A stretch of 64,000 bases of DNA from contig CM057136.1 of assembly GCA_029964075.1 (NCBI GenBank), positions 6,510,001 through 6,574,000 on the forward strand, in the 5' to 3' direction. The notes below the pieces were generated by a model that did not search any database, was not told the DNA's origin, and saw nothing but the letters and a program-made list of their open reading frames with translations. The DNA is from Patiria pectinifera (Eukaryota > Echinodermata > Asteroidea > Valvatida > Asterinidae). Numbering within the stretch: the stretch's first letter is position 1; each line of letters begins with the position of its first letter. This document shows, piece by piece, positions 1 through 64,000 of this stretch. Made by a program: the position numbers and the translations under genes.

Positions 1-187
1 GGTTGTGTTCTGTTGAATCTGTTCTGTTCTGTCTTTGTGCTCTGTTCTTTTGTGGTCTGTTCTGCTCTGCTCTGCTCTGTATCAACGCTTCACTTCGTAA
101 TGTTTGATATCATTTCTCAATGCCTATTTGAAAAGTTTTTTACAAGTTGCAATATACATATATTTGGTTGTTTGAAGGGAGTCGCAG
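1..187 (+). other. Lipoxygenase intron (3' part) with simple repeat
   Basis: This stretch precedes a CAG splice acceptor at 185-187, so it is most simply the 3' part of an intron of the lipoxygenase gene. Bases about 20-80 are a degenerate pyrimidine-rich repeat of TGTTC/CTCTG pentamers. The open frame running through it is not homologous to lipoxygenase until the acceptor. Confidence 0.6.
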
Positions 188-1114
188 GAAACGGCAAATT
201 TAGCACCAACGACCAGCTGATAGACGTCGTGACTTCGATCATCTTCATCAGCAGCGTTCAGCATGCTGCCGTCAATTTCAACCAATATGACGAGTATGCT
301 TTCCCGCCAAATGCACCGCTGTGGATGAACGGAACACCACCTAAAGACAAGGTTGGCCTCATTGTCATGCAGTTAGGGTGTGAGATCAGGGACAAGCAAA
401 AAAGAATATATTCTAAGAAAACATCCCCTCAGATACATTTGCAAGCATAATCCATGACATCTAATTTTGCTTTGGTGTTTTCCAGACTCCACTCACTGAG
501 CAGGATATCCTAAACAGTTTGCCAAACAAAGAGGGCTCGCTTAGTATTATGGCGTTCACAAAAGTACTGAGTGAAAGAGCGACACTGCGACTTGGTAACT
601 TCGAGAAAACCTACCAGTCAGACCCAGTGGGCAAGGAGGCTGTAGACAGGTATGCTTTATTTAAGTCCCGGTGCCAAAGTTTCCACGACTCATTTCGATT
701 CAACTGGTTGATGGCACCCTCTACCGTCGTGGAGGCTTTACCGCGCCAGCCAGGGATGAGGCAGGGTACATCTGCGAAAACAAATCAAACTCCAGTCCTG
801 GACCGACTTGTCCCTAATCCTGGCTCCAATTTGATTGGATTCATTAGCGATGGTAATGATGCGGTCTATTTTGTTTCAATTTCGTATAGTCGCGGCCATC
901 CAATAAATAATATACTTGCTTGGCTAAAGATCGGTTCGTTCTATACTAAATTGATGAGTATTTCTTAATTGTTTTTTGTTGTTGTTGTTGTTGTTGCAGA
1001 TTTCAAAATGACTTGCTTTCCATGGAGAAAACCATACAGTCACGTGATGCCAAGCGGAGAATTGGATACCCATATCTGAATCCGCGAGAGATTCCAAACG
1101 CTATCAGTATCTAA
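188..1114 (+). CDS. Lipoxygenase, last three exons (5' part outside window)
   Basis: Lipoxygenases insert dioxygen into polyunsaturated fatty acids using a non-haem iron. Three exons are visible: 188-351, 486-649 and 1000-1114, each bounded by AG and GT, with junction phases that fit (AAG|ACT, then AG|A forming Arg). Exon A encodes the motif [11 protein letters not shown], which carries the His and Asn iron ligands of the animal family. Exon B encodes the helical segment [13 protein letters not shown] and onward. Exon C ends [12 protein letters not shown] then TAA, so the C-terminal Ile, the last iron ligand, is present. The pattern resembles animal 5-/15-type lipoxygenases (arachidonate lipoxygenase group). 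The PLAT domain and most of the catalytic domain lie upstream of the window. No frame break is seen. Substrate and positional specificity cannot be judged from this portion. Confidence 0.92.
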
Positions 1115-1392
1115 TTTTGTGTGATAGCGTGACGGTCGTGATTTGGTCAGAGGCAAACATGACATAGTTTTTAAAACGTTTGCAAAATTACATAAAGATT
1201 TTCTCAATATTCAAGAATATATATATATATATTTTTTTATGCAAATCGCCCATCACAAGGCCAAAGGCCACTCGAGGTGTGGGCTTCAGAGGAAAGTGTG
1301 GAAGAACCAGCCCCTCACACTGAAACAAGACAAGATAATGTATCTCTTCACAGTATGAATGGGCAATTCCAACGTTATGAAAGGAAGTGTAA
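1115..1392 (+). other. 3' flank of the lipoxygenase
   Basis: AT-rich sequence after the stop codon, presumably 3' untranslated region at first. It contains a short (AT)n run near 1218-1232. I see no AATAAA in this stretch, so the transcript end is not located. No other coding signal is seen. Confidence 0.4.
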
Positions 1393-1564
1393 TGTCCGTA
1401 ACAGAGCTAATGAACCATGAAGTATAATTAATGATTTAGAGAAATAATCCAAAACTCTAGTCTGTCTCATTGATCATTACTAGATAACATTATTAATGTA
1501 GAAGATACATTGACAAATACATTTTGAGGTCTGTTCACAGCTTTTTAAAGCTCTGTTACGGACA
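1393..1564. mobile_element. Small MITE with 16-bp perfect inverted ends
   Basis: The sequence TGTCCGTAACAGAGCT at 1393-1408 is matched exactly in inverse orientation at 1549-1564. The 172-bp interior is AT-rich and has no open frame. This is the structure of a short non-autonomous DNA transposon. No clear target duplication was found, so the superfamily is unknown. Confidence 0.6.
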
Positions 1565-1636
1565 GGATGCTAAAATTTTCCCAAATTTTACATTGCCGAA
1601 AAGTTTTTACGTGGTTTTCATTTTTTTTACTTTAAA

Positions 1637-2155
1637 TTTCATTTAGCAACTGCAGTGTGATGTTTACACATACATACGTAACACGTTTAATTATTTTAGT
1701 CAGACGCAGTAACTTCAATTTAACCCAACATATTACAGGTGTATTATTGTTTTACTCCAATATTAGGATGGGTGCATGTATATTTAATAGCAGTTTTATC
1801 TTCCTAAGATAATTTGACGTTTATTTCGTTTGATAGAATCTACAACTAGACAACTACTAAATTGATGTCCATCAAGGTACTAGCCTAAGAAAATCCTGAC
1901 CAATATTAACATAAAAATTGTAATTTAAGCATTTTGCATTTAAGCAATTTCCTACTACGAGTGAATTTCATTGAGCAACTGCTGTGTGATGTTTACACAG
2001 ACAGACGTAACAAGTTTAATCATATTAAGACGCAGTTATTTCATTTTCTCTTACTAAAAGTTTAAGATGCTCAACTAATAACATAGTTTGGTAACTTTTT
2101 TTCGCAATTGTAAGTATGAGTGAATGTATAACATCAGTTTTATCTTCTATAGATT
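1637..2155. repeat. Pair of diverged direct repeats (~180 bp each)
   Basis: The block starting near 1637 and the block starting near 1965 share a common order of motifs: GCAACTGC, GTGTGATGTTTACACA, ACGTAAC, AGACGCAGT, then CAGTTTTATCTTC at their ends. They look like two diverged copies of one repeat. No gene is visible here. Confidence 0.5.
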
Positions 2156-2344
2156 CTTCGGTACGAAGGGAAAGTGATCACGTTATTATCTTTAAATAAA
2201 TTTACTGGACATTGTTTGTACAGTTCTGGTGGCTGGAAATAAATATGGCGAACAGCATGGTGGCAAAATATAGAATCCTGTCCTTCGTAAGTCCTTTTGG
2301 CCTTATGTTCCCATGTGTGACGTTGAAAAGGAATGTTAGTATAA

Positions 2345-2519
2345 GTAGAGGAAGCGGCAGCAGCACCAGCAGCAGCAGCAGCAGCACAAGCAGAAGCAGC
2401 AGCAGCACAAGCAGAAATAACAGCAGCAACAGCAGCAGCAGCAGCAATAGCAGCAACAGAAACAGAAACAGCAGCAGCAGCAACATTAGCAGCAACAGAA
2501 ACAGAAACAGCAGCAGCAG

Positions 2520-2551
<32 letters not shown>

Positions 2552-3118
2552 ACAGCAACAGCAGCTGTTGACAGTGGCAGCAGAAACAGCAGCAGCAGTA
2601 GAAGAAGAAGCAGAAGCAGCAGCAGCAGTAGCAACAACAGCAGCAGCAGCAGCAGCACCAGCATCAGAAGCAGCAGCAGCACCAGCTGCAACAACAGCAG
2701 CAGCAGCAGTAGCAGAAGCAGAAGCAGCAGCAGCACAAGCAGAAGCAGGAGCAGCAACACCAGCAGCAGCTGTTGACAGCAGCAGCAGCTGTCGACAGCA
2801 GCCCCAGAAACAGCAGTAGCAGAAGCAGCAGAAGCAGCAGAAGCAGCAGCAGCAGAAGCAGAAGCAACAGAAGCAACAGCTGTAGCAACAGCAGCAGCAG
2901 CAGTAGTAGCAGCAGAAGCAGAAACAGCAGCAGCACAAGCACAAGCAACAGCAGCAGCAAGAAGCAGGAGCAGCAACAGCAGCAGCAACAACAGCAACAG
3001 AAGCAGCAGAAGCAGCAGTAGTAGCAGCAGCAGCAGCAGAAGCAGCAGAAGCAGAAGCAGCAAAAGTAACAGCAGCAGCAGAGCAAGAAGTAGCAGCAGC
3101 AACAGCAGCAGCAGCAAT
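2345..3118. repeat. Long imperfect AGC/CAG trinucleotide repeat (~775 bp)
   Basis: Almost every triplet is AGC or a one-base variant (AGA, AAC, AGT, ACA). This produces very long stop-free frames on both strands rich in Ser/Asn, Ala, Leu or Cys, which are artefacts of composition. The only frame that would encode polyglutamine on the plus strand is broken by TAG triplets, for example near 2599 and 2629. I therefore call it a microsatellite/minisatellite, not a gene. It can form CAG-type hairpins. Confidence 0.85.
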
Positions 3119-3400
3119 AGGTACGACATCGGCTGCGACATCGATTCCACAGTCTACTCGTCTGCAGACATCCTACGACCTGTAGGGCTCGCCCTATCGA
3201 CTTTCGGCCAACAAGACCGTGTGTGGCGGAACGAATACCTCGGGGTCTGCTCATAAGTCCGACGCCTCCTAGGTCCGACGCCTTATAAGTCCGACGGCTC
3301 ATAAGTCCAACCGCCGTTAGTTCGTAGACAACCTCGCGGACTTGAAACGTCGTAATTGTTTTTTTTAATCTCGTTGTTACAACTGATAATGTAGTAACCA
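3119..3400. other. Low-information stretch with short AAGTCCGACG repeats
   Basis: Between 3251 and 3320 the decamer-like motif ATAAGTCCGACG occurs about four times with small changes. The rest of the stretch has no supported gene or RNA. Confidence 0.4.
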
Positions 3401-3600
3401 ACTGATAATGTATCACCAACCGATAATGTCTGACAAATTGACCGATACCGTATCACTAACCGATAATGTAACAGAAATTGACCGATAGTGTAGTAAATGT
3501 TACTACACTATCGGTCAATATTTGTTACATTATCGGTCTTAACCGATAATGTAACAACAATCAACTGATAGTGTAGTACATTTTTACTACACTATCTGGG
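3401..3600. repeat. Palindromic ACCGATAATGT / TTACTACACTATCGGT repeats
   Basis: The motifs ACCGATAATGTAAC and ACCGATAGTGTAGTAA occur repeatedly in both orientations. Around 3480-3520 they form a near-perfect hairpin with a three-base centre (ATG). Related words (TTACTACACTATC, TTACGTTATCGG) recur at 40000-40200 and 60400-60620, so this is an interspersed palindromic repeat family. Confidence 0.6.
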
Positions 3601-3837
3601 GTACCTTGTGCGCTTTCCTATGGGCATTTTTATTATAAACAGGCTTGAGTGGAGGCTACTATTTTTCAACTTGGTACGGATTTCGGACTTTATTTCCCTT
3701 TTTAAAAAAATCCTCCAGAGCCGTGGATCAGAAAAGAAAAAGAAACTTGCTGTTATACAAGTAGTATCCTACTAAAAAAATAAGGTTTCTAAGATAAAAC
3801 TTTGACTTTTTGAAAAAAAGAGCAAAATTCGAAAGGG

Positions 3838-3912
3838 GTAGAGCAGGGAATCGAACTCGGGACCTTTGATTACTAGCCAGCCTGCATAACTACTAGGCAA
3901 CGGCAGTGCTCG
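3838..3912 (-). repeat. tRNA-derived SINE head or tRNA pseudogene
   Basis: Read on the minus strand, TTGCCTAGTAG matches the RNA polymerase III A box at 10 of 11 positions, and AGTTCGATTCC matches the B box at 10 of 11, about 45 bases apart. Downstream on that strand T-runs could act as Pol III terminators. I do not see a full cloverleaf with paired acceptor stem, so a SINE head or tRNA pseudogene is more likely than a working tRNA. Confidence 0.55.
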
Positions 3913-5114
3913 ACCAGAATTTGCAATTCGTAAATTATATACTTTCGCACATGTGGAGAGAGTATACGCGCGAGTATACGCGCGCGCGCGTAGGTAAAAG
4001 ATTACAGGATTGTAGAGCGCCGCTACGCGGCGCTTTTTTATTTTGTCCACGGCGACTGATATTTTGACTGCCGCAATAAGAACATGGACCGAAACTTGCA
4101 TTTGTGGAAAAAGGCTTCAAAGCAGAGGGCAGAGACAGAGCAGCACAGTAAACATCTAAGAAGTTAACTAAACAGTTCTTATAAGGACTACCATTACTTC
4201 CACAGGATAAATGACCATTGTTGCAAATAATACAAACTAAAATGAACAAAATAAATAAAATTTAAATCATTGAAGAAAGTAAAACTACCCGCACCACAAA
4301 TCCTTTACGTTCCAAACAAATGACAATTGAGACCGTAGACAGATTGAAAAATCGGCACTTATTTTGAATTGGATTATTTCGCAACAAATATTCACCCGAT
4401 TGAAAAACAAAATTCGTTGTTGAAAAGCTAATGGACTATACTCTCTAAATATGTTAAGATATTTACGATTGCGATGAATTGTTTTTAACAGCTGTGAAAA
4501 TGAGGACGATTTGAGGGTTCGGTGTTTTTTTTTAGACACCCTGTATGTCAAATGTCATCAGGTTTAGGGTATGGGCTGGGTTAGGATTACGGTTATAGAG
4601 TGTTGTATTAGTTGCTCAAAGTATAGTTGCTTTCGTTTGAATGTTGCGGTCTGGTTGACTAGACGTTTTAGAGTGAAATTCCTTCAATCGAAACGATCGA
4701 GTGTTTACTCAAGCTTCGACTGAAGTGTTTTTTTTTTCTCCAGATCTAAAAGGAGAGTGATTTTCGCTCCAAAGCATATTTTGAGGGGGCACCAAGGGCG
4801 GACACAACAACATCTCCCCAAAATTCCAGGCCACCGACTTGCCAGGCAAGACAGCAAAATGCGGGGCGGTGGGGGGGGGGGGGGTGGGGGGGGGGGGGCT
4901 GTACCTCTATTGACACGATAGGGCGGTCTTTGTCGTTTCAATTTATTGCACATTTTCGACGAGAATAAACATTTTACACTTACTCGTTCTACTATATAAT
5001 AACTTGAAATTTCCCTCCAATTTCCTGAATAAATGTGTTGTTTGGATGTACACATTTACGGTGGATAATGGAAATTATAATGCAGTAATAAACCTTTATG
5101 TCGGTGGCTGTTCA
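3913..5114. other. Intergenic stretch with CG-rich hairpin and long G-run
   Basis: No gene is supported. Bases 3961-3995 are an alternating CG/TA-rich tract, followed near 4017-4034 by a small hairpin (CGCCGC..GCGGCG). The word ACAGGGTGTC on the minus strand near 4540 resembles one end of some mariner-like elements, but I find no partner end. A G-rich tract at 4861-4900 has runs of 12 or more G and could form G-quadruplexes. Confidence 0.4.
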
Positions 5115-5651
5115 AGCTATAGTCCATCATTTGTAATTTGTGCATTTTGTTTGTTTGATAAAAGTGTTCAAAATCTAATGAAGGATACTCAACAGCTAAC
5201 CTAATGAAGTTTCAGCTCAGCTTCAGCTGTATATTCCGAAAAAACAGCATTCTAGGATCTCAATTTCAAATCAAAAGATGCTGAATCATGTTTTGAATTG
5301 GGCCTAAATTCAGCGTCCGAGAAACGTTCTCACTGAGCCCATTGTAGCTACGCGTTATCGCGCACTGATCCGACGAATTATAGCAACTGCGCGCGCGTGT
5401 GCGTCGTGCCAACGCTTGCGCGCGCTTCGCCGAATTACAAAACGAACTACTAATTTAAATATTCCTACGGTGCATCTTAAGACGCACCGTTGGAAAGGCC
5501 TTCTTTCATTGATTACTTCAAAATGACAGCTTGCCAGAAAGAATAATTTCACAGGGAGTTTAGTCCCCTTACTATCTTTCAACCAAGTATGTTTTTCAAC
5601 AATAATTACGCCAGTTACTTTTCGGATGGCTGCAAATGATGGACTATAGCT
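5115..5651. mobile_element. MITE with 19-bp perfect inverted ends (full-length copy)
   Basis: AGCTATAGTCCATCATTTG at 5115-5133 is exactly inverted at 5633-5651. The 537-bp body carries CG-rich words such as CGCGCGCGTGTGCGTCG. A shorter relative with the same ends lies at 15197-15370. No transposase is encoded. No superfamily assignment is possible without a clear target duplication. Confidence 0.75.
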
Positions 5652-5853
5652 TTAAAACAGTTTTGAACTACAAGTTATAGCGTTACAGATGCTTTCGTTT
5701 TGTTTTCTGGAAGTGTAAATACTGGAATAAATTCATCAATGTATTTCTATATTTTTAAAGCACAGGACTGTATAAGTTATAACGTATTCGCTTTACATTA
5801 ACACATCGGACATCAGTCTATAATAATTAACATAGTCATGTTGACTGCTTAGA

Positions 5854-6126
5854 GTGGTGTAGCGAAACTAGCCCCCCGAGGTGATCCATGGACATTCTAT
5901 GGAGTACCGAAGTGAATACGTAACGCGCACAAAATGTGTGTAAAAGACATTAAGCGCGTGATTCATCCTATGAACCAACACGCACGCGTACTCCATTCGT
6001 TTGCACTTCACTTTCTGGTTCTAAATGACGTCACTCTTCGGTACTCCATTTTCCCGATGCGAAGCCGATATAATATAAATATAATGCTCCATGGATCACC
6101 GAGGGAGGCTAGTTCTACTTCACCAC
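5854..6126. mobile_element. MITE with ~40-bp imperfect inverted ends
   Basis: The left end GTGGTGTAGCGAAACTAGCC and the words GGTGATCCATGGA that follow are matched inversely at the right end (TCCATGGATCACC, then GGCTAGTTCTACTTCACCAC), with a handful of mismatches. The interior has no lasting frame. Small non-autonomous DNA transposon of unknown superfamily. Confidence 0.7.
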
Positions 6127-8097
6127 GAGATAAAGCATTCGATATTTGTTTGACACTTTACCCATGGATTCTGCTTTGTTTTGATATTTTAAGGTATTTA
6201 AATCTGAACACAGTTAAAAATAACTTTAATTTCAGTACAAAATTGGTGGGAAACGTATTTCTTTTTTCCAAACCACCCCTATACGAAATGTTTTAACCCA
6301 ACTCTGTGGCGCGCTGTCTTAGAATTAATACGCGCTACTGGGAACGCTCAACGCGCACACCAGCATGCATTTGCACACAAAGGCCGCACCATGGTATAGT
6401 ACTTTGGTTGCTACGGGTATAGTACTTTTGGCCGTGCACAGAAAGATAGCAAAAATAGAAAGTAACATTTGACTCGCTCTCGGCCAATCAAGACACAGAA
6501 TCTGTGGGTGAGGTGTTATAATACAAAATAGAAGTCACATTTGAATCAAGGTAGAAGTCACATTTGAATCAAGAGCCCAACCGCTCATAATTGATTATTT
6601 AGACTATTTTTGCAGTCTTGTTTTTGGTGGAATACACACTTTAGAACAGCTTGCGGGGTTTTTTTTTTTTTGGGGGGGGGTCAGGTAGGAGACAAACATT
6701 TTTTTGTCCAGACGGATCTTTGACAGGGAGAAATACCAATAAGAATAACAAATCTTCACCGCATGGCGCTATAATTAATCAAAGTAATGTACAAACGTCA
6801 CCAGTTCCCGGTGGTCGATTCCGTACTCAGCTTAAAAATAAAACCTTTTAAAAGGTTTTTATTAAGCTGTACAAAACTTGGCTTCGTTTACTACTGAAAC
6901 AGAACAAGTATATTTAGATCGTAAAAAGTGTGTCGTTTATCATATAAAAATGAATATTGGAATTGCTTAAAACGCTGACCGAATATCGTGGTAAAATATA
7001 TATATAGACAGATGGCGTATTTTTTTTTAAAGGCATTTAAAGCCTATCAAAAACTTCGTTTTTATTGTAATAGTTTGTTCTCATTTTATGTTAGAAAATA
7101 AACATACGGCATTGAAAAGACCGCTTTGAAAAAGTTGTCGTCCTTGAATATCGAAAGTAGACTTTTTTGTAGAAAAAAAATGGATGCAGTAAATTACTTT
7201 ACTACTTAAGTTAATAGAAACGGGGTCGATACAACAACGGCTGGTATAATGATTTGAATAAAGGGCGCCACCAAGGGGCATGTACAGAGGTGCCATTTTT
7301 TTCAGCGTATTTAAGGTGAATGCCGATCTTTATAAACTGTACCTTTGGTAATTTTCCCAAACATATTTTCCATCAAGGCTTGATACATTATGGGAAGCAT
7401 ATTCAATGTTGGCTCAGCGAGCTGTTTATATTGTCATCAACTTGTAGAAGCCGCCATGTCACTTAGCACAATATAATGATTCCGTTTAATGAATACCAAG
7501 CCTGCTTTACAGGTCTCAAACACAAACTTGCATACAAAGATGAATGCTGCTTCCAAAATGAAGTTGAATGCTGCTTCCAAAATGAAGTACTGCATCATGG
7601 GTTCATCACTGCATTTAAATATATTCTGTTTAAACAGACGGACTGTCTTTATTGCTTTTTAATAAAACTTGTCTGAAAATTATATTTCGTACAATTAAAG
7701 CTTTTAAAAGCAATCGGCGACATAACTTTTTTAGTATTATCTGTCACCAATCTGGAGCCATTTCGTTGTGAACATTAATGCATTTGCAATCTTTATGATG
7801 GTCTTTTAAACAAATCAATTTCCTTTAGATGTATTGAAAGACTAGTTTGAAAAGCAATACGTTAGCATTTCAATTATGGGCCTAAAGAATTACGTTTAAA
7901 ATACAAATTTGTTTTTAAGTTGACTCTTTCGAAAGTTAAATTTTATTTGTGTGCTATTTTCTTCTTCGTGTTTGTTCTTCTTTCGAGCTGTCGTTTGTTT
8001 GTCGGGGAAGGCTATCTGTCCGTTTCTTGTCTTTCCTGTGGGGGCTCATGGTAACTTGTTAATTGCTTATAGTTACAGACGTCCGATTGATTTTAAG
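6127..8097. other. Intergenic stretch, no supported gene
   Basis: Small items only: a local duplication of GGTATAGTACTTT near 6395-6430, a tandem copy of AGTCACATTTGAATCAAG at 6531-6572, a T-run followed by a G-run at 6659-6679, a palindrome centred at 6847 (ACCTTTTAAAAGGT), and a tandem repeat of AATGCTGCTTCCAAAATGAA at 7542-7585. Open frames here are short and match nothing I recognise. Confidence 0.4.
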
Positions 8098-8432
8098 TTC
8101 GTCGTGTGCCCGGCAGAAGGGCATAAGTGTGCATATGCCCTTATGCAATGTAGCGTAATGACCAAAATGTTCCCAGCAAAAGGTCATATGCAGAAAACTG
8201 CCTCCATTTTAATGAAATTTTAACATCTTCGTCAGAAATTAATACAAGTTGTTCCTAAACTTATGATTCATACGTGTGACAAATTTCAAATTCGTACGAT
8301 TTATATTACGTGTGGGAGAACATTGGATACATAATGCGCGCGAGGGAACAATGGAATCTTTCAATGCAATTTTCTTGAAAATGATTTTTGCGTCAGAACG
8401 CTCATATGCCCTTCTGCCGGGCACCCGACGAG
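8098..8432. mobile_element. MITE with ~30-bp inverted ends (TGCCCGGCAGAAGGGCAT)
   Basis: TGCCCGGCAGAAGGGCATA near 8105 is inverted near 8404-8422, and similarity continues outward through CGTCG/CGACG. The word TATGCCCTTATGC inside adds further self-complementarity. A similar phrase (TGTCGTTTGTTTGTCGGG) occurs on both sides, at about 7988 and 8552, so the element sits between two local direct repeats. Confidence 0.65.
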
Positions 8433-10521
8433 TTATTCTTTTGCTTTTATTATCTGTTTTATTTCCATATGTGTTTGAATATTTTTTATCCTCAATCTAT
8501 TACATGTATGCTTATTTTGTTTGGTTATTTTTTCTTTCGGTTTGTTTTTCGAGTTGTCGTTTGTTTGTCGGGTTACCCTGCGTTTAAGGAGGGGGTATTA
8601 TGTTTGTGTGTGTGTCTCAGCTTTTTTTTTTTGGGGGGGGGGTTGTTAGTTTGTTTATGGTTTTTTTGGGATGTCTTTTCATTTATTACATTTCCAGAAA
8701 CTGTATTGAAATATTTGTGTTTTATTTTTGATGATTCGGAAGAATAGTAAGGATTTTCTAATTTTATGATATTTTATAAATTACTTTATTTAATGGCGAT
8801 CAGTGACTACACGCTAATTGGTCCATTATGCCCTCGACATCCTTGCGAGCCGAGGGTAGCCTTACCCTTACAAGTCGTAAACTTTACCCAAGCAAGCAAA
8901 CGAGGTCCACATGTTTACTATCTTCACACTCGTCGTCAGCCAGTTAGAGCGTCTGGGTATACTTTGGACGCTTCCCTACGAATTGAATATTCACGAAACA
9001 TTGGGCGGTACCCCGTACCACCATAATGATTCAACAATGACCACTATATCGAGAGGTATTTCTTCTTCGCAGGAGGAATGTGTTGCTTTTGTTCCATGAA
9101 AGTTGACTTTCATGCGGACTGTTTCCAACATTATTATTGTTTTTGTCATCTTATGTTTATTCTTTGACGGTTTCCCATGTAATTAAATCTCCCGGTGTTA
9201 CACATCATTAAAAATAATTGAACGAAATTTCAGTTTAAACATTGGGTAATTTGTGACTTATTGCCCCCGTAACTAGGGTATGTTTCCAAGAACAATGACT
9301 TATATTAGAATTTCATTTCATTTTTTTCGCTAAGTAAACACTATTTTGTTTCGAATATTTTATGTTTTATTGTTTGATGGTTTTGTTCTAATGTAACGCA
9401 TCATAAAATAAAGGTTCTCCCGGCCAATTTCCGAATTTTTCTAATCAGTTTCATTATCAGCCATTCAATTTCGAGTGAGTTTTGCACATGTGATGAAATT
9501 GGGGTTTCTTTTTCATTTTGGGGGCATTCAGTTTCATTTTTAGGCAGCCAAGATTTTTGACTGAATGTTCGTTTTCGTTTTGGGGCATTCTTTATCGTTT
9601 TGATGCATTCAAGACTTAATTTGTAGCATTCTTAAATTAGGTCTTTGCAACCTTTTGACGGTTGACGCATTCAAATTAGCGAACGTCGGTGTGCTTATAA
9701 CGTATCACCATGCTTTTCTTTTCTTATTCGTTTATGGGCAATTACTTTCATTGTTTGGTCATTCAAATTAATACGATTTTTAGGTGATATATTTTCCTTT
9801 CTTTCTCCGAGGTTGATTTTCCCCAAAACATCTTGGTGACTGTAAAATTTACAATGTAACAAAGTAACTGATACGAGGGATACAAGATGTACTGAAATGA
9901 AAAGGGCTAAGATAATTTCTTTTTCACTTTTGATATTTTCCACTTGTTTAAACGTTTGATCAAGGGGCTTCTTTACGTTGACGATTTTTTTTTGACGTGC
10001 AAGACATCAGGGCATGTATGTTTGGCAATGGTTGTACCATCGGGAACACTTCTCTTGGGTAATTTTTAAAATGTTTTTTTTTGCGTACGTCTGATTAAAT
10101 AACTATTTAAAGGGCCCATGGAAAGTAATTGTTTAATGCAAACCTTGAAAATACATCTCTGTGTCATATTTGAACCTTATTTTCAAGTTTTTTCCCTTAT
10201 TGAAGGTTGTTTTGGTGCCTTCTCCGTTTTATGCTAATGCAAAATTCCATATTCACGCATGAGCAAAATTTTGAAGTCATTCCGGGCAGATTAATGTTAC
10301 AGGGCTATTTCAGCACAAAAAAAATGCTGGAATTTTGGAAATGTTGCTGTCATTTATTTCTTTTTTTTTTTGGTGTTGATTCTTTGTTGTGTCAGCACTT
10401 GGCAGTAAGCAGATGAGCAATCCTTTCTCAAAATGTTTTCAATTAGCAAATTTTGGGTGAATAATTTGAAAGAAAACCCCTAAACTGAACAGTCTTCCTG
10501 AAATCACATCACAGCACCAGC
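8433..10521. other. Intergenic stretch, no supported gene
   Basis: T-rich sequence containing a T-run plus G-run at 8622-8643. From 9470 to 9680 the word GCATTC(A) recurs irregularly after TTTT-rich phrases. The open frame 8911-9099 and others are unsupported. No RNA gene or transposon ends were recognised. Confidence 0.35.
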
Positions 10522-10684
10522 CAAGGGCGGATCCAGAACAGATGCTCTGTGGTGCGATCTGAGGCAATTTCTGACCACTTTAACCAATGTTTTGATGGTG
10601 GTGTACTCATTGCCTGCCTTTATTGCGATGTCACATAAAAAAAAAAAATTGGTCTCGTTTTGGGGGCCATGGCATCCGCCCTTG
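10522..10684. mobile_element. hAT MITE, 163 bp, with 8-bp target duplication
   Basis: Ends are CAAGGGCGGATCC on the left and the inverse (GGCATCCGCCCTTG, one mismatch) on the right. The 8 bases GCACCAGC occur directly outside both ends (10514-10521 and 10685-10692), which is the hAT signature. It shares its body (GATGCTCTGTGGTGCGATCT and the following ~100 bases) with the 328-bp copy at 18435-18762 and is an internally deleted version of it. No coding capacity. Confidence 0.9.
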
Positions 10685-10692
10685 GCACCAGC

Positions 10693-11025
10693 GCGCTCAG
10701 TAGTCCGGAAAGCATGGACACATTCAAATGTGACGTGCACTTTGCAATAACACTAACCAAAAAGGCATGTAAAAATAGTTTTTATACATAGTTCAGAGTA
10801 GTAGAAAGTTGCACAAAATGTATTCTTGGGAAACATTTATTGCACGCACTCTTTAATTAAGAAAGAGAGGTATGCATTTACGGATTGAAGACATTAGATA
10901 TGATTTACGCCCAGATAATTCAGAATTTTTCACACAGGATCAATTTCAATCTAAATTGAATGAGCCAGGCGTTAAATTGAATGAAACTTGGTGAAGTTGG
11001 CCGGGAAAACCTATATTACTGGACG
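10693..11025. other. Intergenic stretch before the gap
   Basis: AT-rich sequence with no supported gene or repeat end. It runs into the assembly gap. Confidence 0.35.
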
Positions 11026-11525
11026 NNNNNNNNNNNNNNNNNNNNNNNNNNNNNNNNNNNNNNNNNNNNNNNNNNNNNNNNNNNNNNNNNNNNNNNNNNN
11101 NNNNNNNNNNNNNNNNNNNNNNNNNNNNNNNNNNNNNNNNNNNNNNNNNNNNNNNNNNNNNNNNNNNNNNNNNNNNNNNNNNNNNNNNNNNNNNNNNNNN
11201 NNNNNNNNNNNNNNNNNNNNNNNNNNNNNNNNNNNNNNNNNNNNNNNNNNNNNNNNNNNNNNNNNNNNNNNNNNNNNNNNNNNNNNNNNNNNNNNNNNNN
11301 NNNNNNNNNNNNNNNNNNNNNNNNNNNNNNNNNNNNNNNNNNNNNNNNNNNNNNNNNNNNNNNNNNNNNNNNNNNNNNNNNNNNNNNNNNNNNNNNNNNN
11401 NNNNNNNNNNNNNNNNNNNNNNNNNNNNNNNNNNNNNNNNNNNNNNNNNNNNNNNNNNNNNNNNNNNNNNNNNNNNNNNNNNNNNNNNNNNNNNNNNNNN
11501 NNNNNNNNNNNNNNNNNNNNNNNNN
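11026..11525. other. Assembly gap (500 N)
   Basis: Exactly 500 undetermined bases, probably a placeholder for a gap of unknown size. Any open frame drawn across it is meaningless. Confidence 0.98.
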
Positions 11526-11801
11526 ATCGATGTGATTCTGAATTAAAGGGGGCGGGAATCAGACCTACATCAGTCGTGCCTATAGTTTGCATTCAAGATT
11601 CGCTACTAGCCATCTGTCCCCATATATTTTGAAGCCCAAAGGACAATGGGGACAGGAAACACGACTATACCCGCTCGCGAGCTGGGGCCGTATAATTATC
11701 GTTTTGCAGCACATATCTTATTTTAACCAATCACATCACGCACCCGAAAATGAATATTCATCACGGTGTGTGGATGGTAGACACCTAGACATAATAGAGT
11801 T

Positions 11802-12331
11802 AAGTTCGTGAAATTTGACACGTCGGTTCTCATTGTAGGTCAAAAAAGCAACAAATTAATGTTATGCTTTAGCGATGGGATCCAATGCCCTCATTTATCA
11901 TTTTTGCACCGTAATTTAAATTTTCCAAACAAGGTCCTTTTTCTTGACGCACGTCGTCTGGGAAGTGGCTGCGACATCTAAAGTCAAGTTTCGTGAAATT
12001 TGACACAACGGTTCTCATTTTAGGTAAAAAAGAGAGCAAAATATCAATATTATGCTTGGCAATGGGATCCAATGCCCTCATTTATCATTTTTGCACATAC
12101 AATTTTAATTTTTTTCAAACAAGGTCCTTTTTCTTGACGTATGTTGTTTGGGAAGTTGTGGCGACTAGAGTCTAGTTTCGTGAAATTTGACACATCGGTT
12201 CTCATTTTAGGTACAAAAAAAAAAACCACCAAAAATTCAATGTTAGGCTTTGGCGATGGTATCCAATGCCGTCATTTATCATTTTTGCACATAACATTTT
12301 CATTTTCCAAACAAGGTCCTTTTTCTTGACG
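11802..12331. repeat. Tandem repeat, ~185-bp unit, nearly three copies
   Basis: Units start at about 11802, 11986 and 12173 with the phrase GTTTCGTGAAATTTGACAC (one base shorter in the first unit). Shared landmarks are GGTTCTCAT, GGGATCCAATGCCCTCATTT, TTTTTGCAC and AAACAAGGTCCTTTTTCTTG. The third unit stops abruptly where the reverse-transcriptase remnant begins, so the retrotransposon was inserted in, or defines the edge of, this array. Confidence 0.85.
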
Positions 12332-13830
12332 AGAAATCTTTGGATACCGGAACCCTCCCAACAGACTGGAGAGCAGCAAACATCACACCAATCTATAAAA
12401 TAGGCGACGACTCAAACCTGGAAAATTATCGTCCCATTTCGTTAACTTCAATTTGCTGTAAAACCCTTGAACACATCATTCATTCCCATGTAGTGTCACA
12501 TCTTGAAGATCATTACATTTTATCAAATGAACAGCATGGGTTTTGGAAGGAGAGATCGTGCGAAACTCAACTTGCAAATGTCGTAGATGACATCACCAGC
12601 TGCCTAGATTCTCATAGCCAGATGGATATCATCCTAATGGATTTCTCCAAAGCATTTGATCAAGTCCCCCATCAGCGCCTATTAAGAAAACTGCAGGAAG
12701 TGGGCATCCAGGGTTCCCTGCTGAAATGGATTGAATGTTTCCTCACCACCCGCACCCAGCGAGTCGTCATAGAAGGCAAGTCATCTGTAACACTCATGTT
12801 GCATCTGTAGTCCCTCAAGGTACGGTGATGGGTCCACTGTTGTTCATCTTGTGCGTGAGTGACCTGCCAAGAGCTCTGACTTCTCGGATTAGAATGTTGG
12901 CAGATGACTGCATTGTCTACCGAGAGATGATCTCCTTCCGAGAGTGCTGAACTTCAGAAGGATATAGACAGATTACATAACTGGGCATCAAAATGGCAGA
13001 TGGAGTTTAATGCTTCCAAATGCTACTGTATGCATCTAACACACAAGAAGTCACCCCTGAGGAACAACTACTCACTGAACAACCATATGTCCTGAAAAAT
13101 GTCTCTTCCCACACTTATTTAGGTGTACACATAAATAGTAAGTTGACTTGGGCACAACACATCAGTAAAGTAGCTACAAAGGGAAATCAGATGTTGGGTT
13201 TCATCCGTAGAAATCTGTACAGCTGTTCTCCACGGGTAAAAAAAGGAGCCTACAAAACCCTTGTTCTCCCATGCTTGGAATATTGTGCTAGTATCTGGGA
13301 CCCATCTCATATAAAAAAAACCACTCATCTCAACTCGAGGCAGTCCAACGCAGAGCCGCTAGATTTGTGACAAACCAATACACCAAGACCGATAGCGTTA
13401 AAACTTTTCTCCATGATTTCAAGGCTAAGTTGGAGACCTCTAGAGGAAGGCAGAATGGTTGCACGCCTGTCTTTGCTATACAAATCCATGCATCACAGAG
13501 CAGCAATAAATTCTGACCATCTTCATCATACCTCAAGCACGACGGGTGTACAAACTCGCACAACAGGATCAATATCCTTTATACGACAACCCGCAAACAA
13601 GGACAGCCGCACCCCTTCCAACCAAGAACTACCGCAGAATGGAACCTACTCCCAGCATCTGTGAGAGAGGCTCCTTCACTTGATGCATTTAAGGACAATC
13701 TACTGAAACTAAACTTGTCGAGTATAAAAAGCAGAGCTTATTATTAGTGCCCCCAGCCACACACACCTGCAACCTATACATCCCATAACGGGAGATTCTT
13801 GCAGTATTGATCCAGATCCAGATCTAAGTT
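12332..13830 (+). pseudogene. 5'-truncated non-LTR retrotransposon (CR1/jockey-group reverse transcriptase), frameshifted
   Basis: The translation contains the standard blocks of a non-LTR reverse transcriptase in order: LPTDWRAANITPIYK, ENYRPISLTSICCKTLEHII, QHGFWKERSCETQL, DIILMDFSKAFDQVPH, then after a frameshift near 12795 VPQGTVMGPLLF and the catalytic LADDC box. Further frameshifts separate the thumb/tail blocks (SHTYLGVHINSKLTWAQHI, NLYSCSPRVKKGAYKTLVLP, LEYCASIWDP) and the last block (NGTYSQHL read out of frame, true frame AEWNLLPASVREAPSLDAF). At least four frame changes make it dead. The endonuclease domain and 5' end are absent, as expected from target-primed truncation. The short GATCCA repeat near 13810-13822 may be the 3' tail. 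Closest in style to CR1/L2/jockey-group elements common in marine invertebrates. Confidence 0.88.
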
Positions 13831-14180
13831 TCATTACACGCATAAGCTAATCGAACACACGTGATGGCATAAGTAGCTTCACAGACGTTTTTACGTGTGT
13901 TCAATGTATTCCACTTGTTTGAAAGACCTCCCTAAATCCATTATTTTCAATTGAATCAAACGAAGGTTATCTGCGTGTATACAGTAAACATTCTTCGATC
14001 TTGCTTCTACACCCACAAGGCCGCTTCAACGGGAAACCATAGTGCACTCTATTGTACAACGTAACTGCCCATGACGGATTATCTGAACAATATATAGCTA
14101 GCATGGCTTTTGCCATTGAATTATTGGAGGGGGCTTGCATAGAAGTGATAGGTACCCGGATTGGCCTGCAGGCTGTGATG
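13831..14180. other. Intergenic stretch, no supported gene
   Basis: No coding frame, RNA motif or repeat end was recognised between the retrotransposon tail and the next inverted-repeat element. Confidence 0.35.
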
Positions 14181-14781
14181 CCGGTGTCACGGTCTCACTT
14201 CTCCGGCGTGCTAGCTTCTCCGGGTTGATTCGGCGGATAATTGAGCGCGTTACAGTGCACGTTACATGAGCACGATTCATGCTCATGTGTCCGCTGTGCT
14301 TACTTTTCCTCGGGCTGTTTTCTGAAGTCTACCAAGCCCATTACATGTAATAACACAGTGAGGGATACCCAAGAATGTGTTATGTAACACTTCCTGTGGG
14401 TCAAGTCATTCCATGGTCTTGCAAGCATTCTGATGTGTGTTCCCAGCGTCATGCATGTGTGTGTTCATGGAGGAATAATTAAGAACGAACTCCTTGGTCC
14501 GTGTTTCTTGCTCGTTCGTGGTCCATTTTGTCCTTATTTTTGCAACCACGGCTTAAAATAAATGTGCATTTCAACTCTTAATTTTGGGAGTTAATAGTGG
14601 GCGCCACGAAAATTCTATGCATACAAATATGTTACGTACACAATTACAGACCCGAAGAACTCAGCACACAAATAAAGTTTACGAAAATGTACACCACAGC
14701 GCAATTTTGTGCATGCGCGTTGAAGCGAAATTTCCCTTCCGGAGAAGCTAGCACGCCGGAGAAGTGAGACCGTGACACCGG
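14181..14781. mobile_element. MITE with perfect 43-bp inverted ends
   Basis: Bases 14181-14223 and 14739-14781 are exact inverse copies over all 43 positions. They begin CCGGTGTCACGGTCTCACTT. The 515-bp interior is non-coding. A third, isolated copy of the outermost ten bases (GTGACACCGG) lies at 14942-14951, so a neighbouring end or older copy may be present. No convincing target duplication was found. Confidence 0.75.
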
Positions 14782-15196
14782 TGTAGCGTGAATATCCGAC
14801 TCCATGAAATGTGGACTCATTGGTAGTACTGCGCACGCGTGAGTACGATACTATGCTATTTTTAGGATCGTTTCGGGAGAGTGACCTGTCACGTGCAAGG
14901 GATATAATAGGGGTCCGATTTTCATAGGAGTCGGATTTTCATGTGACACCGGCAGTGCATTTACCGTTGCATTTGTGTTCTCAAACCAGGATTTTTCATC
15001 CGCATAATAGTATGGCTAGCTCAACAAAACTAAAAAAATGGAGAAAAAAAAATAACATCCCTGCCAACCAGACGTAACTCGGATGCTGATTCAAATGGAG
15101 GTTCAGATATCAAATCCAACTTCGTGTTCAAGGGTGGACCCTGCTATATATCTGTTTGTTTATTTTATTCAATTGTTTGAGAAAGGATACAAATCA
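14782..15196. other. Stretch with extra GTGACACCGG end and duplicated GGTCCGATTTTCAT
   Basis: No gene. GTCCGATTTTCAT / GTCGGATTTTCAT is duplicated at about 14910-14945, just before the solitary GTGACACCGG. Parts (GACTC..TGGTAGT..GCGCA, AGTCCACATTTT) resemble the element at 44958-45438, so this flank may be part of a larger related element. Confidence 0.35.
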
Positions 15197-15370
15197 GTAC
15201 AGTCCATCATTTGTAATTAGTGCATTATGTTCGTTTGAAGCAACAAAAGTGACCGAAATCTAAAGCAACCAGGCGCGCGCGTGTGCGTCGGGTCGATGCT
15301 TGTCGTATGCTTTTCAACAATAATTGTGTCAGTTACTTTTCTGTACAGTTGCAAATGATGGACTGTAGCT
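15197..15370. mobile_element. Internally deleted relative of the 5115-5651 MITE
   Basis: The left end TACAGTCCATCATTTGTAAT and right end CAAATGATGGACTGTAGCT correspond to the 5115-5651 element, as do the interior words CGCGCGCGTGTGCGTCG and TTTTCAACAATAATT. About 360 bp of the interior is missing, giving 174 bp. Confidence 0.75.
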
Positions 15371-15421
15371 TTAACAAAAGAAATGCCCATCAGTTTGACT
15401 AGCTTGAGAGTACCTTTTGAT

Positions 15422-15805
15422 CAGGCGCAGTTCTGGGGGGGGGGGGGGGCTGGGGGGGCTTCACCCCCCATTTTTTTTTGTCTAGCCCCCCAAAATAAAT
15501 TCCGTAAAAAGAAATTGCATTAGTAAAAAGAAGGATTGTGATGTACATGCGAACGGTCTCCCCCTAAAGAAATAGTCGTGACAAGGGTGCATTTGTAGTT
15601 AACATAGTATGAATGATTTTAGGATTTTATTGGCGCTCCCCATTAAAAATATGGCACACACACCCACCCACCTATTGATTTTCGGAGGCCTAAGGGTCTG
15701 GAGAAAATAACCGGTTTACATTTCAGCACACCTCCCTGAAAAAAATTCTGGATTCACCCTGCTAGCCCCCCCCCCCCCCCAATATTGGTTCTACAACCGC
15801 GCCTG
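15422..15805. mobile_element. hAT MITE with G/C homopolymer interior and 8-bp target duplication
   Basis: The ends are CAGGCGCAGTTCTGG and, inversely, CAGGCGCGGTTGTAG. CTTTTGAT flanks both sides (15414-15421 and 15806-15813), an exact 8-bp duplication typical of hAT. Just inside each end are runs of G (left) and C (right) of 15 or so bases, so the element can fold on itself. No transposase. Confidence 0.9.
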
Positions 15806-15813
15806 CTTTTGAT

Positions 15814-16240
15814 GATTTCAGGATATCTCCACATCATTCTGAGATACAGTCAAAATCAATTTGAGATGTCTCTTCATGTATTGTTGAGAGATATTTCTAA
15901 ATGATGTGAACAAACGCTACTAATGCCAACCATACAAATCAGCAATACAAAAGACAGAGTCATGGGTGTCCAATCCCATTCAGTCACAGTAAACTCAGCT
16001 TTTCGTAAATCTCTCTCTCGCCTTCGGTGAAATCATCGTGCAAGGTCCTAGGTTAAAAACCATCATCAACATGCAGCGGGGCGTTCACACTAGCAGCACG
16101 GTCCCCCACGTGACCATTAGTCTAGATAATAAGGGGGAAAATGACAACGATGACCGAATTGTAAGCACCTGCTAACGCGCACGGCTACCTGTGCTTGTTG
16201 ATATGAAGGTCAACATTTCCATTCACATCAGCATCAACAA
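15814..16240. other. Intergenic stretch upstream of a possible promoter
   Basis: No gene is supported. The sequence leads into the duplicated CCAAT/TATA unit at 16241. Confidence 0.35.
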
Positions 16241-16441
16241 CAAAAAGCCGGATTGGTTACGAGACTGTGTACTATAAATGCAGGACAAAAAGCCGGATTG
16301 GTTACGAGACTGTGTACTATAAATGCAGGACTCATGCCATTTCGTTGGCAGTTGAGGCACAACAAACTGGATGAAGCAGTTATCAACCGAACGGACTTGA
16401 CTGCGTGGAGTAATCAGTGCATTTATCGAATCTACATAACG
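16241..16441 (+). promoter_or_regulatory. Duplicated CCAAT/TATA core promoter with candidate first exon
   Basis: A 45-bp unit is repeated exactly twice (16241-16285 and 16286-16330). Each copy has GATTGG (inverse CCAAT box) and TATAAA about 25-30 bases apart. From the second TATAAA at 16318-16323, transcription would be expected near 16348. The following sequence ends in a strong splice donor, ACG|GTAAGT, at 16441/16442. An ATG at 16334 opens 36 codons to the donor, but lies upstream of the start site predicted from the second TATA box, so the exon is more likely untranslated unless the first TATA box is used. The downstream gene is not identified. Promoter function is inferred from motifs only. 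Confidence 0.4.
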
Positions 16442-17302
16442 GTAAGTGGAATTTTGGGCTTTAGTGTGATGTCAATAGAGCAAGTTCGTATTCTCCACCG
16501 TATGTGATGATTATTTTTCTTCAGAAATTGAGCAGAAGCGAAAAGGTGAAACAATCGCCCAAAACTACGTACTTAAATTACGTTAAAACTGTCAGTGTCC
16601 CTAAAACAAGTTAGAAAATATGATTCTGTTCAATATTATAATGCACCGTACGATAAATTCATTGGTCATTAATATGGCGTTCATTACTTGAACTGACACC
16701 ACTTTCCATTGATTGAAGTCTTCAATATCCTAAACTACAGATATTGTTTCGCTTCTCCCATGTACCCCTGTCTATCGCGAGCAAATACTCTAGCTTCACT
16801 GTCCATGTATTTTTGTGTTAAGGACCAAAAAACCAGGGTGAGTCAAAAAAAAAAAGCGGAACCCAAACCCCCAATATAATAATAATAATAATAATAATAA
16901 TACTGATTGCTGTAATAGGGCGACAGTATAAAAAATGCTATAATGGGGCGACAGTGAAATATCTTCAAAAACAACATGCTTTTTAAACATCATTTTGTGA
17001 AATACAATATTCTTCCGCAATTCGAAAACTATTTAGTAATTAATTTCAGTGTATAAAGCATTGAATGGAAACATAATTTTGTTTGCTGTCGCCCAATTAT
17101 TTTTTTATCATAACTGCTTTATTAAGCCGACACATTATGTGTCGTCCTATTATAGCATTGTTAATATTATTGTAAAAATTACCCAATAGGGTGACAGTTG
17201 CAGATATCGTCCAACAATAGGTGGCGCTCTTTGGATATGGTTCGCTCGTACCTTCGCCCCCCCCCCCCCCCCACTTTTGCAGGTGATAGAGGCTATAAGG
17301 TT
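16442..17302. other. Intergenic/intronic stretch with (ATA)n and GGCGACAG motifs
   Basis: Holds an (ATA)n microsatellite at 16873-16902 and a C-run at 17257-17272. The motif TAGGGCGACAGT/GGGCGACAG occurs near 16918, 16955, and inversely near 17088, with GGGTGACAG near 17190, suggesting a small decayed inverted repeat. No gene is supported. Confidence 0.35.
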
Positions 17303-17690
17303 GCAGGCCAGTAAATTGGTCCAAAATCGCCTACGCCAGCCAATTCACGATTTGCAGGTCCTCTTTTTCGTTATTTGAGCATATTGTGGCCCATGAACTT
17401 GAGGGCTTGTAAAACATATGGGTGGAAGCAATATGGAGTGTAGGCGTCGTTTTTCAAAATGGCGATTGTCTTCAGGACCATTTTAAGGGGTGATCATCTT
17501 TGGATGGAAATTTCTCCTAAAACTCATCAGTTTAGACCCCGAAAATGAAAAAAAAATGGAAGAGAATGAAATTAGCTTTAATTTAATGTGTGTCTCGAAT
17601 ACCTTGGACAGTTGTGAGTATATTTCCTGAATTTTTGAATTGGGGGCATTTATCATTAAAGCCTATGGTAGTTTACTAAATGCATGGTCT
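17303..17690. mobile_element. MITE with GCAGRCCA ends, uninterrupted copy
   Basis: Left end GCAGGCCAGTAAATTGGTCC; right end TAAATGCATGGTCTGC. The same sequence in inverse orientation forms the outer parts of 32225-35125 (shared blocks include GGACATGCAATCGTGATTTG-like, TTGAGCAT..TGTGG.CCATGAACTTGAGGG, and GGTGATCATCTT). Here the sequence CGCCAGCCAATTCACG is uninterrupted, which supplies the empty site for the large insertion at 32649-35094. Confidence 0.7.
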
Positions 17691-17715
17691 GCAACCATCA
17701 TGACCATAAGCATTA

Positions 17716-18090
17716 GGCCAAACAAAAAGTCTCCGGTTCCTGGTATGCGCGCACGTCGCCGTAGCCATGCGCGTCGGCAAAATACAAAACGCTTTTTTTC
17801 AATTAAAGATGATGTCTCAAAACCGCCAAACTCACTTGTTTGACTGGAATCCTGCTGCTGCACAATTTTAACGTGTTTTTAGATGGGGTTATGATCGAGA
17901 ATAAGCTTTATGTGGCCTCTCTGGACTCCATTATACTTGAACTAAGTTTTGTCGGGCACCATTTTCAGTCATCAGCCGACATTTGAAGCGAAAAAAAAAC
18001 AGGAAAAAAAAAAAAGCGCCGTCGGCGCACCACTTTTTGGGCAAGCTCCATCATAATACCATAAACCTTAACCGGAGACTTTTTTTGGCC
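17716..18090. mobile_element. PIF/Harbinger-like MITE, TTA target duplication
   Basis: Ends GGCCAAACAAAAAGTCTCCG and inverse CGGAGACTTTTTTTGGCC, each flanked by TTA (17713-17715, 18091-18093). GGCC ends with a TWA duplication fit PIF/Harbinger. Relatives with the same ends or interior occur at 40222-40582, 55746-56123, 60654-60950 plus 62621-62658, as a fragment at 51860-51933, and as an interior fragment near 21448-21545. Confidence 0.85.
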
Positions 18091-18129
18091 TTATAGCCAG
18101 CACTTGGTGCACGACGTCACAACGCAAAA

Positions 18130-19105
18130 TATTCTGACTATTCCTGATGAATCTTAAGTCCGGTAGCCTCCGGTAATACTTTGTATTACAATTTACGTCA
18201 CGTGACTAAAATGGGAGGAATTCCTCCTGTTTCCGAAAATTTCCGAAGTTTGCCGAAGTCGTTTCGTCGACAATCGGATAGCGCCCGAGTATTTCCGAGT
18301 ATATAATGTAGGTTTAATTAACTGCTAAGTGCTTATTAATTTTATTTTAAATGAATTGATAATCAATATTCACTGCTTTCATTTAAAAAAAACTTGAAAT
18401 TCAACGACGATTTTGTGCATCAAAACACTCGGATCAAGGGCGGATCCAGAACACAATTTTTTGGGGGGCCAAAAAAATTGTTGGTCCCCCAAAAAAGTGG
18501 GTCAAAAAAATTACGGCGTGGGGTTTGGGGCCCGCTTAAGGGCCCCGAATTTTTTTTGGATTCTAGATGCTCTGTGGTGCGATCTGAGGCAATTTCTGAA
18601 CATTTTAACCAATGTTTTTTTTTGAGGAAAAGATGGTGGTGTACTCATTGCCTGCCTTTATTGCGATGTCACATAAAAAAAAAAAAATAATTGGTTTCGT
18701 TTTTTTTTTGGGGGGGGGGGGAGATGGCCCCCTTTGGCCCCCCCCCCCCGGATCCGCCCTTGACTCGGATCTTATGGGCGAACATTTAGCTGCGTCATTT
18801 ACAATTTTGAATTTGACGACCGTTACCGAGATTTTCCAAAACTCGGGGCATTCGGCTCCGCCTGCTAACAGTGCTATTTGGGTGCCTAATTTTGACGATT
18901 CCAGATCAATATTAGTCAATGTTATCTTATAGAAACATCAACCTGTTTTATAATAACTGTATGATATTACAAAGCAAGTGATTCATTTAAAAATTTAATC
19001 AGAACATTAAAAGCTACAAACGATAAAGCGAATCGGAAACGAAGCCGAGCTTTGGAAAAGGGCCATCAATGGTCAGAGTCTTTTGGTCTGGGAACAAGAC
19101 TAGCC
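18130..19105 (+). mobile_element. Long repeat element with TTCCTGATGAATCTTA ends, interrupted by a hAT
   Basis: This copy (ends ACTATTCCTGATGAATCTTA and TTTTGGTCTGGGAACAAGAC) matches, in inverse orientation, the element at 35160-35900, including GGAGGAATTCCTCC, TCGGATAGCGCCCGAGTA, and a run ending CGGAAACGAAGCCG. It is split by the hAT at 18435-18762. A third, partial copy is at 30438-31210. It has no coding frame; superfamily unknown. Confidence 0.75.
18435..18762. mobile_element. hAT element, 328 bp, 8-bp target duplication, nested
   Basis: The ends CAAGGGCGGATCC are perfectly inverted. ACTCGGAT flanks both sides (18427-18434, 18763-18770). The related host copy at 35556-35563 has a single ATCCGAGT, i.e. 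the empty site on the other strand. Interior contains GGGGCCCGCTTAAGGGCCCC-like palindromic sequence, also seen inside 56865-58405. It is the longer relative of 10522-10684. Confidence 0.92.
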
Positions 19106-19410
19106 AGATTTAACTTATAATAAGAACGCACTCACAACAAACAGACGTGTGTGTTGCGACGGTCAACTGTCTGAGTGTCATGACTGTACAACTAGTAACT
19201 GCAACTTTAATACAAGTTGCATGTTTTGTAAACGAGAATGGACACAAAAATGCATAAGAAATCAGTCTTTGGAGGACGTATGGCAGAATCGATGAATTGA
19301 TGTATGGCAGAATCGAAATAATACAAAGTAAGTACATCGCTAGAGTCATGCTGTAGCTCCATCAGTCAAGAGTTCATTTTTTTCACCCATGTCGTGCTTG
19401 TCAAATCAAT

Positions 19411-19869
19411 GTGGCCTATTTACTGGACTGCCTCCGTAAACATAGGCATGATAGGCCACACATCCACATGTACAAAAACGTGTTGCACTTTGCCAAATTT
19501 TGATTTTCGCATTTAGGCTTAGTTTGTAGGTTTGTTTTGCTTAAGAAGCATACTCACCCTCTTTACAGGCTAATCAGAAAGTCATGAAAGTGCTGCCTTT
19601 TTCAGATGTATATTTTTCGTGAAATTTCCAGATTTATTTTTACATGTTTGCGTATCAAAATGTCAACATGAAATTTCACAAAAATTAGACATCTGAAAAA
19701 GGCAGCACTTTCTGACTAGCCTATAAAGAGGGTGAGTATGCTTCTAAAGCAAAAAAATCCTACAAACTAAGCCTAAATGTGAAAATCAAAATTTGGCAAA
19801 GTGCGACATGTTTTTGTACATGTGGATGTGTGGCCTATGTTAACGGAGGCAGTCCAGTAAATAAGCCTC
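19411..19869. repeat. Foldback element: ~190-220 bp inverted arms around a short loop
   Basis: The left arm (19411-19622) and right arm (19684-19869) are inverse copies with scattered mismatches. Landmarks are TTTACTGGACTGCCTCCGT, ACATCCACATGTACAAAAAC, TTAGGCTTAGTTTGTAGG, GCATACTCACCCTCTTTA, and GTGCTGCCTTTTTCAGATG, each found inverted on the other side. About 60 bp separates the arms. A transcript would fold into a very long hairpin. No protein is encoded. Confidence 0.85.
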
Positions 19870-20407
19870 ATTTATGGAGCTATCTTTACCGTAGCTTCTC
19901 TCCGTCGGCCTTCTAAGAGGCTTACAATACCGGGGGCTTCACTCTATAGCTTTTGGAAATGCCCTTTGATAGACGAAATACCTGTGTCTGGAATTCCACT
20001 TTTTGAAACACAAATCCACCCAAAAAGTTCAATATGTTGATCCATAACTCTGAAATGTTGTCCCATGATTGACATTTGGATCATGGGACAATTTTTTGGG
20101 TGAAAAATCTGACGAATGCAAAGTTATGTTCATGGGCATGATGGGTGTTTACGTCCATTTTGCGTGCGCTGATTTTCGCGTGACCTCAGCAGGTCAACTG
20201 TGCATTGGGCTCGACCATTTGGGATGGAGGGGGTATGCTTTGCAGCGCGCAACAGTACCTGTATGCCTAACATGTACACAAATACCTCAAATCCAAATTT
20301 TTGTGAGCAACAACAACCTTTTGCCACATGTTGATGTTTATTTACATTTCTGTGTTGTTTTTTCATTAGGCCTACATTTTTTTTAACAAGTTGACATACA
20401 GTGAACA
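19870..20407. other. Intergenic stretch, no supported gene
   Basis: No recognised gene, RNA or repeat end. Open frames at 20069-20386 and its complement match nothing I know and are not supported. Confidence 0.35.
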
Positions 20408-20640
20408 ATAGGCAATACATTTAAAACAATTAGTCCGCAACCAATCTAAGTAATATCCGCAGTACAAGTACATGTAAACATTTGGTCTGCAACACTGTTT
20501 TTAGAAAAAAGGAGGCCTCAACTTTTTCTAAGAAAGCAGTTTCTCCTCAACATCATTATTAAACCATTTCATTCAGTCTGCAACACATTGGAAACAATTC
20601 AGGTGCTTCCATGAATCTCCTAGAATTTAAAGGGAATATA

Positions 20641-21144
20641 CATCATTTGCTTTTGCTGTAATTGTCAGAAATGGATGGAATTGGGGGGTTGGGAATATAA
20701 ATCAAATACAGTTACACTGACTTTTTTGAGGTTTTGGGATCGAAAATGCTATAAAAACCAAGAAAAACAATCATTTTTCTGTAGTCTGGTTCCCTGACTC
20801 CATTTAAAAAGAAACAGAGCAGTTTACATATATTGGGAAATTGTAAGGTCAGGGAACCAGTCTAGCTGGCTTGTACCCGTTCATAGGTGTGTAATCGATT
20901 GCAAACAAGTGCGACGGTCAACTGGGGACAGTATTTGAAAAAAAGCCAGTTTTTTCCAACGCTGATCGGCTGATCAGCGTTGGAAATTGATACAAAAATA
21001 CCACTTTTCTTGAAAATGACAGTATACCAGGTGCCATGAATTTACAGGATGCTTTACACTGTCATTCACTAACAGTCCAGCAAGGTATTTCAAAATGATT
21101 TGGTAGTTTTATTTTTTGATGTTTGCAAATGATGTATCTTCCCT
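20641..21144. mobile_element. TTAA-targeting DNA transposon (family 1), 504 bp
   Basis: Ends AGGGAATATACATCATTTGC and inverse GCAAATGATGTATCTTCCCT, flanked by TTAA (20637-20640, 21145-21148). Inside is a second inverted pair, TAGTCTGGTTCCCTGAC / GTCAGGGAACCAGTCTA, and the hairpin at 20956-20983. TTAA duplication points to a piggyBac- or Kolobok-type transposase acting in trans. Other copies: 41280-41782, 61814-62339 and a 5'-degraded one at about 47910-48363. Confidence 0.85.
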
Positions 21145-21148
21145 TTAA

Positions 21149-21835
21149 GTCACGCCTACCAAATGAGTGACAGTAACGAGTGGTTTAACGTTCGAATGAT
21201 TCTTCTTCACATAGGCCTACTACGCCTATTTGAAAGCTAATAACACTGAATGCTGCAGATACATGTATTTTTTCTAGATTTTGTACGCCCCTTTAAAATA
21301 AAGCTTCTGCCCCACAGTGGGCAAATTCCACAATGAATATATCCCGTAAAAAATTTTTTATCTCGTTTTAAGTTCAACCAGACCTGCCAATATTTGTCAC
21401 AATTGGATCAGACCACTCGTATACGCCACCCCTTTACACATTTTTGCCCCGACTAAACTTAGTGCAAATATATGGGAGTCCAGAGAGGCCACATAAAGCT
21501 TATTCTTGATCATAACCCCATCTAAAAACACGTTAAAATTGTGCATCATTCATTCCTTTCACCCCCTTTTTTAAAATCAAGTTCTGCCCCCAAATCAGCA
21601 TGATTCAGGGTGGGTCCACCTCTTAAAATGATTCTCAGACCGTTTTTGTTCCGCACGTAGAATTTCATACTCTTATCACAAATTTGGGCTCAGTTTGGGG
21701 GAAAAAAAGAGGCCTTTAAGCAGTGATTATTGACCAGGATATATGTGTACATACATGGATGGAGATGAAATACATAAATACAATCTTCAAATCATTCTTA
21801 AGTTACTTTGTATGACCTTTTTCCATTCTCTAGTA
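21149..21835. other. Mixed repeat fragments interrupting the satellite
   Basis: Holds an inverted fragment of the PIF/Harbinger-like family (about 21448-21545), a piece related to 61200-61260 (CCTCTTAAAATGATTCTCAG), and a piece at 21740-21835 related to the right arm of 60951-62620. In that last piece TTCTTAAGTTACTTTG is the empty site of the TTAA element at 61814-62339. Confidence 0.6.
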
Positions 21836-24800
21836 ACATTCGGTTCTCAACACTGTTTTTAAGGAGGCCTCAACTTTTCAAAGAAAGCAGTTTCTCCTCA
21901 ACATCATTATTAAACAATTTCATTGGTCCGCAACATAGTCAATTCCATCTGCATTACATCTTCAACAATTGGTTCCCTACACATTTAAGTGACAACATAC
22001 ATGTAGTCCGCAACACGTACATGTACTTGTATTTAAGTAAACATTTGGTCTGCAACGCTGTTTTTAAGGAGGCCTCAACTTTTCCAAGAAAGCAGTTTCT
22101 CCTCAACATCATTGTTACACCATTTCTTTCGGTCACAACACATTATAGACTATTTCATCTGCAATACATATAAAACAATTGGTTTGCTACACATTTTACT
22201 AGAAACATTGTAGTCCACAGCACATACATACTAAACATTTGGTCTGCAGCACTGTTTTTAAGGAGGCCTCAACTTTTCCAAAAAGCAGTTTCGCCTCAAC
22301 ATCTTTGTTAAACCATTTCATTTGGTCCACAACACATTACAAACAATTAAATCTGCAATAAATTTAAAACAATTAGTCCGCAACCAATTTAAGTTATATC
22401 CGCAACCCATACAAGTAAACATTTGGTCCGCAGCACTTTTTTTTAAGGAGGCCTCAACTTCTCCAAAAAAGCAGTTTTTCCTCAACATCATTGTTAAACC
22501 ATTTCATTTTGTCCGCAACACATTATAAACAATTTCATCTGCAATTGTTTAAAACAATTAGTCCGCAACCAATTTAAGTAATATCCGCAATACATACATG
22601 TAAACATTTGGTCAGCAACAGTGTTTCTAAGGCCACAATTTCTCTAAGAAAGCAATTTTTCCTCATCATTGTTAAACCAGTTCATTTTGTCCGCAACACA
22701 TTATAAACAATTTCATCTGCAATACATTTAAAACAATTAGTCCGCAACCAATTTAAGTAATATCCGCAACACGTACATGTTCATGTAAACATTTGGTCCG
22801 CAACACTGTTTTAAGGAGGCCTCAACTTCTCCAAAAAAGCAGTTTCTCCTCAACATCATTGTTAAACCATTTCATTTGGTCCGCAACACATTATAAACAA
22901 TTTCATCTGCAATCGTTTAAAACAATTAGTTCGCAACCAATTTAAGTAATATCCGCAATACATGTACATATAAACATTTGGTCCGCAACACTGTTTTAAG
23001 GAGGCCTCCACTTTTCTAAGAAAGCAGTTTCTCCTCAACATCATTGTTAAACCATTTCATTTTGTCCGCAATACATTATAAACAATTTCATATGCAATAC
23101 ATTTAAAACAATTAGTCCGCAACCAATTTAAGTAATATCCGCAACACATACATGTAAACATTTGGTCAGCAACAGTGTTTCTAAGGCCACAATTTCTCTA
23201 AGAAAGCAATTTTTCCTCATCATTGTTAAACCAGTTCATTTTGTCCGCAACACATTATAAACAATTTCATCTGCAATACATTTAAAACAATTAGTCCGCA
23301 ACCAATTTAAGTAATATCCGCAATACATGTACATATAAACATTTGGTCCACAACACCGTTTTTAAGGAGGCCTCCACTTTTCTAAGAAAGCAGTTTCTCC
23401 TCAACATCATTGTTAAACCATTTCATTTTGTCCGCAATACATTATAAACAATTTCATATGCAATACATTTAAAACAATTAGTCCGCAACCAATTTAAGTA
23501 ATATCCGCAACACATACATGTAAACATTTGGTCAGCAACAGTGTTTCTAAGGCCACAATTTCTCTAAGAAAGCAATTTTTCCTCATCATTGTTAAACCAG
23601 TTCATTTTGTCCGCAACACATTATAAACAATTTCATCTGCAATACATTTAAAACAATTAGTCCGCAACCAATTTAAGTAATATCCGCAATACATGTACAT
23701 ATAAACATTTGGTCCACAACACCGTTTTTAAGGAGGCCTCCACTTTTCTAAGAAAGCAGTTTCTCCTCAACATCATTGTTAAACCATTTCATTTTGTCCG
23801 CAACACATTATAAACAATTTCATCTGCAATCGTTTAAAACAATTAGTCCGCAACCAATTTAAGTTATATCCGCCATACACATATAAACATTTGGTCCGCA
23901 ACACTGTTTTAAGGAGGCCTCAACTTTTTTAAGAAAGCAGTTTCTCCTCAACATCATTGTTAAACCATTTCATTTTGTCCGCAACACATTATAAACAATT
24001 TCATCTGCAATCGTTTAAAACAATTAGTCCGCAACCAATTTAAGTAATATCCGCAACACGTACATGTTCATGTAAACATTTGGTCCGCAACACTGTTTTA
24101 AGGAGGCCTCAACTTCTCCAAAAAAGCAGTTTTTCCTCAACATCATTGTTAAACCATTTTATTTGGTCCGCAACACATTATAAACAATTTCATCTGCAAT
24201 CGTTTAAAACAATTAGTCCGCAACCAATTTAAGTTATATCCGCAATACATGTACATATAAACATTTGGTCCACAACACTGTTTTAAGGAGGCCTCAACTT
24301 TTTTAAGAAAGCAGTTTCTCCTCAACATCATTGTTAAACCATTTCATTTTGTCCGCAACACATTATAAACAATTACATCTGCAATACATTTAAAACAATT
24401 AGTCCGCAACCAATTTAAGTAATATCCGCAACACATACATGTAAACATTTGGTCAGCAACAGTGTTTCTAAGGCCACAACTTCTCTAAGAAAGCAATTTT
24501 TTCTCATCATTGTTAAACCAGTTCATTTTGTCCGCAACACATTATAAACAATTTCATCTGCAATACATTTAAAACAATTAGTCCGCAACCAATTTAAGTA
24601 ATATCCGCAACGCGTACATGTTCATGTAAACATTTGGTCCGCAACACTGTTTTAAGGAGGCCTCAACTTCTCTGACATGTGTCTAGGAAAGCACTTTCTC
24701 CTCAACATCATTAGTAAACCATTTCATTTGGTCCGCAACACATTGGAAATAATTTCATCCGCAATTCATTTACAATTGGTTCGCAGCACATTTAAGTAAC

Positions 24801-25100
24801 CATATGATCTCACATTAATCTGTAAGTAAACATTTGGACTGCAACACTGTTTTTAAAGAGGCTTCAACTTCTCTAAGTAAGCAGTTTCTCCTCAACATCA
24901 TTATTAAACCATTTCATTCAGTGTGCAAGACATTTGAAACAATACATGTATATCATCTGCAATACATTTTAATCAATTGGTCCACAACACATTGTAAGTA
25001 AAAATTGGTCTGCAACACATACATGTTCATGTACATGTACATGTACATGCTAGTAAATATTTAGTCTGCAACACTGTTTTAAAGGAGTGAGGCCTCAACA

Positions 25101-25394
25101 TTTCGTCACCATTTTCACAAAGAGAAATAAGTTTGCTCGTTAAGTAATGAGCATGTTTCGAGAAAATCGCATTTGAAGTTGGTCTCTTTTTGCATCGCGC
25201 ATTTCCCTATTACTCAGTGCTCTTTTTATTTAACCACATGTTGCCACACGAAAGACCAGATGTCAAATCATTCAAACATATTAAATTGTTTCCAAAAAGA
25301 ATTACTAAACATTGCTGAATTACATGTAGTAAAGAAACACTTTTGTCTGTTCGTGAAAATGCTAAAATGCGTTTGGCAGCTGTTTTGCCCTCCC
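25101..25394. other. Stretch after the satellite
   Basis: No supported gene. The last ACATGT-rich satellite remnants end about 25090. Confidence 0.3.
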
Positions 25395-27080
25395 ACACTC
25401 ACTTTTCTGTCTTTGTGAAAACGGTATGCGCTGTACACGCAGTGGCGTAGTGGGGTAGATGCACTTCGTTCTTCATGAAAACGGTACGTGAAGTATGCGT
25501 ATGGCGTAGTGCAGTAAAATCATATAGCTCTAGGGTAAAATGCACTTTTGCTCTTCGTGGAAACGGTCAAGTCGATCAAGAGCAGTGTTTTTCCCTACAT
25601 TCGCACATTGTCCGTTTACACAACTATGGTAGATTGCAAACGCGCATTATTTTGCAACTCAAAGCAACTTGGTTTCCACGTAAAATATAATTATGGTCTT
25701 TTTGACAATTTATTGGTCTCTTATCCGGCCGTATAACAGATGCAGTAAGATTATATGACGTCATTTAATGCAGTAGCTATAGGGTGCTTTCTGGTTACTG
25801 CGTGTTGAAAATTTCAGGTCAAAGGAACTGGGTAATAAGTGTTGCTTACATTTGTACGGGTTTTTTCCATTCAATATGTTCTCATTTATTTGTTTTGTTT
25901 CCACAAATTTACGATCAAGTAACTACAAGAGGACCCTTTAGCTTACTGATAGACTTTTCATTTTGTCCGATACCATGAACATCAAATTATCAAAATGAAG
26001 TTTTCATTATAATAAGTGACCACACTTGATTGCCATTTGCCATTTTAATTTTTTTTTTACTGCTTTTTTTTTTTGTGGCTTGCGTGAAGTAAAGGAAAAA
26101 AAGTTCTGCATGTCATGCATGTAGCACTTTCAAAATCTAGGATATGAAAGCTCAATTCATGAGCTTTCTTTTAAGGCAAGAATAATAATCAAGTCCTTCG
26201 TGCAGTGTTCACGTTATGGAATTGTAAGCACAACCACCATTTTAAAGTTCAGAAACCTTGATAAATAATGATAAGGCCTGTTTGGCTTAAATTCAAGCCA
26301 ATTCTACCGGTAATTAAATGGTTGTATCCACTAATAATATCAATGAACTGAAGAATGTAGTTTCATTTTAATGAGAGGAAAGGAAGGGAAGGGATACTTA
26401 GAGGGTTCATTTTTTACGGAATTGTTTTAAAAGAACACCTCTTGTCATGAGCAGGCAATCGGCACAGGAGAAGAGATGTATTAAATCCATGTTTTAAGTG
26501 TACTTCTCTCGTTCCGTATCAAAATATTAAAAGATTGAGGAGTGAAATGTGGCAGCCTTGCGGTCATAAATGTGCCTTCGAGATAAAAACAAAACTGTCC
26601 CTACGAAGTCATGAAAGCATAATCATGATTGCGCTTAGATATTGTCTCCTCTCATGTAATGAAAAAGTGCCCCTCAAAAACACAATACCCCCCCACGTGA
26701 ACCTTCTCAAGATTTGTGAACCTTCTCGAAATGAAAAACTATTCCTCCAATGCACAAAACCCAAAATTTGTCAAAACTGAAAAGAGACCATAATTGCGGA
26801 AACCAAAATCCTGTAAGTAGCAAAATAACGCGCGTTTGCTCATCTACCCATATAGTTGCATACACAGATAGTGCCCAAATGTACAGGAAAATACTGCCCT
26901 AGATCGACTTGATCGTTTTCCCGAGGAGCGAAAGACATTTACCCCACTTCGCCACTGCGCGTACTACGTGTACTGCGAATACCGTTTTCACTAAGAGGGA
27001 AAGTGCATTTTACCCCGATACGCCACTGCGCGTACAGTGCGTACTGTTTTCACGAAGTGAGAAAGTCGTGATTTCATTGA
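25395..27080. mobile_element. Foldback element with ~200-300 bp imperfect arms
   Basis: Left arm (about 25395-25700) contains GTGAAAACGGTA, CGCAGTGGCGTAGTGGGGTA, and GTCAAGTCGATCAAG; the right arm (about 26780-27080) has the inverse forms (CTTGATCGTTTTC, TACCCCACTTCGCCACTGCG, ACCGTTTTCAC). The middle (25700-26780) has no supported gene, though 26101-26262 is an interspersed repeat also at 47256-47415. A solitary satellite-like piece (CTCCTCAATATCATTATTAAACC) follows at about 27198. Confidence 0.6.
26101..26262 (+). repeat. Interspersed repeat copy 1
   Basis: Shares AGCACTTTCAAAATCTAGG, ATATGAAAGC, and CACAACCACCGTTTTAAAG-like phrases in order with 47256-47415. Function unknown. Confidence 0.6.
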
Positions 27081-27599
27081 TTTAACCTGATTCTGACAAA
27101 ACAGAAGTTTGCCAGGATGTTCGTTGTTATTCACTTACTCAATTAATACCAACAACAGAATTTTGAAAATATAAAGATTTTTGGCCACTTGTCTCTCTCC
27201 TCAATATCATTATTAAACCATTTCATTTGATCCGCAACACAAAGAAATTATGGCTCAAGACATCCAGGAGTTAGTATTCACGTGCAATGGCACCCTGTAC
27301 TCGACTACCAGCTTTTCCCCCTTCCTTGTCTCCATTGATCTTATTTTGACGCCGAGAGAAGATGCCAATTAACAGACTACATCACTGATTCCTGGGCAGA
27401 ACAACATCTGCCGAGACTACGAGCTGCTGCAGAGGTGTCCAAATTCAGACAAGTTGAGAGGAGTGATCACTCCTCTCAATTCGAGGCGAGAGTAAATGAT
27501 ACTGGGCACTGCATGTACTGAGAACCCAAGTGCTTCTGAGGAATTGTATTCAACATCGGTGACCACTTGTAGGCAACACTATACAAGGTACATTGTAAC

Positions 27600-28020
27600 A
27601 GCATGACACAAACCCATGAGGACGGAACTAAAAGTTACTGGGGAGTTTGTTCCAGAAGACGACTCTACATTAGGGGCCGAAGATCCAAACCAGAATTTCA
27701 TGAATCTGAAGCATCCATTGATTGGAGAACAGACCTGGAAGATAGAGGAGCAACGGCTAAAGGATGAAATGATCTTGGTGACGGAAGAGCTAGGATACCC
27801 AGCCAACAGAGTTCCTGTGACCCGGGTGAACCCATTCAGCTGATATGGGATGAGCTTTGGACACCCTACTGCCCACCAGAGGCCTTTACATGAAAACCCC
27901 GTGTCCGCTGAAATGTCAGAACTCAAAGTGGAGAATCTTAGTACAGCCCCTGTCCCAGTAGGGTATCTTACAGATGATCTGGACAACGCAGTGGAGACTG
28001 AGTGTACTTCACTGTTCTAG
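27600..28020 (+). pseudogene. Remnant of an unidentified protein-coding sequence
   Basis: From 27616 an open frame of 75 codons (for example FVPEDDSTLGAEDPNQNF and WKIEEQRLKDEMILVTEE) runs to a TGA at 27841; a second frame from 27846 continues with SFGHPTAHQRPLHENPVS and ends at 28017-28019 with TAG. The composition (acidic and charged residues, normal codon variety) is unlike the surrounding AT-rich sequence. Two abutting frames suggest one older coding region broken by a frameshift. I do not recognise the family. It could be part of a transposon or a retrocopy. A further short frame with GGYKHVGLRFKHSDM lies near 28160-28200. Confidence 0.4.
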
Positions 28021-29714
28021 CCTTCAGACAAGAAGATCCATCCGTGCAACAGCAGGTCAGTACTCCATCACCATGTACCAAAGTCTGCAATTGGTGGTTA
28101 ATCAGCAAGTTCAGCTAAGCCCTTGCTGGTCTGGGAGAGATGCTTGCCGAGTGTCTTGGAGGGAGGATATAAGCATGTTGGTCTACGCTTCAAACATAGT
28201 GATATGACAGCTACATGTACTTCAAAAATAACTTGACAATTTTAGGCAATTGGTTTTTAGATTTTGGGCCAAATTATTTTCAGTGTGTACATGTAAATAG
28301 ACCAATTTTTTTTTATTGCTACAGCCATTGACAGCAGTGAAGAATTGTGATGGGATTTTTTTTCAGTTTTTGATCACCTTGCTGTTTCTTCTATTTTTAA
28401 ATCTATTTCTTTCATTTGTAATTTCCCTCACAAGACTACTGTAGGAACTCGTAGTTCGTAATTTGTGTTTGAAATTGAATGTAAATCAATTCCTGGTTGC
28501 AGTATCACTCAAAGACAATATTATTGCTGTATTGTGGTTCCACACAAGACAGATAATTGACATTTTGTCACTGCACCATTGCCAGCCCACTAACCGCCAA
28601 TGTTTTACTACAGCTGGGATGTGGATAATGAAACGTTCATTCTTTGAGTGACTGGGCCATGCATGTTTTTTAAGGGGATTAAAGTTTAGGATTCTCAGTG
28701 CAGTTGAGGAATAACACTGATATTTTAATGTTTTGAAACTTATTACATGTAGCTATACATGTAGGTAGGCCAATGTTTTTGCTTTAGAAGATAAGTAATT
28801 CTCTCATGCATTCATCTGCGGAACTTACTTTTCATTCCCTGGGATAGTCTTCATTTAGCATTGGAAATTTCTGATTCTTTTATTTTATTTTTTTTAAGTT
28901 TTCTTTTTTGCTTTTTCTTTCTTTATGTTTAAGCTACTCAAACCAACCCTTTTTAAAATGATTTTTGTTCAGTGAGTAATTTATCATTGAAGAGGAATAT
29001 TTTGCCATCAAATCATATACTGACGATGTTTGCCATCGCTCACTGACAGTTCCAAGATTTGATTCAAAGTGTTATATTTGCCAGTGCCTTGTTCAGTCGT
29101 CTCCTTTTGGCAGCCTGCTCATTGAGTACTTTGGTGCGGATGGTTTCCCAAGAGTGCTGCATGTTAGTTTGCTGCAAAAATGGAAGTATGTCTGCTTTCC
29201 CTGCAATAGAAAAAAAAGGGGTCGAGGTCAGACTGTTTTTTATTTACTAGTGCTAGCATGAAGCTAACGATTTGACTAATGAAGTTGGATGAAGTTGGAT
29301 GGTTGCACCAATCTACAGCCAACATGTATTGCTGGGGAAGCATCCATTTAATGATATTACTAGTGGGGTTATTTCGCTTGCAAGATACTGCAGTACATGT
29401 TTCTGTGTAGTTTTGGGTTTTTTTTAATACAATTTCATAAAAATGTTACAAACAATCTAAATTGGAAAAGATGTCAAATCTTTTTTTTCAAACACGAATA
29501 TAATATGCACAGATACAAGTACCAAATGACCCAGAAGTAAGTTTTTGACCCCTCGAGCAAACAATTTATATGTGTACAATTGTTGCAGCATTTGCCACCA
29601 TGATGTAGTACATGACATGAATCCGATGTAAATCTGAGTGCTCCGTCCAAATTATGGTAGCATTCCCATGGGGTCTACCCGATGTTCCCCAATACCTACA
29701 GTACATGTACATGT
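28021..29714. other. Intergenic stretch, no supported gene
   Basis: AT-rich with scattered TACATGTA words and T-runs. No repeat ends, RNA genes or coding sequence were recognised. Confidence 0.35.
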
Positions 29715-29805
29715 ATGTTCCCCGAAATCCTTGGGATTAGGGTTAGGGTTATAGAGTAGGGTTAGGGTTAGGGTTATGGAAAGGATTTCGGGGAACATCA
29801 GGAAC
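29715..29805. mobile_element. Short inverted-repeat element enclosing TTAGGG repeats
   Basis: ATGTTCCCCGAAATCCTT and its inverse AAGGATTTCGGGGAACAT enclose GGGATTAGGGTTAGGGTTAT and a second TTAGGG block (GTAGGGTTAGGGTTAGGGTTA). The inner repeats are identical to the ancestral animal telomere unit. Confidence 0.65.
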
Positions 29806-29828
29806 ACACATATATTGGAGTGTTACTT

Positions 29829-29908
29829 TTCTTCGAGTTTCGAGTTAAGTTTTCGAGTTTCGAGTTAAGTTTTCAAGTTTCGGGTTAAGTTTTCGAGTTT
29901 CGAGTTGA
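29829..29908. repeat. 20-bp tandem repeat, four copies
   Basis: The unit CGAGTTTCGAGTTAAGTTTT is repeated about four times with single-base changes. Confidence 0.8.
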
Positions 29909-29909
29909 C

Positions 29910-30345
29910 TACTCTCTCACCCTGGTATTGGATCATTTGCATAATGTGCAAGATTTTTGAACACGTATGCAAATGAGGAAAGGCTGGTGCCTGCCTGTGC
30001 TTACATTTGCGTTTGTTTTTGTATGCGGTGTATGGGGTTGGAACAGAATCAATTCGATGCAGTGCGAGCATGGCGTGAGTTACGAAAACATGATTTTCCT
30101 TTAATTAAACTGTTACGATCTTAATGAGACAACGTGCAGTATCACATGTCATATTGACATTAACAAATTGGAAAGGAGATGAATATTTTCAATAAGGCAT
30201 GGACGAATGATCTCGAAAACATGGACTGCATGTTTTGAGTAACAACACCAAGTACATGATATCGGGATGCAGGAAGGAATTCCTATCCAGGGATTGGAAA
30301 CAAAGTTGGAAATAAAGTAAGCACTGGGGAGGAGGTTGGGGGCAT
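29910..30345 (+). repeat. Copy of the 30635-31149 hAT, left end missing
   Basis: Matches 30680-31149 through landmarks CTCTCACCCTGGTATTGGAT, TTTGTTTTTGTATGCGGTGT, GGCGTGAGTTACGAAAAC, AAATTGGAAAGGA, and AAGTAAGCACTGGGGA. The AACCTCGTCCCCAG left end seen in the other copy is absent. Confidence 0.75.
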
Positions 30346-30437
30346 ATACATTTCGCCAGAAGTTTTCGCACTAGTTAAAATACTTTTTCTTTCGAGGGGA
30401 GATTTTAGCCGTTGCTCTGACTTGCTACAGCCAGAAA

Positions 30438-31210
30438 CTCAATGTTATCTTACAAAAACATCAAACTGTATTATCATATCTGTATGATATTACGAAGCAA
30501 GTGATATATTTAAAGATTTGATCAGAACATTAAAAGCTACAAGTGATAAAGCGAAATCGGAAACGAAGCCGCGATTTGAAAAAGGGTCATTAATGTCGTA
30601 ATGTTTATTTTTAGCCACGGAGGCTGCCTGACCTCAACCTCGTCCCCAGGGTGTCGAGCACTACGCGCCCACCACTACCTGCTCTCTCACCCTGGTATTG
30701 GATCATTTGCATGTGCAAGATTTTTGCAGACGTATGCAAATGAGGAACAGTCTGGTGCCTGGATATGCGTTACACATTAGCGTTTGTTTTTGTATGCGGT
30801 GTCTGGGGTAAAAACAGAGTCAATTCGTAGCAGCGCGAGCACGGCGTGAGTTACGAAAACACGATTTTTGAAATCAAACTGTTACGATCTTATCAAGATA
30901 ACATGCAGTATCATATTTCATATTAATATGAGCAAATTGGAAAGGAAATTAGTATTTTCGAGAAGGCGTGGACGAATGATCGCGAAAACACGTACTGCAC
31001 GTTGTGAATATATAGCACCAAGTACACGATAAAAATCCATTACTAGCCAATTGCGGTATCCAATCAGGATACAGGAAGAAAGTTTCCTATCCAGGGTTTA
31101 CTATTGGAAACGCGGTTGGAAATGAAGTAAGCACTGGGGACGAGGTTGGCCTGACCTACAATTTTAGACGTGAGCGTCGGGAATAATTGTCAGGTCTGGG
31201 AACCAGACTA
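30438..31210 (+). mobile_element. Third copy of the 35160-35900 family, interrupted by a hAT
   Basis: 30438-30634 matches the other copies (AATGTTATCTTACAAAAACATC, CTGTATGATATTAC, GATCAGAACATTAAAAGCTAC, CGGAAACGAAGCCG), then GGAGGCTGCCTGACCT. After the inserted hAT it resumes with CCTGACCT and ends GGTCTGGGAACCAGACTA. The left end is missing. Confidence 0.7.
30635..31149. mobile_element. hAT-like element, 515 bp, 8-bp target duplication
   Basis: Ends CAACCTCGTCCCCAG and inverse CTGGGGACGAGGTTGG; CCTGACCT flanks both sides (30627-30634, 31150-31157). The related host copy at 35836-35843 has a single CCTGACCT. No transposase frame. Confidence 0.85.
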
Positions 31211-31264
31211 TTTTTAATGTTGCGTGTGCCTCGTGTTTGTATATTAGTAGCGCGCGCCGCTAGC

Positions 31265-31829
31265 CATGGTGACCGTTTTAGCCGATTTTCGGCTAACTTT
31301 GACAGCATTTTTGTTAAAAAAAAACGAGTTTGACAGAAAATTTGAGAGAATAGATTATTTTGGCAGATTTCTGGCAGAATTCTTCAAAAAAATTTAATTG
31401 ACAAAAAAAACACCAAATTTGAAAAAAAACCCATTTGTTTAAAAAAGCTTCAATTTTTTTCAAACAAATCCTTGCATAAAGTGACAGGTTGGCTGGTTTA
31501 GGTGCCGAGGTTCATTGGGAAACGGACTTTGTCGTGGCCAGATCCGCGTTTTGCCCGGAATTTACACAGTAATTTCACATCTTTATAAGACTGTTGTTTC
31601 CATTTCTTCCCTATGAAATCAGAGATTTCATCTTGCCGTCTCTTAGGCTGTCTTCCTCTTCGCCTCTTCAATGACTGTTGATTATTTATAATGTAATTTG
31701 ATAGTACCACTCTGCACGTGTTTTTAAGTATTTTGAGTAAGTCTGGGGAATTTGGCAGATTTTTGATAAATCTGACAGATTTCTGATGTGCATTTAGCAG
31801 AATTTGTCTCCGACTTCACGGTCACCCTG
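31265..31829. mobile_element. hAT-like element, 565 bp, 8-bp target duplication
   Basis: Outer bases CATGGTGACCGT and inverse of CAGGGTGACCGT, flanked by CCGCTAGC on both sides (31257-31264, 31830-31837). The interior repeats motifs such as TTTGACAGAAAATTTG and GGCAGATTTCTGGCAGAATT. A minus-strand frame of 70 codons rich in Lys/Arg lies at 31498-31710 but has no recognisable domain. A diverged inverse relative is at about 34508-34795. Confidence 0.85.
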
Positions 31830-31837
31830 CCGCTAGC

Positions 31838-32224
31838 GCTTGCGAGTCACTGTGAAATTTAACGACCACATGAGCTGAGCATATCGGCGGGAGTTACTGA
31901 AGTTTATAAAGGCCCCCCTGCCCTAAGTAAGATATTTTTAATGTTCTTAGCACTGTTCTTTTTGCTAGAGGCCTAGTCCATCTTTTGCAGCTATCAAACG
32001 GTTCTTCTATGCTGAGAAAAAGAAGCACCGTAGGAAATTTAAATTAGTATTGCATACTGACTACTGTACTTTTCGTTTTGTTTCTTGGCGCAAAGGTAGA
32101 TCGGCAGCGCGTGCGTACGTACATGTACGTACATGTATTTGCGCGCTAGATGTACGTAAATTACCAACGTCGTGCCCCGTGGGTACGATCTTGCAGCGCC
32201 ATGTTGTTTCCCATCATGGTAGCA
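31838..32224. other. Intergenic stretch, no supported gene
   Basis: Contains an ACGTACATGTACGTACATGT-like palindromic run near 32115-32135. No gene supported. Confidence 0.35.
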
Positions 32225-32652
32225 GACCAGTAAATAAACTTCCATAGACCCCAATGGTAAATGGAGTCCCACTTCAAAAATTTGGGAAAATACTCACAAC
32301 TCTCCAAGGTGTTCGAGACACACATCAAATTAAAGCTTATTTCATCATCTTTCATTTTCTTTTCAATTTTCGGGGGGGTCAACTGATGACTTTTAGGAGA
32401 AATTTCCATCTGAAGATGATCACCCCTAGTCATGAAGCCCATCGCCATTTTGAAAAACGATGCCTACACTCCATTGCAAAATAGAGTGCTTTTAGGGTTC
32501 AAATTACATCAAAATTACACAGAACTGCAAGCTCCCAGTCCTGTGCACGGCTTCCACCCATGATTTTTACAAACCCTCAAGTTCATGGCCCACAGCATGC
32601 TCAAATACCGAAGATTTTGAGGACATGCAATCGTGATTTGGCCGGCGCTAGC

Positions 32653-33675
32653 CAGAGTTGTAATGACTCGAGTCAATGACTCGACTCGAGTCCGACTCGA
32701 GTCACATTTTTTGGTGACTCGACTCGACTCGAGTCCCGACAGGTAAATGACTCGACTCGACTCGAGTCACTGCGAGCAAATGACTCGACTCGACTCGAGT
32801 CCCTCATCAGAATGACTCGACTCGACTCGAGGAAGGCTAATAAGACTCGAGTCCCAAAAATAAAAGCAAAACTTACTTGCGAAAAAAATATTTGCAATGA
32901 CTTACGCCGCGCCGTTCGCGTTGCCAGTTTTTGTTCACGTCACGTTATGATCGCGAATTATGTACGTTCATATACAGCGGCCGTCTGTTTTCCTTCCTCC
33001 ATTATGATACAACAAACATACACCGTGTCGCGGACTCCCACCTTGTGGTTCTATAGCATGTAATGCTAAATCCGGAACCAGACTTAAAACGCATTTCTCA
33101 ATCCGTGGTTTCATCATTGGTTTCGGGCAATTTCTTATAAAGCTCTTGGTGGAACGCTGGCTAAATTTATGTCCCGATTTCACACACACACAAAAAGGAT
33201 ACGGATGGGACCACCTTTAAATAATCAGAAACAGTTTTGTATAATGTAATTACGTTTTGACGTTTTCAGCGATCAGCGAACAACAAAATCTAAACCCGAA
33301 GCCAAAACAGTTATAAGACTGAAGTTTCACATCTTCTTATCTGTGACTCGAGTTAGCAATGGAAACTGTTGGTTGGGTACCTTACAGCATCCTTTTTGTC
33401 TTTGGATTTTCGTAATAGACTGGTGCCTTGTATTCTTTCTCTCTTGTGTTTGTTGCTTTTTATTGTACTTTATTATATAGTGTTCAAATATTTGTGACTC
33501 GAATTGACTCGAGCTAAATACTTGACTCGACTCGACTCGACTCGACCACACACTGTGACTCGACTCGACTCGACTCGACCTTGTTGACCTAATGACTCGA
33601 CTCGACTCGAGTCACTTCTTTAAAATGACTCGACTCGACTCGAGTCACAAAAATCAGTGACTCGTTACAACTCTG
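32653..33675. mobile_element. hAT element with ACTCG-repeat ends, 8-bp target duplication
   Basis: Ends CAGAGTTGTAATGACTCGAG and inverse GTTACAACTCTG; GCGCTAGC flanks both sides (32645-32652, 33676-33683). Subterminal blocks at 32665-32850 and 33495-33665 are arrays of GACTCGACTCGACTCGAGTC, likely transposase-binding repeats by position. The 600-bp middle has no supported coding frame. Confidence 0.92.
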
Positions 33676-34507
33676 GCGCTAGCCCGACTGCGTCTGGCCG
33701 TACAGTACTATCGCAAGCTCTGTAGTCATGGTAGTACGGCCAGACGCCTGATGCTTCCACAGAGACTGAATTTTGTTGGCCGCCGATTGCCTGCGCCGGC
33801 CTAGCCCGACTGCGTCTGGCCGTACAGTACTATCGCAAGACTGAATTTTGTTGGCCGCCGATGTAGCGATTTTGCTACATCTTTCGATCGCGATTATCTT
33901 TTCATGCACGACACAAATTTCCAAAGTTAAGGTTCTTAGTCGTAGAGCAACTCATACCTTTTCGTAAAAATGTTCTTTGGTCTCAATATTTTTATCCATC
34001 TGGCCACAAGCGACAAGACGAATTTCAGTCATCAGATTCCACAAATATCGTCCCCCATGCGATCCCCCATGCGATTTCAAAATGGCGGCCGCGCTGTAAT
34101 GTATGCAATATGCAGGCGCGCATAAACAGTCTGTGACCGCGGGGCGGGGCCGCACGCACGTCAAAAAACACAAGGTCATACGTCACAGACTGTTTTAGAC
34201 CCGTGAACGTGGCGTTGTATACAACGCCACGCGCAACCGTCGGGTAAATACAAGCGACAGCATTCTATCTTTTGATCCGCTACATATAACCACGTATAGT
34301 TTTGCCCATACTTGTTGGGCTTCCTGTGAATTTCCGTGAGTGTTGGATTTGTCATTGCCAAGAAATTTTTACCTAAAGTACGGCACAACTTTGACACTGA
34401 ATGTTTTCAAAACGATCAGAAAATCAAAGACAGGCATGACACTCTGGTACCCTGACTTCTGCATGCGTAAAACGGTAGGAGTATCACCAATGGGTACCCG
34501 ACTAAAT

Positions 34508-34795
34508 GGCTGATGACCGTAATACCATGTAAAATTCTGCTAAATCCACTTTGAAAGTCTGCCAAATCACCCTGTTTAATATTGTTGTTCCATTGTGCAA
34601 GGGTTTGTTTTAAGGATCTTTCAAAAAATGAAGGTTTTTTAAACCAAATGTGCCATATTTCTTTCCAATCTTTTTCATTTTCCTTCATCTTCATAATTCT
34701 GCCGAAAACAATATTCTGCTGATTTTCTGTACAACTCATTTTTGTATGCAAATATTCTGTCAAATGTAGCCGGAATTCTGCTAGAACGGTCACTA
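34508..34795 (-). repeat. Diverged relative of the 31265-31829 hAT
   Basis: Minus-strand reading TAGTGACCGTTCTAGCAGAA, then CATTTGACAGAATATTTG, parallels the left end of 31265-31829; the far end has AAATTCTGCTAAATCC as in the other copy. It lies in the spacer of the MULE-like element. Confidence 0.5.
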
Positions 34796-35159
34796 TATTT
34801 TAGTAAGCGCAGATACAATAGAGTGTTTTTACTATAGACTAAAGCGTGGCTCTGTATATAGCCACGTTCACGGGTCTAAGACTGTTTATGCATATTCATG
34901 AGTTTGCGCGGGCGCGCCTGCATATTGCATACATTACAGCGCGGCCGCCATTTTGAAATCGCATGGGGGATCGCATGGGGGACGATATTTGTGGATTTTG
35001 ATGACTGATCGAAAGACGTAGCAAAATCGCTACATCGGCGGCCAACAAAATTCAGTCTTGCGATAGTACTGTACGGCCAGACGCAGTCGGGCTAGGCCGG
35101 CGCAGGCAATTTCGGACCGATTTACTGGTCTGCACCCTCATGCCTTGCGCGATCGTAAC

Positions 35160-35900
35160 CCCTGGAATAGTTCCCAGACCAAAAGATTCTTACTATTCCT
35201 GATGAATCTTAGATCAGTCATTGTGTCTGTGGCTAAAAATAAACATGACGACATTGATGACCCTTTTTCAAAGCTCGGCTTCGTTTCCGATTTCGCTTTA
35301 TCACTTTTACTTTTAGCTTTTAATTAATTAATGTTCTGATCAAATTTTTAAGTACATCACTTGCGTCGTAATATCATACAGTTATGATAAAACAGTTTGA
35401 TGTTTCTGTAAGATAACATTGACTAATTGTTGATCTGGAATCTTCAAAATTAGGCACCCAAATAGCAGCTGAATGAAGACCGAGTTTTGGAAAATCTCAG
35501 TAACGGGCGTCAAATTCAAAATTGTACATGACGCAGCAAAAAGTTCGCCCATACGATCCGAGTATATTTGATGCACAAAATCGTCGCTGAATTTCAAGTT
35601 TTCTAAATGAAAGCAATGAATATTAATTATCTACCCATTTAAAAAAAAATTAATAAGCAAACAGCAGTTAATTAAACCTATATTATATTCGGAAATACTC
35701 GGGCGCTATCCGATTGCCGACGAAACGAATTCGGCAAACTTCGAAAATTTTCGGAAAAAGGAGGAATTCCTCCCGTTTAAGTCACGTGACGTAAATTGTA
35801 ATACAATGTACATGTATTAGTATTACCGGAGGCTACCTGACCTAAGATTCATCAGGAATAGTCAGAATCTTTTGGTCTGGGAACCAGACTACCCCTGGAA
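35160..35900 (-). mobile_element. Uninterrupted copy of the TTCCTGATGAATCTTA-ended repeat
   Basis: Inverted ends: TTCCCAGACCAAAAGATTCT and TACTATTCCTGATGAATCTTAG at the left, and their inverses at the right, about 50 bp in all. It supplies empty sites for the hAT insertions at 18435 and 30635. No coding capacity. Confidence 0.75.
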
Positions 35901-35969
35901 TTGTGTAATTTAAATATAACAAAATACGGTACATTATAATTAGGGCTGCAGTTTATCCGTTTTACGACT

Positions 35970-36621
35970 GCGCAATAGTCGTAGCCTTGTTGCCATTTAG
36001 TGATTGGACAATTAACGACGTTGAAGTGCATGTACGCAAGTACGACATACGGTACTATGTACACGTATGGGTCCTGCATGTACATGTGTACATGTTCATC
36101 GTACAAGACCAGATTCTGCAGGATTTTCTGTGACACATTTCGTTCACCGTGATACAGAAAGGGGGAAAGGAAAAACTTTATCATTTCACAAACCCTAGGC
36201 CTACTATGTATACATGTATGTATATCTTGATATTTAAATGAACATTGCAAGCTATCTGCAATGATTTATTGGACATTAATTTTGTGGATAAACTGTGGGA
36301 ATGGAAGAATTACTTCTATCGTTAAAAAAACTTATTTTACGAAAACATTATTTCACGAATGTAAATTTATTAATTATAGATCATTTGGGAAATTGGAAAT
36401 CTATTTTCTTTATGAATTATGATGTTCATTTATGAAAACAGACCGTCACTAAAATGATTCTGAAAGTATTGTATACTGAGTTCGGATCCCAGGTACGCAA
36501 GCAGCGCTACTTGCGACCGCGCTTGCAGCATAGCGACTTGCACTGGAGATATGAAGACACCATCAAACGAATGTCGTTCATCGTCCAATCACAAAATGGC
36601 AACAAGGCTAGACTATTGCGC
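35970..36621. mobile_element. Inverted-repeat element with ~48-bp ends
   Basis: GCGCAATAGTCGTAGCCTTGTTGCC and on to GTGATTGGAC (35970-36018) is inverted at 36573-36621 with few mismatches. The open frame 36454-36786 runs through the right end and is therefore not a trusted gene. Confidence 0.6.
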
Positions 36622-36831
36622 AGTGTTTTACGTGCCGACGCCATCTTTAAAATGTTAAAAGTTGTGATTTTGAAGAATCAATCCTTTCAAACACAACGTT
36701 TGGACATTGTGTTAATTAGCAAAGATTTGTATTCGTGCCTTTACAACCACGGACACAGGGTTTTTTTTAGCGAAGAACGCGGCTGACATAATCCATATCG
36801 TAGAAGGGTGTCTGTATAAGGACAAACTTAC

Positions 36832-36945
36832 TTGGTAAACCAGTGGCAGTGCCATCCACCCACTTCTGAAAATGCTTCACCACCAGTGCCGTCTCTTTTT
36901 GCGACCACTTGATGTATTCCTTTCTTTTTCTGGTCACATTTGAAC
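36832..36945 (-). CDS. Probable exon 3 (SANT/Myb-like) of the tyrosine-recombinase gene
   Basis: Minus-strand exon with acceptor CAAG|GT at 36945 and strong donor CAA|GTAAGT at 36832. It encodes 37 full codons including TRKRKEYIKWSQKETALVV and KHFQKWVDGTATGLP. The pattern KWS..ET..V..HF..WV resembles the small Myb/SANT-like segment found at the C-terminus of related zinc-finger/recombinase-like proteins of fish and invertebrates (family recollection, not computed). The phase (needs two bases to finish a Gly codon) fits exactly the donor phase of the big exon at 43029. Further exons should follow because the donor is intact, but I could not place them. Confidence 0.6.
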
Positions 36946-37694
36946 CTTGAACATGAAGGGTGATAAAATTGTTTGTTTTTTATAGTGAAATATGTTTTGG
37001 TCTAAAAAAAAAACAAGCCCTCTTGAAGAAAATAATACGATTGCTCAATACTAGTGGATGTCCTATCAGTCTAACTATCAGTCTCTAACATGACTTTATA
37101 ACGTACAACATGCCATGTGTTTGTCTACCAAAATAAGTATAGTTTATTCTTATTTTTTGCAGTGTTCCATTCACCATGCAACATACCGGTAGTTGTCAAG
37201 TTCATGATCATGAGAGGATTTAAGAAGGTAAGCAGCCCGGGAGTAGCATATTTATTTTTGTAATTCAAAGTCAAACATCATTTTGTTATGCATTTTCTCT
37301 GCGCTTCATGCTACAATTTTGGTTTTATTTTATGAAATGGAGGGCATTCAAAGGCAAAGTGCTTTAATTATATGATGTACAACTTGTCTTTTTAGGTGCT
37401 TACGTTTAGCAGATACGTGTGTTTAAAGTTCGGAGGTCATGCTAATTTAAATTAGTCAAAGGTTCATTGACTCGTATCTCAAACACTAACGAGCCAAACC
37501 ACAAAAAAAACCCACAGTTTTGGAGATTCTCATAGAGACCAATCGTCACACCAAATATTGTTTTAATCTGTGAGGGTCATGTTTACAATTGTGTTGCATT
37601 GATATGGAATGACACACCCATGCCAAACATGGTTCAGTTGGTTGTAGTTTAGACATTACAGCTGATTTGATATTCAAATTATTTAAAAATGTAA
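36946..37694 (+). other. Intronic stretch with a candidate plus-strand exon (37163-37227)
   Basis: TTTTTTGCAG precedes and GTAAGC follows a 65-base segment at 37163-37227 that reads FHSPCNIPVVVKFMIMRGFKK in one open frame on the plus strand. The segment and both splice sites are preserved in the duplicate at 55612-55676. I do not know a gene it belongs to; it may be a chance match or part of an antisense transcript. Confidence 0.3.
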
Positions 37695-38300
37695 TGTCAG
37701 TCACGATGAAATTGCCCTACTGTGGAAAACTAACATTCAAGAAAATTACTTCGGGAAAGTTTCATTCAGAAAATTACACATGTACTGTGGAAAAGCGACT
37801 TAATAACAAATACATGTAGTTTGGAAAATTGACATTTTCTTTGATGGACAATAGTTGTCTTATCATAGTTTACAACTTACAAGTATATATGCATACATTC
37901 GTGTACACGTTTAAACAAGTACATGCATCAATTCGCATGCAATTTTCCATATAGAATGTAATTGCCCTGCACACTGTTTCTATAATGGTGGTTTTAGATT
38001 TAAAGATTAAGTTTTTTTCACTCTCCTCACTGACCTTGATCCATGACAGGTGGATGACTTGCAGTGTGGGGTGTTGGGGAGTGGGGGGAGCCAAGGACAT
38101 CCGCTAGATTTTGAAATAAACATGAGACATTAAAATGTACATCAAAAACGCTTGTGAATGTCGGGTTCCTACTGTAGTGTGCGTTTACTACGGTACCTAC
38201 CGGTACTAACATACATGTACATGTACTAACAATTGCTATATAGGAAAACTGACATTCAAGAAAATTAATTTGGGAAAGTTTCATTCAGACAATTACACAT
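37695..38300 (+). repeat. Repeated module, copy 1
   Basis: A unit starting about CTGTGGAAAACTAACATTC, with ATGGACAATAGTTGTC, GCATGCAATTTTCCATATAG, CTCACTGACCTTGATCCATG, and GAATGTCGGGTTCCTACTG in order. It contains a pyrimidine tract followed by CATGACAG|GTGGATGACTTG on the plus strand, and reading the other way ATCAAG|GTCAGTGAGG, so both strands show splice-like signals at the same point. Other copies: 39429-39840, 51481-51855, 58406-60240 (four in tandem), and shorter variants at 40780-41070, 52100-52590 and 62820-63175. Confidence 0.8.
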
Positions 38301-38357
38301 ATACTGTGGAAAAGCGACTTAAAAGCAAATAGTTTGGAAATTGACATTTTCTTTTAA

Positions 38358-39424
38358 CCCTAACGTACCTAAATCCATCAAAATCCACCCCCTGTTTCGG
38401 GGGATTTCGGCGGATTCAGGATACCTCCATATTAAACAAACTGGGGGATTTTGATGGACTTAGGATTCGAAGCCTAGCGGAACTGGCAGATTTTGATGGA
38501 TTCAGGATACCTCCATTTTGAGCTATTGGGGGACTTTGATGGATTCAGGATCTTAACAGTTTAACTCTTTTGCAATGTTTGTGGTCAAGTAAGTACTGCT
38601 GGCACTAGCCCTGCCAATTCTGTCACATACTGTACAAACATGTACACACATGTACTCGGTGGACTTGCATGGAGGGTCACGTGCTGGAGGAAAGATACAA
38701 ATAATGCGCGAAAACGTGACGAACGCAACGCCGTTTGCGCGCAAAGAACACCATGTGCATCGCTAATAATTATCTGTGCACATCGCGTAATACTCGGTGC
38801 GCATTTCTTGCTTCGCGCGTGTTTAGCTAGGTCACGTGCTGGAGGAAAGATACATTTAGCTCCATTACTTTACGTTAATTTGTTGCGCGTCTATGAGAGA
38901 CAACCAAAATAGCGAGATTTATCGCACAGTGACTGGGCGCGTGTGGACGCGCTGCCGATCTAGTCTTTTCATTCTATATCTATGGTTTACGGGCAGAAAC
39001 ATGCGCTAATGTCTTTCACACAAATTTTGTGCGCGAGACGTATTCACTTCGGTACTGATCCATGCTGGGGTTGCCATGCATTGGTGTATTTTGACGGATT
39101 CTATGCAACAACACACATCACAATTTTCATGCGAGCATGGTATCCTGAATCCGTCAAAATCCACCAGAAAAAATGGATTTTGAAGACTCTATGGAAAAAC
39201 ATGCTGTATTTTTTTTTATGCCACCATCATTGACCATGGTATCCTGAATCCGCCAGAATCCATCAAGACTTTTGCTGGTGGATTCTGGCGGATTCAGGAT
39301 ACCTCCAGAATCTACACTGGGGGACTCTGATGGATTCAGGATACCAGCATTTTTTGCATGACAAAATTGGTGGATATTGGCGGATTCAGGATACTTTCTA
39401 GTAAAAGAGCCCCAGGAGTTAGTG
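38358..39424. mobile_element. TTAA-targeting element (family 2), piggyBac-like ends
   Basis: Flanked by TTAA (38354-38357 and 39425-39428), beginning CCCTAACGTACC and ending with an altered GGAGTTAGTG. Subterminal zones consist of many degenerate copies of GGATTTTGATGGATTCAGGA and ATACCTCC in both orientations. The same element with an intact right end is at 41787-42902. CCCTAA ends with TTAA suggest piggyBac-type mobilisation; no transposase is encoded. Confidence 0.8.
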
Positions 39425-39428
39425 TTAA

Positions 39429-39840
39429 TGGACAATAGTTGTCACATCATTGTTTACAACTTACAAGCATGTATGCATACATGCGTGTACACGTTTAAAC
39501 ATACATACAGGTATCAATTCGCATGCAATTTTCCATATAGAATGTAATTGCCCTTCACACTGTTTCTATAATGGTGGTTTTAGATTTAAAGATTAATTTT
39601 TTTTGACTCTCCTCACTGACCTTGATCCATGACAGGTGGATGACTTGCAGTGTGGGGTGTTGGGGAGTGGGGGGAGCCAAGGACATCCGCTAGATTTTGA
39701 AATAAACATGAGACATTAAAATGTACATCAAAAACGCTTGTGAATGTCGGGTTCCTACTGTAGTGTGCGTTTACTACGGTACCTTCTGGTACTTACAGGT
39801 ACTTACAATTGCTATATTTGATGCAATCATCAAGGCTTGA
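39429..39840 (+). repeat. Repeated module, copy 2
   Basis: Same order of landmarks as at 37695-38300, starting at TGGACAATAGTTGTC and running to CTACGGTACCTTCTGG. It continues into sequence shared with 60230-60650. Confidence 0.8.
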
Positions 39841-39881
39841 GAGAAATTAAAAGGCTCATTGACCACAACAGATTGGCAAGG

Positions 39882-39946
39882 ATCTGCGGGGCTTGAACCC
39901 ACAATCATTAGGCCTGTTCTCTACTGCTAGACCATACTTGCCCCTG
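39882..39946 (-). repeat. tRNA-derived SINE head or tRNA pseudogene
   Basis: On the minus strand TGGTCTAGCAG fits the Pol III A box and GGTTCAAGCCC the B box, with a T-arm-like pairing GTGGG/CCCGC. The anticodon arm does not pair cleanly. The same sequence is at 60313-60380, copied as part of the segmental duplication. Confidence 0.55.
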
Positions 39947-40221
39947 ATAATGTACATTGTGATAACCCTAACCGACATATAGTGTATCACCAGCCGATCA
40001 TGTTGCTGAAGCTACATGTACTGTACAGTACATTAATTGCATTATCTGTAGACCATGATACAGGTACATTATCTGATAGAAATTTTACTACACTATCACT
40101 ATACATGTACCGGTAGTATCAGTCAAATTTTGTTACGTTATCGGATAGTGACACAAATTCGGAAAACATGATTGGTTGGCGATATGTTATCCGATGGTTA
40201 TTCTTTTGTAATAGCATGTAA
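39947..40221. repeat. Decayed palindromic repeat related to 3401-3600
   Basis: Contains CGACATATAGTGTATCACC, TTTTACTACACTATC, and TTGTTACGTTATCGG. A near-identical copy is at 60385-60653. Confidence 0.5.
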
Positions 40222-40582
40222 GGCCCCCCCCCTCCCCCTCAAAAAAAGTCTCCAGTTTCTGGTGTGGAACTTGCCCCAAAAGTGGTGCGGTGAGGTGGCC
40301 TTTTTTTTTTCCTTCAAACGGTGCCAGACTCACTTTAGTGCAATATATATGGGAGTCCAGAGAGGCCACATAAAGCTATACAGGTAAATACTAGATCATG
40401 GCCCCATCGAAAAACATGTCAAAATTGTGCAGCAGCAGGATTCCAGTCAAACCAGTGATATTGGCGGTTTTGAGACATCATCTTACATTGAAAAAAAAAC
40501 ACCTTTTTTAAAATTTTGCCGATGCACATGGCTACGGCGACGTGCAAGCATACCAGAAACTGGAGACTTTTTTGAAGGGGCC
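40222..40582. mobile_element. PIF/Harbinger-like MITE, TAA target duplication
   Basis: Ends GGCCCCCCCC...AAAAAAAGTCTCCAG and inverse CTGGAGACTTTTTTGAAGGGGCC, flanked by TAA (40219-40221, 40583-40585). Same family as 17716-18090. Confidence 0.8.
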
Positions 40583-41275
40583 TAATTGGAAGAAAACAGG
40601 TTTTTTTTCTCTTCAGTTTTAACCATGGGGGGGGGGTGGAATCCCCCTCCCCCTCCTGCTGTGAGGTGGTGAAAATTCAATGTAACCCGGCTCTTTTAAG
40701 GTTAAGCCTAGTTTAAAATTAAAACAAACAAAAACAAATTTTCTGTGAGTACCCCTTACGTAGAATGTACCATACATTTGAACAAGTACATGTTCACGTA
40801 TAGCCCTTACAGTTCAGAATCCCATAATTTTAATATCATTTTGCACACTCTAACATGTACCTATTGGCATGCAATTTTCCATATTGCTGTGCACTAGTAC
40901 TGTTTCTAAGATTAGATGGCAGTTTTAGATTTGAAGATGAAGTTTCTTCAATACATGTACATGTACTCTCCTCACTGACCTTGATCCATGACAGGTGGAT
41001 GACTTGCAGTATGGGGTACATGTTTGTATGCTGTTGGAAAAGAAAAGAATGAAAACTGGTACATGTAAGTATTAACATTAAGTCGTACAATAGGCTATAG
41101 ATTGCAGTACATGTACATGTACATCGTTATCTATAGAAACATGTTTGAAGCTGGGGTACGTTATTCATCATTTCATGATGTAATGTTATTGCTGATCTAC
41201 ATGGAAACACTTCACTTCAGACAAATTTCAAGTCATGTACATGTACATGTTCAGTCGACTCTTAAAGCACTCCAC
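40583..41275 (+). repeat. Segmental duplication block, copy A
   Basis: Matches 51934-52800 (copy B) and 62660-63390 (copy C) in the same orientation. Landmarks are TTCAGTTTTAACCAT, CCCCTCCTGCTGTGAG, ACCCGGCTCTTTTA, CTCACTGACCTTGATCCATG, TGGGGTACATGTTTGTATGC and TAGATTGCAGTACATGTACA. It includes the shorter module variant, whose candidate exon (GTGGATGACTTGCAGTATGG onward) ends ACAT|GTAAGT. Confidence 0.85.
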
Positions 41276-41279
41276 TTAA

Positions 41280-41782
41280 AAGGGAATATATACATTATTT
41301 GCTTTTGCTGTATTTTCAGAAATGGATGGAATTGGGAATATAGCAAATATAGTTACACAGACTTTTTTGAGGTTTTGGGTTCGAAAATGCTATAAAAACC
41401 AAGAAAAACAATCATTTTCCTGTAGTCTGGTTTCCTAACTCCATATAAAAAAACCAACAGTTTACATACATTGGGGAATTGTAAGGTCAGGGAACCAGTC
41501 TAGCTGGCTTGTACCCATTCGTAGGTGTGTAATCGATTGCAAACAAGTGCGATGGTCAATTGGGGTCAGTATTTGAAAAAAAGCCAGTTTTTTCCAACGC
41601 TGGTCGGCCGACCAGCGTTGGAAATTGATACAAAAATACCACTTTTCTTGAAAATGACAGTATACCAGGTGCCATGATTTTACAGGATGCTTTACACTGT
41701 CACTCACTAACAGTCCAGCAAGGTATTTCAAAATGATTTGGTAGTTTTATTTTTTGATGTTTGCAAATGTTGTATTTTCCCT
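41280..41782. mobile_element. TTAA-targeting transposon (family 1), back-to-back copy
   Basis: Starts AAGGGAATATATACATT after TTAA at 41276-41279 and ends GTATTTTCCCT before TTAA at 41783-41786. That right-hand TTAA is also the left flank of the family 2 element. Carries the hairpin at 41594-41621. Confidence 0.9.
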
Positions 41783-41786
41783 TTAA

Positions 41787-42902
41787 CCCTAACGTACCTA
41801 AATCCATCAAAATCCACCCCCCTGTTTCGGGGGATTTCGGCGGATTCAGGATACCTCCATATTGAACAAACTGGGGGATTTTGATGGACTCGGGATTCGA
41901 AACCTAGCGGAACTGGCGGATTTTGATGGATTCAGGATTCGAAGCCTAGCGGAACTGGCGGATTTGATGGATTCAGGATACCTCCATTTTGAGCTATTGG
42001 GGGACTTTGATGGATTCAGGATCTCAACAGTTTAACTCATTTGCAATGTTTGTGGTCAAGTAAATACTGCTGGCACTAGCCCTGCCAAGTCTGTCACATA
42101 CTGTACAAACATGTACACACATGCACTAGGTGGACTTGCATGGAGGGTCACGTGCTGGAGGAAAGATACAAATAATGCGCGAAAACGTGACAAACGCAAT
42201 GCCGTTTACGCGCAAAGAACACCATGTGCATCGCTAATAATTATGTGTGCGCATCGCGTAAATACTCGGTGCGCATTTCTTGCTTTGCGCGTGTTGAGCT
42301 AGGTCACGTGCTGGAGGAAAGATACATTTAGCTCCATTACTCTACGTTAATTTGTTGCGCGTCTATGAGAGACAGCCAAAATGGCGGAGATTTATCGCAC
42401 AGTGACTGGGCGCGTGCGGACGCGCTGCAGATCTAGTCTTTTCATTCTATAGCTATGGTTTACGGGCTGAAACATGCGCTAATGTCTTTCACACAAATTT
42501 TGTGCGCGAGATGTATTCACTTCGGTACTGATCCATGCTGGGGTCGCCATGCATTGGTGTATTTTGATGGATCATCTGCAACAACACACATCAAATTTTC
42601 ATGCGAGCATGGTATCCTGAATCCGTCAAAATCCACCAGAAATTTAGGTGATGGATTTTGAAGACTCTATGGAAAAACATGCTGTATATTTTTTTATGCC
42701 ACCATCATTGACCATGGTATCCTTAATCCGCCAGAATCCATCAAGACTTTTGCTGGTGGATTCTGGCGGATTCAGGATACCTCCAGAATCTACACTGGGG
42801 GATTCTGATGGATTCAGGATACCAGCATTTTTTGCATGACAAAATTGGTGGATATTGGCTGATTCAGGATACTTTCCAGTAAAAGAGCCCCAGGAGTTAG
42901 GG
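41787..42902. mobile_element. TTAA-targeting element (family 2), complete copy, 1116 bp
   Basis: Begins CCCTAACGTACC and ends GGAGTTAGGG, flanked by TTAA at 41783-41786 and 42903-42906. Interior closely matches 38358-39424, including CGTGCTGGAGGAAAGATACA twice and GTGACTGGGCGCGTG. Subterminal repeats of GGATTCAGGATACCTCC. Confidence 0.9.
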
Positions 42903-43028
42903 TTAAAGAGAAAAAAACAACATTTAGGCTGTATCCGCTGAGTTAATTTGTATTATAAATGAGAGTTGATGGTACAAATATCATTATTTTGTACATAATA
43001 TGCTATTATGTATGTTTACTGTACTAAC

Positions 43029-46000
43029 CTCCATCCATTTCTAGAAGCCTTTTGCCAACTTTTGTGATGGCTTCTTCAGCAAGAGGGGCCTGGTATATGT
43101 TACTATTGACCAGTGCTGAGTGGCCCATGTGTTTATAGAAGAGTGACCTCTCAGACTGAGGAACATCAAGAGAGGCGTAGATTGTGCTCCCCCGGTGGCG
43201 CATTTGTGTTGCTGTTATTCTGTCTGGAGCCTTCAGGTTCACCATGGAGCACACTTTTTTTACAGTGTGCCAGCCGGATATGTGATTCCCAGACTGTAGT
43301 GTGCTAGGAAACATATATCTGTTGCTGGGATTTATTCCAGCTGTGTTCCTGGCCTCCTTGCTTCCAATGATGGCCATGGCTGCCTGGCAGTCTGTTGGGA
43401 AAAGCACTGGGACGAGGTGGTCGTTGCCCTTGCCAGTTTGATATGTGATTTTCATTTCTGAAAACAACTGTTGTTCCACCTCGTCCACAGGATGGAACTT
43501 TTGACTGCTCAACCATGAGCCCGCCTCAGCCTCCTCCCACTCCCTCAACAACAAGCGAGCAGGCTCTCCACCTCTCCTGAAATTGAACATTGTTATTCTG
43601 CACGCTACCAGGTCTCGAAGCTTCACAAAGTCATGAGAATCCCAAAAGGTGAATTTGTCTGAAGTCATCTTGTGAATTTCATTGACTGTAAAGTCTCTGA
43701 GTGTCTTGATGTCCTGCTCGAGTGGGAGTTGTTCAGGTTTTCTCAGTTTTACCTGTCTGTGATTGTTTAGTTGGTAGGTTGCATCTCCAAAGATGAAGTT
43801 GTGATGGAGGTCTAAAACCTGGACGAACTTTTCAACTTCATCTGCATCTTTATCCCTGCTTTGTATGAGGTAAGTCCCTTTAACGATCTTAGCGGTTGTC
43901 TTCAGCAGATAAAAGACTGCATTTTTCAACCCTGCTTTGATTCCAGAGCCAGGACTGTCTTTGATGTTGCACGTGTAGTCAGTGATCGACTCCTGTAGTG
44001 TGTCAAATTGCTCTCGATCAAGCATATCAGCTGCTGTTCCAGTACCTTTGACTGGTTTGTCAAGTTCTGCATTCTTTTGGCGAAAGACAAGATACAACGA
44101 ACCAAGTCGTCTCATGTCCGATCGAACTGACCTCTTTACTTCAGCCAGCTTGTCTTGTTTCCTTTTCATTTTGTCATATAGACGCTGCCCAACCATACAA
44201 ATTATGGCATCATTGCAGCACAAGTTACCAACAACATCGTCTCTCAATCCACTGAGGATTTCATCCTTAAAACTATCCCTTACCAAATCAGGCAGAGGCT
44301 GGAGCAGAGAGGTGGAAACTGCTTTGGCACTTACTGATGTCTCCTCGGGGCAATAAAGCCTATGACTCCAGAAGTATCTGCGGCTGTAAAAACCATGGCA
44401 TTTGCCACACATTACAGTTGAAGATGGGTACTTGGTTGTCTTCTGTTGAAGGAGCTTGTCTTTGTTGTCATTGGAACTTTGCAACACTTCCTTGTTGTAC
44501 TTGTAGATGCCATCTAATCTAAGCTTCTTAAATTCGGCCGTTTGTTCCTGTTTTGGCAGCTCTGCAATGGCTTTCACTTTTTCATCGTTTTTGTGTTTTG
44601 CAACAATGTGGCGTTTCAGTTGGGTTTGGAATACACCGCAATAGGGGCAGGGTCTTGCAGGTTTCATCTTTCCTATTTTAAGAAAGAAAACAGTCTCATT
44701 TTTAGTTACCAGAATTACAAATTTAGACTTATTCTGCAGTTTGCCAAAACTTGACATGTGTATACAAAATAACATTTCCAAAGCAGCATTTATTAAGGGA
44801 ATAAATGTGTGCTCCGGAGGTTTTATCACTCTGTTTAATACCACTTAGAGTCTGGGTGCTGATAATTACCCGAGCCGGAGGTGAGGGTAATTATCAGCAC
44901 CCAGACTCTAAGTGGTATTAAACAGAGTGATAAATACCGACCGAGCACACATTTATTCCCATTCATAAATACCTTTTCGGTAAAAAAAGATCAAACAATT
45001 CGTTCAAAAAATCCTGATTTTGTTCAGCAAGTTCACTTCATGCTTTTTGAAACATCCCTCTAGCAAAATAATGGAATGTTCAGCTGGCGAGTAAGATGTA
45101 AACAAGCCTTTTATGGAGATTGACGCGCGCGTAGCATGTTCTGCGCGACATGGACGCGATGTCGCGCGGAACGCACCTGGGTCGTTGCGTTTTGAATTTA
45201 GAACTTTAAAATTCTGACTCCCTGGTAGTGTTGCGCATGCCTACGTGAGGACTGTGAACGTTCAACCAATAAAACGGTAAGAGGCACTGGATTTTTAGGA
45301 GTCCACATTTTATGTGACTCTGGAAAAGTGTTATAAGACCAGCTAGCCATGTCTTTATCATCCGTTTAAGACCGGCCACGTGACGGGCTCTCGACCAATA
45401 GGAATAGCTAAACTGTCTGAGGTATTTATGAATATGGGATCATAGGCATCAATACATTACCTAAAGAAAACAATAACAATGTCAGTGAACATTCGATGTG
45501 ACCCAGGTAATTTGATGTAATTAATAGAGTGGTGTTATGTCATGGAAATAAGCATGGTTGCGGGGCATTTGTGGTTTTTAACACTACTTTACTTGTTTTG
45601 TGAGCATTTGCTAGAAGAAAGATAGATATCAGCATGGTATGCACGGTGATATAAAAACTGTCGGGGTTGAAACATTTAATGCATAGCAACACAGCAGTTT
45701 TGTATGTGCCAAAAGTTGCAATTTTTATTGTTTCAAACTGTTGACCTTATCCTTCCCCCCCCCCCCCAACGATGTGAACAATATTTTCTTTTCCAAAGCT
45801 TACATAATCAGGCATGCAACTTTTCCTCGGATCAGCTGATTTCCTCTTTTTTTTTCACTTCCCATGTGTGCCATTGAAATTAGAAAACACTGTACAAAGT
45901 CATGGAAAGATTTGAATTTCCTCTTTTTTTGTAAGCTCCAGTTGCATGCCTGCATCATGAGATATTTATTTTTTTTCCGCAAGTTAAGATGTTTCCACTC

Positions 46001-47018
46001 ACGCTGCTTGGTCCTGCATGTAGAAGGCCTGTCCTCTGTGGAGCATAAACATAATCTGTCGGTGAGTTTTACAAATTGTAAACATGGTAAAGGATGAAAA
46101 TCATTGTTTGCTGTACATGTGTTCTACAATGTAGCTAAGACATATTGGTCAAGAACCCATAAAATGGGCGTTTTTAAAAGGGTTGATAAAACAATGGCTG
46201 GTTGGTTTTGAACACTTTTATGGTGTCCATAAAATTTGGGCCTCAATGAAATCAGTCACTTTTGCCATTTTAGTGGTTGAAAATTCGCAATCTTCATTTG
46301 GGCATGTGCAGTACTACCATTGAGTCATTGCCTGATTCAGAATGATGGGTTTCTATTCTATATTCTATGTCATTCTGCTGATGAGTGCCTTAGGGTACGA
46401 AACAGTCTGTCCAGAAGAGAAATATGCCAAAGTTTGATTAGCTCATGTCCTGAATTTATTGCATAATTATATTTCGTCCTCGTCGTCGAGACTCACACTG
46501 GTAATACGGTTTGCACCACCCTTTGAAGAAAATGGATCATTACTTTATTCATAAAAATGCAAATTAGCCCTAGCACGCTGGGTATAAAGCCCCCAAGAAT
46601 CCACTGAAGCATGTCTCCTTGTAGATCTAAGGTACTGGTCCTGGCTGAGGACTCAAGATGGGTAGGAGTCTGAAGAGAACTGAGGCATCAAGGGAGGGAG
46701 GTGAGTCTCTCCTCCTCGGCCTCATATAATTCCAATTATATGGCAGGTAAGAACCCTTACATAATTAGAAATTATAGCTCTACATACATGAATTTATTGC
46801 AGATGTATCAAGCACTGTTAATTGTGATAGAAGACGATTTTATTGGATATGTAAGATATTTTGTACGTACCTGAGTCGTCACTTTCATCTTGATTGGGAA
46901 TGTATTCCTCATCGTCGTCTTCTGTGTCCTCTAATGAAAAAGATTTAATGTTGAAATCAAATGTTTTGGGGGTAACATTGGTTCTGGTCGGTCTGTTCGT
47001 CATTTCAGCCAGTTTCAT
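43029..47018 (-). CDS. Zinc-finger tyrosine-recombinase protein (Crypton-like), exons 1 and 2
   Basis: Exon 1 (47018-46871) encodes MKLAEMTNRPTRTNVTPKTF and an acidic tail, ending DDS plus one base before GTACGT. Exon 2 (44672-43029) starts after TAG with GA, completing Gly, and stays open for about 547 codons to GGAG|GTTAGT. Approximate residues: 58-76 C2H2 finger CPYCGVFQTQLKRHIVAKH; a second Cys/His cluster CGKCHGFYSRRYFWSHRLYC; then the recombinase core with MFNFRRGGEPARL (first Arg), TGKGNDHLVPVLFP (the Lys hairpin, like GKGN..LVP of XerC/D), TATQMRHRGSTIYA (second Arg; the usual His of HxxR is Thr) and YKHMGHSALVNSNIYQ (GHS and nucleophile Tyr near 576). Five of six core positions remain, so strand cleavage is possible. 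Crypton transposons and their domesticated relatives have such domains; DIRS/Ngaro would bring a reverse transcriptase, absent here. Exon 3 is probably 36945-36832. Role unknown. Confidence 0.85.
44797..44960. repeat. Near-perfect palindrome (48-bp perfect inner stem) in intron 1
   Basis: 44824-44871 and 44885-44932 are exact inverse copies over 48 bases, and pairing continues outward with a few mismatches to GGGAATAAATGTGTGCTC / GAGCACACATTTATTCCC. The loop is 13 bases. It lies 125 bases upstream of the exon 2 acceptor, in the intron of the minus-strand recombinase gene. Confidence 0.9.
44958..45438. mobile_element. MITE with TCCCATTCATAAATACCT ends
   Basis: CCCATTCATAAATACCT at about 44958 is inverted as AGGTATTTATGAATATGGGA near 45419-45438. 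Interior GC-rich words (GACGCGCGCGTAGC, CATGGACGCGATG). Partial likeness to the flank at 14782-14960. Confidence 0.6.
45439..46870. other. Rest of intron 1 of the recombinase gene
   Basis: Apart from the hAT at 45809-45952 and a C-run at 45756-45769, no repeat ends or coding sequence were recognised. It separates exon 1 from exon 2 of the minus-strand gene. Confidence 0.45.
45809..45952. mobile_element. hAT MITE, 6-bp target duplication
   Basis: Ends CAGGCATGCAACTTTTCCTC and inverse CCAGTTGCATGCCTG, flanked by CATAAT (45803-45808) and CATCAT (45953-45958). Same family as 52307-52432. Confidence 0.8.
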
Positions 47019-47255
47019 TTTTGCATTTTCGATTTTGTGTCAGGTTAGGTCAGGTTGGTCAGGTTAAGCCATGTTGGGAAAACCTGAAATAAACCGAAAT
47101 ACATGTAGTTCAAAAATGTACATGGTACAATATTTATTGCGGAGTCACTGTGTCCTGTACGACCAATGTGGTTTCTGATCTATCATGCAATACAGGGCGA
47201 GTAAAAGAAACCTTGAAACCCAAATGTCAGGACCATTGTTTTACTTTTAGTCAAG
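47019..47255 (-). promoter_or_regulatory. Upstream flank of the recombinase gene
   Basis: Directly upstream of the ATG of the minus-strand gene, the phrase CAGGTTRGGTCAGGTTGGTC (47039-47065 on the plus strand) repeats a CAGGTTA/GTCAGG word three or more times. It may belong to the 5' untranslated region or promoter. I see no clear TATA box. The frame is open for several codons upstream, so an earlier exon or start is possible. Confidence 0.3.
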
Positions 47256-47415
47256 TTCTGCATGTACATGTAGCACTTTCAAAATCTAGGATATGAAAGC
47301 CCAATTCATAAGCTTCATTTTAGTACAAGAATCATTCACATCACTAATGTACAGGTACATGTACTTTTCAAGTTACAGAGTTTAAACACAACCACCGTTT
47401 TAAAGTTCTGTCCAC
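47256..47415 (+). repeat. Interspersed repeat copy 2
   Basis: Counterpart of 26101-26262 with the same phrase order. Confidence 0.6.
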
Positions 47416-47909
47416 GGATCAGAAAAAAGGTGTGTTCTTTCAGCAAAATGAAACAATTCACACACATCCTTATGTGATTTATTTTCGTTTTGCTGAAAGA
47501 ACAATGAACTGTTATTTTTTTTCTCTTTTGGACTTTTTTCAAATCATATTGACTTCAAACCTGGCTCAAACTTACAATGTAGACCACTATCAGGATGGAA
47601 ATTTCGGAAAATGTGTGACGTCATCATGACGTCATCAAAAATGTGAATTTTTTTTTACTCTCCCCCCCCCCAAAAAATAAGGTGTGTCCAATCGCTATGA
47701 AACTTGGTGGATAGGTAGGGATTGATAAAAGCATTCAAAATGTGAAGTGACATCATCTGATTTCTTATTTTTTGGGGGGGGGAATTTTAATATTTTCTTA
47801 AAATTAGCAAAAATAACATGTGTATGTTTTAGATACTGGGTCATTAAAGTGTGACTTGCACTTAAAAAAACAAGTTCAAAAAACAGTAAAATTTCTGTTT
47901 TTATTTTAA
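47416..47909. repeat. First block of the TGACGTCA-rich repeat
   Basis: Contains AATGTGTGACGTCATCATGA and ATGAAACTTGGTGGATAGGT, as in the units at 49095-50385, but diverged and interrupted by T- and C-runs. No gene. Confidence 0.55.
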
Positions 47910-48363
47910 TCTATGATATGTGTGATGTAAGCATCTTGTAAAATTATGGCACCTGGTGTGAAGTCATTTTCAAGAAAATGGTATTTTTGTATACATTTCC
48001 AACGGTGGTCGGCCGACCACCGTTGGAAAAACCTAACTATTTTTCAACTACTGCTGCAAATTTAACATTTTTTTTCAGTCCAAATTTTGTTTGCTATTGG
48101 TTACATGTTCATAAACGGGTGCAGGCCAGCTAGACTGGTTCCCTTGCCTTACAATTTTCCATCATCTATAAACTGATCCATTTTATCTTTTGTGGAGTCA
48201 GGGAACCAGACTACTTGAACATTTTTGTTTTTCTTGGTTTTTCCAACCTTTTCGAACACAAAACTTCAAAAATGTCAGTGTAACAATATTTGATCTATTA
48301 TACTAACCCCTCAAATAGTTCATTTCTGAAAATTACAGCAAAAGCCCATGATGTACATTCCCT
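47910..48363 (+). mobile_element. TTAA-targeting transposon (family 1), left end degraded
   Basis: Right end TGATGTACATTCCCT followed by TTAA (48364-48367). Shares CACCTGGTGTGAAGTCATTT, CCAGCTAGACTGGTTCCCT and GAGTCAGGGAACCAGACTA with 61814-62339. The left AGGGAATATA end is not recognisable. Carries the hairpin at 47999-48026. Confidence 0.75.
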
Positions 48364-48367
48364 TTAA

Positions 48368-49094
48368 AAGTATAGAGGTTTCTCAACCCAAAATACATTT
48401 TTCTAAGTTATTTATTTTCTGAAATTCAAATGTAATGTATGTAACATGGTGTCCCGTTTGTGCTGTAACAACAGTTATGAGGTTGATAACTTGTGACATG
48501 TGATATGCGTTGACATTAGTCAGTGAGCCCAATACTTGAAATATCGACCTATTTGAACCAGGACTTCGGACCATAGAGAAATGGCCAGTTGGTTAATGTA
48601 CTGAAAGACTCCATTACAAACGCGGTACAAAATGTACAGAAAACGCTTCAAATTTTGCTGTTGGTGAATTTTAGTTACTAAATGTTATATTGCAATCTAT
48701 TTGTCATTTGAAGTATAGAAATGTGCTATAACATTGTACATACCATATTGGGAGATATGTATTAAACATTAATGTCATAATATTTAACGTACGTCCACAA
48801 AACATGTAAAACTGCATAAACCACAGTGACCATGGTGACTTATGGAATAGGCTAAAAATGAACATTGAAGTAAAGACTCTATACATTTGCAGACTTAGTA
48901 ATCAAAATATGATGTAAAATGAAGCCTAATTTAAAAATTCCCATTTAGCTGTAACGTACATGTATGTAACATTTGTCAACCATGCACCTACATGTACATG
49001 TAGTCTTAATTTATATTTGAATGTTATGATTTGTGAATAGTACAAGATGTATTCATGGGTAGCTTCACTTCAAATATATTTTAAAGCGAATTGT
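48368..49094. other. Intergenic stretch, no supported gene
   Basis: AT-rich with TACATGTA words. No coding or repeat feature recognised. Confidence 0.35.
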
Positions 49095-50385
49095 TAGCTG
49101 TTTCGGTGTACACGCCAAAACAGCTCTTGTTTTTGTTATTTTCCCCCTTTTTCCCCCCCACTTTTTTTCTCATACATGTAGGATAACACGTGTTTTCGTT
49201 CTACAAGTCACTTTTTGCCTTTTTCCAAATCTGATCGACTTCAAACCTGGCACACAGTTAGACTATGATCTGAAGATGTATGCCGAAACTTTTCGTCATC
49301 ATGACGTCATCACGTGTCACGTGACATCATCCTAAAAGAGCATACTTCAAGGTCCTATATCTACAGAACCGGAAGTCCGATTTGGTTCAAACTTGGTATG
49401 CAAGTATTTTGCAAGTATAGACGAAAATTGCAGTGACGTCATGATGACGTCATCGTGTGATTTTATTAAAATTATTCAATTTTTGGACCTCTTACTCATA
49501 TCTCATGAACGGAATGTGGTAAATTCGAAATTCTTTTTGTAACAGGTTTGTTAGGTCATAGATAGATGTCCAAAATTTCGTAAAATGTGTGACGTCATCA
49601 TGACGTCATCAAAAACGTGATTTTTTGATTCACATATAAGGGTATGTCCGATCTTTATGAAACTTGGTGGGTAGGTAGGTATAGATAACAGCATTCGAAA
49701 TCTGAAGTGACGTCATCATGACGTCATCATGACGTCATCATCTGATTTTTTATGAATTTTTCAAATTTTAATATTTTCTTCAAATTTTGCAAAAATTATA
49801 TAAAATACGGTCCGATTGACTTCAAACCTGGCACACACTTAAACAACCATCTGAAGATGTATGCCAAATCATGACGTCATCATGACGTCATCACGTGTCA
49901 CATGACGTCGTCCTAAAGGTGCATACTTTACGACCCTACATCTACAGAACCGGAGGTCCAATTGGGTTCAAACTTGGTATGCAAGTATTCTGAGACGTGT
50001 TATAGACAAAAATTGCAGTGACGTCACGATGACGTCATCATGTGATTTTATATAAATTATGCAATATTTGGACCTTTTACTCAAATCTCATCAATGGAAC
50101 ATGGTAAATTCAAAATTCTTTTTGTAACATGTTTGTTAGGTGAAAGATAGATACACAAAATTTCATAAAATGTGTGACGTCATCATGACGTCATCAAAAA
50201 CGCGTTTTGTGATTCACATATAAGGGTATGTCCGATCGTAATGAAACTTGGTGGGTAGGTAAGTATAGATAAAAGCATTCAAAATCTGAAGTGACGTCAT
50301 CATGACGTCATCGTCTGATTTTTTATGAATTTTTCAAATTTTAATATTTTCTTCACTAATCAAACGGTCGAAACAGCTCAGTGTT
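49095..50385. repeat. Two tandem ~590-bp units rich in TGACGTCA octamers
   Basis: The phrase GACTTCAAACCTGGCACACA recurs near 49228 and 49818, as do CATCTACAGAACCGGA-like words, TTCAAACTTGGTATGCAAGT and ATGAAACTTGGTGGGTAGGT, giving two units of about 590 bp. Each has clusters TGACGTCATCATGACGTCAT, the palindromic CRE/ATF octamer. I count about 16 octamers here and 19 in 47600-51050. AACAGCT words near both edges (49100, 50368) are inverted and may be element ends. Confidence 0.8.
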
Positions 50386-51480
50386 TGTCCACAAATACAT
50401 TTCTAGTTTAAATTTGCTTCACTCTATGTAGGAGGAAAAATGGAATGTTACGTATGTAACAATTGGACACCAAAATGATTTTTGTTCTTAACGTGAATTT
50501 TTATACATGGAAAGCACATGGAGACGATAATTTAAAAGAAAAAATAACATGTCCTAACTGCTGATGGTTCACAATCACTCCACTTTCAATCAGGACATGT
50601 CTGTTTTCAGTTGTTGTTATGCCCATGTTACGTTTGTTACATATTGGACACCAAATGTTACAAACATTAGTTGTCAAAAAGAAGTAAAATAGATAACAGT
50701 TTATCAGGAAATAGAAGAGTTCTAACCCCTTATGTTGCATGTCACATTTTTGGTCTCTTTCTTTGTGCGCTATTTTCACACCAAATAACTGATGAAAATT
50801 AATCCCCATGTCCAGTGGTCATAAAGTTATCTCCTTTATATCTCTCACTCTATATGCAGATGAGAAAGCACTAAAAAGACCAAAATGTAACAGGAAGGTT
50901 ATTCATTCTGGATCCAACTTTCTCATCCCAAAATCTCTCCAGTATCAAATACAAACACACATACAAAACAGTCAAACTTGGCACACACTTAGACCACCAT
51001 CTTAAGATTCAGGTCGAATCATGACGTCATCATAACGTCATCCTCAATTCTACTTTTTTATTACTGGTGTATTACTGATTTATTACTGATTTATTACCCA
51101 CAGTGCCTTGCGGCCTGCCTGATATGCGGCGCTCTGCAAATTTTCTCAGTCTTTCCTCAGCCATTTTTTATAGCTAAGTTCTTAGTTTTATTAAACTTTT
51201 TGTCTTTAATTGTTGTTTCTCCAAGTTGCAGTTGGGTCATTTTTTGGTAATGTTTCTTTGGTCGTTTACGGGTACTTTGCGGGAGTGAGTCCTCGCACAG
51301 CACAGGTTGCCAGTCACTCACTCCCTTACAGTATGAGACTGTGTGCCTGAGGCTTTGCACAGGTTGCAAGTAGCTCACGCCGTACCCATCTAGCGAGGCT
51401 TCGCACAGGTTGCAGGCTGCTCGCTTCCCACATGTACATGACCACAATTTGCATTCAAACCTATTAAAATCCATTTTTTT
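50386..51480. other. Stretch with one diverged CRE unit and short internal repeats
   Basis: One more TGACGTCATCATAACGTCAT site lies near 51021. At 51280-51435 the phrase GCACAGGTTGC(A/C)AG recurs three times. The minus-strand frame 51157-51474 runs over these repeats and is not recognised. Confidence 0.4.
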
Positions 51481-51855
51481 CGATGGACAATAGTTGTCAC
51501 ATCATTGTTTACAACTTACAAGCATGTATGCATACATGCGTGTACACGTTTAAACATACATACACGTATCAATTCGCATGCAATTTTCCATATAGAATGT
51601 AATTGCCCTGCACACTGTTTCTATAATGGTGGTTTTAGATTTAAAGATTAAGTTTTTTTCACTCTCCTCACTGACCTTGATCCATGACAGGTGGATGACT
51701 TGCAGTGTGGGGTGTTGGGGAGTGGGGGGAGCCAAGGACATCCGCTAGATTTTGAAATAAACATGAGACATTAAAATGTACATCAAAAACGCTTGTGAAT
51801 GTCGGGTTCCTACTGTAGTATGCGTTTACTACGGTACCTACCGGTACATACATAC
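51481..51855 (+). repeat. Repeated module, copy 3
   Basis: Starts GATGGACAATAGTTGTCACA and ends ACTACGGTACCTACCGG, same landmark order as the copy at 37695-38300. Confidence 0.8.
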
Positions 51856-51859
51856 ATAC

Positions 51860-51933
51860 TGATTTTGCCGACGCACATGGCGACGCGCGCACATACCAGA
51901 AACCGGAAACTTTTTGGGGGGGGGGGGGGGGCC
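51860..51933. repeat. Right-end fragment of the PIF/Harbinger-like MITE
   Basis: GATTTTGCCGACGCACATGG through ACCAGAAACCGG and a G-run to GGCC followed by TAA. The left part is missing; the uninterrupted word GCGCACATACCAG gives the empty site for the insertion at 60951-62620. Confidence 0.75.
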
Positions 51934-53655
51934 TAATTGGAAGCAAACAGGTATTTTTGTCCTTCAGTTTTAACCATCAGGGGGAGGGGGGGGGGCAGAA
52001 TCCCCTCCCCCTCCTGCTGTGAGATGGTGAAAATCAATATTACCCGGCTCTTTTAGGGTTAAGCCTTTTTAAAATTAAAAAAAAAAAAAAATCAATATTC
52101 TGTGATGGACAATAGTTGTCACATCTTTGTTTACAAGTACCCCTTATGTAAAATGTACCATGATACATTTGTACAAGTACACGTATGGCTAGCCCTTACA
52201 GTTCTGAATCCTCCAATTTTAATATCATTTTGCACACCCCCTAACATGTACCCATTCGCATGCAATTTTCCATATATTGCTGTGCACTAGTACTGTTTCT
52301 AAGATGCAGGCATGCAACTTTTCCTCGGATCAGCTGATTTCCTCTTTTTTTTATTCCCATTTCTGTCATTCAAAATAGAAAAAACACTGAACAAAGTCTT
52401 CTGAATTTTCGAATTTCGAAGTTGCATGCCTGAAGATGGCGGTTTTAGATTTGAAGATGAAGTTTCTTCAATACATGTACATGTACTCTCCTCACTGACC
52501 TTGATCCATGACAGGTGGATGACTTGCAGTATGGGGTACATGTTTGTATGCTGTTGGAAAAGAAAAGAATGAAAACTGGTACATGTAAGTATTAACATTA
52601 AGTCGTACAATAGGCTATAGATTGCAGTACATGTACATGTACATCGTTATCTATAGAAACATGTTTGAAGCTGGGGTACGTTATTCATCATTTCATGAAT
52701 ATGTAACATGTGTAATGTTATAGCTGATCTACATGGAAATACTTCACTTCAGAAATATTACGCAAATTTCAAGTCATGTACCGGTACATGTTCAGTCAAC
52801 TCTTGTTAATATACAAATTCTGGATAAATAACCAAAATAAATTCTTCGTCTTGACTGTGCATTTACATGTACTAGTGCAGTGCCCTTCTAAAATGTGCAT
52901 GTTCGGGAAGTGCAAACTGCTTTGCCGCTGGTATTTGTTGCATGTTTGCATAGTTTTTGAGAACTGCTCGTGCAAACAATGCATGCGATTCAATGGTGTT
53001 GTTTTCACAGGTTGAACACACACTCACGTCAAAGTTTGTGCCAAGTTTGAAATTGTTTGGGCGAGTGGTTCTCGAAAAAGCTGCAAAAAAATAGCGCAGA
53101 TATTCACCCCTACTGGACAATGATGGCATCGCCCTGCAGTAAGGTTGCTCAGTCGGCATGGTCGGCCGACCGCCTACAATGGTCGCTCAGTCGACTGCAA
53201 AAATAACATGCCCATGCAGCCACCACATACGTGTACATACCGAAACATGGTATGCAGTGCAGCTATTCACCCATACTGGACAATGGTAACGCCCTACAAT
53301 GCACGTGCGCAAGCCCGTCCTTTTTGCATTGTTTGCGTCATATTGAGCAAGCGCGCTTTGGCTTAAACATGACGTAAACAATTGAGAAGAACATTATTGC
53401 ACAGTGTTCTAGGCTATACACTGGCACATTAGCCCGCAGAAAATATTACTTTTTTGAAACTTTTTTTCGAGAACCGCTCATCCCAAAAAACTCCAAACTT
53501 GACACTGCACAATCAATATCCCCATCATTTTCAACTTCATACGGTGCCCGGTTCTGGAGATAATCGATGGACAGACAGACACACAGAGATTCCTGGAATT
53601 ATATGTAGTAAGGACAAGGAATGTACACAATGAACGGGACAAGCACTCCACTTAA
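51934..53655 (+). repeat. Segmental duplication block, copy B
   Basis: Nearly identical to 62660-64000 (copy C), apart from the hAT at 52307-52432, which copy C lacks, and a 42-base stretch near 53031-53072 missing in copy C. Overlaps copy A (40583-41275) in its first part. Contains a Cys-rich 42-codon frame on the plus strand at 52892-53015 in both copies, which is preserved simply because the copies are young. Ends GCACTCCACTTAA, the empty TTAA site. Confidence 0.85.
52307..52432. mobile_element. hAT MITE, 126 bp, exact 6-bp target duplication
   Basis: Ends CAGGCATGCAACTT and inverse AAGTTGCATGCCTG, flanked by AAGATG on both sides (52301-52306, 52433-52438). The duplicate at 63019 region reads TCTAAGATGACGG with a single AAGATG, i.e. 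empty. Confidence 0.92.
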
Positions 53656-53783
53656 AGAGAAAAAAACAACATTTTATTTTAGGCTGTATCCGCTGAGTTA
53701 ATTTGTATTATAAATGAGAGTTGATGGTACAAATATCATTATTTTGTACATAATATGCTATTATGTATGTTTACTGTACTAAC

Positions 53784-54962
53784 CTCCATCCATTTCTAGA
53801 AGTCTTTTGCCAACTTTTGTGATGGCTTCTTCAGCAAGAGGGGCCTGGTATATGTTACTATTGACCAGGGCTGAGTGGCCCATGTGTTTATAGAAGAGTG
53901 ACCTCTCAGACTGAGGAACATCAAGAGAGGCGTAGATTGTGCTGTCTGGAGCTTTCAGGTTTGATAAGGAACACATTTTTTTGACAGTGTGCTAGCCGGA
54001 TATGTGATTCCCTGACTGTAGTATGCTGGTCCTGGCCTCCTTGCACGCAATTATGGCCATGGCTGCCTGGCAGTCTGTTGGGAAAAGCACGGGGACGAGG
54101 TGGTCGTTGCCCTTGCCAGTTTGATGTGTGATTTTCATTTCTGAAAACAACTGTCGTTCCACCTCGTCCACAGCACGGAACTTGTCTGCATCAGCCTGCA
54201 TCAGACTCCTCCCACTCCCTCAACAACAAGCTAAAAAAGCTCTCTACCTCTCCTGAAATTAAACATTGTGATTCTGCAAGCTGCCAGGTCTCGAAGCTTC
54301 ACAAAGTCATAAGAATCCCAAAAGGTGAATTTGTCTGAAGTCATCTTATGAATTTCGTTGACTGTAAAGTCTCTGAGTGTATTTATGTCCTGCTCGAGTG
54401 GGAGTTGTTCAGATTTTCTCAGCTTTACCTGTCTGTGAGTGTTCTGTTGGTAGGTGATGAAGTAATGATGGAGGTCTGAAACCTGGACGAACTTTTCGAC
54501 ATCGTCTGCATCTTTATCCCTGCCTTGTATGAGGTAAGTCCCTTTAACAATGTTAGCGGTTGTCTTCAGCAGTTAAAAGACTGCTTTTTTCAATCCTGCT
54601 TTGATTCCAGATCCAGATGTGTCTTTGACGTTGCAAGTGTATTCAGTGATCGACTCCTGTAGTATGTCAAATTGCTGTCGATCATCAAGCATATCAGCTG
54701 CTGTTTCGGTACCTTTGACTGGTTCGTCACTTTCCGCATTCTTTTGGCGAAAGACAAGATACAACGATCCAAGACATCTCATGTCTGATCAAACTGACCT
54801 CTTTACACGCTGCTATACCATACAAATTATGGCATCATTGCAGCACAAGTAAGTTACCGACAACATCGTCTCTCAATCCACTGAGGATTTCATCCTTAAA
54901 ACTATCCCTTACCAAATCAGGCAGAGGCTGGAGCAGAGAGGTGGAAACTGCTTTGGCACTTA
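53784..54962 (-). pseudogene. Decayed copy of recombinase exon 2
   Basis: Follows the sequence of 43029-44672 from the donor end (EMDGG, YKHMGHSALVNSNIYQ) inward, but with many lesions: the stretch encoding the second-arginine box (TATQMRHRG region) is precisely missing, several other short segments are deleted, a TAA interrupts the KNAVFYLLK region near 54575, and other frameshifts occur. The N-terminal zinc fingers are absent. The flank 53655-53783 also matches 42903-43028. This is a duplicated, non-functional gene copy. Confidence 0.9.
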
Positions 54963-55281
54963 ACTTATGGCTCCTGGGTGCTCCTGGGTGCTATAAGCTG
55001 TTTCCTGGATACCGGCATCTTTGACATTTTGGGGGGCATAACATTGAAAATATGTCCCATCATGCTCAGCTGCTGTTGCCTGATGGGACATATTTCCATT
55101 GTAATTGCCCCCCCCCCTCCCCATTTAAATATGGCGGTATCCACGAAATGGCTTATGTTCTGTTTGTACAGTCATAGCTCAGGTGTTTCCCTATAATTCA
55201 TACTATTAAACTTGTACAAAGGTGTGTAAAGTATGTGAACATGTAAAAGGGTGTCTGTATATTAGCTAAGGACTAACTTAC
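54963..55281. other. Duplication boundary stretch, no gene
   Basis: The pseudogene homology stops at 54962. CATATTTCCATTGTAATTGC and CATTGAAAATATGTCCCATC on either side of 55070 form a small hairpin (TGTCCCATCA..TGATGGGACA). From 55245 similarity to 36805 onward begins. Confidence 0.45.
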
Positions 55282-55395
55282 TTGGTAAACCAGTGGCAGT
55301 GCCATCCACCCACTTCTGAAAATGCTTCACCACCAGTGCCGTCTCTTTTTGCGACCACTTGATGTATTCCTTTCTTTTTCTGGTCACATTTGAAC
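55282..55395 (-). pseudogene. Second copy of recombinase exon 3
   Basis: Same 114 bases with the same splice sites as 36832-36945. It lies upstream (in gene direction) of the decayed exon 2 at 53784-54962, so it cannot serve that copy; it would serve a gene further right, outside the evidence here. Confidence 0.6.
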
Positions 55396-55745
55396 CTTGA
55401 ACATGAAGGGTGATAAAATTGTTTGTTTTTTATAGTGAAATATGTTTTGGTCTAAAAAAAACCAAGCCCTCTTGAAGAAAATAATACGATTGCTCAATAC
55501 TAGTGGATGTCCTATCAGTCTAACTATCAGTCTCTAACATGACTTTATAACGTACAACATGCCATGTGTTTGTCTACCAAAATAAGTATAGTTTATTGTT
55601 ATTTTTTCCAGTGTTCCATTCACCATGCAACATACCGGTAGTTGTCAAGTTCATGATCATGAGAGGATTTAAGAAGGTAAGCAGCCCGAGAGTAGCGTAT
55701 TTATTTTTGTAATTCAAAGTCAAACATCATTTTGTTAAAATGTTA

Positions 55746-56123
55746 GGCCAAAAAAAAAAGTCTCCGGTTTCTGTATGTGCGCGCGTCGCCGTAGCCATGC
55801 GCGTCGGCAAAATGAAAAAGTTTTTTTTTCAATACAAGATGATGTTTCAAAACGGCCAAACTCACTGGTTTGACTGGAATTCTGCTGCTGCACAATTTCA
55901 ACGGGTTTTTAGAAGGGGTTATAATTGAGAATAAGATTTATGTGGCCTCTCTGGACTCCCATATAGTTGCACTAAGTTTAGTCGGGCACCATTTGCAGTC
56001 AGCAGCCGACATTTGAAGCCAAAAAAAAAAAAAAAACAGGTAAAAAAAAAAAAAAAGCTGCGTCGCCGCACCACTTTTGGGGCAAGCTCCACACCAGAAA
56101 CTGGAGACTTTTTTTTTTTGGCC
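55746..56123. mobile_element. PIF/Harbinger-like MITE, TTA target duplication
   Basis: Ends GGCCAAAAAAAAAAGTCTCC and inverse, flanked by TTA (55743-55745, 56124-56126). The copy at 37285-37291 reads TTTTGTTATGCATT without it. Eight extra bases beside the left TTA were present before insertion or arose later. Confidence 0.88.
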
Positions 56124-56283
56124 TTATGCATTTTCTCTGTGCTTCATGCTACAATTTTGGATTTATTTTATGAAATGGAGGGCATTCAAAGGCAAAAAGC
56201 TTTAATAATGTGATGTACAACTTTGCTTTTTAGGTGCTTAAGTTTAGCAGATACATGTGTTTAAAGTTCGGAGGTCATGCTAA

Positions 56284-56593
56284 GGCCAAGTTCGGGCAAG
56301 GACCATTAGTCGACTAGTGGTTGATTTGTGACGTACCTTACGCCTGCGCACTGATAGCAACGTGCGAACGCCTCTTGTCAAATGCTTGTCAAAATGCCAT
56401 CTCAAAACTTCTGGATCCTGGCTCTCTGCTAGCGTTATGAATGCGCGCGGCTATTGGTTACCAGCGAAGCAACCAACCCCAGTAGGCTGGTTCCAAATAG
56501 TCGACTAGCGTAGTCAACCACCGTTGACTAAACAGAGTTCGGGAAAACGTTAGTTTACCATTGGTCAACTATAGTCCTTGCGCGAACTTGGCC
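56284..56593. mobile_element. PIF/Harbinger-like MITE of a second family, TAA target duplication
   Basis: Ends GGCCAAGTTCGGGCAAGGAC and inverse CCTTGCGCGAACTTGGCC, flanked by TAA (56281-56283, 56594-56596). The 37439-37450 copy shows the empty site CATGCTAATTTAAATTAG. Interior has several copies of AGTCGACTAG/GTCAAC words. Confidence 0.9.
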
Positions 56594-56864
56594 TAATTAG
56601 TCAAAGGTTCGTCGACTCGTATCTCAAAAACTAACGAGCCAAACTACAAAAAAACCCATAGTTTTGGAGATTCTCATAGAGACCAATCATCACACCAAAT
56701 ATTGTTTCAATCTGTGAGGGTCATGTTTACAATTGTGTTGCATTGATATGGAATGACACACCCATGCCAGGTTCAGTTGGCTATAATTTAGACATAAAAT
56801 CTGATTTGATATTCAAAATTGTTAAAAAAATGTAATGTCAATCATGATGGAATTGCCCTTCTGT

Positions 56865-58405
56865 CAGGGATGTGATTTCTCCGTTTTTTTCCGGAAATCC
56901 GTTTTTTTGGGCCTCAAAAGTCCACCAACGTGAATCGTGTGAATCCGTTGAGAAAATAGGGGGGTAGAATGTGCTAATTAATTATTCATAATGAGTTTTG
57001 CTTGCCGAAATATCCGAAATTTACGTACGGACATAAACTTCGTTGATCGATATGTATGCCGCACGCACATATTAAACACCCAATGTGAGAACGAAGTTGA
57101 AGACCATGCGTTGCCATTAGTGCGATTATGTGATTTTGCGCTCGGGGCCGAGGTTGTGGTTATGTAGGTCTAGTTCCTGTGTCGGTACATGAGATGCAAG
57201 TGTTGCGCTGGTCAGGTGTGCAGACGAGTGCAGCATGGTACACTGGTACCCTTCGCGTGCTAACAGAATCAATGCTATGATGAAGGACCGGAACCAGTGA
57301 CTACTGCAAGTACTCACAGGTTCGTTTTCCGTGCGTAATCGGCCGAAGTTGGATCGTAAAAATAGTAAAAATACCAAACAACCATCGATGGAAAAAGAGG
57401 ATTTCTGCAAATTAATTCACAGAACGTGATCTTCATTTTCTGTGTATGTATTTTCCATTGAAATGACGAGATTGCAAAACTCGAACCTGTGGAGAAACAT
57501 CGTACTTCGTAGCGTGTTTCTGCAGTCCTGCAAAATTTTCGGCCACATGGGATGGGCCGTACACAGTGCAGCAATGCACACTGATACTGCGCCGGGCCGG
57601 CCGTGTGTACGGCTCGATGTACGGCCGGCCAGACTGAATGTTTGCGGCGCTAGCGGCCGTGATGTACGTTAAGCATAATTGTGGAATGACCCACCTCAAA
57701 TATATTTTTAATTAGGTGAGGCAAGTTTTAATCACTTTTGATGGCTAGTCTTGATAATTTTTGTGGCGCAAATGAGAATAATCCAGGCACAAAATACATG
57801 AAATATAAACGATTCCTTGCTTTACTACAAATATAGAAATGGTGAAATAATTTTTTTCCAACAATACTACCGACGCTATTTTGAAAGGCATGTTATCGGA
57901 AGCAGAAGTGATTTAAGTCTACAATTTTGATTTTTTTAAACAAAAATATCACCTCTGAAATGCTCTAAAAGGCACCAGAAAATTTCTAAAGTTCAAAATT
58001 TTTCGGGGCCCTTAAGCGGGCCCCGAACCCACGCCGTGGCTTCACAGGTTGTTGTATCACAACAAAAATTCCCCCACAGGTTTGAAAAAATCCTGGGGAG
58101 AACAGCATGGTTCTCAACTTTGAGTAGAGTACAGAAAAAACTTTATTAGAACAAGAGTACATTTTAACAAATAAAGGAAAATTCTTCATAAAATTTAAAC
58201 AAATTCTGCTTCAGAATTTCACAGGAAAGTGCCCAGTAATTGCCTCAGATTGCACCACAGAGCATCTAAAATCAAAAATTTTCCGGGGCCCTTAAGCGGG
58301 CCCCGGACCCCACGCCGTAATGGCTTCGCGCTTCGCGCTCGCCGGAGTTTGCACTTCATGCATCAAATTTTCAGGTTTTTTTGTCACAGACCAATCACAT
58401 CCCTG
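56865..58405. mobile_element. hAT-like element, 1541 bp, 6-bp target duplication
   Basis: Ends CAGGGATGTGATTTCT and inverse ACCAATCACATCCCTG, flanked by TTCTGT (56859-56864, 58406-58411). The duplicate at 37711-37725 (ATTGCCCTACTGTGGAAA) is the empty site. The right third has two inverse copies of the phrase CGGGGCCCTTAAGCGGGCCC with CACGCCGT, shared with the hAT at 18435-18762. Short frames inside (for example 57126-57410) show no transposase domain, so it is non-autonomous. Confidence 0.85.
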
Positions 58406-60240
58406 TTCTGTGGAAAACTGACATTTAAAAAAAATTACTTCAGGAAAGTTTCATTCAGACAATTACACATGTACTGTAGAAAAGCGACTTAAAAACAAAT
58501 AGTTTGGAAAATTGACATTTTCTTTGATGGCATATGGACAATAGTTGTCACATCATTGTTTACAACTTACAAGCATGTATGCATACATGCGTGTACACGT
58601 TTAAACATACATACACGCATCAATTCGCATGCAATTTTCCATATAGAATGTAATTGCCCTGCACACTGTTTCTATAATGGTGGTTTAAGATTTAAAGATT
58701 AAGTTTTCTTCACTCTCCTCACTGACCTTGATCCATGACAGGTGGATGACTTGCAGTGTGGGGTGTTGGGGAGTGGTGGGAGCCAAGGACATCCGCTAGA
58801 TTTTGAAATAAACATGAGACATTAAAATGTACATCAAAAACGCTTGTGAATGTCGGGTTCCTACTGTAGTGTGCGTTTACTACGGTACCTACCGGTACTA
58901 ACATACATGTACATGTACTAACAATTGCTATATAGGAAAACTGACATTCAAGAAAATTAATTTGGGAAAGTATCATTCAGACAATTACACATGTACTGTG
59001 GAAAAGCGACTTAAAAGCAAATAGTTAGGAAAATTAAAATTTTTTTTGATGGACAATAGTTGTCACATCATTGTTTACAACTTACAAGTATGTATGCATA
59101 CATGCGTGTACACGTTTAAACAAGTACACGCATCAATTCCCATGCAATTTTCCATATAGAATGTAATTGCCCTGCACACTGTTTCTATAATGGTGGTTTT
59201 AGATTTAAAGATTAAGTTTTCTTCACTCTCCTCACTGACCTTGATCCATGACAGGTGGATGACTTGCAGTGTGGGGTGTTGGGGAGTGGGGGGAGCCAAG
59301 GACATCCGCTAGATTTTGAAACAAACATGAGACATTAAAATGTACATCAAAAACGCTTGTGAATGTCGGGTTCCTACTGTAGTATGCGTTTACTACACCC
59401 CTACCGGTACTAACATACATACACGTATCAATTCGCATGCAATTTTCCATATAGAATGTAATTGCCCTGCACACTGTTTCTATCATAGTGGTTTTAGATT
59501 TAAAGATTAAGTTTTCTTCACTCTCCTCACTGACCTTGATCCATGACAGGTGGATGACTTGCAGTGTGGGGTGTTGGGGAGTGGCGGGAGCCAAGGACAT
59601 CCGCTAGATTTTGAAATAAACATGAGACATTAAAATGTACATCAAAAACGCTTGTGAATGTCGGGTTCCTACTGTAGTGTGCGTTTACTACGGTACCTAC
59701 CGGTACTAACATACATGTACATGTACTAACAATTGCTATATAGGAAAACTGACATTCAAGAAAATTAATTTGGGAAAGTTTCATTCAGACAATTACACAT
59801 GTACTGTGGAACAGCGACTTAAAAGCAAATAGTTAGGAAAATTGACATTTTTTTGATGGACAATAGTTGTCACATCATTGTTTACAACTTACAAGTATGT
59901 ATGCATACATGCGTGTACATGTACACTTTTAAACATGTACATGTAACAATTCGCATGCAATTTTCCATATAGAATGTAATTGCCCTGCACACTGTTTCTG
60001 AAATGGTGGTTTTAGATTTAAAGATTAAGTTTTCTTCACTCTCCTCACTGACCTTGATCCATGACAGGTGGATGACTTGCAGTGTGGGGTGTTGGGGAGT
60101 GGGGGGAGCCAAGGACATCCGCTAGATTTTGAAATAAACATGAGACATTAAAATGTACATCAAAAACGCTTGTGAATGTCGGGTTCCTACTGTAGTATGC
60201 ATTTACTACGGTACCTACTGGTACTTACAGGTACTTACAA
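58406..60240 (+). repeat. Four tandem copies of the repeated module
   Basis: Modules at about 58406-58925, 58926-59400, 59400-59720 and 59721-60240. Each has the CTCACTGACCTTGATCCATG / GTGGATGACTTGCAGTGTGG junction and AAATAAACATGAGACATT, which includes AATAAA. The third is shortened at its left side. All show strong mutual identity. Confidence 0.88.
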
Positions 60241-60312
60241 TTGCTATATTTGATGCAATCATCAAGGCTTGAGAGAAATTAAAAGGCTCATTGACCACAA
60301 CAGATTGGCAAG

Positions 60313-60380
60313 GATCTGCGGGGCTTGAACCCACAATCATTAGGCCTGTTCTCTACTGCTAGACCATACATGTACATGCC
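60313..60380 (-). repeat. tRNA-derived SINE head, copy 2
   Basis: Same A and B boxes as 39882-39946; the upstream edge carries an extra ATGTAC. Confidence 0.55.
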
Positions 60381-60653
60381 CCTGATAATGTACATTGTGA
60401 TAACCCTAACCGACATATAGTGTATCACCAGCCGATCATGTTGCTGAAGCTACTGTACAGTACATTAATTGCATTATCTGTAGACCATGATACAGGTACA
60501 TTATCTGATAGAAATTTTACTACACTATCACTATACATGTACCGGTAGTATCAGTCAAATTTTGTTACATTATCGGTTGGTGACACAAAATCTGTAAACA
60601 TGATTGGTTGGTGATATGTATCCGATGGTAATTTGTTTTGTATTAGCATGTAA

Positions 60654-60950
60654 GGGCCCCCCCCCCCCTCCCCCAAATTGGATTCTAGTGTGGAGCTTGC
60701 CCCAAAAGTGGTGCCGTGACCTGGCTTTTTTTTTTTCCCCCCTCAAATGGTGCCAGACTCATTTGAGTGCAAAATAATATGGGAGTCCAGAGAAGCTACA
60801 TAAAGTTCGTAACCCCATCTAAAAACATGTTAAAATTGTGCAGCAGCAGGATTCCAGTCAAACCAGTGAGTTTGGCGGTTTTGAGACGTCATCTTATATT
60901 GGAAAAAAAAACTTTTTGATTTTGCCGACGAACATGGCAACGCGCGCACA
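60654..60950. mobile_element. Left part of a PIF/Harbinger-like MITE, split by an insertion
   Basis: Starts after TAA with a G/C run, same body as 40222-40582, and stops at GCGCGCACA. The rest resumes at 62621 (ACATACCAGAAACCGG) and ends at about 62658. Confidence 0.8.
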
Positions 60951-61157
60951 TAGACTGAGAGCTAGGTTGAGTTTCATTCACGAGCACAAAAGGTTTGATG
61001 GTGTTGAGATTGACCCCCTGATACCAAAAATGCTACTTAAGAACGGAAAAAAGTTGGACAAAGTTACTTAAGAATGAGTTAAGATTGTTTTTATATATAT
61101 GTTTCTATATAGACTGTATACAAATGTACACGTATGTCCTGGGCAATAGTGGAGCTC

Positions 61158-61302
61158 CTTAGGCCCATTAATTTTGCCCAAACCGTGCCCAAATTTGTGA
61201 TAAGAGCATGAAGTACAGCGTGCAGATCATCAAAACGGCCTGAGAATCATTTTAAGAGGTTGGCAAATTTGGGCACGGTTTGGGCAAAAACAGTGGGCTT
61301 AA
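61158..61302. mobile_element. Short inverted-repeat element
   Basis: TTGCCCAAACCGTGCCCAAA (61173 region) is inverted as TTTGGGCACGGTTTGGGCAA (61267 region). The middle (CATTTTAAGAGG inverse) resembles 21618-21690. Confidence 0.65.
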
Positions 61303-61711
61303 CCCTAACTCCCTAGGCCTTTTTGCTAGGATGTAGCCTCAATCCTGCAAAATCCTCCAATTGGCCTCATGGAAAAATAGCATATAGCCTCAATCCTGCA
61401 AATTCCTCCCCTATTTTTTTGAATAGGGTCAATGGAGGGGTGACCACTGCCTGAATCCTGCAAAATCCTCCGGCTATGACTGTCAATAGGCTGAGGCAGA
61501 GGCAGTGACATCCTGGAGCAATGCGGAGGTTGTCAAGTATAATCAAGGGCTAAATTTATGCATGGCTGAGCATAAACAACACAAGGTCCGGCCCAAGACC
61601 TTCACACAGTGCGTACTCCGAAATCAGCAACGCACTTTTGCCATGTAACCTCAATCCTGCAAATTCCTCCAATTTGCAAAAAGGATTTTGGAGGATTCAG
61701 GGCGGTTAGGG
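61303..61711. mobile_element. TTAA-targeting element (family 2 relative), 409 bp
   Basis: CCCTAACTCCC at the left and GGCGGTTAGGG at the right, flanked by TTAA (61299-61302, 61712-61715). Interior repeats CCTCAATCCTGCAAAATCCT four to five times, echoing the GGATTCAGG repeats of the larger elements. Confidence 0.8.
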
Positions 61712-61813
61712 TTAAGAAGCTCTACTATTGACCAGGATATATACATGTACGTGTACATTTGTGTACAGTATATATAGAAACATATATAAATACAATCTTA
61801 AACTCATTCTTAA

Positions 61814-62339
61814 AGGGAATATACAACATTTGCAAACATCGAAAAATAAAACTACCAAGTTTTTACAAAATACCTTTACTAGGATGTTGGTAAATGACAG
61901 TCTCCAGCATCTTGTACAATTATGGCACCTGGTGTGAAGTCATTTTCAAGAAAATGGTATTTTTGTATACATTTCCAACAGTGGTCGGCCGACCAGCGTT
62001 GGAAAAACCTAACTATTTTTCAACTACTGCTGCAAATTTAACATTTTTTTCAGTCCAAAGGTTATTTGGTATTGGTTACATGTTCATAAACGGGTGCAGG
62101 CCAGCTAGACTGGTTCCCTTGCCTTACAATTTTCCATCATCTATAACTTGATCCATTTTATCTTTCGTGGAGTCAGGGAACCAGACTGCTTGAACATTTT
62201 ATGTTTTTCTTGGTTTTTCCAACCTTTTCGAAGACAAAACTTCAAAAATGTCAGTGTAACAATATTTGATATATTATACTAACCCCTCAAATAGTTCATT
62301 TCTGAAAATTACAGCAAAAGCCAATGATGTACATTCCCT
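61814..62339. mobile_element. TTAA-targeting transposon (family 1), 526 bp
   Basis: Ends AGGGAATATACAACATTTGC and inverse TGATGTACATTCCCT, TTAA on both sides (61810-61813, 62340-62343). It interrupts the right arm of the foldback; the fragment at 21795 shows the joined empty sequence TTCTTAAGTTACTTTG. Confidence 0.9.
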
Positions 62340-62659
62340 TTAAGTAACTTTGTCCGACTCTTTTCCGTTCTTAAGTAGCATTTTTGGTATCAGGGGGTCA
62401 ATCTCAACACTTAAGTCCAAACTGGCGCTTGTGCGTGACATGTTAAATAAACTCAAAATTTTGGACACTTGACCATGGTCCCCTGACCACCATCCAACCT
62501 AGGGCAACTTAAGAATGGCCATTTCGGAACTACCCCCCCCCCCCCCACGGGCAATCGATTGGTACGATCAAACCTTTTGTGCTCAAATTGTTAATGAAAC
62601 TCAACCAAGATCTCAGTCTAACATACCAGAAACCGGAGACTTTTTGGGGGGGGGGGCCC

Positions 62660-64000
62660 CAAATTGAAAGAAAACAGGCTTTTTTGTCCTTCAGTTTTAA
62701 CCATAAGGGGGGGGGGGGCAGAATCCCCCAATCCTTCCTGCTGTGAGATGGTGAAAATTAATGTAACCCGGCTCTTTTAGGGTTAAGCCTTGTTAAAATT
62801 AAAACAAAACAAAAATCAATTTTCTATGATGGACAAAAGTTGTCACATCTTTGTTTACAAGTACCCCTTATGTAAAATGTACCATGATACATTTGTACAA
62901 GTACACGTATGGCTAGCCCTTACAGTTCCGAATCCTCCAATTTTAATATCATTTTGCACACCCCCTAACATGTACCCATTCGCATGCAATTTTCCATATA
63001 TTGCTGTGCACACTGTTTCTAAGATGACGGTTTTAGATTTGAAGATGAAGTTTCTTCAATACATGTACATGTACTCTCCTCACTGACCTTGATCCATGAC
63101 AGGTGGATGACTTGCAGTATGGGGTACATGTTTGTATGCTGTTGGAAAAGAAAAGAATGAAAACTGGTACATGTAAGTATTAACATTAAGTCGTACAATA
63201 GGCTATAGATTGCAGTACATGTACATGTACATCGTTATCTATAGAAACATGTTTGAAGCTGGGGTACGTTATTCATCATTTCATGAATATGTAACATGTG
63301 TAATGTTATAGCTGATCTACATGGAAATACTTCACTTCAGAAATATTACGCAAATTTCAAGTCATGTACCGGTACATGTTCAGTCAACTCTTGTTAATAT
63401 ACAAATTCTGGATAAATAACCAAAAAAAATTCTTCATCTTGACTGTGCATTTACATGTACTAGTGCAGTGCCCTTCTAAAATGTGCATGTTCGGGAAGTG
63501 CAAACTGCTTTGCCGCTGGTATTTGTTGCATGTTTGCATAGTTTTTGAGAACTGCTCGTGCAAACAATGCATGCGATTCAATGGTGTTGTTTTCACAGGT
63601 TGAACACACACTCACGTTCTCGAAAAAGCTGCAAAAAAATAGCGCAGATATTCACCCCTACTGGACAATGATGGCATCGCCCTGCAGTAAGGTTGCTCAG
63701 TCGGCATGGTCGGCCGACCGCCTACAATGGTCGCTCAGTCGACTGCAAAAATAACATGCCCATGCAGCCACCACATACGTGTACATACCGAAACATGGTA
63801 TGCAGTGCAGCTATTCACCCATACTGGACAATGGTAACGCCCTACAATGCACGCGCGCAAGCCCGTCCTTTTTGCATTGTTTGCGTCATATTGAGCAAGC
63901 GCGCTTTGGCTTAAACATGACGTAAACAATTGAGAAGAACATTATTGCACAGTGTTCTAGGCTATACACTGGCACATTAGCCCGCAGAAAATATTACTTT
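62660..64000 (+). repeat. Segmental duplication block, copy C (runs off window)
   Basis: Copy of 51934-53455 in the same orientation, lacking the 52307 hAT and with a 42-base deletion near 63619. The last module variant with ACAT|GTAAGT is at about 63083-63178. The copy continues to the window edge. Confidence 0.88.

Follow-up and report, generated by a model that had tools for sequence, protein, structure and literature searches.

Adjoining MITEs with Kolobok-type and piggyBac-type ends at one TTAA site in a local array of Patiria pectinifera

Among the elements inserting into TTAA, T2-MITEs from Xenopus and the Kolobok superfamily are outlined as combining a TTAA target with AGGRR termini and RR/YY ends (PMC6004289; PMC9587614), and piggyBac elements as combining a TTAA target with a CC[C/T]T terminus and a TIR of generally 12-19 bp (PMC2872659). 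In the outline given of the coral CMITEs, which are about 100 bp long, a locus was reported with and without the element and, in the case of CMITE-IN, a CMITE landed in the TTAA of another element (PMC2872659). Within the Kolobok superfamily, the composite-like KolobokP elements are summarised as abutting units with long terminal direct repeats, coding sequence, TSDs of 3-5 bp and no strong target specificity (PMC9587614).

In the window considered here, i.e. the whole stretch of 64,000 nucleotides that was analysed, two elements of these two types, E1 and E2, stand side by side at a site designated A. As far as the outlines in PMC6004289 and PMC9587614 go, E1 resembles T2-MITE/Kolobok elements in its TTAA target, AGGGA for AGGRR, RR...YY ends, multiple copies and the absence of a long frame; unlike the Xenopus T2-MITEs, it resides in another genome and carries a perfect palindrome, the likeness being one of ends. 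Compared with the CMITEs as outlined in PMC2872659, E2 likewise has TTAA, CC[C/T]T and no long frame, and its locus too is found with and without the element, but it measures about 1.1 kb instead of about 100 bp and has a TIR of 7 bp and internal subrepeats. As in CMITE-IN (PMC2872659, in outline), one TTAA element appears to sit in the TTAA of another, whereas A brings together two superfamily types side by side and nothing suggests their joint movement. With the KolobokP elements as summarised in PMC9587614, the locus has in common the Kolobok superfamily and abutting units; none of the other KolobokP properties listed above was seen here. Among the titles and abstract openings of a limited selection of literature matches, no published account of this locus or of paired Kolobok/piggyBac-type insertions was found.

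The filled site and its two element families

The features of the filled site are as follows.

40926..41262: left flank beyond an indel, homologous to the empty copies B (52446-52804) and C
41265..41275, + strand: left flank common to the empty sites, AAGCACTCCAC, 11 bp
41276..41279: first TTAA, the left target-site duplication of E1
41280..41782, + strand: E1, 503 bp, T2/Kolobok-type ends (AGGGAA...TTCCCT)
41783..41786: second TTAA, common to E1 and E2
41787..42902, + strand: E2, 1116 bp, piggyBac-type ends (CCCTAAC...GTTAGGG), with internal subrepeats of the GGATTCAGGATACC type
42903..42906: third TTAA, the duplicated target site to the right of E2
42907..44351: flank on the right, with homology to empty copies B and C

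Read directly in the sequence, site A (41265-42922) runs AAGCACTCCAC-TTAA-E1-TTAA-E2-TTAA-AGAGAAAAAAACAACA, that is three TTAAs for two elements, and the order CCAC-TTAA-[family 1]-TTAA-[family 2]-TTAA given in the preliminary description of this DNA is found at these very positions. At the left edge of E1 stands one extra A (TTAA-A-AGGGAA), explicable as the subsequent gain of one base within the A run. Among the 34 distinct E1 loci outside the window, the left edge reads TTAA-AGG in 32 and has a changed TTAA in the other two, and the right edge reads CCCT-TTAA in 31.

On these ends, i.e. a TTAA target duplicated on both sides in A, AGGGA termini (AGGGA...TCCCT) of the 5'-RR...YY-3' and AGGRR kind and a TIR of about 20 bp, of which 18 of the 20 terminal bases of the family consensus pair by eye, E1 is assigned as a putative MITE with T2/Kolobok-type ends, a superfamily label absent from the preliminary description. 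Genome-wide, 1643 candidates were returned, and of the best 40 scored, the 39 besides A lie at 93-94%. The window itself holds two full copies with 92% mutual identity plus two relatives at 75%, the members other than the one in A being:

20627..21148, + strand: second E1 copy, TTAA on both sides
61810..62343, - strand: diverged E1 relative (75%), TTAA on both sides
47929..48368, - strand: diverged E1 relative (75%), only one of its ends located

No frame of at least 120 aa lies in the interior of E1, or in that of E2, among the listed open frames of the window. The palindrome of E1 is a perfect 34-nt inverted self-match around CCAACGCTGGTCGGCCGACCAGCGTTGG (41591-41624) and is 91-100% conserved among the copies scored.

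Regarding E2, the target is TTAA and the termini are CCCT at both ends, in the A copy as in the consensus, with a TIR restricted to the 7 bp CCCTAAC; since this falls short of the 12-19 bp of the superfamily, E2 is designated by its piggyBac-type ends and not as a full member. Of 29 loci fetched, 16 have one alignment reaching both ends; two of them, L014 and L019, have the same flanks and probably represent a single insertion, leaving 15 independent loci. In these 16 copies TTAA is present 16 times on the left and 15 times on the right, and deviant ends are limited to CCCC on the left in 2/16 and a changed right end in 1/16. Two copies with 92% identity are found in the window, and some 30 further places with complete or partial matches elsewhere (the 40 best of 4489 candidates scored in a search with E1 and E2 together), E1 and E2 being apart at most scored places.

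38354..39428, + strand: second E2 copy, inserted alone and flanked by TTAA at either end

This second copy occupies one unit of a local repeat, whose empty units lie at 37775-37904, 58464-58594, 58986-59109, 59794-59916 and 66643-66766 (the last beyond the window). All five of these full-length units have TTGA, not TTAA, at the insertion point, one of them with 6 bases added after it, and a partial unit at 51472 has TCGA; the target of this copy may thus have arisen beforehand by a change from TTGA to TTAA. Besides, an element of about 409 bp with E2-type ends (TTAA-CCCTAAC...GTTAGGG-TTAA) lies at 61299-61715, separated by 94 bp from the TTAA that borders the E1 relative at 61810, and on contig C1 of the assembly (G000) the sequence TTAACCCTAAC often forms convergent pairs about 387 bp apart among the first 100 listed places. 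A short piggyBac-type family seems to be abundant in this genome.

Empty relatives of the site in a local array

53641..53671, + strand: empty site B, 31 nt identical to the flanks of A when joined, containing one TTAA (53652-53655)

When E1 and E2 are removed in silico, A equals B (AAGCACTCCAC-TTAA-AGAGAAAAAAACAACA) over 31 nt with 0 mismatches, and the exact match grows to 34 nt under an alternative placement of the following gap. The stretch 53648-53667 reads CCACTTAAAGAGAAAAAAAC, the duplicate with a single TTAA that had been pointed out beforehand, and the excision proposed then as a check thus restores the site exactly; of the further statement that both insertions are clean, the restoration holds and the extra A at the left end of E1 has to be subtracted. 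The match is not due to chance, since exact copies of the 15-mer AAGCACTCCACTTAA in the window are confined to A and B and both elements belong to repeated families.

A third local copy, C, is likewise empty and lies just past the end of the window, 10.6 kb downstream of B (AAGCACTCCAC at window-equivalent position 64201); removal of both elements from A also restores C exactly. A whole-genome search with the empty site returned five places, i.e. B, C, A (the part beginning with the TTAA and extending to the right), a more distant relative D and a partial place at 75% that begins right of the site and therefore has no bearing on its state. D, on contig C22, is about 83% identical around the site and 78-83% identical to A and B over longer stretches; it is empty, reading AAGCAC-CCAC-TTAA-GGAGAAA, with a left flank one base short.

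The immediate left homology between A and B extends over 11 bp only before an indel, beyond which it resumes: 836 bp of B (52805-53640) are absent from A, and C likewise holds bases that A lacks there. Between the left flank and the site, D has bases common to B and C and missing in A, and the four sequences suggest that A has lost roughly 85-90 bp on the left side of the site. A tract of about 750 bp (52871-53620) is present in B and C and absent from A; as it is absent from D too, it looks like, and is probably, another insertion in B/C. The left flank of A (40926-41262) differs from that of B (52446-52804) by 5 substitutions in 337 with 3 gap events, and B from C by 0/359. On the right, a 6-bp indel separates A and B 16 bp past the TTAA, and 2/280 differences near the site give way farther out to 86/1031 with 10 gap events. 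The contrast between near flanks (7/617) and distal flank (86/1031) is marked (p=1.5e-11) and suggests that conversion has acted patchily between copies. A simple segmental duplication, as first described, was discarded in view of the diverged copies and the 836-bp indel; what had been called the duplicate is indeed a paralogous empty copy, yet it belongs to a set of three or more local copies that have diverged, differ by indels and show mosaic identity.

Proposed origin, polarity and timing

In all likelihood, the pair results from two ordinary TTAA insertions, of the E1 MITE and of the E2 MITE, the later one into the TTAA duplication of the earlier one. Lying 3' of a low-copy open reading frame, a TTAA would have been hit twice, independently, in copy A of the local array; each element would have entered TTAA by cut-and-paste, duplicating it, with Kolobok- and piggyBac-superfamily transposases as the presumable movers, and the later arrival would have entered a TTAA left by the earlier. 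Use of the first element's duplication by the second, rather than both having arrived otherwise, is suggested by the three TTAAs, by the two families being TTAA-flanked elsewhere and by the empty relatives, in support of what had been proposed from the sequence at the outset. Since all three relatives spanning the site (B, C and D) are empty, the filled state appears derived and the empty state ancestral, as judged from four sequences; the earlier view that insertion took place after the duplication or on one side of it gains from the empty B and C and from the unlinked outgroup D. The phenomenon is an ordinary one, and the site clearly preserves the traces of clean insertion, a self-documenting case in which two superfamily types share one 4-bp target, with three TTAAs and three empty relatives giving polarity.

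As to which element came first, a small sample (9 E1 rows, 16 E2 rows) gave private substitutions of 16/501 in E1 against 14/1065 in E2 (p=0.016), whereas with a larger sample of 38 E1 rows, including two repeats of the same loci, private changes were 11/501 against 14/1065 (p=0.20) and consensus distances 18/501 against 21/1065 (p=0.08). The order E1 first, E2 second appears slightly favoured, short of significance.

Alternatively, both insertions could predate the local duplication, B and C having lost both elements by excision leaving no footprint. piggyBac elements are known for precise excision, in the outlines given in PMC2872659 and PMC7351741, and E1 is farther from its family consensus (18/501) than the nearest flanks of A and B are from each other (7/617), so that a simple clock would date E1 before the A/B split. 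This mismatch may reflect flank conversion or an older source copy, and the distal flanks, at 86/1031, fit insertion after the split. Against such early insertions stand also the unlinked outgroup D, which is empty and has the near-site bases found in B and C but missing in A, and the larger number of events required, among them the exact excision of a Kolobok-type element; the scenario is judged improbable.

Abutting pairs across the genome and neighbouring sequence

The arrangement at A is not unique; it arises repeatedly as a by-product of two families being abundant and sharing a target. The exact junction TTCCC-TTTAA-CCCTAAC was counted 61 times over 613.5 Mb (control 0), the sequence TTCCCTTTAA 23,619 times in the genome (control 3,754) and TTAACCCTAAC 12,149 times (control 503). 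With about 4.26 million TTAA sites, extrapolated from the density in a non-random sample of 164,201 bases, and the two sides of a TTAA taken as independent, about 34 Kolobok-type/piggyBac-type junctions are expected (26 to 48 at 30% density error), so the 61 exceed this rough estimate by a factor of about 1.8; E1-type/E1-type junctions number 83 in the sequence count against about 33 expected. The null is crude, density being uneven along the genome, and for this reason a moderate landing preference is a possibility only: that the edge TTAA of a resident element is a preferred landing site across two unrelated superfamilies, with pairs above chance, is a tentative and rather doubtful proposition. 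With 61 exact junctions, it becomes countable whether further TTAA elements are drawn to a transposon's own target-site duplication.

These junctions also bear on whether E1 and E2 form a single composite that transposed as a whole in one insertion, in which case no difference would be expected in the outer TTAAs or the empty site. In keeping with that, such junctions recur in the genome, and one further E1 locus (L032, 1 of 34 and itself among the 61) adjoins an E2 relative; this partner is, however, a short relative of about 390 bp attached by its other end, and both elements were joined in one match only in the window (best 40 of 4489 candidates scored). Sixteen of the 61 junctions were fetched and 15 are readable on the E1 side (L090 is cut at the junction): E1-family sequence adjoins in all 15, by its right end in 6 and by its left end in 9, and the partner is E2-like in only 7 of the 16, the remainder having the CCCTAAC end only. 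The outer ends of the pair at A, besides, are of two different TIR types. With partners varying among the fetched junctions and E1 and E2 mostly apart at the places scored, the composite transposon was rejected as highly improbable. Least credible of all is an assembly artefact or haplotype mixing in the filled copy, since, even though the evidence comes from one assembly, it is countered by TTAA at 3/3 borders, family members elsewhere and private substitutions in both elements.

Regarding the neighbourhood, an open frame of 606 aa (43024-44844, - strand) adjoins the site, and a genome query reaching its last part returned five places. A Pfam search with this frame gave a sub-threshold match only and a PDB sequence search gave none. 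Its C-terminus (MRHRGSTIYASL...HMGHS...Y) is reminiscent of a tyrosine recombinase, and cysteines of a zinc-finger-like kind occur in the N-terminal part. Farther away, a long low-complexity tract at 2140-3256 is open in several frames, with poly-Leu, poly-Ala and poly-Ser readings.
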